Shown here piece after piece: positions 1 through 58,494 of a stretch of DNA of 58,494 nt (position 1 is the first letter of the stretch; each line of letters opens with the position of its first letter). Position numbers and translations under genes: made by a program. The stretch spans positions 1 through 58,494 of the forward strand of contig JAETSX010000047.1 in NCBI GenBank assembly GCA_021769425.1, in the 5' to 3' direction. A model generated the notes under the pieces. It saw only the letters and a list, made by a program, of their open reading frames with translations. It did not search any database and was not told the origin of the DNA. The stretch is from Eubacterium sp. Its GTDB lineage: Bacteria; Bacillota; Clostridia; Lachnospirales; Lachnospiraceae.

Positions 1-118
1 CGCTGCCCATTCTTAACCCCAATCAGGTATAAAAAATAGGACTAAATTAGGCTTAACCCCTTGATTTTACTGGGTTTCTTCTAACTTGGTCCTATTATAA
101 CACGGGCATCAAAATAAT
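1..118. other. End of foreign DNA that truncates acr3
   Basis: The last bases homologous to a normal acr3 gene lie near position 105-118; to the left the sequence is unrelated. It holds a perfect inverted pair AATAGGAC (35-42) and GTCCTATT (89-96) and two direct copies of CTTAACCCC (12-20 and 52-60). This looks like the end of an insertion element or integrated element whose body lies outside the window, but no transposase is visible, so the family cannot be named. Confidence 0.45.
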
Positions 119-770
119 CCATGCCCCTTTTCCTCACGACAAGAATCCTGGTCAAGATACCCCCGGCGAGCGGGATCACTACAAAAAGCACCACGCTCAA
201 AAAAAGCGTGTCTGTGGGAACTGATACATTGGAAACGCCGAGCAGAAACTTTACAATTGGCACAAATGCAATCAGGATGATCAGGTCATTCGTAGCCACT
301 TGGACCACGGTATAAGCCGGATTTCCTTTTGTCAGCGTACTCCAAACGAACACCATTGCGGTACAGGGCGCGGCACCCAAAAGGACGGCACCGGCAAGAT
401 ATTCTGTTGCCAGCCCCGGCGCGATAAATGCCTTGAAAACCGTAAAGAAGAACAGGGATGCAATCCCATACATGGTAAACGGCTTAATGAGCCAGTTCAC
501 AACCCATGTCACAAAAAGCCCCTTCGGATTTTTTCCAACATTCCGCACACTTTGGAAGTCCACCTTCAGCATCATGGGATAGATCATCACCCAGATCAGC
601 ACCGCCATGGGAATGGATACCCTTGCATATTCAAACCGGTTCAGAAATGATGGTAATGCAGGGATAAAATGCCCCAAAAGGACACCGACAACCATGCAAA
701 GGAATACCCAAACGGTCAGATACCGCTGAAAAAAGCTGATACCCGGATTGTTTTCTTTTTTCATTGCCAC
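81..770 (-). pseudogene. acr3: ACR3-type arsenite efflux permease, C-terminus lost
   Basis: The product would be an inner-membrane arsenite/H+ antiporter of the ACR3 (BASS) family. About 220 residues fit the family, including the conserved membrane cysteine in the segment AAPCTAMVFVWS and the following TNDLIILIAFVP segment, and six to seven hydrophobic helices can be seen. ACR3 proteins are normally about 350 residues with ten helices; here the frame leaves the family after YFD near residue 219 and stops at 229, where foreign DNA begins. It is the last gene of the leftward ars operon, 83 bp after arsC, with an AGGAGG site before its ATG. Loss of three or so helices makes efflux by this copy unlikely. 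Confidence 0.8.
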
Positions 771-853
771 ATCCTCCTCTCAAATTGATTATTATCAATC
801 TATTCAGTTTTGAAAAAGCCGAAACAGGCATTGCCGGCATCGGCTTCTCTTTT

Positions 854-1297
854 TTAACTCAGCTTCATCTTTAACTGAATCACTTTCTCTTCAATCTGGT
901 GGATGGTATCTAAGAACACTTCATCCGATTGACCGCTTGGATCATCCAGCTCCCAATTCTCCGCGTACTGGCCTGCAAGGTTCGGGCAGCTCACATTGCA
1001 TCCCATGAAAACCACTACATCCGGTGCGGGGATTTCAGAAATCAGTTTGTTATGCTGCGTCTGCTCCATATCAATGCCATAAACCTGTTTCATCAGCCGC
1101 ACGGCATCAGGGTTAATATGGTCTTTCAGTTCCGTGCCGGCAGAATAGCTTTCAAACACATCCGATGCCAGCTTTCTGCCCAGCGCTTCCGCAATTTGGC
1201 TGCGGCATGAATTATGGACACATACAAAAGCCACTTTCGGTTTTCCGGCACACCGGATTTCCGGCTTGCAATTTTTATAGTCATAACTGATACCCAA
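854..1297 (-). CDS. arsC: Arsenate reductase, LMW-phosphatase type
   Basis: It reduces arsenate to arsenite in the cytoplasm with thioredoxin as electron donor. The phosphatase-like loop CVHNSCR spans residues 26-32 (CX5R), and the relay cysteines of the family are seen as C100 and C104 in GCNVSC, followed by the DDP segment near 118-120. The length of 147 residues is a little over the usual 130-140 because of a short N-terminal extension. The start is a TTG at 1295-1297: the only strong ribosome site, GAGGAGG, lies 5-6 bases upstream of it and no ATG is in frame nearby. It follows the Cys-rich thioredoxin gene by 10 bp, which suits its need for a thiol donor. Confidence 0.92.
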   Translation of the reverse strand: MGISYDYKNCKPEIRCAGKPKVAFVCVHNSCRSQIAEALGRKLASDVFESYSAGTELKDHINPDAVRLMKQVYGIDMEQTQHNKLISEIPAPDVVVFMGCNVSCPNLAGQYAENWELDDPSGQSDEVFLDTIHQIEEKVIQLKMKLS

Positions 1298-1307
1298 AAC
1301 ACCCTCC

Positions 1308-1751
1308 TCAGAAACCTAATTTGCGGAGAAGTTTCTCCACCTCTGCAGCCTTCAGTACTTTTCCCATGGAAGCCACCTTCTCGTTGACCACAAGGGCAGG
1401 CATACTCATCACGCCATATTTTGTGATTTCCTGCATATCAGTCACATACCCGACCTCTATGTCAAGCCCCATTGCCTTGACTGCCTCCTTCGTGCTTTCC
1501 AACAGGGCATGGCAGTTTTTGCAGCCGGAACCGAGGACTTTGATACAGCAGAGACCGTCTTTTGCTTCTGGGCAGCATTCGCCCGCAGCTTCTTCTGCAC
1601 CTTCCACGTTACAGCCGCAGGAACAGCCACATTCGGAAGCCTGCCCGTCTTTTACTTCTGTACCGGTTTCCTCGACAATTTCCATGTTGCAGCAGCCCTC
1701 GGACTTATTGCCTCCGAACAGCCCCGATAAAAAACCTTTTTTCTCGCTCAT
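1308..1751 (-). CDS. Cys-rich thioredoxin-fold protein of the ars operon
   Basis: The last 80 residues are a small thioredoxin-like domain of the 'redox-active disulfide protein 2' kind, with CKNC at residues 77-80 and a cis-Pro region SMPALVVNEK. The first 65 residues are low-complexity and carry many cysteines (CC at 20-21, CGCSCGC at 41-47, CC at 59-60 and 68-69), an unusual soft-metal binding tail. I take the ATG at 1751 because GGAGGT lies 6 bases before it; a longer frame from 1766 would run through that ribosome site. It sits directly before arsC and may supply electrons to it or hold arsenite; both roles are inference. Confidence 0.82.
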   Translation of the reverse strand: MSEKKGFLSGLFGGNKSEGCCNMEIVEETGTEVKDGQASECGCSCGCNVEGAEEAAGECCPEAKDGLCCIKVLGSGCKNCHALLESTKEAVKAMGLDIEVGYVTDMQEITKYGVMSMPALVVNEKVASMGKVLKAAEVEKLLRKLGF

Positions 1752-1820
1752 TTTGATTACCTCCAAATTTAATTTGATTTATGAAAAGCGGCAGGATGTG
1801 CCAGCTTCTTCCGGATTGAA

Positions 1821-2747
1821 TTAAAGAATAAAATTAAACACATATCCCGTGATTACCGCAACAGCAAAGATACAAAGTACAAATGCAATCACCATCTTCT
1901 TTTTGAATATGGAACCCAGCAGGGATACTTCCGGTATGCTCGCCCCTGCCCCACCCAAGATTAGTGCGATCATTACGCCAGGCGCCACGCCTTTTGAAAT
2001 CAGGATACTTGCAATCGGTATCATAGTTTCCGTTCGGATATACATAGGAATGCCGACAACCGCCGCAAGGGGGACTGCCCACAAGTTGGATGCACCTGCA
2101 AAATTCGCCAGAAGGTCAGTCGGCACAAATTCATAAATGAATGCGCCAATCCCGGCACCCAGCAGCAGGAAAAGAACAACGCTCCGGAACAGCGTGAAAG
2201 CCTCCTTAAATGAAACCTTAAACGCCTGCCACTGTTTCTGCCAGAAAGTCCCCTGCAGTTTTTCCCAGCATACGCCGTCCTGATGCCCGCCCTTGACGCT
2301 GACATTCTTGATCTCTTTCTCGAACCCGGCTTTATCCAGGACCAAGCCCATCACAACAGCAAATGCAAAAGTAAACACTGAATATACAACCGTTGCCTTA
2401 ACCCCAAAGAATGCCAGCATCAGTGTGATGATAGCCGGGTTTAAAATAGGGGAAGTCAGCAAAAAGGAGATTGCTCCGCAAAACGGGGCTCCGCTTTTAA
2501 ACAAGCCGACCAGCACCGGGATTGTTGAACAGGAGCAGAACGGGGTAACTGCTCCCAGCAAGGCGCCGAGGACGCTGTTCAGTCCTTTCCTTGGGGTTGT
2601 CAGGATGCGTTTGATCCGCTCCTGTGAAATATAAACCTGCAGCAGGGCGACCACAAAGCTGATCCCGATAAACAGCCCGAACAATTCCCCAAACAGCATC
2701 AGGAATGTTCTGCCCGCATTAATAAGTGTTTCCATGTTAAATGTCAT
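1821..2747 (-). CDS. Permease of the DUF318/ArsP family
   Basis: An integral membrane protein of 308 residues with two blocks of helices. It carries the family signature PFCSCSTIPVLVG and a second repeat-like loop GIPMYIRTETMIPI. Members of this family export trivalent organoarsenicals (ArsP) or act as uncharacterised permeases. The start chosen is the ATG at 2747, preceded by AGGTGAGG; the frame extends upstream to 2846 but that part lacks family features. It lies between ccdA and the Cys-rich thioredoxin gene in the ars operon and is a distant paralogue of the permease at 4130-5143. Substrate (arsenite, organoarsenical or something else) cannot be told from sequence. Confidence 0.85.
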   Translation of the reverse strand: MTFNMETLINAGRTFLMLFGELFGLFIGISFVVALLQVYISQERIKRILTTPRKGLNSVLGALLGAVTPFCSCSTIPVLVGLFKSGAPFCGAISFLLTSPILNPAIITLMLAFFGVKATVVYSVFTFAFAVVMGLVLDKAGFEKEIKNVSVKGGHQDGVCWEKLQGTFWQKQWQAFKVSFKEAFTLFRSVVLFLLLGAGIGAFIYEFVPTDLLANFAGASNLWAVPLAAVVGIPMYIRTETMIPIASILISKGVAPGVMIALILGGAGASIPEVSLLGSIFKKKMVIAFVLCIFAVAVITGYVFNFIL

Positions 2748-2878
2748 ATTCAAATACCTCACCTTTCTGAAATTTAGATTGTTGCAATTCCATAGAAGTG
2801 AGCTGCCTATCGGGAACGGCAGTGCAGCCTGCAGCCGCATACACACATATCATTCACCTCATAACTTGATTCATTTTA

Positions 2879-3571
2879 TTAAAACGCAATCCAGAACATA
2901 TACAGACCGATGAGCAGGATTGCCGCACCCATCATAATTTTCAAAACGGCAGCAGCCTTTTTATATTTTTCACTGCCGTTGATCTTCTGCACAAATCCTA
3001 CCGAAGTGCCTGCAGCCATGACAAGGGCACTGTGTCCTATGGAATAACAGAGCATCAGCACAATGCCCCATGCCAGGTTTCCTCCGCCCGCCAGAATCCC
3101 AAGCAGGACAATCAGCACAGGCGTTGCACAAGGGGATGAAAAAATGCCTCCCAAAATGCCAGCCGCAAAAGCCCCAACGAAACCACGGCGTGTATTTTTC
3201 GACAGCAGATTAGTGCTTGGGATAAAATCGAATATCTCCCAGGTCTGCAAAGCCATAAGAACCATCAGCACCCCAAGCAGGATATTCCACCAGCCTGCAG
3301 AAGTCCCCATCAGTTTTCCGGCTGCCGAAGCCACCACCCCAAGCACTGTAAATGTCACTGCGGTACCAGCCGAAAAAGTCAGGGACAACCAAAATGCCCT
3401 CCGTGTATCCTTCTGGCCGGTTCCTCCTACATATCCAATAACCAGCGGCACATTGGATAATGCACATGGCGTTATGGAAGTTAGCACCCCCGCAAGCAAA
3501 GCCAGGAGGGGTGCCAGCCACGGATTCTGTCCTATCATGGACGATAGGGTGTCAAGCCAGCTTTCTATCAT
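2879..3571 (-). CDS. ccdA: CcdA-type transmembrane thiol-disulfide carrier
   Basis: A six-helix membrane protein of 230 residues that passes electrons from cytoplasmic thioredoxin to the outside. The two cysteines of the family are present: one in TSITPCALSNVP near residue 36 and one in FSSPCATPVLIV near residue 149, each in a Pro-containing helix start. Its start overlaps the stop of the upstream thioredoxin gene by 4 bases (ATGA), so the two are translationally coupled and probably work as a donor-acceptor pair. The context is an ars operon, which suggests keeping an extracytoplasmic thiol target reduced under arsenic stress; that role is inferred. Confidence 0.88.
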   Translation of the reverse strand: MIESWLDTLSSMIGQNPWLAPLLALLAGVLTSITPCALSNVPLVIGYVGGTGQKDTRRAFWLSLTFSAGTAVTFTVLGVVASAAGKLMGTSAGWWNILLGVLMVLMALQTWEIFDFIPSTNLLSKNTRRGFVGAFAAGILGGIFSSPCATPVLIVLLGILAGGGNLAWGIVLMLCYSIGHSALVMAAGTSVGFVQKINGSEKYKKAAAVLKIMMGAAILLIGLYMFWIAF

Positions 3572-4119
3572 TCACCCACCCCCATTTCTGCAAGGATCAG
3601 CCGCATCTGTTCTTCGGTCATCCCACCCTGGTGTACCGTAAAGACGTGTTCGCCCGTATCCCGTGACGTATATTGGATAAATTCAATCTGCCCTGCCAGC
3701 TCATCACTGGGTACAAACGGCGTGCCGTCCGCATTTACAAGCACCTGCGTTGGGATCACCTGCACCGGTACATTATTTGCCGCTTCCGTATATTTCCACA
3801 CATCCACAAACTTAATAAATGCCTTGTTTTCCATTTCCTTATTCATCGTTTCCAGCACAGGGGCCATCTGCTTGCACGGGATACAGGAATCTGAACCATA
3901 GTCAATGATCATGGGCAGGCCATAAGAGGACATTTCTTCAAAATCAACCGCCTCTGTAACAGCCAGTGAAAAATCTGCCCCGCCTTCCAATGTTGCCGCC
4001 TCCTCAGTATTCCTATTTTCTGGTTCGGAAACCGGGGGATTCTTTATCAGATAAAGCCCCACAATGGCTGCCAAAATAATACATGGCACCAGTATTTGAA
4101 GAACACGCTTTTTTCCCAT
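3568..4119 (-). CDS. Membrane-anchored extracytoplasmic thioredoxin
   Basis: The 183-residue product has an N-terminal signal anchor (residues 8-25, hydrophobic), a short acidic linker, then a thioredoxin fold with CIPC at residues 79-82 and a cis-Pro in VQVIPTQV. The C-terminal part is a little longer than in a minimal thioredoxin. It faces outward and probably receives electrons from CcdA, whose gene overlaps its stop codon. It starts 10 bp after the upstream permease gene, with AAGGAGGG before the ATG. The partner protein it reduces is not evident. Confidence 0.86.
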   Translation of the reverse strand: MGKKRVLQILVPCIILAAIVGLYLIKNPPVSEPENRNTEEAATLEGGADFSLAVTEAVDFEEMSSYGLPMIIDYGSDSCIPCKQMAPVLETMNKEMENKAFIKFVDVWKYTEAANNVPVQVIPTQVLVNADGTPFVPSDELAGQIEFIQYTSRDTGEHVFTVHQGGMTEEQMRLILAEMGVGE

Positions 4120-4129
4120 GGCACCCTCC

Positions 4130-5143
4130 TTATATCAGCAAATACTGGAATACATTGAACAGATACCCGACAATGATAATCCCAAGGGAACAGATCCCAA
4201 TAAACAGTCCCAGCAGTTTCGGTTTGACTGCTTTACGCAGCATGATGATGGAAGGCAGACTCAGTGTGGTAACAGCCATCATGAAGCTGAGGATTGTTCC
4301 GAGCTGCGCGCCCTTTGCCAGCAGCGCTTCCGCAACAGGAATCGTGCCGAAAATATCCGCATACATAGGCACACCTACCAAGACCGCCAGAATCACGCCG
4401 AACGGATTATTGCTGCCAAGAACCGTCTGTATCCAGCTTTCAGGAATCCAGTTATGGATGACAGCCCCAATTCCCACGCCGATCAGAATATATGGGAACA
4501 CTTTCTTAAACGTTTGAACGACCTGCTCCTTTGCAAATACCAGACGGTCTTTTACGGTCAGTTCTTCCGATTCAATATCCACGCTGCTTGCGTTGCGGAT
4601 GAATTCTTCCACATATTTTTCCATGTGCATCTTTTCAATGATCGTGCCACCAACAACTGCAATCACTAAACCAACAACCACATACACGATAGCAATCTTC
4701 GCACCGAATATGCTCATCAGCAATACCAGGCTGCCGAGGTCAACCATCGGAGAGGAAATCAAAAAGGAAAATGTCACGCCAAGTGGCAGGCCGGCGCTCG
4801 TAAATCCAATGAACAGCGGGATTGACGAGCAGGAACAGAACGGCGTTACCGTGCCAAGCAGGGCTGCGATAATATTTGCCCCAATCCCGTGAAATCTCCC
4901 CAGGATTTTCTTGCTCCGTTCCGGCGGGAAGTAACTTTGGATATAAGAAATCATAAAGATCAGGAAACACAGCAGCACCGTGATCTTAATTACATCGTAA
5001 AGGAAAAACTGGATGCTACCTCCCCACCTTGTTGATGTGTCCAGCCCTACAGCCGAAAGGCCGTTTCCTATAACTGCATTGAGCCATTTCATTCCAAGCA
5101 CCTGATCCTGGATGAAAAGCCAGATTGAATGTAATGCTTCCAT
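4130..5143 (-). CDS. Permease of the DUF318/ArsP family, second copy
   Basis: A 337-residue polytopic membrane protein. The motif PFCSCSSIPLFIGF is near residue 100 and the second half carries GVPMYADIFGTIPV, matching the permease at 1821-2747 in layout but diverged in sequence. A hydrophilic loop of about 45 residues (EKMHMEKYVEEFIRN and following) separates the two halves. It is the first structural gene after arsR (84 bp gap) and is followed by the thioredoxin/ccdA pair. Two such permeases in one operon suggest two substrates or a heteromer; neither is shown by the sequence. Confidence 0.86.
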   Translation of the reverse strand: MEALHSIWLFIQDQVLGMKWLNAVIGNGLSAVGLDTSTRWGGSIQFFLYDVIKITVLLCFLIFMISYIQSYFPPERSKKILGRFHGIGANIIAALLGTVTPFCSCSSIPLFIGFTSAGLPLGVTFSFLISSPMVDLGSLVLLMSIFGAKIAIVYVVVGLVIAVVGGTIIEKMHMEKYVEEFIRNASSVDIESEELTVKDRLVFAKEQVVQTFKKVFPYILIGVGIGAVIHNWIPESWIQTVLGSNNPFGVILAVLVGVPMYADIFGTIPVAEALLAKGAQLGTILSFMMAVTTLSLPSIIMLRKAVKPKLLGLFIGICSLGIIIVGYLFNVFQYLLI

Positions 5144-5227
5144 AAATCAATATCTCCTTTCAAATTGACATATTCAAAACTATCGAAGTGTTGTCCTAAA
5201 GATTAGCCATCCCAAGCGATGGCCTCT

Positions 5228-5545
5228 TTATCTATTACAACAACTTCTATTTTCTCCGTTGGAGGCTTCTAACGACAACTGCTGCTCCAGTAATTTCCTT
5301 GCATGGTCCGCACCTTTCGGATCGATTGAATAGTATACCCATTTTCCATCTTTGCGCCCCTGCACTATGCCCGCATCACACAGTATCTTCATATGATGGG
5401 AAAGGGTTGACTGAGTAATCTGCAGGTCATCCAGTAACTTGCAGGCACACTTTTCGCCTGTGCGGAGCATCTCCAGAATCCGAAGCCTGTTTTCATCGCA
5501 GAATGCCTTAAACACTTTCACAGTATCATTATATGCAGATGCCAT
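5228..5545 (-). CDS. arsR: ArsR/SmtB-family metalloregulator
   Basis: A 105-residue winged-helix repressor. The metal-site helix carries CAC (C33 and C35) in EKCACKLLDDL, in the place of the usual ELCVCDL motif for As(III)/Sb(III), and the recognition helix is QSTLSHHMKILCDAGIV. A further CC pair lies at residues 102-103, close to the C-terminus. Family members bind DNA without metal and let go when arsenite binds. It heads the operon that runs left to acr3 and has its own consensus promoter just upstream, where TTGAATGTG occurs twice and may be the operator. Confidence 0.93.
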   Translation of the reverse strand: MASAYNDTVKVFKAFCDENRLRILEMLRTGEKCACKLLDDLQITQSTLSHHMKILCDAGIVQGRKDGKWVYYSIDPKGADHARKLLEQQLSLEASNGENRSCCNR

Positions 5546-5587
5546 TTTTTTCTCACCTCACATTCAAGTTTTTCAATCTATACTCTT

Positions 5588-5615
5588 ATTATATTCACAC
5601 ATTCAAAATTGTCAA
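5588..5615 (-). promoter_or_regulatory. Promoter of the ars operon
   Basis: On the minus strand TTGACA (5610-5615) and TATAAT (5588-5593) are spaced by 16 bp, a perfect sigma-A type promoter. TTGAATGTG lies inside the spacer and recurs about 35 bp downstream, before the arsR ribosome site. This spacing fits ArsR binding over the promoter and the start region. Confidence 0.75.
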
Positions 5616-6155
5616 TATGTTTTTCGGTTTTTTTTCAAAATTTTTTACACTTACCAATCTCCAACTTTGTCCCACCAACCTACCACACTCAAAACTATTG
5701 TCGGAGAGGGATTCAATGTATCGCGCCGTTTCCCTTATGATAGTGAAGTCCCCTTCCCCAACCAACTTTTTCTCTTTCTTTGTGGACATAAATTCTCCCA
5801 TTCATACCTTTTAACGATTGCTGCTATCGTTAAAAGGAGGTGCAAAATCAGAAAACGGAGCAGTCCCCGCAACAGAAAAAAGACCTAAAAAGCAAAAAAA
5901 ATAAAACCGCAAAATCCGTGGAAAGGCTTATTTCCACGCATTTCTGCGGTTTTCCATTGTATCAATTTCGGTGTTGCGATGTTCCTCTGCAACTGCGGAT
6001 ATAATCCCGATGACAGCCATTTTATATTTTTGGATTCCCCCTCTGAACCGAGAAGAACAAACGGCAAGATATAACATAAGTTATAAAAACGACTTAACAT
6101 TTCCCATTTCATTTTTCTTTTTCCTCTGTACACTCATAAATGTACTTCACTTAAA
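5616..6155. other. Intergenic stretch with hairpins and gene shreds
   Basis: No convincing gene. It holds a perfect 12-bp stem at 5807-5837 (CCTTTTAACGAT and its complement), and two small leftward frames of doubtful reality: 64 codons from an ATG at 5789 with GGGAGA before it, and 30 codons from 6020 to 5928 (begins MAVIGIISAVAEEH). Neither is recognised. They may be tails of lost genes at the border between the ars operon and the accessory cassette. Confidence 0.4.
5903..5953 (-). terminator. Hairpin terminator after cassette gene D
   Basis: AAAACCGCA and TGCGGTTTT bound an inner stem GTGGAAA/TTTCCAC. On the minus strand the stem is followed by a T-rich run, so it can end transcripts that come from genes A-D and insulate the ars operon. 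Confidence 0.65.
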
Positions 6156-6977
6156 TTACAGAACGTCATCTTCTTTTATTAAAATGCAATGATCCACAAC
6201 AACTTTCTTTGTATCCGAAATCCGAAGCATTAGGTTATTTCCTCCTGGGCAATTGCGATAGCAATCATTCAAATAGAAAAGTGCTTTTTTTATAAAGAAT
6301 CCCGCTCTTTCTTCTTTAGTAAATAGTCCATCTATGCCATCATATATGATTTCGAGCATAGGCACTTTAAAAACAATACCATAATATTTAGATTGTTTTT
6401 TGTAATCTCTCCATAAATCTTTTCCTATAAATCTGCCTAAATTTTCAAGGATTTCTGGTCCTCTTTGCAAATCCTGAAAATACCCTTCTGATGTTTTATC
6501 TATATTAGGCCAAAAAGAAAAACCATTAACACAGTAATCTGCCTCACCTAAATATCCCAATCTTTTTGCCAATAAATGAAAATGCCCACTTTGTAATATT
6601 TGTTCAGGTGAAATCAATCTATTATCATAGTAAAACTCCAAATTATCCTCCCGCAGCATGAAATGGATCTTATTTTTCTTCAAAAAATCGGAAAACTCAT
6701 TTTCTGTGATTAGCAACTCCCTTAAAGGCCACAGTTCTTTAGGTTGAACGATATGTCTGCTTAAATGATAAACATATATTTCATCTATAATATCTAAATC
6801 CGCATATTCAGTTATAAAATCATCTATTAAACTTTCATATTTATCCCAATCAGAATGAAAGCCACATAAACATTTTTCGCTGATATCATGCATTGTTTCA
6901 TAAAGAAACATTTCATCCACATCCATTAATGTGGCAATGTCTTCTTCCATATCTTTATAAGTTTCAGTCCGAACAAT
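6156..6977 (-). CDS. Unrecognised cassette gene D, possible ART-like fold
   Basis: A 273-residue soluble protein, acidic, with no signal peptide. The start is the ATG at 6977 (AAAGGAG nine bases before it). Visible blocks: YHLSRH at residues 71-76, KELLITENEF-like segment at 87-97, a well-formed block RLGYLGEADYCVNGFSF at 140-156, and a strand IVFKVPM at 202-208. The order 'Y-H-[ST]-x-[RK]' then a late hydrophobic strand 'FKVP' is also seen in gene C, so the two may be distant relatives. The Y-H-[ST] start recalls ADP-ribosyltransferase-like folds, but that is inference; no catalytic residue can be assigned. It follows gene C by 42 bp and closes the cassette. AT-rich compared with flanking housekeeping genes. 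Confidence 0.6.
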   Translation of the reverse strand: MVRTETYKDMEEDIATLMDVDEMFLYETMHDISEKCLCGFHSDWDKYESLIDDFITEYADLDIIDEIYVYHLSRHIVQPKELWPLRELLITENEFSDFLKKNKIHFMLREDNLEFYYDNRLISPEQILQSGHFHLLAKRLGYLGEADYCVNGFSFWPNIDKTSEGYFQDLQRGPEILENLGRFIGKDLWRDYKKQSKYYGIVFKVPMLEIIYDGIDGLFTKEERAGFFIKKALFYLNDCYRNCPGGNNLMLRISDTKKVVVDHCILIKEDDVL

Positions 6978-7019
6978 CATACAACAACATCTCCTTTCCC
7001 ACTTTTTCAAATATTCTTT

Positions 7020-7559
7020 CTAATAATTTACCTCTTTTGTATACGGAATCAGCTCCAATATGTTTTCTTTTGGAACATCAGATTCTGTCATACTCGTAAA
7101 TTGAATATCATATTTAAAATCAAAAAAATATTTAGCCGCATAATGTGACACAAACTGGTAAAGAATTGTTTCTTTATCAAAATCTACTACATCGGCAAAT
7201 GGCATCCTAAATTTCACGACAAAAGATTCCCCCTTATTCTTTAAGGGAGCATACAATTCTGGGTGACTATCTTTTAATGCCCATCTCGCAATCTCCCCAC
7301 CAATGTTCTCGCAAAACTGTTCACAACCAGCACTGCCTTCCTGATCTATTTGTCCCATATCAGAAAAGAAACACAATTGAGCCTTTCTACTCGCTACAGA
7401 ATATTTCCTCTTATATTCTTTTTCTACAAGTCTCATTATTTCACCCATGCCTTGTACATCAAAGCCAATACCATCCAATGATTCAATAAGAAGGGAACTA
7501 TAGGCTTCCCATTCATTAGTTTTTAACCCTTGTTCAAGAACCTGTGATTTACTTAACAT
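7020..7559 (-). pseudogene. Cassette gene C, 3' part (split by insertion)
   Basis: This frame is the C-terminal 179 residues of a protein whose N-terminal 83 residues lie at 9412-9660. Joining the halves at the duplicated TTAACAT restores one open frame of 262 codons through ACA AAA ATG TTA AGT AAA. The restored protein has YHATK at 79-83 followed by a SxxxVLEQGLK helix, a layout like the H-[x]-T ... GL start of several ADP-ribosyltransferase-like families, and a late strand FVVKFRMPF. The 3' part opens with an ATG that belongs to the old reading frame; no ribosome site precedes it. It ends 42 bp before gene D. Function unknown; the intact frames on both sides suggest a recent break. Confidence 0.75.
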
Positions 7560-7603
7560 GATGTTGGGGTCAAAAGAGTTTTTAGAAACTCTCTGACTTC
7601 CTA

Positions 7604-9383
7604 TATAGTACCTTGAAAATTTTACACAATCCTTTTGAGGATAAGATTTTGCATATTTATCTGTGATATTGGATAGTCGGCTTCTGCTTTATCATGCCAA
7701 TACCGGGTTTTCGGCATAGTGTCCCAGGCCCTTCCGATATGTGAAGAGCTTTTTAAAGTTCAATGCCCCGATTTTGCAGCCAAAGAAAAATCTTCCGCGT
7801 ATCAGTCCTCTGACTGGCATCCTGTCAGTATGGTAGATTCTTCTCAAAATGGAGGGTACTGTTTCTACTCCATTTCGGATTTTAAAAAGATTGCGGAATT
7901 CTTCCGTTCCCATGTACCGTTGTTGCTTTGCACGTTCATGGGCTTTTACCGATACCGTTACTGAACTGACCCGTTTATGAATCTTCGCTTTGCACCGCCC
8001 TTTGTTCGGGCATCCTGCACACTGCTCTCTTTTAAACGATATATGGAACTGCTGGGATTTACTTCCTGTATATCCACAGGATTTTGGCTCATATCCTGCC
8101 GGACATCTCAGGACCTTTGTTCCTGTTTCGTTAAAGACGAAATCTGCAAGGATATCATCGACAGGCTTTCCGGATAAATCGGTATTAACCAGACGGATGT
8201 TCTTTTCTTTGGCGAGATCATGGTTTGCTTTCCCTGAATAAGCACCGTCTGTAACAAGGATCGTTTCTTCTTCCTGTACTTCCTTGCGTCCCAGGCTGTC
8301 TTTCAAAAACTGGCTGTCGCTGCAGTTGTTCTGCTCGTACTGATAATCCGTGATGACAGAGCCGTTTTTACCGACCGTCTCTTCCAGATTGGCAGCATAC
8401 CCCCGATGTTCTTTCCCGGCTTTTTCCCTGAAAGTTGCATCTGGGTCAGAAGGATTCTGAAGTATTCCGGAATGAAGCCCACCGTCTTCTTTTGTGCGGA
8501 GACGGCGAACAGCTTCTTTTACAACGGTTTGTTCCGAAAGGCAGCGGGCCAGAAGCTGATATTCCGTAACGTCATCATAGTCGGAACCGCATATAGACAG
8601 TAGTTTATCTGCGTCTTCGAGGATGTTCTTTAATCGGTTATCCGTTTCCGAATCATTATTGTAGTAAAAGGTTCTGTTGTAATCATTCAGGTCACAATAA
8701 TGTCCAAAGTCTTCCGGCAGGACATCCGGATCATTTTTATGGAGATAAACAGCCAGCTTTGCCACGCAGGTATAAAGCAGCTCTGTACGGCTGAGTTTTT
8801 TGATATTTGCAGCAATCATCATAGAATCCATCCGCTTGATTCGGGGATTAAGATCCATCATTTTTGCGATTTTCTCACTCAAGCTTGTAATGCAGTTATG
8901 GAGTAAATCTATTCCGTAAGCAGACTCATAATCATAGCAGCGTTTGCGGAAGCGTGAAAGTGTTTTGTCACTCAGAGGCTGTTCTTCACAGCTTGTAGTA
9001 TGAAGAGCATACTGATACCGGGGATCCAGCATTAAATTTTCAACGATTTCATCATCCGAAATGCCGAAAACTTCTTTAATGATCAATGCACCAATACAGA
9101 CATTTACTGGTGTATTTGGTCTTGAGGCATTAGAAGAATATAGAACTTCAAATGGTTCTTCATTTATGAAGGGGAAAATATCCTCTGCAAATGATTTTGC
9201 CCATGAGTGTTCTAATGCCTTTTGCTCCCGGAAAGTCAGCCCGGAAAAACTGTCTGTAAGAGATAACTGCTGATAAGAATTCGTTCTGAATGACATATGT
9301 ATTTACCACCTTCACTTGATAGATACAGTATATCACAGTGGGAGGAAAATAGTGTGTTTGTGTAAAATTTTCAAGGTACTATA
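7604..9383 (-). mobile_element. IS1182-family insertion sequence
   Basis: Perfect 26-bp inverted repeats lie at 7604-7629 and 9358-9383 (outer part TATAGTACCTTG). The outermost TATA on each side may be the 4-bp target duplication, in which case the element proper is 7608-9379, about 1.77 kb. It holds one transposase gene read leftward. It is inserted in the loop/stem of a palindrome, in line with the liking of some IS1182 members for hairpins and palindromic targets. Confidence 0.9.
7692..9296 (-). CDS. IS1182-family transposase
   Basis: A DDE transposase of 534 residues, full length for the family. The N-terminal part (about 1-110) contains the LTFREQKALEHSWAK segment and the VNVCIGALIIKEVFG helix. 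The catalytic core shows RMDSMMIAANIKK (first Asp), VTDGAYSGKANHD (second Asp) and an ending with IRNGVETVPSILRR, where the family has its Glu. A cysteine cluster, CAGCPNKGRCKAK near residue 430, is the usual zinc-like insert. No frameshift or early stop is seen, so the copy may be active. The ribosome site AAGGTGG is about 11 bases from the ATG. Confidence 0.95.
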   Translation of the reverse strand: MSFRTNSYQQLSLTDSFSGLTFREQKALEHSWAKSFAEDIFPFINEEPFEVLYSSNASRPNTPVNVCIGALIIKEVFGISDDEIVENLMLDPRYQYALHTTSCEEQPLSDKTLSRFRKRCYDYESAYGIDLLHNCITSLSEKIAKMMDLNPRIKRMDSMMIAANIKKLSRTELLYTCVAKLAVYLHKNDPDVLPEDFGHYCDLNDYNRTFYYNNDSETDNRLKNILEDADKLLSICGSDYDDVTEYQLLARCLSEQTVVKEAVRRLRTKEDGGLHSGILQNPSDPDATFREKAGKEHRGYAANLEETVGKNGSVITDYQYEQNNCSDSQFLKDSLGRKEVQEEETILVTDGAYSGKANHDLAKEKNIRLVNTDLSGKPVDDILADFVFNETGTKVLRCPAGYEPKSCGYTGSKSQQFHISFKREQCAGCPNKGRCKAKIHKRVSSVTVSVKAHERAKQQRYMGTEEFRNLFKIRNGVETVPSILRRIYHTDRMPVRGLIRGRFFFGCKIGALNFKKLFTYRKGLGHYAENPVLA

Positions 9384-9660
9384 GGGACTTTTGACCCCAA
9401 CATCTTAACATTTTTGTAGCATGATATAAGACCAATTCATGACTTTCCATACCAAAAACCAATCTTTTATAAAACTGCTTTGACAAATATGAAAAAGGGC
9501 CATAATAATCTTCAATGGCACACCGTACATCATTCTTATAGCATATATTATTATTTTTGATTTTATTAACTATCTCCTTCGGTAATTTAGAAAAGTCCGC
9601 CAAAATAATACTTTCTATCTCGTTTGGTATTGTCCTCAAGTCAGCTACATCTATCAGCAT
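9379..9660 (-). pseudogene. Cassette gene C, 5' part (split by insertion)
   Basis: The first 85 residues belong to gene C; the last nine (RCWGQKSL and stop) come from the inserted palindrome. Start ATG at 9660 with GGGGAGA before it, 12 bp after gene B, so genes B and C were one transcript. It ends in the block LVLYHATKML, exactly where the reading frame resumes at 7559. No recognised domain in this part apart from the YHATK motif, which may begin an ADP-ribosyltransferase-like fold (inference). Confidence 0.75.
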
Positions 9661-9672
9661 CCGTAATCTCCC

Positions 9673-10092
9673 CTATCTTTTCGTAATCAGTTTTTTGCCG
9701 ATATCCATTATAGGTTTTCGGAACTTTATAACCCCTACCACTGCTGCTACTGATGTAAGAATTTGCAAAGTATAATTTTTATGATTATTCTGCTGTTTTT
9801 CATAAAATTCTTTGTTTTCAGTATCCTTCTGATACCGTTCTTTCTTCATTTCAGCCATTCTATCTCTAATAGCCTGTCTTTCCACTTCCGTTTCCGCCTT
9901 CGCCATATTCTCCCTTAATATTTCATACTCAATTGAATCGGCTTCCTTTAATGTTTCCAAATACCTATCATTCGAATTTATTATTTTGCTATCGAACTCT
10001 GTTACTTCTTTTAACGCATTCATTGTGGCATCTTTATATAAGTTTGCTTTACGAAATGAACTCTCACTTTTACTTATTCTCGTATCTGCCAT
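9673..10092 (-). CDS. Cassette gene B: coiled-coil protein with C-terminal TM
   Basis: A 139-residue, highly charged protein. Residues about 10-100 are almost purely helical in composition (Glu, Lys, Arg, Ala, Met; for example NMAKAETEVERQAIRDRM) and look like a coiled coil. A single hydrophobic segment, LQILTSVAAVVGVIKF, at about 109-124 is followed by a basic tail, so it is probably tail-anchored with the coil in the cytoplasm. The ATG at 10092 is preferred: AGGAGG is 7 bases before it. It lies between the candidate nuclease (A) and gene C. It could be a membrane scaffold or effector anchor for the cassette, but the sequence alone does not say. Confidence 0.7.
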   Translation of the reverse strand: MADTRISKSESSFRKANLYKDATMNALKEVTEFDSKIINSNDRYLETLKEADSIEYEILRENMAKAETEVERQAIRDRMAEMKKERYQKDTENKEFYEKQQNNHKNYTLQILTSVAAVVGVIKFRKPIMDIGKKLITKR

Positions 10093-10131
10093 GTTCAAGC
10101 CTCCTATTTATCATTTGGTTCAACCTTAATA

Positions 10132-11022
10132 TCATACAATTATGTTTTCAATTGGCAATTGAGATAACATTGCTGTAATTAAGGAATTTTTAAATGTTGG
10201 ATTATTTTCCACATCCTTATGTACTAATAAATCATCTATTGTCATTTTACCAGTTACTAAAGCCATGACTAAATCTTCATAGAAGCAAACTTCCTCATAC
10301 CCTCTATAATCGATTGCACTTGCTCTTACAAAGTTTTCTTCTAAAATAATATTTGAGTTAGAAATTCCACGTGAATATTGTTCTAATAATAATTCTCTAG
10401 CAACAACATCATAATCATGAGCTATATCAAAATACACAACGGGAACTTCATACCGCAAATTGCATAAATCTTGAAAAAAATACCCCATACCATTTCGGCT
10501 AACTTTTAATTGTAAACCAGCTTCTAAACCTGAAATCGAAGATGTCTTAATCATTGCTCTCATCCCTTCATCATCCACCCAAATAACATCTCTTTGAGTA
10601 TCAAAAGGATTGTATAAATTGGGATATAAATTTCGTGTTGATTTTAATCCTGTTCCTACAGCTTTAAATTTGGCCACTGTCTTATATTTTGCTTTCTTTC
10701 TTCTGGCAATTGATAACCATTTTCTATTAATTTCTTCATCCTCATGACATCTTCGAACAATCACAGCCTCTGCAATTTTTCCTAGCAAAGACATTGTAGT
10801 CTGAACAGGATTCATCTGATAAACAATTTTAATTGCCAGTTTATTATTTTCGTACCCCACAATATCCAAATCATCATATAAAATATCAAACAGTTTCTCT
10901 CCCGTATAGTAATTGAGTATTTCCAGATTTTTCCTTCCATTTAAAAACTCATAATAAGGTTGCGATGCAATAATTTTTCCATTTCCATCTGTCGCAGCAA
11001 TTATCAGTTGACTTTCAAACAT
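10132..11022 (-). CDS. Cassette gene A: possible PD-(D/E)xK-like nuclease
   Basis: A 296-residue soluble protein, first gene of the four-gene cassette, with GAGGAGA before the ATG. The middle third has the order expected for restriction-endonuclease-like folds: a helix with Glu (GKIAEAVIVRR, E85), a beta hairpin with Asp (NPFDTQRDVIWVDDEG, D145), and a strand ending Q-x-K (AGLQLKV, Q171 and K173), followed by a strand and helix (YEVPVVYFDIAHDYDVV). The Q-x-K variant occurs in Mrr-like enzymes. This reading is mine and rests on motif spacing only. The N-terminal 70 residues look like a small beta-rich domain. No family name is recognised. AT-rich; no transposase homology. Confidence 0.6.
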   Translation of the reverse strand: MFESQLIIAATDGNGKIIASQPYYEFLNGRKNLEILNYYTGEKLFDILYDDLDIVGYENNKLAIKIVYQMNPVQTTMSLLGKIAEAVIVRRCHEDEEINRKWLSIARRKKAKYKTVAKFKAVGTGLKSTRNLYPNLYNPFDTQRDVIWVDDEGMRAMIKTSSISGLEAGLQLKVSRNGMGYFFQDLCNLRYEVPVVYFDIAHDYDVVARELLLEQYSRGISNSNIILEENFVRASAIDYRGYEEVCFYEDLVMALVTGKMTIDDLLVHKDVENNPTFKNSLITAMLSQLPIENIIV

Positions 11023-11319
11023 TATTCTCTCCTCTCTGTTCGAAAAAGTTTATAGCAATAAAATTTAATCTTCCATTTATTATACTTTATATCGACAAAA
11101 TCTCATATCTTTTTTATGTCATATTTCTGCAATACAAAAGCCAGATTCGTTAAACCTAGACAGCCGCTGACAGCTCCGACTTTTGATAATTCATTTCTTG
11201 AATTTTTTCTTCTAATATATCTTACTCCTGCCATGGCAAATGAATATTTTTAATCATAAACCATTTTATTGCAAACAATAAATCATTAAAATTCCTATCG
11301 TTAAAAATTGCACCCAAAC
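11023..11319. other. Intergenic region upstream of the cassette
   Basis: An AT-rich stretch of about 300 bp between gene A and a truncated flavodoxin. It holds one small leftward frame of 43 codons (11234 to 11103, begins MAGVRYIRRKN, with a hydrophobic middle GAVSGCLGLTNLAFVL), but no ribosome site precedes its ATG, so it is only a candidate. The cassette promoter is expected here; no strong -35/-10 pair stands out. Confidence 0.35.
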
Positions 11320-11334
11320 TCATGCTTGGGTGCA
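11309..11334 (-). terminator. Hairpin terminator after truncated flavodoxin
   Basis: TGCACCCAA pairs with TTGGGTGCA over an 8-base loop; on the minus strand the stem is followed by ATTTTT. It lies at the end of the broken flavodoxin gene and probably belonged to the DNA that replaced the gene's 3' part. Confidence 0.75.
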
Positions 11335-11760
11335 TTGTATCAAATTGTGGTACGCAAGCCAGATCGGATACCCGATATAAACAACGTCCGCTTTCTTCAC
11401 TGCTTTCTTAATGGCTTTCAGGTTAGCGATTTCCGGGCGCACTGTGCTCTGGGCAGGGGACGCTGCCGATTCATGTTCTTTCACCACCCGGCTGTTTTCA
11501 TCCCCATAATCCAAATCTGCATCTGTATAAGGATTTTTTGCCTTAATTTCAATTACTTTGCCCGCCGTTTTCTTCCCAATTCTTTTGGCCGTTGCCTTTG
11601 TAGTTCCCGTACCTGAGAAATAAAGCACTACAATGTTTTTCTTAGTCGCTGCTTTTGTTTTCGCCTCAGCAGTTCCTACATCTGCCAATGATATTACCAT
11701 TACAAGGGCAAGGATAAAAGATACTGCCCGCAAAACATTTTTTCCTCTTTTTTTCATCAT
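11320..11760 (-). pseudogene. Secreted flavodoxin, C-terminus lost
   Basis: The 146-residue frame starts with a signal peptide (residues 1-33, ending AEAK), then a flavodoxin fold with the FMN phosphate loop YFSGTGTTKATAKRI near 48-62, the segment PYTDADLDYGDENSR and the strand VVYIGYPIW. Full flavodoxins of this group go on for about 60 more residues (a WWG loop and the last sheet strands). Here the frame is lost right after GYPIW and stops in a terminator hairpin, so the gene is a 5' remnant. A close relative with the same layout is intact at 15860-16684. Confidence 0.8.
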
Positions 11761-12363
11761 TTCTACTATTCCTCTTTTTTCTCTTTTTGATTTTCTTCTA
11801 ATCCTCTTTCAGAACTTTCCGCTCTATGCCAGGCTGCTTGGATGTTACCGCTTCTTCCACATATCTGCTGATAGAAGCGTTGTCCCTCAAAAATACTGGC
11901 TCTAGCAGCATACAAAATTGTGTTCCTTTTTCAGTCTTTTGAATAACTCCTTTGCCAGTTCTTCCTAATTTTTATTCTACTATCTGTCATCCCCTTTCGC
12001 AAATACCTATGTTGAATAGTCCTATATGCCTAAAAAGCATGAAATCTGCAGGAATCTTTCTTTTATTATTATAATATTCCCACCTCAAAACGGAAGTCTT
12101 AAAAAGTTATCAAGTGTGAACTGAAAGGTTATAACTATAAAGAATTAGCAAGGATTTTTTCCTGCCCGCTTCCGTCCCAGAATGAAGAGAGGGCTTCGGT
12201 ATCCTCGAGTCTGTCCTCATAGTCGCTGTCTGGATTGTTTTGCTTATTTGTATTGTTTTTAGGCTGAAAAATAGCCGCCCTATTAGGCCAAAACCTATAG
12301 GACAGCTATTTCAAGTTCGATATTCAGAGTTGGGGGAATCGTTATGCCTCTTTTTCAGGCCGT
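11761..12363. other. Gene-poor stretch with coding shreds
   Basis: No complete gene. A leftward open stretch at about 12135-12330 without a start codon reads ...DYEDRLEDTEALSSFW... and ends at a TAG at 12135-12137; it looks like the tail of a lost gene. Leftward pieces at 11810-11960 also read like C-terminal ends (for example ELAKELFKRLKKEH then stop) but no family is recognised. Confidence 0.35.
12269..12311 (-). terminator. Terminator after the Rpn-family gene
   Basis: AAATAGC pairs with GCTATTT around inner CCTAT/ATAGG pairs; on the minus strand the stem runs into TTTTTCAG. It is 53 bp past the stop of the 12364-13179 gene. Confidence 0.55.
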
Positions 12364-13179
12364 TTACATAGTTTGATTTCCGAACTTTTCAAGATACTCT
12401 TTGGCGGCTTCAAATGTGATATTTAATTTATCCTGCAACCTGCTCAAAAGTTCGTCCTCGGAAAGTCCGAAGTCAAGCCCTGTTTCAATAATGCCTTCTG
12501 CCTTGCCAATTTCCTTATTTTCTTGGTCGCGCATTAACAATGTCATATATTCATGCCTCCATTCCCTGTTTTTCCGGGCATTTTTCACTGCCTCTTCCAG
12601 TTCGTCCACGAATGGGTCTGCCGGCTTCTTCCCGGCTACATAATCCAAAAACGCTTTCAGGTCAGGGCTGACGTCGTCCATAGTCCCTTTCGCGTTCAAG
12701 AATATTTTAGTTGTTCCGTCCTTCAGGAAGATGCTGTTATCTTCCTTGCAGGTGTTTTCAAACGTATAAATATGTCTGCCCATGCCGAACTGGTCGAACG
12801 GGCAGATAAAGATGATATAGCTTGGCTTCAGCTTCTTATAGGGTTCGCCTTTGTCAATCATCTGCATATCCAGTAAACTTTGGTAATACCGTGTCCGTTT
12901 TGGCAGTTCCTTTGACGTGCCGACCTGCATTTCAATGTCGTAAACAGTGCCTCTGCCGTCTTTCACATATGCATCGAACCGGACGCTTTTTGCGTCTATG
13001 TCGGGGCGTATCGCCTTCTGCGCTTCCGGGTATTCTATACGGTCTATCTTTAAATCCGGCAGTATCCTTTGTAAAAGTCCTTTGCACAGCTTGGGGTCCT
13101 GCATGATTTTCCCGAAGATGAAGTCATTTGATATCTGCAATTCTTCCCATGCCGTATTGTCAATCATATGGTTTTCCAT
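12364..13179 (-). CDS. Rpn-family PD-(D/E)xK nuclease (transposase-like)
   Basis: A 271-residue member of the Rpn/PDDEXK_2 family, recombination-promoting or phage-defence-linked nucleases often found near mobile DNA. Motifs: SNDFIFGKIMQD at the N-terminus, then VRFDAYVKDGRGTVYDIEMQ with the catalytic Asp and the E-x-Q end near residues 67-85, and the RTRYYQSLLDMQMI helix. The C-terminal 60 residues are a charged helical tail ending in a small helical motif, as is usual. The ATG at 13179 or the second Met (four residues on) could start it; GAAAGG precedes. It stands alone among element remnants, so it may have been carried in. Confidence 0.88.
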   Translation of the reverse strand: MENHMIDNTAWEELQISNDFIFGKIMQDPKLCKGLLQRILPDLKIDRIEYPEAQKAIRPDIDAKSVRFDAYVKDGRGTVYDIEMQVGTSKELPKRTRYYQSLLDMQMIDKGEPYKKLKPSYIIFICPFDQFGMGRHIYTFENTCKEDNSIFLKDGTTKIFLNAKGTMDDVSPDLKAFLDYVAGKKPADPFVDELEEAVKNARKNREWRHEYMTLLMRDQENKEIGKAEGIIETGLDFGLSEDELLSRLQDKLNITFEAAKEYLEKFGNQTM

Positions 13180-13333
13180 TATGTTTTCGCCTTTCTTTGG
13201 TTTGATTATATCATACGGCAGACTATGTCCGCAACCTAACTAAAAAATCAAAACCACTCTTTCTCTGAAAATGTAGTATAATGACTACGAACAATAATCG
13301 GTAACTACTAGCCTCTAAGGCGTTCTCACCCGT

Positions 13334-13663
13334 TTAAATAAGGAGTGGTTTTGATATGGATATTTTAAAGCAGTTTGAAGGAAAAATCAATGGCACTTTC
13401 ACGCCAGTGCTTATTACGCCATACTCTGCGGTGATGCTTTTGTAGATTCGACCTTCTTCCTCATAGAGACGGACAATCTTCTTTTTAAATTTGGGTGTGT
13501 AGTTTGAAACATAATGAGTACCTCTTTTCTTATGAAAATGTATGAAATACTTTTTCTTCTGAACCGCCGCCTGAACCGACATACACTGTCCCAGAATAAA
13601 CGACGCCGCAAGTATAAAAATCAGCAGCTTTCTTTGTATTTTCCTCATTTTCCGCGCTTTCAA
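13334..13663 (-). pseudogene. Chimeric remnant: signal peptide joined to IS3 OrfA piece
   Basis: Residues 1-35 (TTG start at 13663 or ATG at 13648) are a normal signal peptide ending SVQAA. After a short link the frame reads SNYTPKFKKKIVRLYEEEGR and KSITAEYGV, the N-terminal helix-turn-helix of an IS3-family OrfA transposase. At about 13420 that homology stops and the frame runs antisense through the start of another element. It is a mosaic of three DNA pieces, not a working gene. It overlaps the stop of the FMN reductase by 4 bases. Confidence 0.65.
13356..13445 (+). pseudogene. 5' stub of a transposase-like gene
   Basis: A rightward start: AAGGAG, then an ATG at 13356 and the codons MDILKQFEGKINGTF, followed at about 13400 by unrelated sequence and a stop. 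Upstream 13268-13275 holds a TATAAT-like box and an inverted pair (AAAACCACTC / GAGTGGTTTT) that may be the element's left end. The parent family is not certain. Confidence 0.4.
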
Positions 13664-14109
13664 ATCTTTCTTCCTAATTCATCTGCTTCTCTTTGATTCG
13701 TTGCCATTCCGGCATACTCCATCCCATAAAGCTTTGCAAAACGGCTCATGGTATATTCCCCGGCTTCTATCATCCACTTCTCAGGCGCAGCCCCCTGGAA
13801 CAGAAAACAAAGTGTCCTTCCAGAAAACTCCCCATTTTTCACCAAACCATAAAATCGATCCAACAGGTTACGTACAGAACCGCAAATATTATGCCAGTAC
13901 AGAGGCGAACCCATTACAATTACTTCAGCTTCCTTCATCCTGGCGACCACTTCCTCAAGCTGATCATCTTCCAGCTTCTGTCCATAACTGCCAATCCGGT
14001 AATCTGTCAAATTCAAAACCTCATACGCTTTCCCTTTCAAAAGCGCTTCTGCCAGTGCAGCGGTATTTCCATGTTTGTTTGGGCTCCCATTAATAAATAA
14101 AATCTTCAT
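13660..14109 (-). CDS. NAD(P)H-dependent FMN reductase / flavodoxin-fold protein
   Basis: A 149-residue cytoplasmic flavoprotein of the NADPH-dependent FMN reductase (flavodoxin-2) group. It opens with the phosphate loop ILFINGSPNKHGNTAAL, and the second FMN loop is VIVMGSPLYWHNICGSVRNLLDR near residues 75-95. No signal peptide, so it works inside the cell, unlike the lipoprotein flavodoxin nearby. A GGAGGG site precedes its ATG. It is 26 bp downstream of the esterase gene and seems the last gene of the leftward cluster. Probable substrates are quinones or small oxidants; not decided by sequence. Confidence 0.85.
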   Translation of the reverse strand: MKILFINGSPNKHGNTAALAEALLKGKAYEVLNLTDYRIGSYGQKLEDDQLEEVVARMKEAEVIVMGSPLYWHNICGSVRNLLDRFYGLVKNGEFSGRTLCFLFQGAAPEKWMIEAGEYTMSRFAKLYGMEYAGMATNQREADELGRKI

Positions 14110-14135
14110 CTCTGTTTCCCTCCGTGATTTTTATT

Positions 14136-15173
14136 TTAATTATTCCAAATCCAGATTAATCCGTTATAAATATACTGCATGGCGGCATCCCCATCATGGG
14201 AATTCCCCTCTTGCACCCGGTATGCCAGATTTCCATCCTTTTCATTGTCAACATCTTTAAAAATTCCCTGGGGTCCTTCCAGCATTCCCTCAATCTGGCC
14301 GGAAAATGACCCATAAGCAAAATCCTCTGTTCCAGACATGGCATAAATAAAGAAATCTTCTGCCCCATATCCGGCATCAGTGACCAGATTCTCCATATAT
14401 GCCCCGTCAGAGGTCAGGTTGCCGCTGGAAGGCAGAAAATAGCGGAAATAATCCATACAATACTGAAAGGTATGCCATGTGGTCACAGATCCCATGGAAA
14501 ATCCGGCAAATGCACGGTGATCACGGCTTTCTTTCAATTCTTTCGGAGAAGTTCCTTCTGCATACGTGCGGTAATTACCTTCCACCGCAGGAATCAGGTC
14601 ATTGACAAGTTCATTATGGTAATTGTCGGTCAGCCGCAGGGCAAGGCCATAATCACCGCTGTCATCCGGGCTTTCGTTGTTGTAAGTGGGACAAACTACA
14701 ATCATAGGCTCCATTTTTCCCTCCTGTATGGCATGGTCAATGACATTTTTTAACACGTTCGGATGCTCCGGCGTCCCAAGATAGGTGGTCTCATTGCTCC
14801 ATCCCCCATGCATCAGGTAAAACACATGATACTGCTTCTCTTCGGTATATCCGTAAGGCAGATAGACATAAGCCGTCTTCTCCAGTTGTTTGGTCCGGTT
14901 TTCATAGCTCATGGATTCATAGGTCTGATAATTAAGCCTTTCTATGGTTCCCTGTTCTCCTGCGGGAGTGAAATATTCTTCCGGAACCCTGGCAAGTTCC
15001 GGGGGAATCCGGGCTGCATCTGATTTTCCTTCCATATCTGAAACCCCTCCTGAATCGGATAATTCATTTTCTCCGTTGTTTGTCTCTTCCTGCCCTGACC
15101 TTTCATCAACAGCCGCCTGCGTTTCATTGTCCGTTTCTCCTTTTTGTCCGGAACAGGCTGTACAAGACGCCAT
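14136..15173 (-). pseudogene. Esterase lipoprotein (feruloyl/acetyl esterase-like), 5' end lost
   Basis: The mature part is a complete alpha/beta hydrolase of the esterase D / feruloyl-esterase kind: YVYLPYGYTEEKQYHVFYLMHGG, nucleophile GFSMGS near residue 222, and a final His in EGNSHDGDAA. An acidic, Ser/Glu/Asn-rich linker (residues 10-55) follows the lipobox region. What is missing is the start of the signal peptide: reading upstream in frame gives GISLAIILMASCTAC, then a stop, with no start codon and no ribosome site except the Met inside the signal. The upstream joint is the cut end of an alcohol dehydrogenase gene. A deletion that fused the two genes explains both. Weak translation from the internal ATG at 15173 is possible. 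Confidence 0.75.
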
Positions 15174-15190
15174 TAAGATAATTGCCAGGC

Positions 15191-15820
15191 TTATTCCCGG
15201 GGTGAACCCAGATACGTTTCCATGCTGTGGCTCAAAGTATCAAAGGCTCCTGAAATCACCTGCTGTGGAGGAAGAGACATAGTATAGGCTACATCCAGCA
15301 CCGCGAAATCTGCATAAGCTCCCAATACTCCCGCTTTCTCCTGCGTTTCCTCATTGGTGATCACAGCGCCGTTATTCATTTCCGCACCAGTCCCGGAAGC
15401 GGTAACAATTGCTCCCATAGGAAGAAATTCCGTAGGATAGACATGCTCCTTAAATTCCATTTCCCAGATATCTTTTTCAGCCGCTGCCTGGGCCGCTATG
15501 ATTTTACAGCAATCTATCACGGAACCGCCGCCTACTGCAAGGATAAAATCTACGCTCTTTTCTTTTGCAAGGGCTGCTCCTTCCTGCACCTTTTTATAAG
15601 TGGGATTTGGCATAATCCCCGGAAAATCAATAATCTCTTTGCCTGCCTCCTTCAGATAACCGCATATTTCATCATAAACGCCGCTTTTCTTTATGGAGCC
15701 TTTCCCGTATGCCAGCATAACGGTTTTCCCTGTTTTTGCAAGTTCCGCCGGAAGCATTTTAGCTGCCGCTTTGTCACCAAAATATACCTTTGTAGGGTAA
15801 GAATAAATAAAATCCTTCAT
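15191..15820 (-). pseudogene. Iron-containing alcohol dehydrogenase, C-terminal half lost
   Basis: The 209 residues are the N-terminal nucleotide-binding half of a family III (iron) alcohol dehydrogenase: KVYFGDKAAAKML, the GGGSVIDCCK loop, GTGAEMNNGAVI and the start of the metal site GAFDTLSHSMETYLGSP. A full protein is about 385 residues and would give two more metal-binding histidines. The frame ends at TAA right after SPRE, in the joint with the esterase gene. It has AAAGGAG before its ATG. Without the C-terminal domain it cannot be an active dehydrogenase. Confidence 0.85.
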
Positions 15821-15859
15821 TGTTTTCTCCTTTCACTGTTCCTTCTTTTCTATCATTGC

Positions 15860-16684
15860 TTACGGAAGCTGCAGCCCATTTACCCATGCCTTCACATCAT
15901 CCCCCGAAGCCCTTGATTGGAACCTCTCGCCTTCCTGCCAGTCCCCGCTTCCTGCCAGTTCAGACAGCAGCTCCCCGCTTTCCCCTAACCCGGAAGTGGA
16001 TGAGGTGCAGAAGGGAATCACCGTTTTCCCTGTAAAATCATTTGCTTCCACAAAGCCATTCACCGGCCATGCGGCAATTCCCCACCAGATGGGATATCCG
16101 ATAAATACCGTGTCGTAAGAATCCCAGTCAGACACTTCTGTTGACTTTAATTCCACAACTCTTTCTTCTTCATTGTCATGCTCCCTGGATACCCTGCTGT
16201 TTTCATTTGTCCAATCCAGATCCGCATCGGAATATGGCTCTGCAGGCTCCAGTTCAAAAAGCTCTCCGCCTGTTGCTGCTGCAATGTAATTTGCAATATT
16301 TTCTGTGTTTCCGGATGCCGAATAGTAAACCACTAGCGTTTTCCCAGCTGTGCCGTCCCCATTCCCCTCACCACTTTTTCCTTCCCCTCCGGAAACTTCC
16401 GAGGGCTCTGTCTCATCTCCGTTTGAAGCTCCCGTGGGCTCTGCCTCATCTCCGTTTGAAGCTCCCGGGAGCTCTGTCTCATCCTCGTTTGAAGCTCCCG
16501 TGGGCTCTGCCTCATCTCCGTTTGAAGCTCCCGGGAGCTCTGTCTCATCCTCGTTTGAATCAGAAACCATCTCTTTCTCCGGTTCAGGCTCTTTCTCCCG
16601 GGCAGTATTCTGCTGCCGGCTGCTGCAGGCAGTAAGACTGAATACAAATGCCATACTGATCATGATCGCAACAATTCTTTTCAT
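15860..16684 (-). CDS. Lipoprotein flavodoxin with tandem-repeat linker
   Basis: A 274-residue protein: lipoprotein signal (MKRIVAIM ... LTAC, Cys at 20), an acidic linker at about 30-115 with five copies of a 13-residue unit (GASNGDEAEPT / GASNEDETELP), and a flavodoxin domain from KTLVVYYSASGNTENIA to the C-terminus, with DADLDWTNENSR, FIGYPIWWGIAAWPV and IPFCTSSTSGLGESG. So it is an outward-facing flavodoxin tethered to the membrane. Such placement suggests electron transfer at the cell surface, which is inference. The repeat DNA at about 16395-16560 is a 39-bp tandem array open to length change. It sits between two iron-dehydrogenase genes, with GAGGAG before the ATG. Confidence 0.88.
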   Translation of the reverse strand: MKRIVAIMISMAFVFSLTACSSRQQNTAREKEPEPEKEMVSDSNEDETELPGASNGDEAEPTGASNEDETELPGASNGDEAEPTGASNGDETEPSEVSGGEGKSGEGNGDGTAGKTLVVYYSASGNTENIANYIAAATGGELFELEPAEPYSDADLDWTNENSRVSREHDNEEERVVELKSTEVSDWDSYDTVFIGYPIWWGIAAWPVNGFVEANDFTGKTVIPFCTSSTSGLGESGELLSELAGSGDWQEGERFQSRASGDDVKAWVNGLQLP

Positions 16685-16727
16685 GATAGATTTCTCCTCA
16701 TTTCTGAAATAAATCTTTCCAACGCAT

Positions 16728-17561
16728 CTATTCCGGCAAAAGCAATTTCTTCCTGCATTGGGTATCTATACATTTCCCTAATCGGATGAGCCCGTTTTTG
16801 GCCACCGCCCCATTCCACATCAGGTTGCTTCTGGCCCTGTAATCCTCCGGATTCAAAACTGCCGCTCTGAGATTGCGTATCACGCTGCCCATAAGAGCTT
16901 CTGCAATATTGTCCGATACATTATCTTCATCCGGCCCGCTGAAATATATTTCCATAATGTTAAAAAAGATGCCTAAACCGCCGGATATCATCTGATTATT
17001 TGGCACACTGTAGGTATATTCCGGATCCATCAGCGCAAACCTGGGGCTGCATTTGGGGTAATCCCGCCCGATTGTAAGCTGCAGCCTCTCATTGGTGAGA
17101 ACCGCCCTGCCGTTCATTTCGCTTCCTGAGCCTGCTGCCGTTACAATGACTCCAATGGGCAGCAGCTCACATTCAATAATGCCGGGACGCTCCCAGAAGT
17201 TCTCCCAAATATCTCCCTCATAGACAGCCGCCAGGGAAATTGCCTTGCAGCAATCCATCACAGAACCTCCGCCCACGCCCAGAATCATATCTGCCTGGTT
17301 TGCTCTGGCCAGCTTCCGTCCTTCCAACACTTTTTCATAAGTTGGATTCGGCGTGATACCGGAAAATTCAATGATATTTTTCCCGGCTTCCCTCAGAATG
17401 GAAACTACTTCATCGTAAATTCCATTTTTCCTGACGGAGCCTTCTCCATAGCAGAGCATAACCGTATCTCCATAATGTTTCGTCAGACAAGCCAGGTATT
17501 CTTTGACACAGCCTTTGCCAAAATAGACTTTTGTTGTATTTTCAAATATAAAATTATTCAT
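16728..17561 (-). pseudogene. Iron-type alcohol dehydrogenase, degenerate and truncated
   Basis: The 277-residue frame matches family III alcohol dehydrogenases through the cofactor half (KVYFGKGCVKEYL, GGGSVMDCCK, AAGSGSEMNGRAVL). In the metal-binding region the usual FDTLSHVMEQYFS reads LGIFFNIMEIYFS, so the Asp and the first His ligand are gone. The protein then ends about 110 residues early, just before the loop with the other two His ligands. It is most likely a decaying gene, though a cofactor-binding remnant could still fold. It follows the esterase-like gene at 17573 by 11 bp, with AGGTGA before the ATG. Confidence 0.75.
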
Positions 17562-17572
17562 CCATCTTCACC

Positions 17573-18733
17573 TCACTTACCCATCTGCTTCTCCCAGAAA
17601 TCCACGGCCTCATCCAGCCAGCCCTCTGCCGCTGTGTTTGTTCCCAGCCCAAAGCCGTGTCCAAGACCGAGATAACTGTGGAATTCTGTGTCAATCCCAA
17701 AACCTTTTAAGGCGTTTATTCTGTTTTCCATTGTCCGCCAGTTTGCAATTCCATCATTCCTGCCAACACAGGCATAAGTGGGCGGATCATTTTCTGTATA
17801 ATCGGAATGTCCTGTATACTGCATGACCACTGTGCCGGGACGGGGCAGGGAATCCCCGCCGAACGCTTCAGGGCCGTAAGATCCAAGCCATGCCGCCATT
17901 CTTGCCCCCGCAGAGCCGCCCCACAGAGAATAGCATTCTGTATCCACTTCCAGGTCTTTGGCATGGGCAAAGATAAAGCTGATTGCCCGGGCCAAATCTT
18001 CACATGCCGTCTGTGCCCCAGGACGGTAAATTAATGCAAAGGCGTTATATCCCTTTTTGGATAATTCCAATGCATGGGGAAAACTGTCCTGCATTGCCCC
18101 CACATAGGCAAACCCTCCGCCTGCATTGCACAAAGCAAACTTTTCTCCCTCATTTCCCCGAAAGAAAAACAGGCCGGTGTCTTCTTTTGCCGGATCCGCC
18201 TTTTTTTCCTCCTGGGTATAAATGTCATAAAAAATCCTTTCTCCGGCTTCTGCCTGATCCTTCATATAATTTACAATCTCCACGGTCTTATCCGGATCCA
18301 TATTGCTGTACCAGGTCAGGCTGAGATTTCCCAGCGTATCTCCGCTGTAATATCCGCTGTCTGCCGGAACAATCAATCTGCCATAGGTTCCAAAGTCCGG
18401 ATTGGATATAACTTCTGCTATGGGAGTCTCTGCCGTATATGGTTCTTTGCCTTCTTTCGCTTCACCCACGGATTGTTCCTGCCTTTCTCCCTGCTGTGCA
18501 AAATCTTCCTCTGTTTCTTCCTGCTGTCCATAGCTTTCCTCTGTTTCTTCCTGCTGTCCATAGCTTTCCTCTGTTTCTTTCTGCTGTCCAATGCTTTCCG
18601 TGGTCTCCTCCCTTGCAGACCCCGGATTTTTTACATCCTCCTGTGAATTTCCGGCGCCGCACCCGGGCAGGGAAACCAGGAAAAAAATCAGGAAAATTGC
18701 TGCCGCAATATTTTTCAATGATTCCGCCCCCAT
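17573..18733 (-). CDS. Alpha/beta-hydrolase lipoprotein with repeat linker
   Basis: A secreted esterase-like protein of about 386 residues. The lipoprotein signal is AAAIFLIFFLVSLPGCG, then an acidic linker with three to four copies of a 10-residue unit (QEETEESYGQ), then an alpha/beta hydrolase domain with an oxyanion-type loop NAGGGFAYVG, nucleophile elbow WGGSAGAR, and the final His in LGLGHGFGLG. It resembles BD-FAE-type or acetylesterase proteins. I take the ATG at 18733, which gives a normal signal length; a TTG at 18793 would add 20 residues and has no better ribosome site. It heads the leftward cluster right after the LysR terminator, so the LysR protein may control it. Confidence 0.82.
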   Translation of the reverse strand: MGAESLKNIAAAIFLIFFLVSLPGCGAGNSQEDVKNPGSAREETTESIGQQKETEESYGQQEETEESYGQQEETEEDFAQQGERQEQSVGEAKEGKEPYTAETPIAEVISNPDFGTYGRLIVPADSGYYSGDTLGNLSLTWYSNMDPDKTVEIVNYMKDQAEAGERIFYDIYTQEEKKADPAKEDTGLFFFRGNEGEKFALCNAGGGFAYVGAMQDSFPHALELSKKGYNAFALIYRPGAQTACEDLARAISFIFAHAKDLEVDTECYSLWGGSAGARMAAWLGSYGPEAFGGDSLPRPGTVVMQYTGHSDYTENDPPTYACVGRNDGIANWRTMENRINALKGFGIDTEFHSYLGLGHGFGLGTNTAAEGWLDEAVDFWEKQMGK

Positions 18734-18822
18734 TCTTCTGTCCAACCATTTTAAAATCCGGCCTGCAGACTCTTTCTCAGTTCTTGCAGGCAATCCGGAG
18801 AACTTTTCCGCTTTCCTATAAT

Positions 18823-18864
18823 ATAAACAAAACGAGGCTTCGGGAGAAGTCTCGTTTTGTTTAT
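18823..18864 (-). terminator. Terminator after lysR-type gene
   Basis: ATAAACAAAACGAG pairs with its inverted copy over a 14-base loop. It starts 11 bases past the LysR stop and separates that gene from the esterase cluster. The A/T-rich outer stem means it can work on both strands. Confidence 0.75.
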
Positions 18865-18874
18865 CAGTTTATAC

Positions 18875-19798
18875 CTAAAAGTTATAGCTTATCATGACAT
18901 TCATTTTTCCTGTAACGCCTTCTGCACCGCCCCCAAGAAATTCTTTCACAGTTTCCGAAGGTTGGAGAGAATACAAAAGCCCATAGGGAATGCTGTGCTC
19001 CCACTCCACCGGAATAACTTTTAACAGGGGATGCACAATTGCCCAGCCTGAAATGGCCAGCAGCACATCCTCACTGTTTTCACAGCGGTTAAAGGCTTCC
19101 ATACTGTAGAAATCAAAATCCACAATATGGATCTGGCTGTGATTCTGCCAGATATCATCCCGAAGCCTGTCCACATAATTGCTCCAGTTCCGGCGCATCA
19201 GCATCAGGTTCTCTCCGTACAGATCCTCTATCTTTAATTGATCCTTTGCGGCAAGCGGATGATGAATGGAAACTGCGCAGCAAAAGGGTTCCCGGGATAA
19301 TTCAAGTCCTGCGCAGCGGCGCAGGCTGAGCATGGTTTCATCAAAAATCCCGCCTATCACATCAATATTTTTGCCAAGGTTTCCAAGGATTTCTCTGGCG
19401 TTTTCCGGCGTATTCTCAAAGGGAATAATCTGAAACTTCATATCCGGGCAATACACCTGTATTTTAGTCCAAAGCCCCATCAAAAGCTGTGCCGGAGTCA
19501 TAGGAGAACTTCCGATGCGGATGACCTTTGTGTCTTCTTGCATAGCGTTTTTTGCCCGTGTAACGGAATCTCTGCAATACTGAATAATATATTTTGCATC
19601 CTGATACAAAGACTTTCCGGCATTTGTCAAGGTCAGCCCCCTGTGGGTCCGCTCAAATATTTTAATGCCCAGAGAGGCTTCCAAAAGATTGATCTGCTTA
19701 ATCACTGCTGTAGGAGTAATATAAGCTTCCTCGGCCGCCTTGTTAAAACTGCCTGCATCAGCCACACGGATAAATGTTTCAAGCTGCGGATTATACAT
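18875..19798 (-). CDS. LysR-family transcriptional regulator
   Basis: A 307-residue LysR protein. The winged helix-turn-helix is at residues 1-60 (LETFIRVADAGSFNKAAEEAY, TPTAVIKQINLLEASLGIKIFER), then the linker helix and a two-lobed effector domain. I take the ATG at 19798 because AAGGTG is at the right distance; the frame extends 11 codons upstream without family features. In Lachnospiraceae, regulators of this type are often next to flavodoxin/dehydrogenase genes, and this one lies directly upstream of such a cluster on the same strand. Its inducer is unknown. Confidence 0.9.
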   Translation of the reverse strand: MYNPQLETFIRVADAGSFNKAAEEAYITPTAVIKQINLLEASLGIKIFERTHRGLTLTNAGKSLYQDAKYIIQYCRDSVTRAKNAMQEDTKVIRIGSSPMTPAQLLMGLWTKIQVYCPDMKFQIIPFENTPENAREILGNLGKNIDVIGGIFDETMLSLRRCAGLELSREPFCCAVSIHHPLAAKDQLKIEDLYGENLMLMRRNWSNYVDRLRDDIWQNHSQIHIVDFDFYSMEAFNRCENSEDVLLAISGWAIVHPLLKVIPVEWEHSIPYGLLYSLQPSETVKEFLGGGAEGVTGKMNVMISYNF

Positions 19799-19926
19799 TA
19801 TCATCACCTTCTCTTTCTCTATTCTGCGCATCTTACCTCTATACGCTTCAGACGGACTATAGACAATCCATACAGTGTGTGCCGCAGCAGCGCCTTTTGC
19901 CTCTGCATGACCCAGACGGCTCCAGG

Positions 19927-22185
19927 TTACTGCACAAACCAGGCAACTACCATCCCTTGGGCATTTCTGTCATAATAAACATCCTGGTACTCCGTCCCCT
20001 TTTGACTGATTCTGATTCCGAGAAAAAGCCCTGCTTCTTTTCCTTTTTCCGTAACAGTCTTACAGCGCAGCCCATCCTCAAGCTTTTCTTCTGATAATCC
20101 CATCGCCTGGGATCTCCGGATAATTTCAGCCCCTGATGTTTTCTTTACAGCATCCGGATCCCGCAGTTCATTCAACTTCACTGCCAGCTCAGGCGCAAGA
20201 TATTTTTCTGCATAGGGAAACTGCTCCGCCTGCTTTGCGCTGATGAAAAAATCTGCTTTTCCTTTCTTCATTCTTGTATATTTCAGCGGATTCCCTGCCT
20301 TTGATTCAGCTTCCTCCATCTCCCCGAAAAACATTTTTTCTCTTTTTTCTCCGGTGTACGCTCTGAGTTCTTCTAAAAACGGCTCCCCATACTTATTAAA
20401 CTTATGTTCGCCTACGCCGTTTACTTCCAGCATTTCTTCCCGGGTAAAGGGAAGCCGGACGCACATATCCACCAGCGTTTTATCTGAAAAAATAATATAG
20501 GGCGGCATTCCTTCCCGCTTTGCAATTTCACTGCGCAGTCCCCGCAGCCTGTCAAACAGCTCCAACCCCCTGGAATTCAGAATATCGGATTTGCGCCTGG
20601 AAACGGAAGAAGCTGGCTTTTGCAGATAGGAGGATGTTTCCCCTTTCACTTCTCTTATCACAACTTTCCCTGCTCCCTGTATGATTTCATCGGATTTGTC
20701 TGTCAGCTTTAACAATGCATATTTGTCCGGCGTAACGGTCAGATAGCCTTCCACCAGCATCTGGTTGATCACCCGCTTAATCCTCTGCTCCCCCATCTCG
20801 GCCAGGCTTCCGAAGGAAGAATAACCATTCATTCCATATTCCCTAAGCTTCGCCCTGCCGTCCCCTGCCAGCGTGCCTGCCGCCACATTAATTCCATACC
20901 TGCCCCGCAGCTCTTTCACGCAGGAAATAATTTTTTCCGCCTGGGCCGTCACATCGGTTTCTTCAAATTCCTTCCTGCAGTTGCTGCAGTTTTGGCAGTC
21001 TCCCCTGTTGTGCTCTCCGAAATAATTTAAGATATAGGCGCGCAGGCAGCTTGTGGACAGGCAGTAATAATTCATTATGCGCAGACGTTCGGCGTCCTTC
21101 TCCCGGACGGCCGCAAGCTCTTCTTCCGTGAATTCCGGATTCTGCTCCTTGTTTTCAATTAAAAACTGATTAATCATCACATCCTGGGGCGAATACAAAA
21201 GAATGCATTCTGCCGCATCCCCATCACGGCCGGCCCTGCCCGCCTCCTGATAATAATTTTCCAGGCTCTGGGGCATATTGTAGTGAATCACATAGCGGAC
21301 ATTGGACTTATCAATCCCCATGCCGAATGCATTGGTGGCAGCCATGACAGGGCGTCTGTCATAAACAAAATCTTCCTGGCTCTGCCTGCGCTCCTCCTGG
21401 CCCATTCCGGCATGGTATCTTGCGGAGGGAATGGCCAGATCCTGCATTTTTTCAAAAAGGGCGTCCACATTTTTCCTGGTGGAGCAGTAAATAATGCCGC
21501 TTTCTTCCGGATGGGACTTTATGTAATCCAGCACAAATCTGTCTTTCTGCTTTACCGTCTCCACTGCGAAATACAGGTTTCTCCGGTCAAAGCCTGTCAC
21601 CAGAAGTTTGGGCTGCTCCAATCCAAGGACGCAGACAATATCCTCCCTGACACGCTCTGTGGCCGTTGCAGTAAACGCGCTGACAATGGGGCGGCGCTTT
21701 AGCTGCTGCAGAAACCGGACAATTTTCAGATAGCTGGGCCTGAAATCCTGGCCCCACTGGGAAATGCAGTGAGCCTCGTCCACCGTAAGCATAGAGATTT
21801 CCGCCTGCTTTGCAAATTCCAGAAACCCATAGGTTTCCAACCGCTCCGGCGCAGCGTAAATGATCTTATATGTCCCTTTCGCCGCAAGCTGCAGGGCTTT
21901 CGCTATTTGATTTTCTGTTAAGGAACTGTTGATATATGCAGCATGGATTCCTGCCTGATTCAGTGTTTGAACCTGATCTTTCATAAGAGAGATGAGCGGT
22001 GAAATGACAATTGTAATTCCGGGCAAAAGCAGCGCCGGTATCTGATAGCACAGGGATTTGCCTGCGCCGGTGGGCATAATGCCCAGTGCGTCCCTTCCGG
22101 ATAGGATGGCGTCTATCAGCGCCTCCTGCCCATCCCGGAACTGGCTGTAGCCGAAATATTTTTTTAAAATTTCATATTTATTCAT
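19927..22185 (-). CDS. recQ: ATP-dependent DNA helicase RecQ
   Basis: A 752-residue superfamily-2 helicase that unwinds DNA 3'-5' in recombination and repair. Walker A is MPTGAGKS at residues 37-44, the DEAH box is VDEAHCISQWG near 136, and motif VI is QEAGRAGRDGD. The zinc-binding cysteines are in the region CLSTSCLRAYILNYFG to DCQNCSNC. A winged-helix RQC-like part follows, then an HRDC domain (FDRLRGLRSEIAKREG ... LPFTREEMLEVNGVG). The tail of about 140 residues after the HRDC is longer than in E. coli RecQ. The ribosome site GGAAGG is some 14 bases from the ATG. Confidence 0.95.
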   Translation of the reverse strand: MNKYEILKKYFGYSQFRDGQEALIDAILSGRDALGIMPTGAGKSLCYQIPALLLPGITIVISPLISLMKDQVQTLNQAGIHAAYINSSLTENQIAKALQLAAKGTYKIIYAAPERLETYGFLEFAKQAEISMLTVDEAHCISQWGQDFRPSYLKIVRFLQQLKRRPIVSAFTATATERVREDIVCVLGLEQPKLLVTGFDRRNLYFAVETVKQKDRFVLDYIKSHPEESGIIYCSTRKNVDALFEKMQDLAIPSARYHAGMGQEERRQSQEDFVYDRRPVMAATNAFGMGIDKSNVRYVIHYNMPQSLENYYQEAGRAGRDGDAAECILLYSPQDVMINQFLIENKEQNPEFTEEELAAVREKDAERLRIMNYYCLSTSCLRAYILNYFGEHNRGDCQNCSNCRKEFEETDVTAQAEKIISCVKELRGRYGINVAAGTLAGDGRAKLREYGMNGYSSFGSLAEMGEQRIKRVINQMLVEGYLTVTPDKYALLKLTDKSDEIIQGAGKVVIREVKGETSSYLQKPASSVSRRKSDILNSRGLELFDRLRGLRSEIAKREGMPPYIIFSDKTLVDMCVRLPFTREEMLEVNGVGEHKFNKYGEPFLEELRAYTGEKREKMFFGEMEEAESKAGNPLKYTRMKKGKADFFISAKQAEQFPYAEKYLAPELAVKLNELRDPDAVKKTSGAEIIRRSQAMGLSEEKLEDGLRCKTVTEKGKEAGLFLGIRISQKGTEYQDVYYDRNAQGMVVAWFVQ

Positions 22186-22430
22186 ATTGATATTTGGTTT
22201 CCTTCCTTAAGCGCTTATTGCATCCAATATATACCCGTGAGCGAAATGATTTGCCAACAAGTTTTCGCTACTTCAAGAAAACAAGCAAATCATTTGGCAA
22301 ATAAGTATGCTCTTGAGTATAACCATGAATAATCTCGTTAATTTTATCAGCCATACCACTGTCATGCAATATCTATTACTATACCACACAGCTTTCAAAC
22401 CTGTAAAGCCCTCCCTAACGAACTGTTACC
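22186..22430. other. Intergenic region upstream of recQ
   Basis: It holds one copy of the 92-bp hairpin repeat (22230-22321). Apart from that and A/T-rich promoter-like sequence, nothing is recognised. Confidence 0.5.
22230..22321 (-). repeat. 92-bp interspersed hairpin repeat, copy 1
   Basis: Starts TATACCCGTGAGCGAAAT and ends GCTCTTGAGTATA; the ends are imperfect inverted repeats and an inner GCAAATCATTTGGCAAAT pairs with ATGATTTGCC. Same length and layout as the copies at 26142, 41883 and 55466; this copy is in the orientation of copy 4. Confidence 0.85.
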
Positions 22431-22616
22431 GGAATTTTCCTGATTGGAGCCTGGCTTGCCGCAGCCGGCAAAGGCATGACGGCTGGAACATTGATTGCTT
22501 TTGTAAACCTCTTAGGCCAGATGGCAAATCCCATCAGCTGCCTGCCAAAGCTGGCAGAACTGAGCAGGCGCAAAGGCAGCGGTTGCCTCTGCGGAGAAAT
22601 GGGGGGGGGGCTGTAA
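22431..22616 (+). pseudogene. Fragment of an ABC exporter membrane domain
   Basis: The only frame with meaning in this stretch reads GIFLIGAWLAAAGKGMTAG, then TLIAFVNLLGQMANPIS and LPKLAELSRRKG. That is the last helix region of the membrane domain of MsbA/LmrA-type ABC exporters, just before the nucleotide-binding domain. It is preceded by a stop and followed by a run of ten G (22601-22610) and a stop, so only about 60 codons of the gene are left. Confidence 0.65.
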
Positions 22617-22649
22617 GCTCTCCGGAGGAGAGAAACAGACTCCCCCTAA

Positions 22650-22918
22650 TGAGCATGTATGTTCTGCTAACCATCAGGGCTCCTCCCGGCAGGCTTTGGT
22701 ATCTTGAATTCTGGTTTTTGGGCCGGGATTACTCCCCATATAATGTGTATAAATGTTCTGCTAACCATCAGGGCTCCTCCCGGCGGGCTTTAGTATCTTG
22801 AATTCTGATTTTTGGGCCGGGATTACTCCCCCATATAATGTGTATAAATGTTCTGCTAACCATCAGGGCTCCTCCCGGCGGGCTTTGGTATCTTGAATTC
22901 TGGTTTTTGGGCCGGGTC
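22650..22918. repeat. Three tandem copies of a ~94-bp unit
   Basis: Units begin with GTTCTGCTAACCATCAGGG at 22661, 22755 and 22850 (periods 94 and 95). Each holds a CCCGGC ... GCCGGG inverted pair about 40 bp apart, so each can fold as a hairpin. The copies differ at only a few bases. No coding frame runs through all three with a start. Function unknown. Confidence 0.85.
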
Positions 22919-22923
22919 CCTCC

Positions 22924-25272
22924 TCATGGTAAATCCCAAAATTCCTTCAGGGTTTTTTTTACTTGGGGGAGGGTTAGTTGGCGGCAGTCTGACCATTCCC
23001 GGGGGAAGAGGCGCTGATAGCCTTCTTCCAGAAAGCGTTCGTCCAGTAATAGAATCACGCCTTTGTCTTCTCTGGTGCGGATGACCCGTCCTGCGGCCTG
23101 CAGCACTTTGTTCATGCCCGGATAGCGGAAGGCGTACTCGAACCCGGCCCCTTCTGACTCATCGTAAAACTGTTTCAGGATTTCCCGTTCATTGCTGATT
23201 TGCGGCAGCCCTGTCCCCACTACCAGAACGCCGATCAGGGCTTCTCCCTTCAAATCAATGCCTTCTGCAAAAATCCCTCCCATTACGCAAAACCCAATCA
23301 GGGTTTTCTCCCGGCGCTCAGAAAAATGAGACAAAAACAGTTCCCTCTCCTGTTCTGTCATGCCGCTTTCCTGGCAGATGCAGTCCATTTCTTCTAAGAT
23401 CCCTTCTTGTTCCAGGAATTCTTCCCATACCTGATTCATCATCTTATAGGAAGGAAAGAAAACAATATAATTCCCCGTTTTCGCTTTCGCCGTCTCATAG
23501 ATGTAGGCGGCAATCCGCTGAAATTCCCGCTTGTTCCGTCTGGTGTACTTACTGCTTACGTCCGTCCCCACTGCTAAAAGCCTCTGACTCTGTCCAAACG
23601 CCGTTGCCGCATACACCGCATAATTGTCTTCTTCGGCGCTGAGAAGTTTTTTATAATATTGGATCGGCAGCAGCGTGGCGGAAAAGTAGACGGCGCTGCG
23701 TCCCTTTTCCAGACATTGCTGCAGGTTGGCCGCCGGATTGACGCAAAACAATTTCAGCTTAAACCTTTTATCCTTCTCCTGTTCCGTATAAACCACATAA
23801 TTTTCATCCGCCCGGTCATACATGTTCAGAAAATGCCGCACTTGCAGATAAAACTCCTGCAAATCTTTTTTCTCAGGTAAATTACTGTCTTTCTGAAAAA
23901 ATTCTTCCAGGGCGGCGCCAAGCTGCATCAGGGAAAATACCAGATCCCCGATGCCGTCTAACACCTGATAATTCTTACACTGGCGTTTCAGCTCCAACAA
24001 TCGTTTATTGCACCGCTCCAACGCCTGGGCGCATTTTTTGCTGTGTGTTTTCATGATCTTTTTAAACTGCAGAAAATCTTCTTTGTACAGCGCTGCGCTG
24101 TACATCTCCCGGGCCCGGTCCACCAGATTGTGGGCCTCGTCCACCAAAAACAGATATTCTCCCTTTGTCCCCTCCGAAAAGAAACGTTTCAGATATACAT
24201 TGGGATCAAACAGGTAATTGTAGTCGCAGATAATCACATCCGCCCAAAGAGAAACATCTAGGCACAGCTCAAAAGGACAGACCTGAAACCGCTCCGCCTG
24301 TGCAAGCAAAACCTCCCTTGTATAATCACGTTCCTTTAAGAGCAGATCAAAGACTGCGTCATTGACCCGATCGTAATGTCCTTTTGCATAGACGCAATGT
24401 ACTGGATTACAGTCCATTTCCTGACAGAAACACAGCTTTTCCTTGGCAGTAATGGTAATGACGCGTCCCTGATACCCCTGGCTGCGCAGCAAATCAAAGG
24501 CCTCTTTTGCCACCGTGCGGGTGATGGTTTTGGCGGTCAGATAGAAAATCTTTTCCGCCAGTTCCTCTCCCACCGCTTTCACTGCCGGAAACACTGTGGT
24601 GATGGTTTTTCCGGTCCCCGTAGGCGCCTGAATAAACAATATTTTCTTCCGATTAATCGTGCGGTACACATCCCCCGCCAATTTTTTCTGCCCTTCCCGG
24701 TAAGGGAAAGGAAATTCCAGTTTTGCAATGGAAGCATTTCGCTCCACCTTTGCCTCATATTGAAAATCCGCCCATTTCTCATAGGCTGCAATCAATTCCT
24801 CAAACCACTCTTTCAGCTCTGTAAAAGAATACTGCTCTCTGAATCTTCGGATCTCTTCCGTATCCAGACTGCAGTAAGTCATCTGGACGGAAATTTCAGA
24901 AAGCTGCCGCTGCTGCGCCACGATGTAGGCATAGCATTTTGCCTGGGCCAGATGCACCCCCACCGGCTGTTCCAATACATTCACATCCTGAAAAACGCCT
25001 TTGATCTCATCCACAGTCACCTGATCTTCCTCTGTAATTATGCCGTCTGCCCTGCCTTCGATCAGCAAAAGATACTTCTGCCGTTTCAGTTCTATTTTCA
25101 GAGGAACTTCCGGCTGATAGGAAGCCCCCATCCTTCTTTGGATTTTCCGGTGTATTTTGCTGCCCTCCTGCATGGCTTCCTTTTGAGCCGCCCTGCCGTG
25201 GCGGTTATCAATATCGCCGGAGCGCAAAATAAATTCTACAAGATTTCTCACGGAAATTTTTATCTGTTCCAT
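22924..25272 (-). CDS. PD-(D/E)xK nuclease fused to XPD/DinG-type helicase
   Basis: A 782-residue protein. Residues 1-170 look like a RecB/Cas4-type nuclease: an early GSKIHRKIQRR helix, LLIEGRADGII with the Asp, and VTVDEIKGV with the E-x-K end, followed by HLAQAKCYAYIVA. Residues about 180-782 are a superfamily-2 helicase of the Rad3/XPD/DinG group: Walker A APTGTGKTITT, four cysteines of a likely Fe-S cluster (CFCQEMDCNPVHC and FQVCPFELC), DEAH box LVDEAHNLVDRA, and motif VI QAAGRVIRTREDKG. It probably repairs or processes branched or damaged DNA. The ATG at 25272 has GAAGGG about 13 bases upstream. It may be co-transcribed weakly with the HPr-like gene upstream, but a terminator lies between. 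Confidence 0.9.
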   Translation of the reverse strand: MEQIKISVRNLVEFILRSGDIDNRHGRAAQKEAMQEGSKIHRKIQRRMGASYQPEVPLKIELKRQKYLLLIEGRADGIITEEDQVTVDEIKGVFQDVNVLEQPVGVHLAQAKCYAYIVAQQRQLSEISVQMTYCSLDTEEIRRFREQYSFTELKEWFEELIAAYEKWADFQYEAKVERNASIAKLEFPFPYREGQKKLAGDVYRTINRKKILFIQAPTGTGKTITTVFPAVKAVGEELAEKIFYLTAKTITRTVAKEAFDLLRSQGYQGRVITITAKEKLCFCQEMDCNPVHCVYAKGHYDRVNDAVFDLLLKERDYTREVLLAQAERFQVCPFELCLDVSLWADVIICDYNYLFDPNVYLKRFFSEGTKGEYLFLVDEAHNLVDRAREMYSAALYKEDFLQFKKIMKTHSKKCAQALERCNKRLLELKRQCKNYQVLDGIGDLVFSLMQLGAALEEFFQKDSNLPEKKDLQEFYLQVRHFLNMYDRADENYVVYTEQEKDKRFKLKLFCVNPAANLQQCLEKGRSAVYFSATLLPIQYYKKLLSAEEDNYAVYAATAFGQSQRLLAVGTDVSSKYTRRNKREFQRIAAYIYETAKAKTGNYIVFFPSYKMMNQVWEEFLEQEGILEEMDCICQESGMTEQERELFLSHFSERREKTLIGFCVMGGIFAEGIDLKGEALIGVLVVGTGLPQISNEREILKQFYDESEGAGFEYAFRYPGMNKVLQAAGRVIRTREDKGVILLLDERFLEEGYQRLFPREWSDCRQLTLPQVKKTLKEFWDLP

Positions 25273-25356
25273 GCTGTTCTATTTCCCTTCGCTTGTTGAT
25301 TGGGCAGGAACTCATTCCTGGCCGCTGCAGAACAAAGTGCGCATCCCCGCGGAGCG

Positions 25357-25455
25357 TTTTTATTTCATTGGAAAGCCATACTCTTTGGTGCTTCACAGCA
25401 ACAAGATCTTTCCTATGAAATAAAAAAAGATGCATAACTTATTATGCATCTTTTT
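25357..25455 (-). terminator. Terminator and long inverted repeat after HPr-like gene
   Basis: The hairpin AAAAAGATGCATAA / TTATGCATCTTTTT at 25424-25455 can end transcription both ways. Next to it an imperfect inverted pair (TTTTTATTTCATTGGAAAG at 25357-25375 and its near complement at 25408-25426) spans 70 bp and could form a competing stem. Confidence 0.7.
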
Positions 25456-25538
25456 CTGACTTTTGTCTATTCTATTGTGTCAATTTTCTGGCTGCCGTGA
25501 CTCTGCAATGCAAAGCCTGACACCAACTGTAATCCAAT

Positions 25539-25769
25539 TTACGCTACTGCATATTTATTTAACACATTTTCAAAAGTGAGATTCTCTCCGCCGTATTTCA
25601 CGGTCAGTTCTTTTCTTATGCCCAGTCCCATCACTCCTAATATGGATTTGGCATCAATTACCATGCGCTGGTCTGAAATATCTATATCAAAATCACACAT
25701 GCCAGCAGCACGAACAAAATCACATACTTCTTCAACATCTGCTAATTTAATAATTTTCTCATTCATCAT
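25539..25769 (-). CDS. HPr-like protein without the active histidine
   Basis: The 76-residue product has the size and strand/helix pattern of HPr, with the regulatory-Ser region recognisable as AKSILGVMGLGIRKE (HPr: AKSIMGVMSL). At the place of the catalytic loop xxGLHARPA it reads RAAGMCDFDIDI, so there is no His to phosphorylate. It cannot pass phosphate in the PTS; it may be a regulatory or structural relative. The ATG at 25769 is chosen since AAAGGA is 8 bases before it; ATG 25778 is too close to that site. It stands alone with its own terminator. Confidence 0.8.
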   Translation of the reverse strand: MMNEKIIKLADVEEVCDFVRAAGMCDFDIDISDQRMVIDAKSILGVMGLGIRKELTVKYGGENLTFENVLNKYAVA

Positions 25770-26141
25770 TTTTACCATCCTTTCTTAAGCATTGGATTAC
25801 GGTTAAGTTCTCATCTGAACTTGTGGCAAATTATGCCACCATTTTTCCATTTTGTCAACTCTCTGTTTTTTCTTTCCAGTTAGTAAAAAACACAAAAAAC
25901 AACCAGTTTTTCCAGGCAAAACAAACTTTTTTCTCTGTAAAAACCACAAATTTCAAGTACTTTTCTCCCGCCGGCCTTTTTTCTTAATGGTGTAATCTTC
26001 CAAGTTTTTCTTTTATTTTTCCAGATTTTTGTGTATTCTTCCAGATTTGTAAAAAATTTAGTTTTCCCCATAACAAACATTTTTCTCGAAATCATGTGTC
26101 AATATCCAGAAAACAAAAGAATTTTAAGAATTTTTTGCATT

Positions 26142-26233
26142 TATACTCATGAGCATACTTATTTGCCAAATCATTTGCTTTTTCCTCAAAGCTGTGAAAG
26201 ATCTGTCGGCAAATGATTTCACTCACGGGTATA
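26142..26233 (+). repeat. 92-bp interspersed hairpin repeat, copy 2
   Basis: Begins TATACTCATGAGCATACTT and ends ATTTCACTCACGGGTATA. The ends pair as an imperfect inverted repeat. It lies 12 bp upstream of the -35 box of the larB promoter, so its hairpin could influence that promoter or end transcripts from the left. Confidence 0.85.
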
Positions 26234-26244
26234 AAAATGCTTCC

Positions 26245-26273
26245 TTGACTATTTTGTGATAAAATTCTATAAT
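26245..26273 (+). promoter_or_regulatory. Promoter of larBC
   Basis: TTGACT (26245-26250) and TATAAT (26268-26273) are 17 bp apart, 54 bp before the larB ATG. Confidence 0.75.
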
Positions 26274-26326
26274 TATTCGTAACTATTCAGAACTTCATAA
26301 CATAAAAATGCGAAAAGGAGGATGCC

Positions 26327-27088
26327 ATGGAATCAAAACACATGTTATCCATTTTACAGCAGGTACAGGACGGCGCCCTTGACATCCATACCGCTTATGA
26401 GAAATTAAAAATCAGCCCTTTTGAAGATCTGGGATATGCCAAAATAGACCACCACAGGCAAATTCGCCAGGGTGCGCCGGAAGTTATTTACGGCGCTGGG
26501 AAAACAGCGGAACAAATGGAAGGCATTCTTCACTCTCTTCTGTGCCACTGCCCGGAAAATATTCTGATTACCCGGCTGTCCGAAGAATCCGCCGATTATC
26601 TCTCCCAGCGTTTCTCTCTTACGTATGAGAAACTTTCCCATACAGGAATCGTAAACCGCAGGGAGCGTCTGACTGCTTCCGGCGCCATTCTGGTTGCCAC
26701 CGGAGGCACCAGCGATATTCCCGTTGCAGAAGAAGCGGCTCTCACTGCTGAAGTGCTGGGCAACCGGGTGACCCGGCTCTATGATGTGGGCGTGGCCGGC
26801 ATCCACAGGCTTCTCTCTCATGTGGACATCATCTCCAAAGCGACCGTGATTGTGGCGGTTGCAGGCATGGAAGGCGCCCTTGCCAGCGTTATCGGAGGCT
26901 TAAGCGACTGTCCGGTAATTGCAGTTCCCACCAGTGTGGGATACGGTGCGAATTTCCAGGGTTTATCCGCTCTGCTCTCCATGCTGAATTCCTGTGCCAG
27001 CGGGGTCAGCGTGGTAAATATTGACAATGGATTTGGAGCCGGCTATCTGGCCAGCATGATTAATCATATAGGAGGTAATGAATCATGA
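26327..27088 (+). CDS. larB: LarB, pyridinium dicarboxylate synthase
   Basis: LarB carboxylates and hydrolyses nicotinate adenine dinucleotide, the first step toward the nickel-pincer nucleotide cofactor of lactate racemase and related enzymes. The 253-residue protein has the NCAIR-mutase-like (PurE-like) C-terminal domain: ASGAILVATGGTSDIPVAEEA, YDVGVAGIHRLLSH, VVAVAGMEGALASVIGGL and VPTSVGYGANFQGL. The N-terminal part with EVIYGAGKTAEQ is also typical. An AGGAGG site precedes the ATG, and its stop overlaps larC by 4 bases. No larA or larE lies in the window. Confidence 0.93.
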   Translation: MESKHMLSILQQVQDGALDIHTAYEKLKISPFEDLGYAKIDHHRQIRQGAPEVIYGAGKTAEQMEGILHSLLCHCPENILITRLSEESADYLSQRFSLTYEKLSHTGIVNRRERLTASGAILVATGGTSDIPVAEEAALTAEVLGNRVTRLYDVGVAGIHRLLSHVDIISKATVIVAVAGMEGALASVIGGLSDCPVIAVPTSVGYGANFQGLSALLSMLNSCASGVSVVNIDNGFGAGYLASMINHIGGNES

Positions 27089-28575
27089 AAACACTATTTA
27101 TTGAATGCAACATGGGCGCATCCGGAGATATGCTGATGGGCGCCCTCTATGAACTTTTAACGGAATCGGAACAAAATCAGTTCTTGGAAACCATGAACAG
27201 TCTGTTTCCGGACAAACTCATGATAAATGCCGTACCTTCCGAAAAATGCGGCATCTGGGGAACGAAAATGAACGTTGTCATCTTAGGGCAGGACGGCGCC
27301 TCCAGTTCTCCGGAAAATGATCATATCCATGCCCCTGCACCTTCTCAAGAAGGACGCCATACCGGAAACTTAGAAGGACATCCCCATACACACTGTGCAG
27401 ACAACCCTGAGGGACATCCCCATGCACATCATGCAGACAGCCCTGGAGGACATCCCCATGCACATCATGCAGACAGCCCTGAGGGGCATCCCCATATGCA
27501 CTGCCGCACGCTTCACACAAGCTACCCGGAAATGCTTGCGCAAATTGACAGCCTTCCGGTTTCCGTTTCTGTCAGGGAACACGCAAAAGCAGTCTACACT
27601 CTCATCGGCGAAGCCGAAAGCTTTGCCCACCACACAGACATTTCCCAGATTCACTTTCATGAAGTGGGAACCCTGGATGCACTGATGGATGTGGTAGGAT
27701 GCTGTACGCTTCTGGAAATTCTGAATCCGGAACAGATTCTGGCGTCCCCGGTTCATGTGGGAAGCGGCAGCGTCCGCTGCGCTCACGGAATTCTGCCGGT
27801 TCCTGCTCCCGCCACGGCGGAAATCTTAAAAGAAGTCCCCATTTACGGCGGAACCATTGAAGGAGAACTCTGCACGCCTACCGGAGCTGCACTGCTGAAA
27901 CATTTTGTCAGCCAGTTTACCACAATGCCCCCTATGTCTGTGGAAAAAACAGGTTATGGCATGGGAACCAGAGATTTTCCTTCCGCTAACTGCCTGCGGG
28001 CTTTCCAGGGCAGCATGAGCATTCTGCCGGTTCCCTCTCCCAGACAGCTTCCGGATTCTTATTCTGAAAGGCCTCTTGCCCGGGTAACAGAAGAAGAGAC
28101 ACATCCCGACTTCTATACAGAACAGTTCCACAGCCTGGATCAAATTCTGGAGCTTTCCTGCAATCTGGACGATATGACGCCGGAAGCTGTTTCCTATGCA
28201 GTAAACCTTCTGATGGAAGCAGGCGCATTGGATGTATTTACCGCCTCCATCCACATGAAAAAAAACCGCACCGGCCTTCTTCTCACCTGTCTGTGCAATT
28301 TAGAGGAGGAAAGCCGCTTCAGCAGATTGATTCTGACCCACACCACCACCCGCGGCATCCGCATCCAGCCCTGCTACCGTAGAACCCTGGATGCCCAGTT
28401 CCGGAAAGTCCGCACCCCCTATGGTGAAATCACTGTAAAAATCAGTACCGGCTACGGCATCCACAAATACAAACCGGAATACGAAGATGTAGCCGCCGCT
28501 GCAAGACAGTGCAAAGTTCCTTTCGCTAAAGTGCAGGAAGCGGTTCTGGAAGCCTGCCGCCGGCTGCAGAGATAA
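27085..28575 (+). CDS. larC: LarC, nickel insertase with His-rich insert
   Basis: LarC inserts nickel into the pincer cofactor in a CTP-dependent way. The 496-residue protein opens with FIECNMGASGDMLMGALYE, has HFHEVGTLDALMDVVG and GTRDFPSANCLRA in the middle, and the C-terminal domain with CNLDDMTPEAV and HMKKNRTGLLLTCL. In Lactiplantibacillus plantarum larC1 and larC2 are joined by a frameshift; here they are one frame. At residues 98-140 there are four tandem copies of GHPHAHHADSPE-type units with over a dozen histidines, far more than needed for catalysis and probably a nickel store or delivery site. The ATG overlaps the larB stop. Confidence 0.93.
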   Translation: MKTLFIECNMGASGDMLMGALYELLTESEQNQFLETMNSLFPDKLMINAVPSEKCGIWGTKMNVVILGQDGASSSPENDHIHAPAPSQEGRHTGNLEGHPHTHCADNPEGHPHAHHADSPGGHPHAHHADSPEGHPHMHCRTLHTSYPEMLAQIDSLPVSVSVREHAKAVYTLIGEAESFAHHTDISQIHFHEVGTLDALMDVVGCCTLLEILNPEQILASPVHVGSGSVRCAHGILPVPAPATAEILKEVPIYGGTIEGELCTPTGAALLKHFVSQFTTMPPMSVEKTGYGMGTRDFPSANCLRAFQGSMSILPVPSPRQLPDSYSERPLARVTEEETHPDFYTEQFHSLDQILELSCNLDDMTPEAVSYAVNLLMEAGALDVFTASIHMKKNRTGLLLTCLCNLEEESRFSRLILTHTTTRGIRIQPCYRRTLDAQFRKVRTPYGEITVKISTGYGIHKYKPEYEDVAAAARQCKVPFAKVQEAVLEACRRLQR

Positions 28576-28660
28576 TGCCCAATGCAGATTTGAGAAATCA
28601 TTTCCGCCATCTGCAGAGATAATGCCCAGGGCAGATTTGAGAAATCATTTCCGTCATCTG
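28564..28660. repeat. Two direct copies of a 47-bp unit at the larC end
   Basis: CTGCAGAGATAATGCCCA starts at 28564 and again at 28611, with only three differences over 47 bp, and a third CTGCAGA at 28658. The first copy overlaps the last codons and stop of larC, so the duplication extends the 3' end. Confidence 0.85.
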
Positions 28661-28665
28661 CAGAA

Positions 28666-28698
28666 AAAGAGCCTTTATCCTATGGATAAAGGCTCTTT
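28666..28698 (+). terminator. Terminator after larC
   Basis: A perfect 15-bp stem, AAAGAGCCTTTATCC with its complement around a 3-base loop (TAT). It is a strong hairpin that serves larC and, by symmetry, the convergent lipoprotein gene. Confidence 0.8.
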
Positions 28699-28786
28699 AT
28701 GTAATCTTTCACTGTAAACTTCCGGCTTGCTCAGTCTGCTGTCAAAAAGCCGGCTTATCAGAATCGTACGATTGACAAAAAACGGC

Positions 28787-29425
28787 TTACTGAGGCAATG
28801 TAGATGCTGCTTCTGTATCAAACAGGCTCTCCTGCAGTTTCACAATATCGTCTTCATTGGGAGTCCAAACCTTATCTTTCAGCTCTACACGAACGATAAC
28901 GCTCTGCTCATCTTCATAAGATACATTTGCCAGCGCATCCTTAAATGCGTCTCTCAGCATAATCACAATCTGTTCATTCAATGCATCTTCATCGGAAGTA
29001 TCTCCGTCATATGCCTCTACTGCCGCATAGAAGCTTTCCATAGTAGGCGCAAAAATGTCCATCTTCTGGCATTTTACTTCTACTTCGTAAACATCGTCTT
29101 TCTTTGTTGCATCCCCAACGGTATACTTCACATTCTTGTATACATCCTGCACTACCTGTCTGAACTCTGCTTCCAAATCTTCAGAAATCGTGATACCGGT
29201 AGTCATGGTTGACATTTCAGTATCAATGCCTTCTTCATACAATTTCTCGGCTTCCTCTTTCGTGCCAACCTTCTGCTCTACAAATTCTGCGGAATCACCC
29301 TTGTAAGAATTATCCAACAAAGCTTTCACATAACCGCTGGCGTCAAAAGAACTGCCGCACCCTCCTAACATTGCTACTGCCAAAACTGCAACCAGCAGTA
29401 AGGCTACTTTTCTCATTCTCTTCAT
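28787..29425 (-). CDS. Lipoprotein, DUF5105-like
   Basis: A 212-residue secreted lipoprotein: signal VALLLVAVLAVAMLGGCG with the lipid Cys at 23, followed by a compact acidic alpha/beta domain (YVKALLDNSYKGD, then YKNVKYTVGDATKKDDVYEVEVKC). The layout matches the small DUF5105-type lipoproteins common in Clostridia, whose role is unknown. AAAGGAG precedes the ATG. It is convergent with larC and has no evident operon partner. Confidence 0.75.
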   Translation of the reverse strand: MKRMRKVALLLVAVLAVAMLGGCGSSFDASGYVKALLDNSYKGDSAEFVEQKVGTKEEAEKLYEEGIDTEMSTMTTGITISEDLEAEFRQVVQDVYKNVKYTVGDATKKDDVYEVEVKCQKMDIFAPTMESFYAAVEAYDGDTSDEDALNEQIVIMLRDAFKDALANVSYEDEQSVIVRVELKDKVWTPNEDDIVKLQESLFDTEAASTLPQ

Positions 29426-29661
29426 AACGTTACTCCTTTTCGTAAATTTAGCTACAGTATTATAGTAATCTCTTTTGCCTGTCCCGTCAATCTTTTTTTC
29501 AAGAAAATTTCAGTCAGTTTGAATAAAATGCCGAATATCCGGCATACTATCTGTGAAAACTTCCGCTTTTGCCGGGACAGTCCGTGCAGAAAACGGCAGG
29601 TTTCAGAAACCCCATGCATTCTGCTTCCGGCAGGGAGCGCTTACAGTAAAAGGAGGCTGCA

Positions 29662-30066
29662 ATGACAAAGAATTTTCTCCTGTGCGGATTTACCGGATGG
29701 TGTCTGGAAATACTGTTCACCGCATTCGATTCCTTCCGCAGACGCGAGCTGCAGCTTATGGGAAGAACCTCCCTTTGGATGTTTCCCATCTACGGCATGG
29801 CTGCTTTTCTCAAACCTTTCTGCCATATGATAAAACGCCTCCCCACTCTGCTGCGGGCGCTTTTCTATTCCTGCTTTATTTTTCTGGGGGAATATGTAAG
29901 CGGCAGCATACTGAAAAAGCTCCAGATGTGCCCCTGGGACTACAGCAGTTCCCCGACAAATATCAAAGGCATCATTCGGCTGGACTATACCCCGTTCTGG
30001 ATGATGGCCGGCCTTATCTTTGAGAAATTGCTGACAAAACCTTCCGGCAGGACAAACACGCTTTAA
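29662..30066 (+). CDS. Small membrane protein, ABC_trans_CmpB-like family
   Basis: A 134-residue membrane protein with about four hydrophobic segments. Its start TKNFLLCGFTGWCLEILFTA and the end PWDYSSSPTNIKGIIRLDYTPFW are typical of the family annotated as putative ABC-transporter type IV (PF06541-like). No transport partner is nearby, so the family name says little about function. AAAAGGAGG precedes the ATG. Its stop overlaps the end of the convergent PH-like gene by 4 bases. Confidence 0.78.
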   Translation: MTKNFLLCGFTGWCLEILFTAFDSFRRRELQLMGRTSLWMFPIYGMAAFLKPFCHMIKRLPTLLRALFYSCFIFLGEYVSGSILKKLQMCPWDYSSSPTNIKGIIRLDYTPFWMMAGLIFEKLLTKPSGRTNTL

Positions 30067-30437
30067 AGTTCCTCTGCATCCTCCGCTCCGATATCCAGGG
30101 TATTCATGGTTCTTCTCCTCTGTCTGGCTTCTTCCGCCGCCTCCAGAATAAAATCCTTAATCTCCCTTGCGTGTTTGATATGGAGCAAAACAAGCTGGGG
30201 ATGGGTCACATCTCCGGTATAGCAGGTAATGGTAGACAGGCCGAAAATACGCTCCATGAAAGTAGTTGTCATTTTCACATCCTGTATTTTGTACAAATAA
30301 CAGTAATTTTCTTCTGTTTTTAAAAGTCCTGTATTGACGGTAAGGATTTCCTGCCCTACAGTGTATTTTGTAAATGTCCAGGGAAGCCCGAAAAACAAAA
30401 TCCTCTTCTTTTCCTGATATTCTCTTTCGCTGTTCAT
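30063..30437 (-). CDS. PH-like (bPH2 / DUF304 type) protein
   Basis: A 124-residue protein that resembles bacterial PH domains: WTFTKYTVGQEILTVNTGLL, then NYCYLYKIQDVKMTTTFMERIFG, STITCYTGDVTHPQLVLLHI and a final helix REIKDFILEAAEEARQRRR. No membrane helix is present, unlike longer members. AGAGGTG precedes the ATG. Convergent with the 29662 gene, overlapping by 4 bases. Confidence 0.75.
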   Translation of the reverse strand: MNSEREYQEKKRILFFGLPWTFTKYTVGQEILTVNTGLLKTEENYCYLYKIQDVKMTTTFMERIFGLSTITCYTGDVTHPQLVLLHIKHAREIKDFILEAAEEARQRRRTMNTLDIGAEDAEEL

Positions 30438-30706
30438 AAAAGCACCTCTTCATTCCTTAATTTGAATTCCATTCTACTATACTTTTGCCTTTCTTGCAAT
30501 GGGCGAATCCTGAAACGGAAATACCGTAAGGCATACGTAACAGTTCAGCCAGGACTTTGCACTTGCTGCAAAGTCCGTAAGAATGCGTAGATTGAGATAG
30601 GAATCCAGCCTTTTGCTGAAAGCAAACTTTCAATGGGCTGGATTCAGTAACAGTGAAGCCAAAGGCTGAACTGTTACAGGCATACACATCTTCCTGCGGG
30701 AAATGC
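30438..30706. repeat. Complex palindromic module upstream of pyrB
   Basis: GTAACAGTTCAGCC (30537-30550) is repeated inverted at 30664-30677, with a third near-copy GTAACAGTGAAGCC at 30647-30660. Inside are two more hairpins: GGACTTTGCA/TGCAAAGTCC (30552-30576) and AATCCAGCC/GGGCTGGATT (30602-30644). GGCATAC flanks both ends (30530-30536 and 30679-30685) like a target duplication. It reads as a folded mobile repeat of about 140 bp; it ends 22 bp before the pyrB -35 box. Confidence 0.7.
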
Positions 30707-30735
30707 TTGCAATTTACCCCCTTCTGTTATATGAT
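30707..30735 (+). promoter_or_regulatory. Promoter of pyrBI
   Basis: TTGCAA (30707-30712) and TATGAT (30730-30735) with 17 bp between them, 45 bp before the pyrB ATG. The short leader shows no PyrR anti-terminator hairpin. Confidence 0.6.
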
Positions 30736-30780
30736 AATCAAAACCCATGATTCATACTATTAAATTTCAGGAGGAAAAAT

Positions 30781-31701
30781 ATGCAACATTTAATGAGTCC
30801 GCTGGATTTGTCTGTGGAAGAGCTGGACAAACTGCTTACCCTGGCAAATGATATTGAAAAAAATCCTCAAAAATATGCCAAAGCATGCGAGGGGAAAAAA
30901 CTTGCAACCTGTTTCTATGAACCCAGTACCAGGACAAGGCTCAGCTTTGAAGCCGCCATGTTAAACCTTGGCGGAAGCGTCCTTGGATTCTCCAGTGCAG
31001 ACAGCAGTTCCGCAGCCAAAGGGGAAAGCGTTTCCGACACCATCCGTGTAATTTCCTGTTATGCAGATATCTGTGCCATGCGCCATCCCAAAGAAGGGGC
31101 TCCCCTGGTGGCATCACAGAGATCTACAATTCCTGTCATCAACGCCGGAGACGGCGGACATCAGCATCCCACCCAGACCTTAACCGATTTGCTTACCATC
31201 CGTTCCCTGAAAGGACGCCTGGACAATCTTACCATCGGTCTCTGCGGTGATCTGAAATTCGGGCGTACCGTCCATTCTCTGATTCACGCTTTAATTCGTT
31301 ATCCCCATATCAAATTTGTCCTGATTTCCCCGGAGGAGCTTCGGGTTCCAAGCTATATCCGGGAAGACGTACTGGTGAAAAACCATATTTCTTTCCGTGA
31401 AGTGGAACGTCTGGAAGACGCTATGGGCGATTTGGACATCCTGTACATGACCAGAGTGCAGCGGGAGCGCTTCTTCAACGAAGATGATTACGTGAGAATG
31501 AAGGATTTCTACATTCTGGACCGGAAGAAAATGACCCTGGCCAAAGATGACATGATTGTAATGCATCCTCTTCCAAGGGTAAATGAAATTTCTGTGGACG
31601 TGGACGACGATCCAAGAGCCGCTTATTTCAAACAGGCACAGTACGGCGTCTATGTCCGGATGGCGCTGATTCTCACATTACTGGAGGTGGAAGTATGTTA
31701 A
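30781..31701 (+). CDS. pyrB: Aspartate carbamoyltransferase, catalytic chain
   Basis: Condenses carbamoyl phosphate and aspartate, the first committed step of pyrimidine synthesis. The 306-residue protein shows the carbamoyl-phosphate loop [14 protein letters not shown] (near 48-61), [14 protein letters not shown] (80s loop with the Lys), [27 protein letters not shown], and the aspartate-site segments [10 protein letters not shown] and [11 protein letters not shown]. Start at 30781 with CAGGAGG before it. It overlaps pyrI by 7 bases, so both chains are made together. Confidence 0.96.
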
Positions 31702-32135
31702 ATGTAGGCTTAATTACGGAAGGTTTTGTATTAGACCATATTCAGGCAGGCACCAGTCTGTCCATCTATCATGATTTGAAGCTGGATCAGCTGGACTGCT
31801 GCGTTGCCATCATCAAAAACGCCCGCAGCAATAAAATGGGGAAAAAAGATATCTTAAAAGTAGAGTGCGATATTGACAATCTGGATCTGGATGTACTGGG
31901 CTTTATCGACCACAATATCACGGTAAACATCATCAAAGGGGAAAAAATCGTGGAAAAGCGGGAGCTTCACCTTCCCAAAGAAGTGAAGAACATTGTCCGA
32001 TGCAAGAATCCCCGCTGCATCACTTCCATTGAACAGGAGTTGGATCAGATTTTCCTGCTGACGGATCCTGCCACAGCCACTTACCGCTGCAAATACTGTG
32101 AGGAAAAGTACAAGGGACATAAAAAATTAAGATAA
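31695..32135 (+). CDS. pyrI: Aspartate carbamoyltransferase, regulatory chain
   Basis: Binds CTP/ATP and joins the catalytic trimers into the allosteric dodecamer. The 146-residue chain has the allosteric domain ([40 protein letters not shown]) and the zinc domain with four cysteines in the order CKNPRC and YRCKYC. Its ATG lies inside the last codons of pyrB (GGAGGT upstream). Presence of pyrI means the enzyme is feedback regulated, as in enterobacteria and many Clostridia but not Bacillus. Confidence 0.95.
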
Positions 32136-32208
32136 CTGCAGAAACCGCTTTCTACAAATACTCTCGCCTTTGAACCGAAGAGCTGCAAAAAGGCGAAAGT
32201 TATAAATA

Positions 32209-32246
32209 ATATATGGTTGTGACCCAAAAGAATCACAACCATATAT
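32209..32246 (+). terminator. Terminator after pyrI
   Basis: ATATATGGTTGTGA pairs with TCACAACCATATAT over a 10-base loop, 74 bp past the pyrI stop. A second strong hairpin, CCGTCCGCCATACTG with its complement, follows at 32315-32362. Confidence 0.7.
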
Positions 32247-32411
32247 TAGAAAACCTGTTACAAAAACTTTCATTTCCCCACATTTTTCTGAAACAACGCC
32301 GTTGATGCCGGATTCCGTCCGCCATACTGTATTGGCCTATGACCGTGCAGTATGGCGGACGGCCCAGGATTGAACAGTAACTCCGTCCCGGCAGTCCTAT
32401 CAGAAGCCGTC

Positions 32412-32807
32412 TCAGCTCTTTTTGATAAATTCCGTCTTACATTTTGGACAGGTAATGCAGATTTTCCCTTTTCCCTTAGGAACACGCACCTTTTGTTTGC
32501 AGGAAGGGCATTTATAGAAATGATAGATCTTCTTCTGCTCCATGTGTTCCTTTCTCCGGTTCTTCTTCACTGCCAGCTGATAGCGCCAGTTCAAAAACTT
32601 CTGATTCTCCTGATACCGCTTCTCCACCTGTCTGGACAGCATGCGGTAATATTCATAGCCCATCAGCCCCAACGCCAGCACATAGAATATGTTCCAGCGG
32701 GAAAAAAGAGAGACCAGCAGCAGCGCCATGGAAATCCCCAGATAAATCTGCCCTAACTGGTCTGCGCCGTACCTTCCTGTCATAAAACGCTGTATCTTCT
32801 GTTTCAT
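32412..32807 (-). CDS. Small membrane protein with C-terminal zinc ribbon
   Basis: A 131-residue protein. Two hydrophobic segments near residues 18-50 (LGQIYLGISMALLLVSLF and IFYVLALGLMGYEY) are followed by a basic helix and a zinc ribbon with CPSCKQ ... CPKCKTEF (CxxC x about 17 CxxC). The ATG at 32807 has GGAGTTG at the right distance; the frame extends 18 codons further without features. Such proteins are common in Lachnospiraceae near rnpB but uncharacterised. A promoter TTGACT-17-TACCAT lies near 32950 on the same strand. Confidence 0.75.
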   Translation of the reverse strand: MKQKIQRFMTGRYGADQLGQIYLGISMALLLVSLFSRWNIFYVLALGLMGYEYYRMLSRQVEKRYQENQKFLNWRYQLAVKKNRRKEHMEQKKIYHFYKCPSCKQKVRVPKGKGKICITCPKCKTEFIKKS

Positions 32808-32861
32808 ACGATCAACTCCTGTATTATATATTATTTTCTGCCAAAGACCTGCCTGCCGCAT

Positions 32862-33247
32862 CTATGGCATTGTTCTCCCAAAAGCAGACTGCTGCATCCG
32901 CGCATTGTCTTTCCTCCAAAGGCCTGCCTGTTATAGTTATGGTAGCGCAGAACCTGCTGGAAGTCAACGGAGTTATTTTCTTTTAAGAATATTTTATACT
33001 TTGTTTATTCCCGATACCTAAATTTATCGCCAACTTGTCAACTTCTTCATTGACAGTTCCTTCCCCTTTGCAATTTCTTCATGAAATAACCCCATGAATA
33101 ATTCCTCATGAATAATTTCTCATAAACAATTCCTCATGAATAATTCCTCATGAATAATCCCTCATGAATAATTTCTCATAAATAATCCCTCATGAATAAT
33201 TTCTCATAAATAATCCCTCATAAACAATTCCCCATAAAATCAAACTT
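32862..33247. repeat. Intergenic region with 14-bp tandem array
   Basis: From about 33091 to 33235 a 14-bp unit, CTCATGAATAATTT and near variants (CTCATAAATAATCC, CTCATAAACAATTC), is repeated about ten times. It is AT-rich, without spacers, so it is not a CRISPR array. It lies between the rnpB terminator and the promoter of the zinc-ribbon gene. Confidence 0.8.
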
Positions 33248-33270
33248 CCCCGCAGCAGAAAGCTGCGGGG
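33248..33270 (-). terminator. Terminator of rnpB
   Basis: CCCCGCAGC and GCTGCGGGG form a 9-bp GC stem with a 5-base loop; on the minus strand AAGTTTGATTTT follows. Confidence 0.75.
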
Positions 33271-33274
33271 ATTA

Positions 33275-33619
33275 CAAGCAGGGCTGTAAGCCGGGTTATG
33301 TCTTGGATAATCATCTGTCTAGCCTGACTGTTGCCAGTCAGATCCTGCGACCAACCTGAAGCTGGCGGGCCGCGTCAACGCTTCTGTTCGGTCTTGCTTC
33401 GGATGGGGTTTACATGTGCCCCGGCTGTTGCCAGCCGGGCGGTAGTCTCTTACACTGCCCTTCCACCCTTACTATTATTGCTAATAGCGGTTCATTTCTG
33501 TTGCACTGTCCTTAGAGTCGCCTCCACCGGCCGTTAACCGGCATCCTGCCCTGTGAAGCCCGGACTTTCCTCACCTGCTGCCTTTCGGCGCCTGCAGCCG
33601 CGATTATCCGCCCTGCTTG
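33275..33619 (-). ncRNA. rnpB: RNase P RNA, type A
   Basis: The catalytic RNA that trims the 5' ends of tRNA precursors. On the minus strand the conserved GAGGAAAGTCCGGGCT (CR I region) occurs near 33578-33563, and the 3' part has the conserved ACAGAA-like box and CCGGCTTACAG. The ends pair as P1: CAAGCAGGGC (5') with GCCCTGCTTG (3'), which sets the borders at 33619 and 33275. P12-like and P3-like hairpins (GGCTGGCAACAGCC, GACTGGCAACAGTC) are seen. No protein should be called here. Confidence 0.95.
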
Positions 33620-33704
33620 GCTGCTATTACTCCGGTGATTATTACTCCGGCGGTTAAATGTCGGAGTAATCAATGCCGGGGCGCTATAACCGCAATACAT
33701 ATTC

Positions 33705-33733
33705 ATCATACAATACCCGGGATATTTTTTCAA
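33705..33733 (-). promoter_or_regulatory. Promoter of rnpB
   Basis: On the minus strand TTGAAA (33728-33733) and TATGAT (33705-33710) are 17 bp apart. About 80 bp of leader, with an ATTACTCCG/CGGAGTAAT hairpin, separate it from the mature RNA. Confidence 0.6.
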
Positions 33734-33785
33734 TACAAAAATAATTTCTTTTCATATGAAACACCGCCGTCCGGGATGCCTTCTG

Positions 33786-35450
33786 TCAGACGTTAAAACA
33801 GCTTCCTCCGATGAACTCCCTTAAAATCGAGTTTTTCTCAATATCCTCACTGGGCACCGGAAGAAAATAATCCAAAAATTTCAAAAGCCGTTTCGCCTCC
33901 GTATATTCCGGAGAATTCTTATCAATCTGAAACAGCAGAGGCTCCGCATACTGTTTCAGCACTGCAAGTTCGTAAATCAAAGCTGAATTAAACATAATAT
34001 CCGCTTCTTCCTGGAAGGGGAAAATATACTGTTCCTCTCCCCGTCGCACGGAATCCCACATGGCGATGGTTTCTTTGGCAGAAATATTTCTGGTTCTGGC
34101 GTCCCTTACCATCCGCCGTATCATTCTTCCATCCGTGGTAGGCAGATTATTATGTTCATCAATACTTAACTGAGTTAACGGACTGATATAAATCTTCAGC
34201 TTGCTGGATTCCGGAAGGGAATAGGACAATTTGCCGTTTAATCCGTGAATTCCCTCTAGCACCAGAATATCATTTTTGCCAAGCTGCTTGACAATTCCTT
34301 TATATTCCCGCTTTCCGGTGCGGAAATTATAAGTGGGAAGCTCCACCCGCTTTCCATCCAAAAGGGCCGACATATCATGGTTAAATAATTCAATGTCCAA
34401 TGCCTCTAAACACTCAAAATTATAATTTCCATTCTCATCCTTAGGGGTATCCACCCGATTCACATAATAATCATCCAACGCAATGGGATGAGGCTTTAAT
34501 CCTTGGGCCATCATCTGAATGGAAAGACGATGGGAAAATGTCGTTTTCCCGGAGGAAGAAGGACCCGCAATCATCACAAATTTCTTATCGGGCAAAGATG
34601 CAATCTGTTCTGCCAAAGTTCCGATTTTGCGTTCCATCAATGCCTCTGCAACCAGAATCACATCCCGGATTCTTCCCTGAGCCACCGCGTCATTGAGGGC
34701 GCCGATGGTCCCAATTTCCATTTTCTCGCCCCATTCTGCAGATTCTCTCAGCACATGGAACAATTTGTGAGACGGGGAAAAATCTGCCGGCGCCCTTGTA
34801 TTCTTATCCGGGAACATGACCACAAAACCATCTTCATAAGGCTCCAGTCCAAAATATTTCAGATAACCGGTGCTTGGCGCCATATATCCATAGAAATAAT
34901 CAATATAGTGGCCGATACTGTAAATATTTACCTTGGAGCTTCTTCGGTAGGAAAATAACCGCTCCTTGTCATGCATGCCGGCATTTCGGAACAGTTCCAC
35001 CGCATCATCTGTGGAAATGCTTTTCTTCTGTATCGGAATGTTTTCCTCCGCCATGCGCATCATTTCAGCTTTCAGCCTGGCAAGATATTCCGCATTCGGG
35101 GTATCACCTTTTAATTTGCAGTAATATCCCTGACTGATGGAATGGGCCACTTTCACAGTCACCTGTTTTCCATCATCTTTGGCTAAATTATGTACGGCAC
35201 GCTGCATCAGAAACGTTACGCTTCTGCGGTATGCCTTCCTGCCAGCCTTATCCCGGGCAGTTACAAAAACCAGTTCACCGTCTCCTTTCACTGTCTTTCT
35301 CAGCTCACGAAGACGGTTATTAAACAGCGCCAATATAATATCATCTTCATACTGAGACTGATATTCTTCTGCAATTTCCTGATAAAGCGTGCCCTTTAAA
35401 TATTTTTTCTCCTCCCCGTTTATCCGAATGCTATATACGGTTTCTTCCAT
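33786..35450 (-). CDS. Nucleoside (uridine-type) kinase with TGS/ThrRS-like N-terminus
   Basis: A 554-residue fusion. Residues 1-65 are TGS-like, about 66-250 resemble the second additional domain of threonyl-tRNA synthetase (SVTFLMQRAVHNLAK ... HSISQGYY), and 285-500 are a uridine kinase/phosphoribulokinase-type P-loop kinase: VMIAGPSSSGKTTFSHRLS (Walker A), IALDDYYVNRVDTPKD, LPTYNFRTGKREY and the LEGIHGLN segment. It likely phosphorylates a nucleoside; the RNA-binding-type N-terminus is of unknown use. GGAAAGG precedes the ATG. Fifty bp downstream of the Nif3-like gene on the same strand. Confidence 0.87.
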   Translation of the reverse strand: MEETVYSIRINGEEKKYLKGTLYQEIAEEYQSQYEDDIILALFNNRLRELRKTVKGDGELVFVTARDKAGRKAYRRSVTFLMQRAVHNLAKDDGKQVTVKVAHSISQGYYCKLKGDTPNAEYLARLKAEMMRMAEENIPIQKKSISTDDAVELFRNAGMHDKERLFSYRRSSKVNIYSIGHYIDYFYGYMAPSTGYLKYFGLEPYEDGFVVMFPDKNTRAPADFSPSHKLFHVLRESAEWGEKMEIGTIGALNDAVAQGRIRDVILVAEALMERKIGTLAEQIASLPDKKFVMIAGPSSSGKTTFSHRLSIQMMAQGLKPHPIALDDYYVNRVDTPKDENGNYNFECLEALDIELFNHDMSALLDGKRVELPTYNFRTGKREYKGIVKQLGKNDILVLEGIHGLNGKLSYSLPESSKLKIYISPLTQLSIDEHNNLPTTDGRMIRRMVRDARTRNISAKETIAMWDSVRRGEEQYIFPFQEEADIMFNSALIYELAVLKQYAEPLLFQIDKNSPEYTEAKRLLKFLDYFLPVPSEDIEKNSILREFIGGSCFNV

Positions 35451-35500
35451 ATCCTTTCCCTTCTTCTTATGATTTATACCAAATACCTTTCTGCCATCCC

Positions 35501-36283
35501 TTACTGATATACAAACGGCTGCCGGGGAGGCTCCGGAATGATTTGAATCCCCGAAGTGCGGGCTTCTAAATATTCTTGCATGTAGGAAACAAACATCTTC
35601 TCCACTCCGTAATGCCCTGCATCAATAATAGCAAGCCCCTGAGCCGCACTGTCAATGCCCTCGTGATGATCAATGTCTCCGGTAATAAGCGCCTGGGCTC
35701 CTGCGGCAATTGCTTTCCCAATCACGCTTTTCCCGGAACCGGGGCAAATGGCCGCCCGTTTGATTTTTTGATCCGGCCTGCCGTAAATTTTTACCAGCTC
35801 CACGCCAAAGGCTTCTTTTACTTTCCCGGCACAGTCCGCCACTGTCATTTCACAGGGCAGTTCCCCCACCGTTCCGATTCCCGCCGGTTCCTGCTCGTGC
35901 CAGCAGGTAACATCCAGAACCTGGCATTGCTCAAGTTCCATTCTCTGTGCCCCAAGCTCTGCCATGCCTTTGACATCAAAGTTCGTATGCATGGCATAAT
36001 AAGATATGTCATTTTTGATTAATGCAATCACTCTCCTGCCAATAAAATCTTCAGAATTGACTTTTTTCAGGCCCTTAAATATCATAGGGTGATGGGTCAG
36101 CAATAGATCCGCCCCGGCCCCGGCTGCCTGCTGAATGGTCTCGTCTGTGGCGTCCAATGCAATGTAAATTGTCTCTACTTCTTTCTCATAATCCCCTACC
36201 AGCAGCCCCACATTATCCCAACTGCAGGCATAATGCTCCGGCGACTGTTCCTGTAATATTTCTATGATTCTCCGGCAATTCAT
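35501..36283 (-). CDS. Nif3-like dinuclear metal protein
   Basis: A 260-residue member of the Nif3/DUF34 family, which binds two metal ions in a toroidal hexamer. Metal ligands: LLTHHPMIFKGL (His-His near 63-64), YAMHTNFDV (near 97) and the C-terminal GHYGVEK (His near 222, Glu). No PII-like insert is seen, so this is the short form. In Firmicutes the gene follows trmK, as here: its ATG overlaps the trmK stop by 4 bases. Some members act as GTP cyclohydrolase-like or in NAD salvage, but the main role is unsettled. Confidence 0.9.
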   Translation of the reverse strand: MNCRRIIEILQEQSPEHYACSWDNVGLLVGDYEKEVETIYIALDATDETIQQAAGAGADLLLTHHPMIFKGLKKVNSEDFIGRRVIALIKNDISYYAMHTNFDVKGMAELGAQRMELEQCQVLDVTCWHEQEPAGIGTVGELPCEMTVADCAGKVKEAFGVELVKIYGRPDQKIKRAAICPGSGKSVIGKAIAAGAQALITGDIDHHEGIDSAAQGLAIIDAGHYGVEKMFVSYMQEYLEARTSGIQIIPEPPRQPFVYQ

Positions 36284-37206
36284 AGACCTGGCTCCTTTCC
36301 GGTAAAATAAATCTCCAAAGCCGTTTCAATATCTGCAAGCTCCTGTGACAGTTCTTCTGTCCGCGCCGCCACATCCTGCCTGGCATTGGCTTTCATGTTT
36401 TCTAAAATCTTCTGTTTCTGCTTCTGCTGACGCAGCAAATACTGCCTTAACACAGGGTGGCGCTGCTCTAACAACCGCGGGCCGAACTTACAGGCAAGCC
36501 TGCTTTGGAGCAAATCAGCTCCTTCCCGCTTTTTTCCGCTTACAGACACATTTTGTTCACTTTCTGCCCCATGGCATCCGCCCTTTTCCTGAGTTCGCGT
36601 CCCGCATTCGCCTGCGTTTTGTTCCTTTCCTGCCTTATGGCATCCGCCTTTTTCCTGAATCCGCGTCCCGCATTCAGCTGCGTTTTGTCCCTTTCCTGCA
36701 TCCCTCATGGCAGCATACGCTTCCTTTTTCACAGGCTCTGCAGCCATCATAGGGTAATATTTGCCGTCTTCCAACACCATATCTTCCGCAACAATCCGAT
36801 ACCCCTGCCGCAAAAGAAATTCCCGGAAAGCCGCAATTTCAGACTGGGGCTGCAAAACCAGCTTTCGGGCTGTCCCTGCAGATTTTCCCCCCTGCGTCAG
36901 AATCCGCTGCATCAGGGCGCCACCCATACCTGCTATAACGATAACGTCTGCTTCTTTCGGTTTCAGCGCCAGACATCCATCCGATAATCTGGTTTCTATC
37001 TTCTGTTCCAGCCCATATTGTAAGATATGCTCTTTTGCACGGCTTAAGGGGCCTTCATTAATATCCATGGCAATGGCCCTTCGGGCTTTCCCAACCGCCA
37101 CCAGATAGACAGGTATGTATCCGTGGTCTGTCCCCACGTCCGCTATCGTACTGCATTCCCCCACAAGTTCTGCCACTGCCTGCAGCCTTTTTGATAACTG
37201 TAACAT
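36280..37206 (-). CDS. trmK: tRNA (adenine-N1)-methyltransferase TrmK with repeat insert
   Basis: Methylates A22 in the D-loop region of some tRNAs. The SAM-binding fold is clear: IADVGTDHGYIPVYLV (motif I), AIAMDINEGPLSRAKEHI, RLSDGCLALKP and VIAGMGGALMQRIL. The protein is 308 residues, about 60-70 more than common TrmK. The extra length is at about 175-245, where a 23-residue unit (GKGQNAAECGTR followed by IQEKGGCHKA) occurs twice plus a third partial copy; the DNA is a 69-bp tandem repeat at about 36560-36700. It probably loops out of the C-terminal helical domain. Confidence 0.9.
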   Translation of the reverse strand: MLQLSKRLQAVAELVGECSTIADVGTDHGYIPVYLVAVGKARRAIAMDINEGPLSRAKEHILQYGLEQKIETRLSDGCLALKPKEADVIVIAGMGGALMQRILTQGGKSAGTARKLVLQPQSEIAAFREFLLRQGYRIVAEDMVLEDGKYYPMMAAEPVKKEAYAAMRDAGKGQNAAECGTRIQEKGGCHKAGKEQNAGECGTRTQEKGGCHGAESEQNVSVSGKKREGADLLQSRLACKFGPRLLEQRHPVLRQYLLRQQKQKQKILENMKANARQDVAARTEELSQELADIETALEIYFTGKEPGL

Positions 37207-37242
37207 ATGTTAAAACGAACTCCTGTTAATTCTTTTTGCAAC

Positions 37243-38343
37243 TTAATCCAGATAATCTTTCAGTTTCCGGCTCCTGCTGGGATGGCGGAGCTTACGCAGC
37301 GCCTTTGCTTCAATCTGACGAATCCGCTCTCTGGTTACATTAAATTCTTTTCCCACTTCTTCCAGGGTCCTGGCACGGCCGTCATCTAATCCAAACCGCA
37401 GGCGAAGCACTTTCTGCTCCCGCTCTGTCAGCGTGCCCAGCACCTCCACAAGCTGTTCTTTTAACAGCGTAAATGCCGCTGCATCTGCCGGAACCGGCAC
37501 ATTGTCATCCTGAATAAAGTCGCCCAGATGACTGTCTTCCTCTTCGCCGATAGGGGTTTCCAAAGACACCGGCTCCTGAGAAATCTTCAGAATTTCACGC
37601 ACACGGTCCACTGGCATGTTCATTTCTTCTGCAATTTCTTCCGGGGAAGGTTCCCGGCCCAATTCCTGCAGTAACTGCCTGGACACACGGATTAATTTAT
37701 TGATGGTCTCTACCATATGCACGGGAATCCGGATAGTTCTGGCCTGATCTGCAATGGCCCTGGTAATGGCCTGACGAATCCACCAGGTTGCATAGGTGGA
37801 AAACTTATAGCCTTTACGGTAATCAAATTTCTCCACAGCCTTAATAAGCCCCAGATTTCCCTCCTGAATTAAATCTAAAAACAGCATCCCGCGCCCCACA
37901 TAACGCTTTGCAATAGACACCACCAGACGTAAGTTCGCTTCTGCAAGCTGCTTTTTCGCTTCCTGGTCCCCCAGTTCCATCCGTTTGGCCAGTTCAATCT
38001 CCTCTTCCGCGCTCAGCAGAGGAACCTTACCGATTTCCTTTAAATACATACGAACAGGATCTTCGATGGAAATTCCATCCGGAACGGAAAGGTCAATGTT
38101 TTCAACTTCTACTTCTTCCTCCTCGTCTATGAGGATATCGTCATCGTCATCATCAGAAATCCGCAGTACATCAATGTTATTGGATTCCAGAAAGTCCAGA
38201 ATTTTCTCAAACTGTTCTGCATCCAATTCCATGTCATGAAAAAAGTCGTTGATTTCCTGATATTCCAGGACGTTTTTTTTCTTTTTGGCTATGGCTAACA
38301 ATTCCTGCAGCTTTTCGATAAACTTCACACTCTTTTCTTCCAT
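37243..38343 (-). CDS. rpoD: Primary sigma factor RpoD (sigma A)
   Basis: The housekeeping sigma factor, 366 residues. N-terminal region 1.1 is present with a very acidic stretch ([20 protein letters not shown] at about 60-80). Then region 1.2 ([20 protein letters not shown]), region 2 ([20 protein letters not shown] and [14 protein letters not shown]), region 3 ([18 protein letters not shown]) and region 4 ([36 protein letters not shown]). GGAAGG precedes the ATG. It follows dnaG by 173 bp in the classical dnaG-rpoD order. Confidence 0.97.
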
Positions 38344-38516
38344 TTCGTTTCATCCTTCCATTCGTTGTTTATATTTTATCCCTAATTGGTGGAAATATAC
38401 AGTTTACCATGAGGAGGGACCCAACAGCCCTCAGCCCTTCCTACCCTTATCCTCCTACCCCGCTGTTGGGAGGAGTCCTGATGGTTTTTACCATGAAGAG
38501 CCCCCCTCAACAGCTC
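38344..38516 (-). other. dnaG-rpoD spacer with hairpin
   Basis: CCCAACAGC (38420-38428) and GCTGTTGGG (38462-38470) form a stem, and two related segments, TACCATGAGGAGGGACCC and TACCATGAAGAGCCCCC, lie 80 bp apart. The stem could trim transcription between dnaG and rpoD. Confidence 0.5.
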
Positions 38517-40295
38517 TCAGCTAAACTTCACCTTCCGCAGCAGCTGCAGATTCTTCTTATCCGCAACCAGCTTCTGCAACCCTTCCAAATCTGCAGGCTC
38601 CAAATGTCTGGACCTCTCATTGATACTGTTTTCTTTCAGCCGAATGACTGTATCCTTCAATGCCTTCTCTTTCTCCGCCTGCGTCTCAATCTGCAGAATC
38701 CTTGCATTAAACAGACCCGCAATCTCCCTCTGCTGTTCCTCTTCCGTAAACATACTGATAATCCTGGCCGGATTCAGTTCTCCTGCCCGATGCTGGGCAA
38801 ACACCTCTTCTGCCGCCTGCCGGTACAGTTCTTCCGTAAAATCTTCCGGTCCGATATAAGGCTCAATCACTTCAAACAACTCCGGTTTTTCAATCAGCCA
38901 GGTAAGCATCAGCTTCTGGGATTGTTTGATGCCGTCCTCTTTCTGCCGTTTTTTCTTATCCTGGATGCCGGATTTGAGCGGCCGGCTTTCCCTGCCGAAC
39001 CCCGCTTTGGTTCCAAGATGCATCACCAGCTTCCGCAGATTTTCAAATCCCGTCTGATACTTTTCCGCCACTGCCTCAATGTAATTCTCCCGCTCCAGTT
39101 CCTCCTCAAATTCCAGGATCTTCCTGGCCACAGAATTATAAAATTCCGTTTTGCTCTCCGGATCTTTCAGATCGTAATCCCGCTCCATGGTTTCTATTTC
39201 AAACATAAAACTGTTCTGGGACTGTTCAATTCGCTTCTGGTACTCTTCGGCTCCCTCTGCCCGTATAAATTCATCCGGATCTTTATAAGGCTTCATATTG
39301 ACTATTTTCACGCTGATCCCGGCGTCCTTCAGCATGGGAATTGCCCGCAGCGCCGCTTTGATCCCTGCGCCGTCGCTGTCAAAGGTGCAGAACACATCTT
39401 TCGTGTACCGCTTTAGCAGCGCCGCATGCCCCTGGGTAAACGAAGTTCCCAGAGCCGCCACTGCGTTGTCAAATCCCGCCTGATGCAGCGCAATCACATC
39501 CATATATCCTTCGCACAGCAGAATTCCCTGCCTTCTGGAAGATCTTGCAATATTTAATCCATAAAGATTGCGGCTTTTGTCAAAAATCATGGTTTCCGGC
39601 GAATTCACATACTTAGGTTCCCCATCTCCCAAAACCCGGCCGCCGAATCCGATGACGCGGTGATTCACGTCCATAATGGGGAACATCACACGATTCCAGA
39701 ACTTATCCCGGCCGCCTCTGCTCTCATCCAGCGTCACCAGACCGGAATCCTTTAAAATCTCATCCTCATATCCCTGTTTGCGGAGATATTGATAGAGATC
39801 ATCGCTGAACTTATTGGAATAGCCCAGCCCGAATTTCTTCATGGTCTCCCCGCTGAGGCCGCGGTTTACAAAATAATTCATGGCTGTCTGCCCCTGCTCC
39901 ATCCGAAGCTGCGCATAGAAATACTTGGCGGCTGCCTTATTGATCTCCAAAAGCCTTGCCTTTCTATCTGCCTCCTGCCTTGCCCGGCCTGACAGTTCCT
40001 GTTTGGGAAGCTCAATCCCGGCCTTCTGGGCAAGGGTCTCTAATGCCTCCGGAAATGTGGCATTCTCATACTGCATCAGAAATGTGATGGCATTTCCCCC
40101 GGCCCCGCAGCCGAAACAGTAATACATCTGTTTTCCCTGGGACACTGAAAAAGAGGGCGTCTTCTCATTGTGAAACGGACAAAGGCCAAAATATGTGCTG
40201 CCCTTTTTCTGCAGACGCACATAACCGGAAATCACATCCACAATATCATTGGCGGAACGAACCTCTTCAATTAATTCATCTGAATAATAAGGCAT
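38517..40295 (-). CDS. dnaG: DNA primase DnaG
   Basis: Makes RNA primers at the replication fork. The 592-residue protein begins with the CHC2 zinc domain (CPFHNEKTPSFSVSQGKQMY then CFGC, near residues 40-63), the RNA polymerase/TOPRIM core (RVIGFGGRVLGDGEPKYVNS, LCEGYMDVIALHQAG, and FDSDGAGIKAALRAI with the metal Asp residues) and a C-terminal helical domain that binds DnaB helicase. AAAGGAG precedes the ATG. It lies 91 bp after dgt on the same strand. Confidence 0.97.
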   Translation of the reverse strand: MPYYSDELIEEVRSANDIVDVISGYVRLQKKGSTYFGLCPFHNEKTPSFSVSQGKQMYYCFGCGAGGNAITFLMQYENATFPEALETLAQKAGIELPKQELSGRARQEADRKARLLEINKAAAKYFYAQLRMEQGQTAMNYFVNRGLSGETMKKFGLGYSNKFSDDLYQYLRKQGYEDEILKDSGLVTLDESRGGRDKFWNRVMFPIMDVNHRVIGFGGRVLGDGEPKYVNSPETMIFDKSRNLYGLNIARSSRRQGILLCEGYMDVIALHQAGFDNAVAALGTSFTQGHAALLKRYTKDVFCTFDSDGAGIKAALRAIPMLKDAGISVKIVNMKPYKDPDEFIRAEGAEEYQKRIEQSQNSFMFEIETMERDYDLKDPESKTEFYNSVARKILEFEEELERENYIEAVAEKYQTGFENLRKLVMHLGTKAGFGRESRPLKSGIQDKKKRQKEDGIKQSQKLMLTWLIEKPELFEVIEPYIGPEDFTEELYRQAAEEVFAQHRAGELNPARIISMFTEEEQQREIAGLFNARILQIETQAEKEKALKDTVIRLKENSINERSRHLEPADLEGLQKLVADKKNLQLLRKVKFS

Positions 40296-40386
40296 CTATG
40301 TCTCCTTTCTATTACTCCGGCAGTTAAATGTTCATCCATCTGCCGCATTTCAGGCATAAAATATTCAGAACATGAACATTTTCAGA

Positions 40387-41394
40387 TTAATTGATCTGCC
40401 ATGCCTTCGGCATAAAATACTCTTCAAACTTCGCTATAGCATAGCGGTCTGTCATTCCTGCGATATAATCGCAGACCACCCGCTCCCGTTCCTCGCCCTG
40501 GTCCAACATCGCAAGATACTGCGCAGGAAGACAGTCGATATGTTTGTTATAGTAGTAAAACAACCGATTCAGCAAATCCTTGGCCCGCTCTTCCTCTCCC
40601 TTTGCCATTGGATTCCGGTATACATGCTCGAACATAAACTTCCGCAGCCCTTTCATGGCCTGCTCCACATCCTCTGACATGCAGATGTCATTCTTCCCCA
40701 AACTGTTTGTTATTATATTATGTATCAGGGTATTCAAACGTTTCCGAGTGGTATTGCCCAAAATCTCCCGGTACTCTGCCGGTATATCCTCCTCGGACAG
40801 CACTTTTCCCCGGATCGCGTCATCAATATCATGATTAATATATGCAATTTTATCAGAAAGGCGGACGATTTTCCCCTCCATGGTGGAAGGCATTAACCTG
40901 GTCTGGTGGTTTAAAATCCCGTCCCGCACCTCCCAGGTCAGGTTCAGCCCTTTTCCATTCTTTTCCAGAGTTTCAACAATCCGCACGCTTTGCTCATTGT
41001 GTTTAAAACCGCCCTCATAGATGGAATTCAGCATATATTCCCCTGCATGTCCAAAAGGAGTATGCCCCAGATCATGTCCCAGGGCAATGGCCTCCACCAA
41101 ATCCTCATTCAGACGCAGCGCCTTTGCAATGGTCCTTGCGTTCTGGGACACTTCCAGCGTATGCGTCAGCCTGGTGCGGTAATGATCGCCCCGGGGCGTC
41201 AGAAAAACCTGTGTCTTATGCTTCAGACGCCGAAAAGATTTGCAGTGAAGAATTCTGTCCCTGTCCCTTTGGAACACCGGCCTGATATCACATTGGGGTT
41301 CCTCTCTGTCACGTCCTTTCGAATTCTCGCTGAGAGTGGCGAAAGGGCTTAAATAGGTTCGTTCCAACAACTCTATATTCTCTCTAATGAGCAT
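40387..41394 (-). CDS. dgt: Deoxyguanosinetriphosphate triphosphohydrolase-like protein
   Basis: A 335-residue HD-domain dNTPase that splits dGTP (or other dNTPs) to nucleoside and triphosphate. Metal ligands: H in RTRLTHTLEVSQNAR, the HD pair in ALGHDLGHTPFGHAGE, and the late Asp in VRLSDKIAYINHDIDDA. The start is set at 41394, where AGAGGTG lies six bases upstream; a GTG three codons earlier is the alternative. Heads the run dgt-dnaG-rpoD-trmK-nif3. Just past its stop, at 40330-40370, a second imperfect copy of its last codons is seen. Confidence 0.92.
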   Translation of the reverse strand: MLIRENIELLERTYLSPFATLSENSKGRDREEPQCDIRPVFQRDRDRILHCKSFRRLKHKTQVFLTPRGDHYRTRLTHTLEVSQNARTIAKALRLNEDLVEAIALGHDLGHTPFGHAGEYMLNSIYEGGFKHNEQSVRIVETLEKNGKGLNLTWEVRDGILNHQTRLMPSTMEGKIVRLSDKIAYINHDIDDAIRGKVLSEEDIPAEYREILGNTTRKRLNTLIHNIITNSLGKNDICMSEDVEQAMKGLRKFMFEHVYRNPMAKGEEERAKDLLNRLFYYYNKHIDCLPAQYLAMLDQGEERERVVCDYIAGMTDRYAIAKFEEYFMPKAWQIN

Positions 41395-41582
41395 TCCCAT
41401 CACCTCTATAATGATATATTCCGCATAAATTCTTCTTTTCCTTTATTTTTTCGCAAAAAAACGCAGAATTTTACAAATCCGCCCTGAAAAGTTCTGAAAA
41501 ATAAACAAATGAATCTTTTGATAGCGATATGCTTTCATTAACGAGAGAGTTCTGCCTGCGCACTGGAAATTTTTAAAACAGG

Positions 41583-41614
41583 AAAAGAGCTATTGCTATT
41601 TGCAACAGCTCTTT
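41583..41614 (-). terminator. Terminator after tRNA-Leu
   Basis: AAAGAGCTGTTGC pairs with GCAATAGCTCTTTT on the minus strand, 8 bp past the 3' end of the tRNA. Confidence 0.8.
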
Positions 41615-41621
41615 CTTTGCG

Positions 41622-41706
41622 TGCAGGAGATGGGACTTGAACCCACACGATATTGCTACCACAGGCACCTGAAGCCTGCGCGTCTGCCAATTCCGCCACT
41701 CCTGCG
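41622..41706 (-). tRNA. tRNA-Leu (CAG)
   Basis: A class II tRNA of 85 nt. The acceptor stem is GCAGGAG with CTCCTGC and discriminator A; the anticodon stem is CAGGC/GCCTG around the loop TTCAGGT, giving anticodon CAG. The D-arm reads TGGCGGAATTGGCAGACG and the T-arm GGGTTCAAGTCCC, with a long variable arm between. CCA is not encoded. Confidence 0.95.
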
Positions 41707-41882
41707 CAACACTGACAATAGCTATTATATATACTATAAAGAGATTTGTCAACACTTTTTTTACATTTTTTTCAGCTTTTTTTCATTTACATTTTTTCTA
41801 CATTTTTTCTGCTGATTTCTTACTGTTCCGACGGCCCTTTGACAGGAATGATTGGCATCAGTCCCGCTCTCGCCTTCACTGT

Positions 41883-41974
41883 TATACTCAAGAGCATACT
41901 TATTTGCCAAATGATTTGCTTGTATTCTTGAAATAGCGAAAACTTGTTGGCAAATCATTTCGCTCACGGGTATA
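41883..41974 (+). repeat. 92-bp interspersed hairpin repeat, copy 3
   Basis: Begins TATACTCAAGAGCATACTT and ends TTTCGCTCACGGGTATA. Nearly identical to copies 1, 2 and 4 outside the loop. Located between the tRNA promoter region and the end of the oxidoreductase gene. Confidence 0.85.
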
Positions 41975-42027
41975 AAGAGCCGCCGAAGCATTATTATAAG
42001 CTTTGTATCCCCCAAAACAATTTCACA

Positions 42028-42999
42028 TTATTCAAAGGGATACGTCATTCCCCATTGGCTGCGTACGGCAGTCAGCGTCTCCATCACGTCACGGACCATC
42101 TGAAGATTATCCTCTCCGCTCCCGTTTCTTATATATTCCTGCATATCCTGCACCTCGTACTGCAGCGCCAGCTCTGATTTACCTTCTTCAACGTTTTCCT
42201 TTCGGCCGTCTTCCGTATAGGTAATGACTGCTTTTTGGGCTCTTGGATAATCGTCAATTTCAATAAATCCTTTCTCTCCTGCTATTACGCCCCGCTTCGG
42301 CTGCTTGGCACGCATGGTAAGCGCCATAACCGCCAGTTCCCCATCTGGATTCTTCAATAAAATTCCGCTGCTTTCATCTACACCGGTTTCAAAATAATTG
42401 GCGGTTGTAAGAACCGTATTTGGCTTGCTTTTCATAAAAAACCTTGCAAATGAGGCCGCATAGACGCCAATGTCAAGCAGCGCCCCGCCTGCCAGCTCTT
42501 TGGAAAAGAAACGGCTGTTTTTGTCATACTCTTTGCAGCTTCCAAAGTTCACCTGAATCATTTTGACCTGGCCGATAACGCCATCTGCAATCATCCTGTT
42601 CAGTTTTTTATACAGCGGCATATGCAAAAGAGTTGTGCCGTCACAGATCACCAGCCCTTTTTCCTTTGCAATTGCAGCGCATTCTTCCAGCTGCCTGCTG
42701 TTCACCGTAATCGACTTTTCGCAGAATACATGCTTTCCCGCCTCCAGGGACCGCTTAAGCCACTGGTAATGGGAATTATGGGGCGTTGCAATGTATACAA
42801 TGTCTATGTTTTCATCCGCCAACATCTCATCTGCGCTGCCGTATGCATGAATTGCGCCCAGTTCCCCGGCATATTTTTCCGCCTTTTCCAGGCTTGTGCC
42901 GCATACTGCATAAATCTCTCCATTGACTGTCTGCAAGGCCTCTCCCATGTCATGGGCGATCCAGCCGGTTCCTAAAATTCCCCAGTTCAATTTTTCCAT
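42028..42999 (-). CDS. Gfo/Idh/MocA-family oxidoreductase
   Basis: A 323-residue NAD(P)-dependent sugar or polyol dehydrogenase. The N-terminal Rossmann motif is WGILGTGWIAHDMG, followed by VYIATPHNSHYQWL and CEKSITVNSRQLEE with the conserved Glu-Lys pair near residue 97, and the C-terminal domain with GGALLDIGVYAASFAR (Asp and Tyr of the active site: D-x-G-x-Y). Substrate is not evident; close relatives act on cyclic sugars or trans-dihydrodiols. CAGGAGG precedes the ATG. It lies 117 bp downstream of rpiA. Confidence 0.9.
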   Translation of the reverse strand: MEKLNWGILGTGWIAHDMGEALQTVNGEIYAVCGTSLEKAEKYAGELGAIHAYGSADEMLADENIDIVYIATPHNSHYQWLKRSLEAGKHVFCEKSITVNSRQLEECAAIAKEKGLVICDGTTLLHMPLYKKLNRMIADGVIGQVKMIQVNFGSCKEYDKNSRFFSKELAGGALLDIGVYAASFARFFMKSKPNTVLTTANYFETGVDESSGILLKNPDGELAVMALTMRAKQPKRGVIAGEKGFIEIDDYPRAQKAVITYTEDGRKENVEEGKSELALQYEVQDMQEYIRNGSGEDNLQMVRDVMETLTAVRSQWGMTYPFE

Positions 43000-43050
43000 T
43001 GTTATCCTCCTGACGTTTTCAAATCCGAATTCCGTTTTTCTGATTTATTG

Positions 43051-43106
43051 CTTCGGTTTTACAATCATTTCTTCAATTTTACAATCATTTCTTCGGTTTT
43101 ACAATC
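43051..43106. repeat. Three tandem copies of a 20-bp unit
   Basis: CTTCGGTTTTACAATCATTT at 43051, CTTCAATTTTACAATCATTT at 43071 and a third partial copy at 43091. Between rpiA and the oxidoreductase gene; no coding role. Confidence 0.8.
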
Positions 43107-43116
43107 TATCGCTGTT

Positions 43117-43776
43117 CTATTTTTCTGCCACCACGATTCCGTCTGCGCCTGCTATAATAGCCTTTGACGCAATCCGGTAAAACAGGGAATGCCCTATAAG
43201 CCCCGGTATCCCATCCAGTTCCAGTGACAGTTTCCCTATATTTTCCACAGAAGAGAATTTGGCTTCCAGCAAGTCATTTCCGTAATCGCTGACCAACAAG
43301 CCGGCCTTCTTTGCAGACCGCCGTTCCGTCACTTCCGCACCCATCTCTTTCAGCCGCTTTTTTACATAGGAACATGCCGGCGGAAGAACCTCCAGGGTAA
43401 CCGGATAGGAGAAGGCCAGTGTCTCATGGTATTTTCCCTCATCGGCCAGCAATACATATTCCTTTGCCATGCAGGCGGCTATTTTCTCCTGGGTGTGGAT
43501 TCCGCCGCAGCTTTTCAGTGCATTCAGCTCTGCGTCCAGCTCGTCGCATCCGTCGAAAGCCAGATCAATCATTTCTGTCATTTCCAAAGGCAGTACGGGG
43601 ATATGATGCTGAATGCATAGTTTTAAGGTATCCTTAGAAGGCGTTACCGCCTGAATGCTCTTGTGATGTTTCTCAATTTCTTCCATTAAAAGGGCTACCG
43701 TACTGCCGCCTCCCAATCCGACAGTCATGCCGTCTTCGATCATTTCAAGCGCTTTTTGCGCACATTTTCGTTTCAT
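43117..43776 (-). CDS. rpiA: Ribose-5-phosphate isomerase A
   Basis: Interconverts ribose 5-phosphate and ribulose 5-phosphate. The 219-residue protein has GLGGGSTVALL (phosphate loop), AFDGCDELDAELNALKSCGGIHTQEK (catalytic Asp/Glu and Lys) and the C-terminal GIPGLIGHSLFYRIASKAIIAG segment. It starts 23 bp after the PTS gene with AAGGAGG before the ATG, so it is in that operon. Placement with a PTS and an RpiR-type regulator suggests use in breakdown of a sugar that enters as a pentose or ketose phosphate. Confidence 0.93.
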   Translation of the reverse strand: MKRKCAQKALEMIEDGMTVGLGGGSTVALLMEEIEKHHKSIQAVTPSKDTLKLCIQHHIPVLPLEMTEMIDLAFDGCDELDAELNALKSCGGIHTQEKIAACMAKEYVLLADEGKYHETLAFSYPVTLEVLPPACSYVKKRLKEMGAEVTERRSAKKAGLLVSDYGNDLLEAKFSSVENIGKLSLELDGIPGLIGHSLFYRIASKAIIAGADGIVVAEK

Positions 43777-43799
43777 AAGAACCTCCTTATCACACCGAA

Positions 43800-45719
43800 T
43801 TAAGCTTCCTCTTTTATAGGTTTTTTCAGAAATGCCAGAATCAGGCAGCCAACCACAGAACCCGCCAGTATGGCCAGCGCATACAGCAGAGGATTTCCGA
43901 TGGTGGGCAGTACGAAAATTCCTCCATGGGGCGCACGGAGCGTACAGCCAAACAGCATGGACAATCCCCCTGCTGTGGCAGATCCTATGATGCAGGACGG
44001 AAGAACGCGGATTGGGTCATTTGCCGCAAAGGGTATTGCGCCTTCTGAAATAAAGGACAGCCCCAGCAGATAATTCACCAGGCCGGATTCCCTTTCCTTC
44101 TGCGTAAAACGGTTCTTGAAAAATGTGGTGCACAAAGCGATTGCCAAGGGCGGGATCATACCTCCTGCCATAACTGCCGCCATAATTTCAAAGTTGCCCT
44201 CTGCAAGCTGGGAGGTTCCAAATACATAAGAGGTCTTATTCACCGGGCCGCCCATGTCAACGGACTGCATGCCGGCCACCACTACGCCAAGCAGCACTTT
44301 GCTGGTTCCGCTCATGCTGTTCAATGCATTGGTCAGCGCATCATTGATCATTCCCATCAGCGGATTAATCAGAGTCGTTACCACGGAACCGGATAAAATG
44401 CCGAATACAGGATAGATAATCATCGGACGTATGCTGTTCAGCGACTGGGGCAGCTTTGAAGTCATCTTCTTAAGCAAAAGCACCAGATATCCTGCCGCAA
44501 AGCCTGCAAACAGCGCTCCCAGAAAGCCTGCATTTACCTCTCCGCCGGCCGGATTCAGAAAAGTTGAGCCGCTTTTTGCCACCAGCCCTGCCACGAAACC
44601 TACAGCAAGCCCCGGCCGGTCTGCGATGCTCATTGCAATGTAGCCGGACAATACCGGAAGCATCATGCCGAAGGAAAATTCGCCTATGGTTTTCAGATAC
44701 GCCGCAAGGGGCGTATTTTTCCCAAAATTCGCCGGATCGATGCTGTAATCGTCAAACAAAAACGCCAGCGCAATCAGGATGCCGCCGCCAATGACAAAGG
44801 GAAGCATGTGGGATACGCCGTTCATCAGATTTTTATAAATCTGCCGTCCAACGCTTTCCGATTCTCCGGCGTCGCTTTCTGCCTGAGCAGCGCCGGTATG
44901 GCGGTAAATGGGAACGCTGCCGCTGACTGCCTGTGATATCAGTTCCTCCGCCTTATGTATGCCGTCCGCAACTTTTGTAATAAGAACCGGCTTTCCGTCA
45001 AACCTTGCCAGGTCTACTTTCTTATCGGCTGCTATAATGATACATTCCGCATGTGCGATGTCTTCCGGCGTCAGCACGTTTTTGGCTCCGTCCGCTCCCT
45101 GTGTTTCAACCTTGATGGAGATATTCATCTGCTTTCCTTTCATCTCCAGGCTTTCCGCCGCCATAAAGGTATGAGCAATGCCTGTGGGACATGCAGTGAT
45201 TGCCAATACCCGGTATCCCTCCTCTGGCTGCTCCAGAGCTTTCTTTGCTTTCTTTCCGTCCAGCTCGTCTTCTTTCTCGTCAATCATTTCCAAAAATTGC
45301 TCCGGCGTCTCTGCTTTTACCAGAGAATCCTTGAACTCCGTGTCCATCAGAATCGTTGAGAGCTTCGCGAGAGCCTCTAAGTGCACGTTTGCCCCGGTTT
45401 CCGGCGCGGCAATCATAAAAATCAAATCTGTCGGCTCTCCATCCAGGGATTCATAATCTACCCCGTCCCTGATTACTGCAGCCGCCAGCCCTGCACGCTT
45501 TACTGCGGCGCATTTGGAGTGGGGAATTGCGATTCCTTCTCCGATTCCTGTGGTTCCTTCTTCTTCTCTTGCCAGAACCCCCTCTTTGTATGCTTCTCTG
45601 TCATTTAAATTCCCTGACTTCTCCATCAGCCGTGTCATGTAATCAATGGCTTCTGCTTTCGATGCAGCACTGGCATTTACGTCAATGGCATCCGGGCTGA
45701 GTAATTCACTGATCCTCAT
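43800..45719 (-). CDS. PTS fructose-family transporter, EIIABC
   Basis: A single-chain phosphotransferase permease of 639 residues in the order A-B-C. EIIA (1-150) has the phosphorylated His in GIAIPHSKC; EIIB (about 170-270) has the Cys in ITACPTGIAHTFMAAE; EIIC (about 310-639) has eight to ten membrane segments with GPVNKTSYVFGT and EGAIPFAANDP. It imports and phosphorylates fructose or a similar sugar. The start is the ATG at 45719, 10 bases after GAGGAGG. It leads an operon with rpiA; an RpiR-like operator lies upstream of its promoter. Confidence 0.93.
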   Translation of the reverse strand: MRISELLSPDAIDVNASAASKAEAIDYMTRLMEKSGNLNDREAYKEGVLAREEEGTTGIGEGIAIPHSKCAAVKRAGLAAAVIRDGVDYESLDGEPTDLIFMIAAPETGANVHLEALAKLSTILMDTEFKDSLVKAETPEQFLEMIDEKEDELDGKKAKKALEQPEEGYRVLAITACPTGIAHTFMAAESLEMKGKQMNISIKVETQGADGAKNVLTPEDIAHAECIIIAADKKVDLARFDGKPVLITKVADGIHKAEELISQAVSGSVPIYRHTGAAQAESDAGESESVGRQIYKNLMNGVSHMLPFVIGGGILIALAFLFDDYSIDPANFGKNTPLAAYLKTIGEFSFGMMLPVLSGYIAMSIADRPGLAVGFVAGLVAKSGSTFLNPAGGEVNAGFLGALFAGFAAGYLVLLLKKMTSKLPQSLNSIRPMIIYPVFGILSGSVVTTLINPLMGMINDALTNALNSMSGTSKVLLGVVVAGMQSVDMGGPVNKTSYVFGTSQLAEGNFEIMAAVMAGGMIPPLAIALCTTFFKNRFTQKERESGLVNYLLGLSFISEGAIPFAANDPIRVLPSCIIGSATAGGLSMLFGCTLRAPHGGIFVLPTIGNPLLYALAILAGSVVGCLILAFLKKPIKEEA

Positions 45720-45801
45720 ACTTATTTCCTCCTCAATCCACATCATTTTCTGCAGCTTTCAGGTCCGATTATCCGATGCGTAAATTATTTTTGTCATTAT
45801 C

Positions 45802-45885
45802 AATATCGCGATATTTATTTTTGTATACTTAGTATAGCACGTAAAAAAATATTGTCAATTCTATTTTACGCGAAAATTATTTTTC
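45802..45885 (-). promoter_or_regulatory. PTS promoter with RpiR-like operator
   Basis: On the minus strand TTGACA (45853-45858) and TATACT (45831-45836) are 16 bp apart. Fourteen bp upstream of the -35 lies GAAAATTATTTTTC (45872-45885, plus-strand reading), nearly the same as the palindrome at the rpiR promoter. Downstream of the start lies a perfect 14-bp palindrome AATATCGCGATATT (45802-45815), a further possible operator. Confidence 0.65.
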
Positions 45886-46156
45886 TACAAATTTGATAAT
45901 TGTGTGGATTATATTTCAAAATTTAAGAGGATTTTTACAGCATATTGCACAAAGTCTAGGAAGTTATGCCAAGCGTCGAAAAAACTGACGCTTAGTATAA
46001 CATATGCACACAGCCGCACAAAGGAAAATTGCCGCTTTGCGGCATGCAACTGGCGCAACTGCACGGTAAATCTTTTTGCCGTGCAGTATAAACAAAAAGG
46101 GGCTGCCGGAAAATAATATTTTCATACAATCTCCGATAGCCCCAAACTCTGACAAC
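45886..46156. other. Region between rpiR and PTS genes, with hairpins
   Basis: No gene. Hairpins: CAAGCGTC/GACGCTT at about 45970-45993, CTGCACGG/CCGTGCAG at 46059-46086, and the rpiR terminator GGGGCT...AGCCCC at 46099-46143, which on the minus strand is followed by CTTTTTG. Confidence 0.6.
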
Positions 46157-47008
46157 TTAAAGCTTTTCATCCGCAATCAGGTTTTCGCAATAATTGATAC
46201 AGTCATAGCTCCGTTTCTCCCCTACTGTCAGAAACAGATACAGCGCCTCAATCACCGTCATGGCTGATACCCGGGAAAAACAGATTTCATTTAAAAACAG
46301 CTTTTCCCTGGTTGCAGTCTGAATATGGTAATCCGCACTGTTTGCAACAGAGGAATTGGGATTGTTAGTAATGCCAACGATTATGACTCCGCGTTTCTTT
46401 GCCTCCCGCACCATTTTTACCACCTGTCTGGATTCTCCTGAATTGGATATGGCAATCATCATGTCATTTTTGCCCAGCGACAGAGAAAACGCCAGCTGCG
46501 TTTCCCAAATTGTCCCCGCTACGGCTCTGATACCGATTTCATTAAATTTAAAGCAGCCGTCCAGGGCAACCGGTATGGTATTGCCCACTGCCACAAACTG
46601 GACAACTCCCGCCTTTTTGATATGATCCAGAATTGTGTTCAGCTGCGCTTCATCAATCAGGGATATGGTCTGGCGGATTTCGTCTATTTTATTCGCAAGG
46701 ATATTCTGCAGCGACTGCCCAATATCCTCTCTTGAAATATGATTGGAAACAGGCGTCTCCAGCCCGCTATCCACAATTTCCTTTGCAAGCTGGATTTTTA
46801 GCTGGTGAAACCCTTCCACGTCGCATTTATGGCAGAAGCGTGAAACGGTGGCAACGCTTGTCCCGCAGGATTTTGCCAGTTCTCCGATGGTCATGTTGAC
46901 GGCTTCTGTATGGTTCTGGATGATAAAGTTTGCGATTTTTTTTTCCTGTTCAAAGAAGTTGTCATATAAAATATGGATGGTGTCCAGTACGGACTTTTGC
47001 TTTTCCAT
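46157..47008 (-). CDS. MurR/RpiR-family transcriptional regulator
   Basis: A 283-residue regulator: an N-terminal HTH_6 domain (residues 1-77, with TIGELAKSCGTSVATVSRFC) and a SIS sugar-phosphate-binding domain (about 110-260, with VQFVAVGNTIPVAL, MMIAISNSGESRQVVKMV and GVIIVGITNNPNSSVA). It probably senses a sugar phosphate and controls the PTS-rpiA operon downstream and itself. AAGGAGG precedes the ATG. Confidence 0.92.
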   Translation of the reverse strand: MEKQKSVLDTIHILYDNFFEQEKKIANFIIQNHTEAVNMTIGELAKSCGTSVATVSRFCHKCDVEGFHQLKIQLAKEIVDSGLETPVSNHISREDIGQSLQNILANKIDEIRQTISLIDEAQLNTILDHIKKAGVVQFVAVGNTIPVALDGCFKFNEIGIRAVAGTIWETQLAFSLSLGKNDMMIAISNSGESRQVVKMVREAKKRGVIIVGITNNPNSSVANSADYHIQTATREKLFLNEICFSRVSAMTVIEALYLFLTVGEKRSYDCINYCENLIADEKL

Positions 47009-47024
47009 GTTGTTCCTCCTTCAC

Positions 47025-47073
47025 GAAAATAATTTTCACAACTTTATCATATAAGAAATCAGGGATTTGTCAA
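47025..47073 (-). promoter_or_regulatory. rpiR promoter and operator
   Basis: On the minus strand TTGACA (47068-47073) and TATGAT (47046-47051) are 16 bp apart. GAAAATAATTTTC (47025-47037, plus strand) is a 13-bp palindrome right at the expected transcription start, ideal for repression. The same palindrome with one added base lies upstream of the PTS promoter. Confidence 0.7.
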
Positions 47074-47122
47074 GGGTTCCTCCGTACTTCCTGATGCTAG
47101 AGCATCTTTAAAAAATCCACAT

Positions 47123-47151
47123 TTGCCATTTCCCCCAATCTGTTATAAAAT
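47123..47151 (+). promoter_or_regulatory. Promoter of the phosphofructokinase remnant
   Basis: TTGCCA (47123-47128) and TAAAAT (47146-47151), 17 bp apart, 38 bp before the ATG. Confidence 0.5.
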
Positions 47152-47188
47152 CAACTTGTACGATTCTAACCAGAAAAGGAGAACTCAA

Positions 47189-48294
47189 ATGAACAATTGT
47201 ATTGCAGCTCAGTCCGGCGGACCAACCGCCGCTATCAATGCCAGCCTTGCCGGAGTCATCCAGGGCGTCCTTGACTGCCCCGAATACGATCATATTTACG
47301 GCTCACTTAACGGAATTACCGGAATTTTGGAGGAGCGTTTTCTGGATTTAACCGGGACTTTTCAGGAAAAAGAAAACCTGGAGCTTTTAAAAGTAACCCC
47401 TGCCATGTATCTGGGCTCCTGCCGCTACAAACTGCCCAAACCAAAAGAAGATCCTGACGTTTACGAAACCATCTTCCGTTTTTTTGATAAAATGGAAATC
47501 ACTGCGTTTTTCTATATCGGCGGAAATGATTCCATGGACACTGTGGACAAACTGTCCGCATACGCGGCCAGGGTACAAAGCAAGATCCGTATCATTGGCA
47601 TTCCCAAAACCATTGACAATGATTTATGCGCCACAGACCACACCCCTGGATTTGGCTCTGCCGCAAAATATGTAGCCTCATCCCTTCTGGAGATTTTTCA
47701 CGATACTGCAATTTACACCCCTAAAAGCGTAACTATTGTGGAAATTATGGGACGGGACGCCGGATGGCTCACTGCAGCCTCTGCACTGGCCCGGAATGAA
47801 TACTGTACTGCGCCTCATCTGATTTATCTGCCGGAAGCGGTTTTTGACAAAGAGACTTTTCTGAAAGACGTCAGCGGCCTTCTTAAAACGCAAAACAACG
47901 TAATTGTCGCTGTCTGGAGCGGCTGAATGTAAAGGTGCGTTCCATTGAGCTGAACATTCTTCAGCGGTGCGGCGCCCATATGGCTTCCCTTACTGATCTG
48001 GAAGAATCTTTCCTCCAGGGACAGCACGGAGTTTCTCTGGCCGCACAGGGAATTACCGGCAGGATGGTAACCATTCAGCGCACAGGCAATGAGCCCTATC
48101 AGGTTTCCTATGGCTCCTCCCCGGTATCTGAAATCGCCAACCAGGTAAAATCTGTTCCCAGGGAATTCATCAATGCTGCCGGAAATGACGTGACCCCGGA
48201 AATTCTTTCCTATCTGCGTCCGCTGATTCAGGGCCAGCCAAACCTTGCGTTCGACCAGGGAATTCCCCGTTATCTTCCGACGACGCATTTATAA
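47189..48294 (+). pseudogene. 6-phosphofructokinase (PPi-type-like), deleted and frameshifted
   Basis: The first frame (47189-47926, 245 residues) has the phosphofructokinase start AAQSGGPTAAINASLAG, FYIGGNDSMDTVDKLS (the GGNDS form points to the pyrophosphate-dependent type rather than GGDGS) and IPKTIDNDLCATDHTPGFGSAAK. It ends at VAVWSG and a stop. Homology resumes in another frame at 47935 with VRSIELNILQRCGAH and runs to 48294. By family length (about 410), some 45 residues between the two parts are missing. A deletion of about 140 bp with a shift of frame best explains it. Divergent from rpiR; AAAGGAGA precedes the ATG. Confidence 0.82.
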
Positions 48295-48306
48295 TAAATC
48301 CTGTCA

Positions 48307-48365
48307 GGCGTCCTTATCCACTGCAGTCTTACCTCCTAACAGATACTGCAGTGGATAAGGACGCC
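48307..48365. terminator. Strong hairpin, 21-bp perfect stem
   Basis: The arms 48307-48327 (starts GGCGTCCTTATCC) and 48345-48365 are perfect inverted copies with a 17-base loop. It lies between the convergent phosphofructokinase remnant and the ZIP gene and may end both transcripts, although no T-run follows closely. Confidence 0.6.
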
Positions 48366-48423
48366 ATCATTATGGGGCTTGCTGCATTTCCTGCAATATG
48401 ATATTCAAATGTCCTGAAAACAA

Positions 48424-49308
48424 TTATCCCAATGCCACATCCAAGATCATCATAACCAGAAATCCCACCATAACCCCAATGGTTCCCACTTTGGATGTTT
48501 CATCCGGCTGAGCCTGAGGAATCAGTTCATCCGCCACCACATAAATCATCGCCCCTCCGGCAAAGGCCAGAAGCCAGGGCATCAAAGGAACCGCAGAGGC
48601 CGCAGTGAAAAATACAGCTATTCCAGCCAGAGGCTCTACAATCCCGGACAAACACCCTGTCAGAAACGCCTTTCCTACGCTGGCCCCGGACTGGCGGACC
48701 GGTAGGGAAATGGCTGCTCCCTCCGGAAAATTCTGAATGCCGATTCCCGCCGCCAGACCAATGGCGGAAGCCAGATATGCCGGGTCTTCGGGATGCTGCC
48801 CGGCCAGAACGAAAGCCAGACCCACGGCCATTCCCTCCGGGATGTTGTGGGCAGTGACCGCCAATATCAGAAGCTTCGCCCCTGCTCCTCTTTTCGTCAG
48901 ACCGCAGCCTGCCATTGCCGGCTGTCCTAAGGCCCCCGCGCTTTCGCAGGAATGGAGATCCCCGACAGAACTGTCTATCCTGCAGTTATCTCCCATTGAA
49001 CCGCATCCGTGCAGCCAGGAAAGCATCTTATCCGCCAGATACAAAAACAGGCCCCCAAATACAAACCCCAGAGCCGGGGGAAACCAGGGCGCCATGCCCA
49101 GTTCCCCGCTCTGTTCGATGGAAGGAATCAAAAGGGACCAGACAGAAGCCGCCATCATCACCCCGGAAGCAAAGCCCAGAAAAGCCCGGTTCATTGTATC
49201 ACTGACGGCTCCCCGGAAGCAAAAGACCACCGCCGCCCCTAAGGATGTCATAAGAAATGTAAAACCGGCGCCTAAAAGCGTCTGTAAAAATGTATTTAAA
49301 TTAATCAT
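48424..49308 (-). CDS. ZIP-family metal transporter
   Basis: A 294-residue membrane protein of the ZIP family, with eight helices. The metal path motifs are in helices 4 and 5: VTAHNIPEGMAVGLAFVLAG (HNIPEG) and GIQNFPEGAAISLPV. The loop between helices 3 and 4, often His-rich, here holds Cys/Ser/Gly residues (LHGCGSMGDNCRID ... LHSCESAG) instead. Zinc or iron import is likely. I take the ATG at 49308, with TGGAG five bases before it; an ATG at 49332 would add eight residues. Confidence 0.9.
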   Translation of the reverse strand: MINLNTFLQTLLGAGFTFLMTSLGAAVVFCFRGAVSDTMNRAFLGFASGVMMAASVWSLLIPSIEQSGELGMAPWFPPALGFVFGGLFLYLADKMLSWLHGCGSMGDNCRIDSSVGDLHSCESAGALGQPAMAGCGLTKRGAGAKLLILAVTAHNIPEGMAVGLAFVLAGQHPEDPAYLASAIGLAAGIGIQNFPEGAAISLPVRQSGASVGKAFLTGCLSGIVEPLAGIAVFFTAASAVPLMPWLLAFAGGAMIYVVADELIPQAQPDETSKVGTIGVMVGFLVMMILDVALG

Positions 49309-49416
49309 AAAAACTCCAGAACTGCATTTCATAATTACAGTATGCAGTATCGGAGTTTCTGTGTATTCAAATAAAAGGTATGCGTTTTGGAAAACAGTTT
49401 GGCTGCGGAGAGCAAT

Positions 49417-50349
49417 TCAGAACCGTTTTTCCTCACGCAAACCGGCCACTGCCTCAAAATACCTGCCGATTTCCCGCCAGGCTTTCCTGGATTCCGGCAT
49501 CATCATCATGCCCATCTGAAATACATGGAACATTCCCTCATAAATGCTCAGGCGTACTTTTGCCCCCTGCTGTTTAGCCTTATAGGCCACTCCCACGGAA
49601 TCGCTTAAGAGCATTTCCACAGAGCCTGCCTGAATCAACATAGGCGGAAACCCCCAGTAATCCCCGAACATAGGGGAAATATACGGATCCTTTGGATTAT
49701 GCCAGCCGATATACTCCCGATTATAAATCAGGCTGTCCCTGGTATTTCCAAAGAGAGGATCCCTCTCATAATTGTCCTCATAGGAAGGGCCACTGGCCGT
49801 CAAATCAGCCCAGGGGGACATGAGAATCAACCCGCCGGGCAACCGGCGGTTGTGATCCTTCAGATACATGCAGAGAGCCAGCGCAAGCCCGCCTCCTGCG
49901 GAATCCCCGGCTACAATAATCTGCCTGCTGTGCCAGCCGGCCCCCTTCAGCCAGTCAAAGGCTTCCACCGCATCCTCCAAAGCCGCCGGATATGGATCCT
50001 CCGGCGCCACCCGGTAATCAATGGTCAATACACTCATGCCTCTGCTGACTTCACAATACAGGCCCGCAAAGGAACGGTAAGCATTGCGCATGGCGCCGAT
50101 ATAACCGCCGCCGTGAAGCTGCAGAATCACATAGTCATTTCTGGAGGCTTCACGGCTGCCCAGATACTCCATTTTAAACCGGGGCAGCTCAATCTCTTCC
50201 ATATAGAAACAGCCGGGGCACCGCCACTTTGGCTCTACCAGCTTTTTCCGCAGTTCTCCGGTTTTAATCTTTCTCCCAATCAGGTTGTCATTGGTCACAT
50301 GGGCAATCATATCCCGAATCACCCTGCCCATTACACTGACTTCTTCCAT
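49417..50349 (-). CDS. Alpha/beta hydrolase of the HSL/acetyl-esterase group
   Basis: A 310-residue cytoplasmic esterase. The HGGG oxyanion motif appears as LHGGGYIGAM, the nucleophile elbow as VAGDSAGGGLAL, the acid as the segment following DPYISPMFGD and the final His in YEGMFHVFQMGM. No signal peptide. The ATG at 50349 is chosen (AAAGGA seven bases before); the frame opens ten codons earlier. It is the last of a leftward trio with a DUF6320 protein and a condensation-like acyltransferase; the hydrolase may remove the acyl group the transferase adds (inference). Confidence 0.85.
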   Translation of the reverse strand: MEEVSVMGRVIRDMIAHVTNDNLIGRKIKTGELRKKLVEPKWRCPGCFYMEEIELPRFKMEYLGSREASRNDYVILQLHGGGYIGAMRNAYRSFAGLYCEVSRGMSVLTIDYRVAPEDPYPAALEDAVEAFDWLKGAGWHSRQIIVAGDSAGGGLALALCMYLKDHNRRLPGGLILMSPWADLTASGPSYEDNYERDPLFGNTRDSLIYNREYIGWHNPKDPYISPMFGDYWGFPPMLIQAGSVEMLLSDSVGVAYKAKQQGAKVRLSIYEGMFHVFQMGMMMMPESRKAWREIGRYFEAVAGLREEKRF

Positions 50350-50471
50350 AGCCTGTCCTTTCTTATGCCTGTAATCCAAAAATCTGCAGGCTGCTTCTTA
50401 CTTTTGCAATACGAGCCGGATATTGCTCACCTTCAAAATATAAACCGCCTATCATCCGGCAAATAAATATT

Positions 50472-51140
50472 CTACACATGGAACCTCCGCTTCAATTCCG
50501 CTTTCGCTTTCCGATCGCCGAAAATCAGCGTACCCAAAAGCAGGCACAGAGACACTGCCAAAGCCGCCAGCGCAGACAGCGGTTTGGTTATCACGCCGAA
50601 TCTCCACAAAATCATGCATACCACAGAAGCCACCACTGTAAGAATCTGCATCAGAATATAACTCTGCCAATTAGAGGCATTGACAATCATCAATGTGACG
50701 ATAGTTCCATTCAGCAGCAAAATCGCTCCGGGCAGGACATAATTCACAGACCAGCCCCGATATCCCACAATATAATCCGCCGCAATTACCAGAAGCACGG
50801 CGCCAATTACCTGTATCACTATCACTGTCTGATATCCCCGGTTCTTCTGAAGGGAATACTTCAAAGTAATATAAAAATACAAAATACAGATTCCCGTAAC
50901 TGCAGACCACCAGACCCCGTGAAAATACAGATAATTAATCACAATCAGGGCCGCTTCTGACACAATGGCCAGAAAACTGTACAGACGCACAATAAAACTA
51001 AGTTTTTTGGAAACAGATTTCACATCAGGATACCTGGCGCCCTGCTCCTCTTCTCCGGATATTTCCAAAACACTGCTGCACAGCGGGCAGACTGCCGTGT
51101 CATCTAAAATTTCCACCCTGCATTTCTTGCACTCTCTCAT
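50472..51140 (-). CDS. DUF6320-type membrane protein with zinc ribbon
   Basis: A 222-residue protein. It begins with a zinc ribbon (CKKCRVEILDDTAVCPLC, C4-C7 and C18-C21), a short linker, then six hydrophobic segments, and ends in a basic tail (DRKAKAELKRRFHV). The layout matches the family I know as DUF6320. Its function is not known. Its ATG overlaps the stop of the acyltransferase gene (51137-51140), so the two are made together and may form a membrane-bound acyl-transfer unit. Confidence 0.8.
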   Translation of the reverse strand: MRECKKCRVEILDDTAVCPLCSSVLEISGEEEQGARYPDVKSVSKKLSFIVRLYSFLAIVSEAALIVINYLYFHGVWWSAVTGICILYFYITLKYSLQKNRGYQTVIVIQVIGAVLLVIAADYIVGYRGWSVNYVLPGAILLLNGTIVTLMIVNASNWQSYILMQILTVVASVVCMILWRFGVITKPLSALAALAVSLCLLLGTLIFGDRKAKAELKRRFHV

Positions 51141-52414
51141 TCCTCATAAACTCCATTCGTCTCTATTTTCACCGGTATCCCATCTTCCGAAAGCCTCCGG
51201 AAAAATCCCCTCTGTACAGACACATCCGCCAGATTACTGGTAATAGTAAAAACCAGCGTATCCTGGTAGGAGCAGATAGTCCCCTTAATATTCTGTCCTT
51301 CAGACATGGACAAAAAAGCGCGGAAGCCTTCGACATAGTCCTGATATTCTTCTCTCACCTGAATGTTCCCGATATTTGTCACTGTGGTGGTATTAGCCAG
51401 GGCGCTGTTGTGATATACATACCGCATGGCAATATTTTTAATAAACAGCGGCACTGCCCGCAAAATAAAATTTTTCTCATTTGAAACATTATAGGCAAAA
51501 AGGTTCTCCAGGTTTTCCCTGTTGATCTGGCTCCGCAGGCTTTCCGCTACAATCTCCGCCACTTCCTCAAAGGTGTAACTATCCTTTTCGGGATGAAACA
51601 CTGCCGACACAATCACGAAAAAATTCTTCATGGTGATGGAGTCAAAATAAGGCCGCAGATTCACCGGAACACAGGAACTGATGGGCCGCTTTCCAGGCAT
51701 CCCATGCAGGCATTCCTGATAAATGCTCCACAGAAAAGCTGCCACCAGATACTCGTTGATAGACACCTGATAATGACTGCATGCTTTTTTTAACTCTTTG
51801 ATGGGCATGAGTCCATGCATCACCCCAAGCTCCGAGGGCCTTAACTTTTCCCCTTTCACATGATAGGCCCGCTCGGTTTTATAGCCTTTTTTATGGCTCT
51901 TTTTGTAATTTTTTAGATAACTGTCTTCCCGGTTCAGGGAAGTGTCGCTGCAAAGCCCGTCTCCCATTTTCTCCTGAAGCGCAGGATGGGCCAGGCGAAG
52001 ATACTGGTACGTCAGCTCCTTCAGAAAGGTAATTCCGCCCATGCCGTCTGTCAGCACATGAAAGACTTCCAGATTAATTCTGTTCTTATAGAAATTAACC
52101 CGAAACAGATAATTTCGGTTCCGGTTGGGAGAGATATACTGGCAGGGATAACGATACTCCTCCTTTACCTCCGGCGCCGGCTTTTGATTGGTCTCAAAAT
52201 AATACCAGAAAACCCCGTAACGCATCCGCACCCGAAAAACGTCAAACCAAGGCAGGACCTTCTCCAGCGCCTGCTGCAAAAGCTCCTTTTGAATCTCCTC
52301 TTTCAGGACAACGGAAATACGGTATACATTGCTCATGCCTTCTCCTGCAATCACCGGAAACAAATGCGCCGTATTATCCAGCTTATCCCATTTAATTTCT
52401 CTTTCTTCTGCCAT
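51137..52414 (-). CDS. Condensation/alcohol-acyltransferase-like protein
   Basis: A 425-residue protein of the CoA-dependent acyltransferase superfamily (BAHD, alcohol acetyltransferase, NRPS condensation). The catalytic H-x-x-x-D is clear: EVFHVLTDGMGGITFL near residue 118. The C-terminal half contains PVNLRPYFDSITMKNFFV and TTTVTNIGNIQV, usual for the second lobe. No carrier-protein or adenylation domain is present. Start at 52414, with AGGAG eight to nine bases upstream inside a tandem repeat. Coupled by overlap to the DUF6320 gene. Acceptor and donor cannot be told. Confidence 0.85.
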   Translation of the reverse strand: MAEEREIKWDKLDNTAHLFPVIAGEGMSNVYRISVVLKEEIQKELLQQALEKVLPWFDVFRVRMRYGVFWYYFETNQKPAPEVKEEYRYPCQYISPNRNRNYLFRVNFYKNRINLEVFHVLTDGMGGITFLKELTYQYLRLAHPALQEKMGDGLCSDTSLNREDSYLKNYKKSHKKGYKTERAYHVKGEKLRPSELGVMHGLMPIKELKKACSHYQVSINEYLVAAFLWSIYQECLHGMPGKRPISSCVPVNLRPYFDSITMKNFFVIVSAVFHPEKDSYTFEEVAEIVAESLRSQINRENLENLFAYNVSNEKNFILRAVPLFIKNIAMRYVYHNSALANTTTVTNIGNIQVREEYQDYVEGFRAFLSMSEGQNIKGTICSYQDTLVFTITSNLADVSVQRGFFRRLSEDGIPVKIETNGVYEE

Positions 52415-52533
52415 TTTGCCAAACTCCTGATCCGCTGTTTTAAGACAGCCTTTTTGCCAAACTCCTGATTTGCTGCACTAAGACAGCCTTTTTGCCAAAC
52501 TCCTGATTTGCTGCACTAAGACAGCCTTTTTAC
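52414..52533 (-). repeat. Three tandem 38-bp units carrying a ribosome site
   Basis: TTTTGCCAAACTCCTGAT starts at 52414, 52452 and 52490 (plus-strand reading). On the minus strand each unit contains CAGGAGTTTGGCAAAA, and the one nearest the gene is the actual ribosome site of the acyltransferase. The two extra sites lie in the leader and lack ATG codons. Confidence 0.8.
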
Positions 52534-52594
52534 TAACCACATAATCTGCCGCTCCTGCATTTTCGTCCGTATTCAAATATAAAATATTGAACTG

Positions 52595-55396
52595 CTAAGA
52601 CAGCCATTTCGTCAAAACCTTAACCAGAAGCTGAATGTCAATGGGCTTTGCCAGATGATCATTCATCCCTGTATGTATTGCTTTCTGTACGTCCTCAGAA
52701 AAAGCATTGGCTGTCATTGCCACAATCGGGATACTCCCGGCATCTTTTCGGCCGCTGTCACGGATCTCCTTTGCCGCTGTATAGCCGTCCATCACCGGCA
52801 TCTGAATATCCATAAAAACAATATCAAACCAGCCTGCCTCCCGGCTCTGGTAAATCTCAACCGCTTCTTTTCCATTAGAAGCAAGTATCACTTCCAAACC
52901 AAACATTTTCAGGATTTCCATTGCAATTTCTATATTTAATTCATTATCCTCCACCAGCAGAACCCGTTTGCCGGGAAAAGAAGCCATTTCCTCTTTTTCC
53001 TCTCCGCTTTCTCCCTTATTTTGTTCTTCTTCACTCTGCAGGGGCAGAAACAGCGTAATGATAAATTTAGTTCCCTTATTCAGTTGGCTTTCCACCTGAA
53101 TATCCCCCTGCATCAACTGAATCAGATTGTAGGCGATGGGCATGCCAAGGCCAGTGCCTTCTATGCTCTCCACCCTTGGATCCGCGGAACGTTCAAAAGG
53201 TTTAAACAGCTTTTGCTGAAATTCCTCTGTCATGCCGAATCCATTATCTTCAATGGTAAACCGGTAATACCCATAATTCTGATGCAGCGATGAAAGCTCC
53301 TCCACATGAAACTGAATCCAGCCGCCCTTTTGAGTATATTTTACCGCATTCCCTAAAATGTTGTTAAATACTTTCTGAAGACTCAGATTGTCCCCCATTA
53401 CTTTCCGGTTCTTTACCTCTATGCTTAAGGTGAGCTTCTGCTGTTTTTCCTCCGCTTTTGTCTGGGAAATGGCCATTACCTCTTCCACCAGTTCCGCCAA
53501 ATCAAAATCCTCAATAGCAAGATTCATCTTGCCGCTTTCAATCCTGCTCATATCCAGCACTTCATTTACCAGATTCGTCAGATGATGGCTGGCAATCTTT
53601 ATTTTATTCAGGCAGTCTGAAACCCGTTCTTTGTCGTCAATATTGGCTTCCGCAATGGCTGACATTCCCACAATGGCATTCATCGGGGTGCGGATGTCAT
53701 GGCTCATTTTGCTTAAAAATTCACTTTTGGCCCGGTTGGCCTGTTCGGCCGATTCAAAAGCCTTCTGCAATGCCGCCTTATTGTCTGCTTCTGTCTGAGT
53801 CTGCTGTTCAATATCCCGGACACAGACGAACAATTTGGTATGCTTTTCATCAAAATAGCGGATCGTCACCAATTTATGCCGGTTTCCATATTCCTCATTG
53901 CCTGTAAAATAATACTGCACTGCCTCCTGGGTCTGTTCCAGACGTTCTAAAATCCCCTGCAGCGTAACCCGGTTCTGGAAAAAATCTTTATCCCTCTCGC
54001 AGATAAATAGATCGGTAAACCGCGTCTTAATCTCTTCAAAATCCCCCTGACTGATGGTCCTTCTGGAATTGATATGCTTCGCAATCTTAACTTCCGTATT
54101 GCCGCTGTTCACATCAATAATGCCGATCCCGTCATATTCTGAATCCACGGTAAACTTATATAAAGACTGATACCGCTCATTCTCCAGCTCCATTTCCCGC
54201 TGTCTGGTTAAATCTTCAATAATTCCTACAGCAAATACCGTATTCCCCCATTCGTCAAATCTTACGCTGGAAATACTGCACTTACACCAGAATTTCCCCT
54301 TCCTGGCACTGTAATAAAAATAATCATTCTTCCCACCGTTTCGGATAAATTCATGTACGCGGCAGAACAGCTCATAATATTCCTGATCCACCAAATCCTT
54401 TGCAAAGTCATGTTTCACATCCAGATATTCTTCCCTGCATCCGTAATAGCGCGCCGTTTTCTCCGGCAGCAGGATCTTTTCTTCTTTGGGATAGTAAAAA
54501 TATTCAAAAATATTTGTATTTTTCAAAGACATCCGAAGGATTTCCATATTTCCTTCGTGACGGTTCTCTAAATATTTCTGATATTCCTTTTCCTGTTTTT
54601 TTTGCTCGTCAATATCCTGAACCGCAATCAATACCCTGCGATCCTGCGGGGTTTTTGCAATAAAATAACAGGTAAAGCTGACCCACCGGTATTCTCCTTC
54701 TATCTTTCTGCGATACTCCCGAATAAATTTTACCTTTCCTCGTTCCAACTGCTTTTGCAGATTTTCCAGACAAATCTCCTTTTGGAGCCGTTCCCAATCC
54801 TGAGGATGGTAATGCAGCGCCATATTCCATACAGCATCATCCATGACAGTTCCGTCTGATAAAATAGTTTCTGCCTCTTTCGCTAAATAAAGAGGATAAA
54901 CTTTGCTCTTGTCTATGTCCAGCATCATAACGGAAAAATACAAGTCTTTCAAAGAAGCCAGCATGGACTCGTTAAAACTGCGCAATTGCTCTGTCTCTTT
55001 TTTCAGGGAAACCATCTCCGAAATATCCTGATGGTATCCCCAGAACCGAAGGCCCCGGGTGCATTCCTGATCCAGCGTTCCGCCGCAGCGCACATACATT
55101 TTCCCCGTATCAGGATGGCGCCAGCCGTAACTGACTTCTCCATGCTGTCCCTGGGCCATGGTTTCTACCGCTTTCTGCACCAACCCCAGAGCGGATTCTT
55201 CGATCCTGCTGTGCCAGTGAGCGTAACATTCTTCCGGCGTCGGAATTTCCTTCAGTCCCAGCAGTTCCAGCATTGCCCGATCTGCATACATCCGTTCTGG
55301 TTTGCCTTCTTCTATTTCGATAGACCACAACCCCACTTTTGCATCAAAAAGGATATGGTTCATTCTGATATTTTCATCAAACATTCCATTTTCCAT
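52595..55396 (-). CDS. Hybrid sensor histidine kinase / response regulator
   Basis: A 933-residue cytoplasmic sensor with no membrane helix. Several PAS-like domains fill residues 1-540 (for example MYADRAMLELLGL ... WGYHQDISEM, then two more with their PAC ends VLIAVQDIDEQ and VFAVGIIEDLTRQ). Then HisKA with KMSHDIRTPMNAIVGM (phosphorylated H566), HATPase_c with GNAVKYTQKGGW, DNGFGMTEEF and GTGLGMPIAYNL, and a receiver domain with VLLVEDNELN, FDIVFMDIQMPVMDG (D863) and the switch Lys in HLAKP. The signal is unknown and probably intracellular. AGGAAC precedes the ATG. Confidence 0.93.
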   Translation of the reverse strand: MENGMFDENIRMNHILFDAKVGLWSIEIEEGKPERMYADRAMLELLGLKEIPTPEECYAHWHSRIEESALGLVQKAVETMAQGQHGEVSYGWRHPDTGKMYVRCGGTLDQECTRGLRFWGYHQDISEMVSLKKETEQLRSFNESMLASLKDLYFSVMMLDIDKSKVYPLYLAKEAETILSDGTVMDDAVWNMALHYHPQDWERLQKEICLENLQKQLERGKVKFIREYRRKIEGEYRWVSFTCYFIAKTPQDRRVLIAVQDIDEQKKQEKEYQKYLENRHEGNMEILRMSLKNTNIFEYFYYPKEEKILLPEKTARYYGCREEYLDVKHDFAKDLVDQEYYELFCRVHEFIRNGGKNDYFYYSARKGKFWCKCSISSVRFDEWGNTVFAVGIIEDLTRQREMELENERYQSLYKFTVDSEYDGIGIIDVNSGNTEVKIAKHINSRRTISQGDFEEIKTRFTDLFICERDKDFFQNRVTLQGILERLEQTQEAVQYYFTGNEEYGNRHKLVTIRYFDEKHTKLFVCVRDIEQQTQTEADNKAALQKAFESAEQANRAKSEFLSKMSHDIRTPMNAIVGMSAIAEANIDDKERVSDCLNKIKIASHHLTNLVNEVLDMSRIESGKMNLAIEDFDLAELVEEVMAISQTKAEEKQQKLTLSIEVKNRKVMGDNLSLQKVFNNILGNAVKYTQKGGWIQFHVEELSSLHQNYGYYRFTIEDNGFGMTEEFQQKLFKPFERSADPRVESIEGTGLGMPIAYNLIQLMQGDIQVESQLNKGTKFIITLFLPLQSEEEQNKGESGEEKEEMASFPGKRVLLVEDNELNIEIAMEILKMFGLEVILASNGKEAVEIYQSREAGWFDIVFMDIQMPVMDGYTAAKEIRDSGRKDAGSIPIVAMTANAFSEDVQKAIHTGMNDHLAKPIDIQLLVKVLTKWLS

Positions 55397-55465
55397 ATTC
55401 GTTCCTCATACCGAATTTTTATTCTATTTCCACATGCAGTTCCTTCACATGAACCGGATTCTCAA

Positions 55466-55557
55466 ATACCCGTGAGCGAAATCATTTGCCGGAAGATCAT
55501 TCATAGCTTTGAGGAAAAAAGCAAATGATTCGGCAAATAAGTATGCTCGTGAGTATA
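55466..55557 (-). repeat. 92-bp interspersed hairpin repeat, copy 4
   Basis: Begins AATACCCGTGAGCGAAATC and ends TGCTCGTGAGTATA, the same orientation as copy 1. It lies between the aspartate kinase 3' end and the sensor kinase start. Confidence 0.85.
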
Positions 55558-55579
55558 ACAACGGAATCAGCCGGAACCG

Positions 55580-56899
55580 TCAAATCTGAGTCACCACAAA
55601 AATATTGTAAATAGCCCGGATTGCCTCTTCAAAATCACTGTTCTGCACGCCGATAATAATATTCAGCTCACTGGAGCCCTGATCAATCATTTTGACATTC
55701 ACGTTCACATGGGCAAGGGCGGAAAAGATTCTCCCTGCCGTTCCTCTGGTGGATCTCATTCCCCGTCCCACCACGGCAATCAATGCCAGATTTCCCTCCA
55801 AATCAATGCTGTCCGGCTGTGCCAGACGGTGAATGGCCGACAATACCTGCTGTTCCTTTCCCTCAAACTCCTCCTGATGGACAAACACCGTCATGGTGTC
55901 AATGCCGGAAGGCACATGTTCAAAGGAAATTCCATGCTCTTCAAAAGCTGAAAGCACCTTTCTGCCGAACCCAACCTCCGCATTCATCATGTCCTTATCA
56001 ATATTGACCGCCACAAATCCTTTCTTTCCCGCAATTCCGGTGATGGTATAATCCGGCTGCCTGCAGGTGCTTTCCACAATCAGCGTTCCCTCGTCCTCCG
56101 GCGCATTGGTATTGCGGATATTGATGGGAATTCCCTCTTTGCGCACCGGAAATACCGCATCCTCGTGAAGTACGGTAGCCCCCATATAAGAAAGCTCCCT
56201 GAGTTCCCGGTAAGTAATCACTTTTATCACTTCCGGATTCTCAATAATTCTGGGGTCCGCAATCAGAAATCCTGAAACATCCGTCCAGTTTTCATAGATA
56301 TCCGCCCGCACTGCCTTTGCCACAATGGAACCTGTAATATCGGAACCGCCTCTGGAAAAGGTCTTTACCGTACCGTCTTCTTTGGCCCCGTAGAACCCGG
56401 GAATCACTGCATATGCGCACTCTTTCAGACGCCGGGATAAAATCTCGTCGGTCTTATCTGCATCAAACTCGCCGTTTTCTTTAAATACAATCACTTCTGC
56501 AGCGTCGATAAACTCAAAGCCCAGGTAATTTGCCATAATGATTCCGTTTAAATATTCACCCCGGGAAGCCGCATAATCCACCCCTGCTTTGTTCCTGAAG
56601 TTATCCGCAATTCCTTCAAATTCTTTATTCAGGGACAGACTCATATTCAGCCCATTGATAATAGCGTCATACCGTTCCTGGATTTTCTTCAGCAGCGGCA
56701 TAAATTTTCCTTCCGCTTCTGCCAGCTCATAACACTGATACAGCATATCCGTCACTTTCGTATCTTTGGCATTGCGTTTGCCCGGTGCGCTGGGCACCAC
56801 ATATCTGCGGCTCTCATCAGAACGGATAATTTTTCCAACTTTAGCAAACTGGCCCGCGCTTGCCAGAGAACTTCCGCCGAATTTAACTACTTTTGTCAT
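55580..56899 (-). CDS. Aspartate kinase
   Basis: Phosphorylates aspartate, the first step to lysine, threonine and methionine. The 439-residue protein has VVKFGGSSLASAGQFAKV at the start, the kinase segments FSRGGSDITGSIVAKAV and WTDVSGFLIADPRI, and two C-terminal ACT domains (ITGIAGKKGFVAVNIDKDMM and LIAVVGRGMRSTRGTAGRIF) that sense end products. The start is the ATG at 56899 with GGAAGGA before it; an upstream in-frame stretch to 57004 has no family features. No lysine riboswitch is seen upstream. Which amino acid inhibits it cannot be told, so no lysC/thrA name is given. Confidence 0.93.
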   Translation of the reverse strand: MTKVVKFGGSSLASAGQFAKVGKIIRSDESRRYVVPSAPGKRNAKDTKVTDMLYQCYELAEAEGKFMPLLKKIQERYDAIINGLNMSLSLNKEFEGIADNFRNKAGVDYAASRGEYLNGIIMANYLGFEFIDAAEVIVFKENGEFDADKTDEILSRRLKECAYAVIPGFYGAKEDGTVKTFSRGGSDITGSIVAKAVRADIYENWTDVSGFLIADPRIIENPEVIKVITYRELRELSYMGATVLHEDAVFPVRKEGIPINIRNTNAPEDEGTLIVESTCRQPDYTITGIAGKKGFVAVNIDKDMMNAEVGFGRKVLSAFEEHGISFEHVPSGIDTMTVFVHQEEFEGKEQQVLSAIHRLAQPDSIDLEGNLALIAVVGRGMRSTRGTAGRIFSALAHVNVNVKMIDQGSSELNIIIGVQNSDFEEAIRAIYNIFVVTQI

Positions 56900-57079
56900 A
56901 TTTTCCTTCCACAAAATAAGGGAAACCTTATCTTCCTTTCTTTTAATTCTTCTCTTAATTCTTCTCTTCAAACACAGTATTGCAATCAGAGTGTATTTTA
57001 CCACAAAATCAGCGGAATGAAAACTTATTTTTTTGTTTTTTCATGATTACAGGTTGCTAAGTGAACATTTACTACAGAC

Positions 57080-57108
57080 TTGCTTTTTGTTGAAACCTGT
57101 ATTATAAT
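57080..57108 (+). promoter_or_regulatory. Promoter of the LytTR regulator gene
   Basis: TTGCTT (57080-57085) and TATAAT (57103-57108) 17 bp apart, 33 bp before the ATG. Confidence 0.65.
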
Positions 57109-57140
57109 ATCGACAAATTGATTTTTTTGAGGAAAAGTAC

Positions 57141-57875
57141 ATGAAAATTACAATCTGCGATGACAACATGAAGGATCTGGCAAAAATAGAGCAGTTGATC
57201 ACCAGTTATAAAACTCTTTATCCGGGAAATGATTTTGAACTGGAGACTTATACGGATCCCTCTCTCCTTTTAAAAAAAATACAGGGAAACCATCTGTCTG
57301 ACATTTATGTCCTGGATATTATCATGGCCGGAACCACCGGCATTGATATTGGAAAACTTTTAAGGCTCTCTGACAGCCAGACTGCCATTATTTACACCAC
57401 TTCCTCCGACGAGTTTGCACTGGACGCTTACAGCGTCTATGCCCTTAGATATCTCTTGAAACCGATACAGGAGGAACCTTTTTTTGAAGCCTTAAGCTAT
57501 GTGCTGAACCACCGGCAGAATACAGAAGATCCTATTTTTCCGGTGAAAACCAAAGACGGGCTGGTGTCTGTTCCTTATTCCAAAATTGAATATATTGAGA
57601 ATGCCTCAAGGATGCTTCAGATCCATTTGACAGACAACACCGTTGTAACCAGCATTTTTATCCGGAAATCTTTTGATGACGAAATCAAAGATCTGGTTCA
57701 GGACAAATACTTTATGCAGGTCCACAAATCCTTTCTTATTAACTTCAATCATGTGAGAAAGCTGGACGGCAGCAGCATTATCATGAACAGCGGCGCGGAC
57801 ATTCCCATCAGCAAAAAGAACACGGCAAATGTAAAGAGGCAGTATCTCCTATTTATTTCATCACATTACAGGTAG
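57141..57875 (+). CDS. LytTR-family response regulator
   Basis: A 244-residue regulator: receiver domain (1-125) with acidic pocket DDN at 8-10, phosphorylated Asp in DIYVLDIIMAG (about D57), Thr/Lys switch (YTTSS, and LLKPIQ with the Lys), and a LytTR DNA-binding domain (145-240) with IEYIENASRMLQIHL and FMQVHKSFLINFNHVRKLDG. Such regulators pair with GHKL-type sensor kinases, often in peptide signalling. The gene next door, 8 bp on, encodes the membrane part expected of such a sensor. Confidence 0.92.
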   Translation: MKITICDDNMKDLAKIEQLITSYKTLYPGNDFELETYTDPSLLLKKIQGNHLSDIYVLDIIMAGTTGIDIGKLLRLSDSQTAIIYTTSSDEFALDAYSVYALRYLLKPIQEEPFFEALSYVLNHRQNTEDPIFPVKTKDGLVSVPYSKIEYIENASRMLQIHLTDNTVVTSIFIRKSFDDEIKDLVQDKYFMQVHKSFLINFNHVRKLDGSSIIMNSGADIPISKKNTANVKRQYLLFISSHYR

Positions 57876-57883
57876 GGGGAAAC

Positions 57884-58417
57884 ATGGACTATTTTAATAA
57901 TTTATCTTATCTGCTCAGCCATATATTTTTAATGTTGTTTATCTATCTGTTTATTCCCCACCGTTACTCTAAAACAGTGTCCCGGTTGATCTGCCTGACT
58001 TCTTTCCTGCTTCTTTGCAGCGCTGACATCCTGAAATTAAATATTGTTCCGGACAATGATCTCTGCTACCTGCTCGTCACGATTTTTCAAATCATTGTGA
58101 CCCAGTCCACAGGCCTCTTCCTGGCTCCCGAAATCAACAGTAAAACTCTTTTTATGGGCTTAAGCGCTTCCAACTATACCATTATCGGAAGCGTTGCCGC
58201 TTCGATCCTTTATATCTATACAGACAATATCCCTATCTCTCTGGTGGGAAATTTCGCAGTCCATGCTGCGGTTTTGTTTATACTGTACAAGAGCATACAT
58301 AATATCTGGCTCAGGCAGTATGAACGCGCCGACTCCAAAGGCTGGTGGGAATTGTGTTTGATCCCCTCCTTTTTCTACTGTGTAGTCTCGGAAACTCACA
58401 GCCCTTTATTTTACTGA
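57884..58417 (+). CDS. Membrane protein, probable sensor-kinase N-terminal part
   Basis: A 177-residue protein with five hydrophobic segments (from LLSHIFLMLFIYLFIP to LVGNFAVHAAVLFILY). By position after a LytTR regulator and by layout it resembles the membrane part of a GHKL histidine kinase, which would need a further 250 or so residues. The frame stops at 58415-58417 right after LIPSFFYCVVSET, in the place where such kinases continue with another helix; whether this is an early stop, a frameshift, or a real short protein cannot be judged because the window ends 77 bp later. AGGGGGA precedes the ATG. Confidence 0.55.
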   Translation: MDYFNNLSYLLSHIFLMLFIYLFIPHRYSKTVSRLICLTSFLLLCSADILKLNIVPDNDLCYLLVTIFQIIVTQSTGLFLAPEINSKTLFMGLSASNYTIIGSVAASILYIYTDNIPISLVGNFAVHAAVLFILYKSIHNIWLRQYERADSKGWWELCLIPSFFYCVVSETHSPLFY

Positions 58418-58494
58418 CTTTTTCCGTCTCCCAAATCTCAACTTCACCTCTGGTTTCCTGTAACATTTTCCTTTTTTGCATGCCCGCGAACCTC

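Follow-up and report, generated by a model that had tools for sequence, protein, structure and literature searches.

In phage HK97, the moron gene encoding gp15 lies after the tail assembly chaperone genes, and a terminator stands between it and the tape measure gene. Gp15 blocks the injection of DNA by superinfecting phages (Cumby et al. 2012, as cited in the available part of PMC10883804). SNIPE, a membrane-bound nuclease with a DUF4041 domain, acts at genome injection (PMC13190303, in the portion of the article available), and the ADP-ribosyltransferase (ART) toxins of the DarTG and CmdTAC systems have antitoxins (PMC11618068, as far as the accessible text goes).

Here, we describe a cassette of four genes, A to D, in a 58,494-nucleotide stretch of DNA from Eubacterium sp. 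(the whole stretch is called the window; its source genome, G000, comprises 4.9 Mb in 228 contigs). A reading made from the sequence alone had taken the cassette for one candidate conflict or defence system. The defence part of this call is supported by a nuclease-like A, an ART-like C, and homologs of A, C and D next to defence genes; the idea of a single system is not. In our judgement the cassette is probably, though by no means surely, a stack of independent single-gene defence-type modules on mobile DNA and not one conserved four-gene system.

Organization and maintenance of the cassette

The four genes run leftward with open frames, and a ribosome-site-like sequence is present upstream of the starts (Table 1). 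They are separated by 39 bp (A-B), 12 bp (B-C) and 39 bp (C-D). The sequence-only reading had recognised this layout with its short gaps, including the leftward gene D, but had placed the start of D at 6977 and thus given a C-D gap of 42 bp; since the ATG at 6980 lies one codon upstream, the gap is 39 bp. It had also rightly seen that the genes are more AT-rich than their flanks (31-35% versus 46-47% GC: A 31.4, B 33.6, the two pieces of C 30.6 and 35.2, D 31.5; left flank 47.2, right flank 46.4%). Upstream of A, a promoter-like 10/12 site is located at 11106-11079, but the 22 such sites of this region lie within chance expectation (20.7). The cassette is probably one transcription unit that is read from upstream of A. 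None of the four proteins matches a curated family in Pfam, NCBIfam or PADLOC, and neither ThsA nor TIR was matched by A, B, D or the pieces of C in PADLOC and Pfam.

Table 1. Features of the cassette (positions in the window)
Feature	Position	Strand	Properties and basis
Gene A	10132..11022	-	296 aa; PD-(D/E)xK nuclease-like (E85, D145, Q171-x-K173)
Gene B	9673..10092	-	139 aa; small, probably helical, weakly hydrophobic C-terminus (from ORF and hydropathy)
Gene C, 5' piece	9379..9660	-	ORF continues into the insertion element; intact homolog in G014
IS1182-like element, ~1.84 kb	7560..9403	-	interrupts C; transposase 7692-9296
Gene C, 3' piece	7020..7559	-	predicted ART-like fold in intact relatives (from a model of the G014 copy; 56 homologs, 26 sequences aligned)
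Gene D	6156..6980	-	274 aa; unnamed family whose members occur next to defence genes and in a phage cargo slot; ART-like by motif only

For B, a C-terminal membrane segment had been proposed. This is unproven because the hydrophobic stretch is weak: its best 19-residue Kyte-Doolittle mean is 1.40, close to the 1.23 that the same measure gives for D, which is not regarded as a membrane protein. B is a small, probably helical protein that is perhaps attached to the membrane. In the window copy, C is broken by an IS1182-like element. Transposase domains were found in this element, with the IS1182 family NF033551 scoring only 142.5 of the 270 bits set as its cut-off, and the parts of C on either side of it align to the related genome G014.

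This genome, Lachnospiraceae bacterium A2 (KE159636.1), contains an intact copy of the cassette in the same gene order, with the intact homolog of C at L005:16250-17038. The two genomes have positions 5797-11362 of the window in common, the element excepted; the rest of the fetched 29 kb of G014 does not align to the window. Identity falls steadily from 99.0% in A over 98.6% in B, 97.7 and 96.7% in the two parts of C and 93.3% in D to 84.6% downstream, which suggests that the two ends of the block have different histories. The cassette proteins are maintained by purifying selection, as judged from dN/dS values against G014 of 0.07 for A, 0.11 for B, 0.08 for the 3' part of C and 0.13 for D (dS of D 0.25). 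Together with the many homologs detected at E ≤ 0.001 (170 for A, 56 for C and 40 for D), these low values argue that the cassette genes are not a product of chance.

Distribution of the four families

The short gaps, the order kept in G000 and G014 and the purifying selection on all compared genes, even on D at its dS, are what one integrated system would look like, in which the nuclease A, the coil B and NAD+-using C and D proteins act jointly and whose parts evolve so fast, or are so optional, that relatives were missed. Similarly, A is followed in two other loci (L041 and L026) by short unnamed genes that by eye look helical and have hydrophobic stretches; these genes match no Pfam family above the cut-off. 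The genomic distribution makes such a system unlikely, however. A six-frame scan for A, B, C and D covered 70 fetched loci, 54 of which had a match: 40 contained only A, six only D, four only C, two only B, and two all four, these two being a single locus of G014 that goes by two names. None of the 52 loci outside G014 had more than one of the families, and three D loci found later also had D only. Among the A-only loci, three pairs (L010/L011, L042/L044 and L046/L048) are alike to 95% or more; at least 3 kb downstream of A could be inspected in 31 of the 40 A loci and less than 3 kb in the other nine. Even in L039, where A is 73% identical, the remaining 0.9 kb downstream contain no B, and homologs of A and of D stand alone between phage tail genes (see below). 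Among the searched genomes, the four-gene order is therefore limited to two close relatives. For this order, the lack of a conserved association, which the sequence-only reading had itself named as a refutation, was observed, and the claim of one system is left unsupported.

With the source genome itself counted, D was found in 5/299 genomes of the family and 5/275 of the order, C in 5/299 and 1/275, and A in 3/99 relatives (one probably by chance) and in 1/378 genomes of the phylum; for A in the phylum and C in the order, the source genome was the only one. The A match in G013 (E 9e-4) was put down to chance. Plasmids gave no match for C or D, and phages none for C. In viral contigs, the C profile found nothing, and the D profile found nothing at first and one locus once the D alignment had been widened.

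Predicted functions of A and C, and possible partners

The PD-(D/E)xK spacing that had been noticed in A holds up across its family: E85, D145, Q171 and K173 are invariant in 37 aligned sequences and occur in the order of this motif. Moreover, PD-(D/E)xK nucleases head the structure matches of A, which are weak, one-sided and low in Z. The A profile gave chance-level rows or none against PDB sequences, and no viral structure matched A with an E below 0.001. A nuclease-like nature of A is thus supported by evidence that is weak but one-sided. PD-(D/E)xK nucleases with a QxK motif (Mrr type) resemble A in the invariant E, D and QxK and in leading its structure matches; they differ in that A has no sequence family match and in the low Z. 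A is most likely a single-gene nuclease of this QxK type that would cut invading nucleic acid.

The Y-H-[ST] motifs near the starts of C and D, from which ADP-ribosyltransferase-like enzymes had been suspected, are present as YHAT in C and YHLS in D. For C, the suspicion is strengthened by the model of the G014 copy: ADP-ribosyltransferases head its structure matches, again weakly but one-sidedly, and the ART fold could be recognised. H80, Y103 and E172, which might form a triad of the H-Y-E type, are among the invariant residues in 26 aligned sequences of C, and about 70 extra N-terminal residues lie outside the ART-matched part. An ART fold of C is therefore supported, on weak but one-sided evidence from modelling. 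In D, H72, Y167 and E176 are among the invariant residues in 14 sequences, which is a likeness of motif only. Comparison of the C and D profiles revealed no relation between them, and against PDB sequences both gave chance-level rows or none. C has no sequence match to DarT or other ART toxins in Pfam, NCBIfam or PADLOC. It is most likely an ADP-ribosyltransferase effector that would draw on NAD+ to modify a target in the phage or the host, and that is broken in the window.

If C were an ART toxin, B might be its small partner, with A and D as mere passengers. B is indeed small and precedes C by 12 bp, known ART toxins such as those of DarTG and CmdTAC have antitoxins (PMC11618068, from the accessible part), and C is often broken, as might suit a costly gene: among six genomes with C, it is intact in G014 and G057, broken in G000 (by the element) and in G338 and G040 (by stops), and partial in G193. 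These three broken copies fit plain decay equally well, no B relative was found near C in four other C loci, and neither of the two B relatives outside the cassette, which are a remnant (G329) and a distant homolog (G214), occurs with C. No DarG- or CmdA/CmdC-like partner of C was identified. A B-C toxin-antitoxin pair thus seems quite unlikely to us.

Homologs of A, C and D next to defence genes

To return to independent defence-type modules, the surroundings of the homologs speak for them. Nine D loci outside the genus (L054-L057, L068, L073 and L095-L097) and four C loci elsewhere (L064-L067) were read; genes in unannotated loci were called with a simple ORF picker, and wrong strands are possible there. 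Five of the nine D loci have recognised defence genes within about three genes. In L073, the BREX genes PglZ and BrxL are followed by a GmrSD gene and, 11 nt on, by D. In L095, D follows a PDC-S50/Schlafen-type gene at a distance of 40 nt and is itself followed by a ThsA-like SIR2-STALD gene; a ThsA-like SIR2-STALD gene also comes after D in L096. D adjoins a TdeIII-type restriction enzyme and two methylases in L097, and methylase-like genes, called by their likeness to L066, are near D in L056. No recognised defence gene was seen near D in L054, L055 and L057; L068 is a phage. For C, two of the four loci have defence genes: C starts 30 nt after HsdR in L064, and a broken C adjoins a type II methylase and restriction enzyme in L066. 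L065 and L067 have no recognised defence gene near C.

The neighbours of A were scanned for chosen genes only. In L015, a GmrSD/HEC-06-like gene precedes A by 30 nt. In L013, A comes after a protein that has the N-terminal and spacer domains of MmeI, and in L023 after a relative of that protein (32.5% identity); its neighbour in L016 gives a borderline match to a Swt1-type HEPN. It is also carried by Acinetobacter plasmids and by a 111-kb E. coli plasmid, on which an AbiGi-family gene is located 0.7 kb further on, with two opposite-strand genes in between. This E. coli A is present in 7/5,426 E. coli genomes and another E. coli type in 2/5,426, always on plasmids.

In a pooled PADLOC scan at E ≤ 1e-20, the 51 proteins near C and D matched 94 families and the 73 control proteins 26, these counts being families and not proteins with a match. 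The scan took in proteins with 70 aa or more that lie up to three genes away from C or D in 11 loci (L054-L057, L064-L067 and L095-L097), leaving out the phage L068, the viral contig L073 and the partial match in G063; the control proteins came from 15 hand-chosen stretches of eight of the same genomes and of G057. The control is not clean, as PDC-S02, IetA, mad3 and a ThsA-like match are present in it. The position of C and D homologs next to restriction, BREX and ThsA-like genes points to defence islands.

A cargo slot in phages

The tape measure gene is immediately preceded by a homolog of A in Agathobacter phage NatCom_13861 and in an R. albus prophage, and by a homolog of D in Ruminococcus phage NatCom_2329. 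The slot gene comes in all three after what by position are tail assembly chaperone genes; the records label these genes as hypothetical. A is also present in NatCom_6238. Besides L043, we read 14 further phage records of the 31 that matched a tape measure query: the slot was empty in four, probably empty in one and filled in nine, for example with the gene of a glyoxalase, of a GNAT or of an HTH protein, or with an HNH gene on the reverse strand.

In three of three loci (L043, L018 and L068), the slot gene is preceded by a promoter-like site that scores 10/12 or better and has an extended -10, and is followed by a terminator-like site; the promoter search in L018 covered the 140 bases upstream of A. 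Among length-matched random stretches of these loci, 0.4-1.8% have such promoters and 3.7-7.7% such terminators. Of six other filled slots tested, all have a terminator-like site and three contain the exact promoter hexamers of L043; L084 has no promoter-like site. With a promoter and a terminator, a position between late genes and variable occurrence, the slot genes of L043 and L018 (homologs of A) and of L068 (a homolog of D) therefore look like morons. The window copy does not have this arrangement, and its flanking ORFs are not tail genes. Judged from slot position, promoter and terminator, the A and D homologs are likely single-gene functions expressed from the prophage. The slot had prompted the idea of a membrane exclusion role of A like that of HK97 gp15; this was rejected, as A has no clear hydrophobic segment by hydropathy.

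Genes with such locations could serve the mobile elements themselves, be it in anti-defence, in competition between plasmids or phages or in lysogenic conversion, instead of defending the cell. The metabolic-looking alternatives in the slots shared by A and D homologs and the plasmid-borne A of E. coli and Acinetobacter would agree with this, but in several loci homologs of C and D lie tens of bases from restriction, BREX and ThsA-like genes, and we hold such service to mobile elements to be improbable.

Implications and comparison with known systems

We suggest that accessory anti-phage or conflict genes were assembled on mobile DNA. Besides the nuclease A and the effector C, D would be a second stand-alone defence-type gene, possibly one that uses NAD+. 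Enzymatic activity, phage protection, co-transcription and any means of sparing self are inferred for the cassette. It is tempting to speculate further on D, which stands directly before ThsA-like SIR2-STALD and ThiC-family genes in G857 and G903: D might found a new class of NAD+-handling immune proteins, stand in there for ThsB, the TIR sensor, by producing or sensing a signal derived from ADP-ribose, and act in the window as a single gene stacked with an ART and a nuclease. We consider this very improbable. A literature search on ThiC, SIR2/STALD and phage defence gave no such set by title; the families A to D are themselves nameless, and absence from print is not claimed.

Families without a curated match in Pfam, NCBIfam or PADLOC thus recur near defence genes, two of them share a phage slot, and they can be tested singly. 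The slot, with its recurring promoter, its terminators and its swappable cargo, is a place to look for more prophage functions in common gut bacteria. If D were linked to NAD+, the fact that it precedes SIR2-STALD genes would offer a new way into signalling of the Thoeris type.

Compared with Thoeris, two D homologs have a ThsA-like SIR2-STALD gene immediately downstream; a ThiC-family gene comes next, however, a TIR gene is found further down in L095 only, and the window cassette has no ThsA match. From the ART toxins of DarTG and CmdTAC, C differs by the lack of a sequence match and of a DarG-, CmdA- or CmdC-like partner and by its additional N-terminal residues. SNIPE resembles A as a nuclease-based single-gene phage defence, which is a functional parallel only: SNIPE has DUF4041 according to the available portion of PMC13190303, whereas Pfam gave no domain for A, in which no membrane segment could be found either. 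HK97 gp15 has the same position as the A and D homologs of gut phages, with a terminator after it; it differs in being a small predicted inner-membrane protein (PMC10883804, in the part available), whereas A has 296 aa, is nuclease-like and has no clear hydrophobic segment, and the window copy has no adjoining tail genes. The families A to D are unnamed in the searched libraries, but defence-type modules of one gene each, be they located in islands or in the cargo slot of a phage, are of a known kind.

State of the cassette and its relatives

Among the genes of the ADP-ribosyltransferase-like protein C, breakage is frequent (L065, L066 and window:7020-9660). The copy of the window (7020-9660) is interrupted by an insertion element, those of genomes G338 and G040 are broken by stops, and in G193 the gene is partial; C is intact in Lachnospiraceae bacterium A2 (G014) and G057. 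The PDDEXK_2 gene of the window belongs to the mobile debris.

The small, probably helical protein B also has relatives away from the cassette (see table). Near the remnant in G329 no A, C or D gene was found; this remnant adjoins a transposase that looks like IS256, a family assigned by eye. In G214, the gene following the distant B relative has a weak SprT-like peptidase match, below the cut-off (E 3e-4).

Features around homologs of A, B and D
Feature	Location	Remarks
PDDEXK_2 (Rpn-type) transposase-nuclease gene	window:12364-13179	upstream of A-B-C-D
B remnant	L074:8063-8381	G329; ~90% identical over 55 residues
Distant B relative	L075:197-1568	G214; upstream of candidate SprT-like peptidase gene
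Short MmeI N-terminal-type protein	L013:6659-7780	MmeI_N + MmeI_hel; just before A homolog
Short MmeI N-terminal-type protein	L023:3775-4980	32.5% identical to L013 protein; just before A homolog
Variable cargo slot, tail chaperone/tape measure interval	L043:5872-6991	Agathobacter phage
Same	L068:7914-8948	Ruminococcus phage
Same	L018:7855-8936	R. albus prophage
Same	L076-L089	
D homolog, SIR2-STALD (ThsA-like) gene, short ThiC-family protein	L095:7856-11245	PF01964, E 8e-55
Same	L096:506-3897	PF01964, E 3e-55

Genomic neighbourhoods

In two distant bacteria, an MmeI N-terminal-type protein directly precedes the homolog of the nuclease-like A. In the cargo slot of Heliusvirales-type gut phages, bordered at the 5' end by putative tail chaperone genes, the genes are exchangeable, and a promoter and terminators recur. 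The order D homolog, SIR2-STALD gene, ThiC-family gene is identical in two genera, the short last protein belonging to the ThiC radical-SAM family (Pfam PF01964). It was unexpected that a defence-like set, with an effector gene resembling ThsA of Thoeris, includes a ThiC-family protein.
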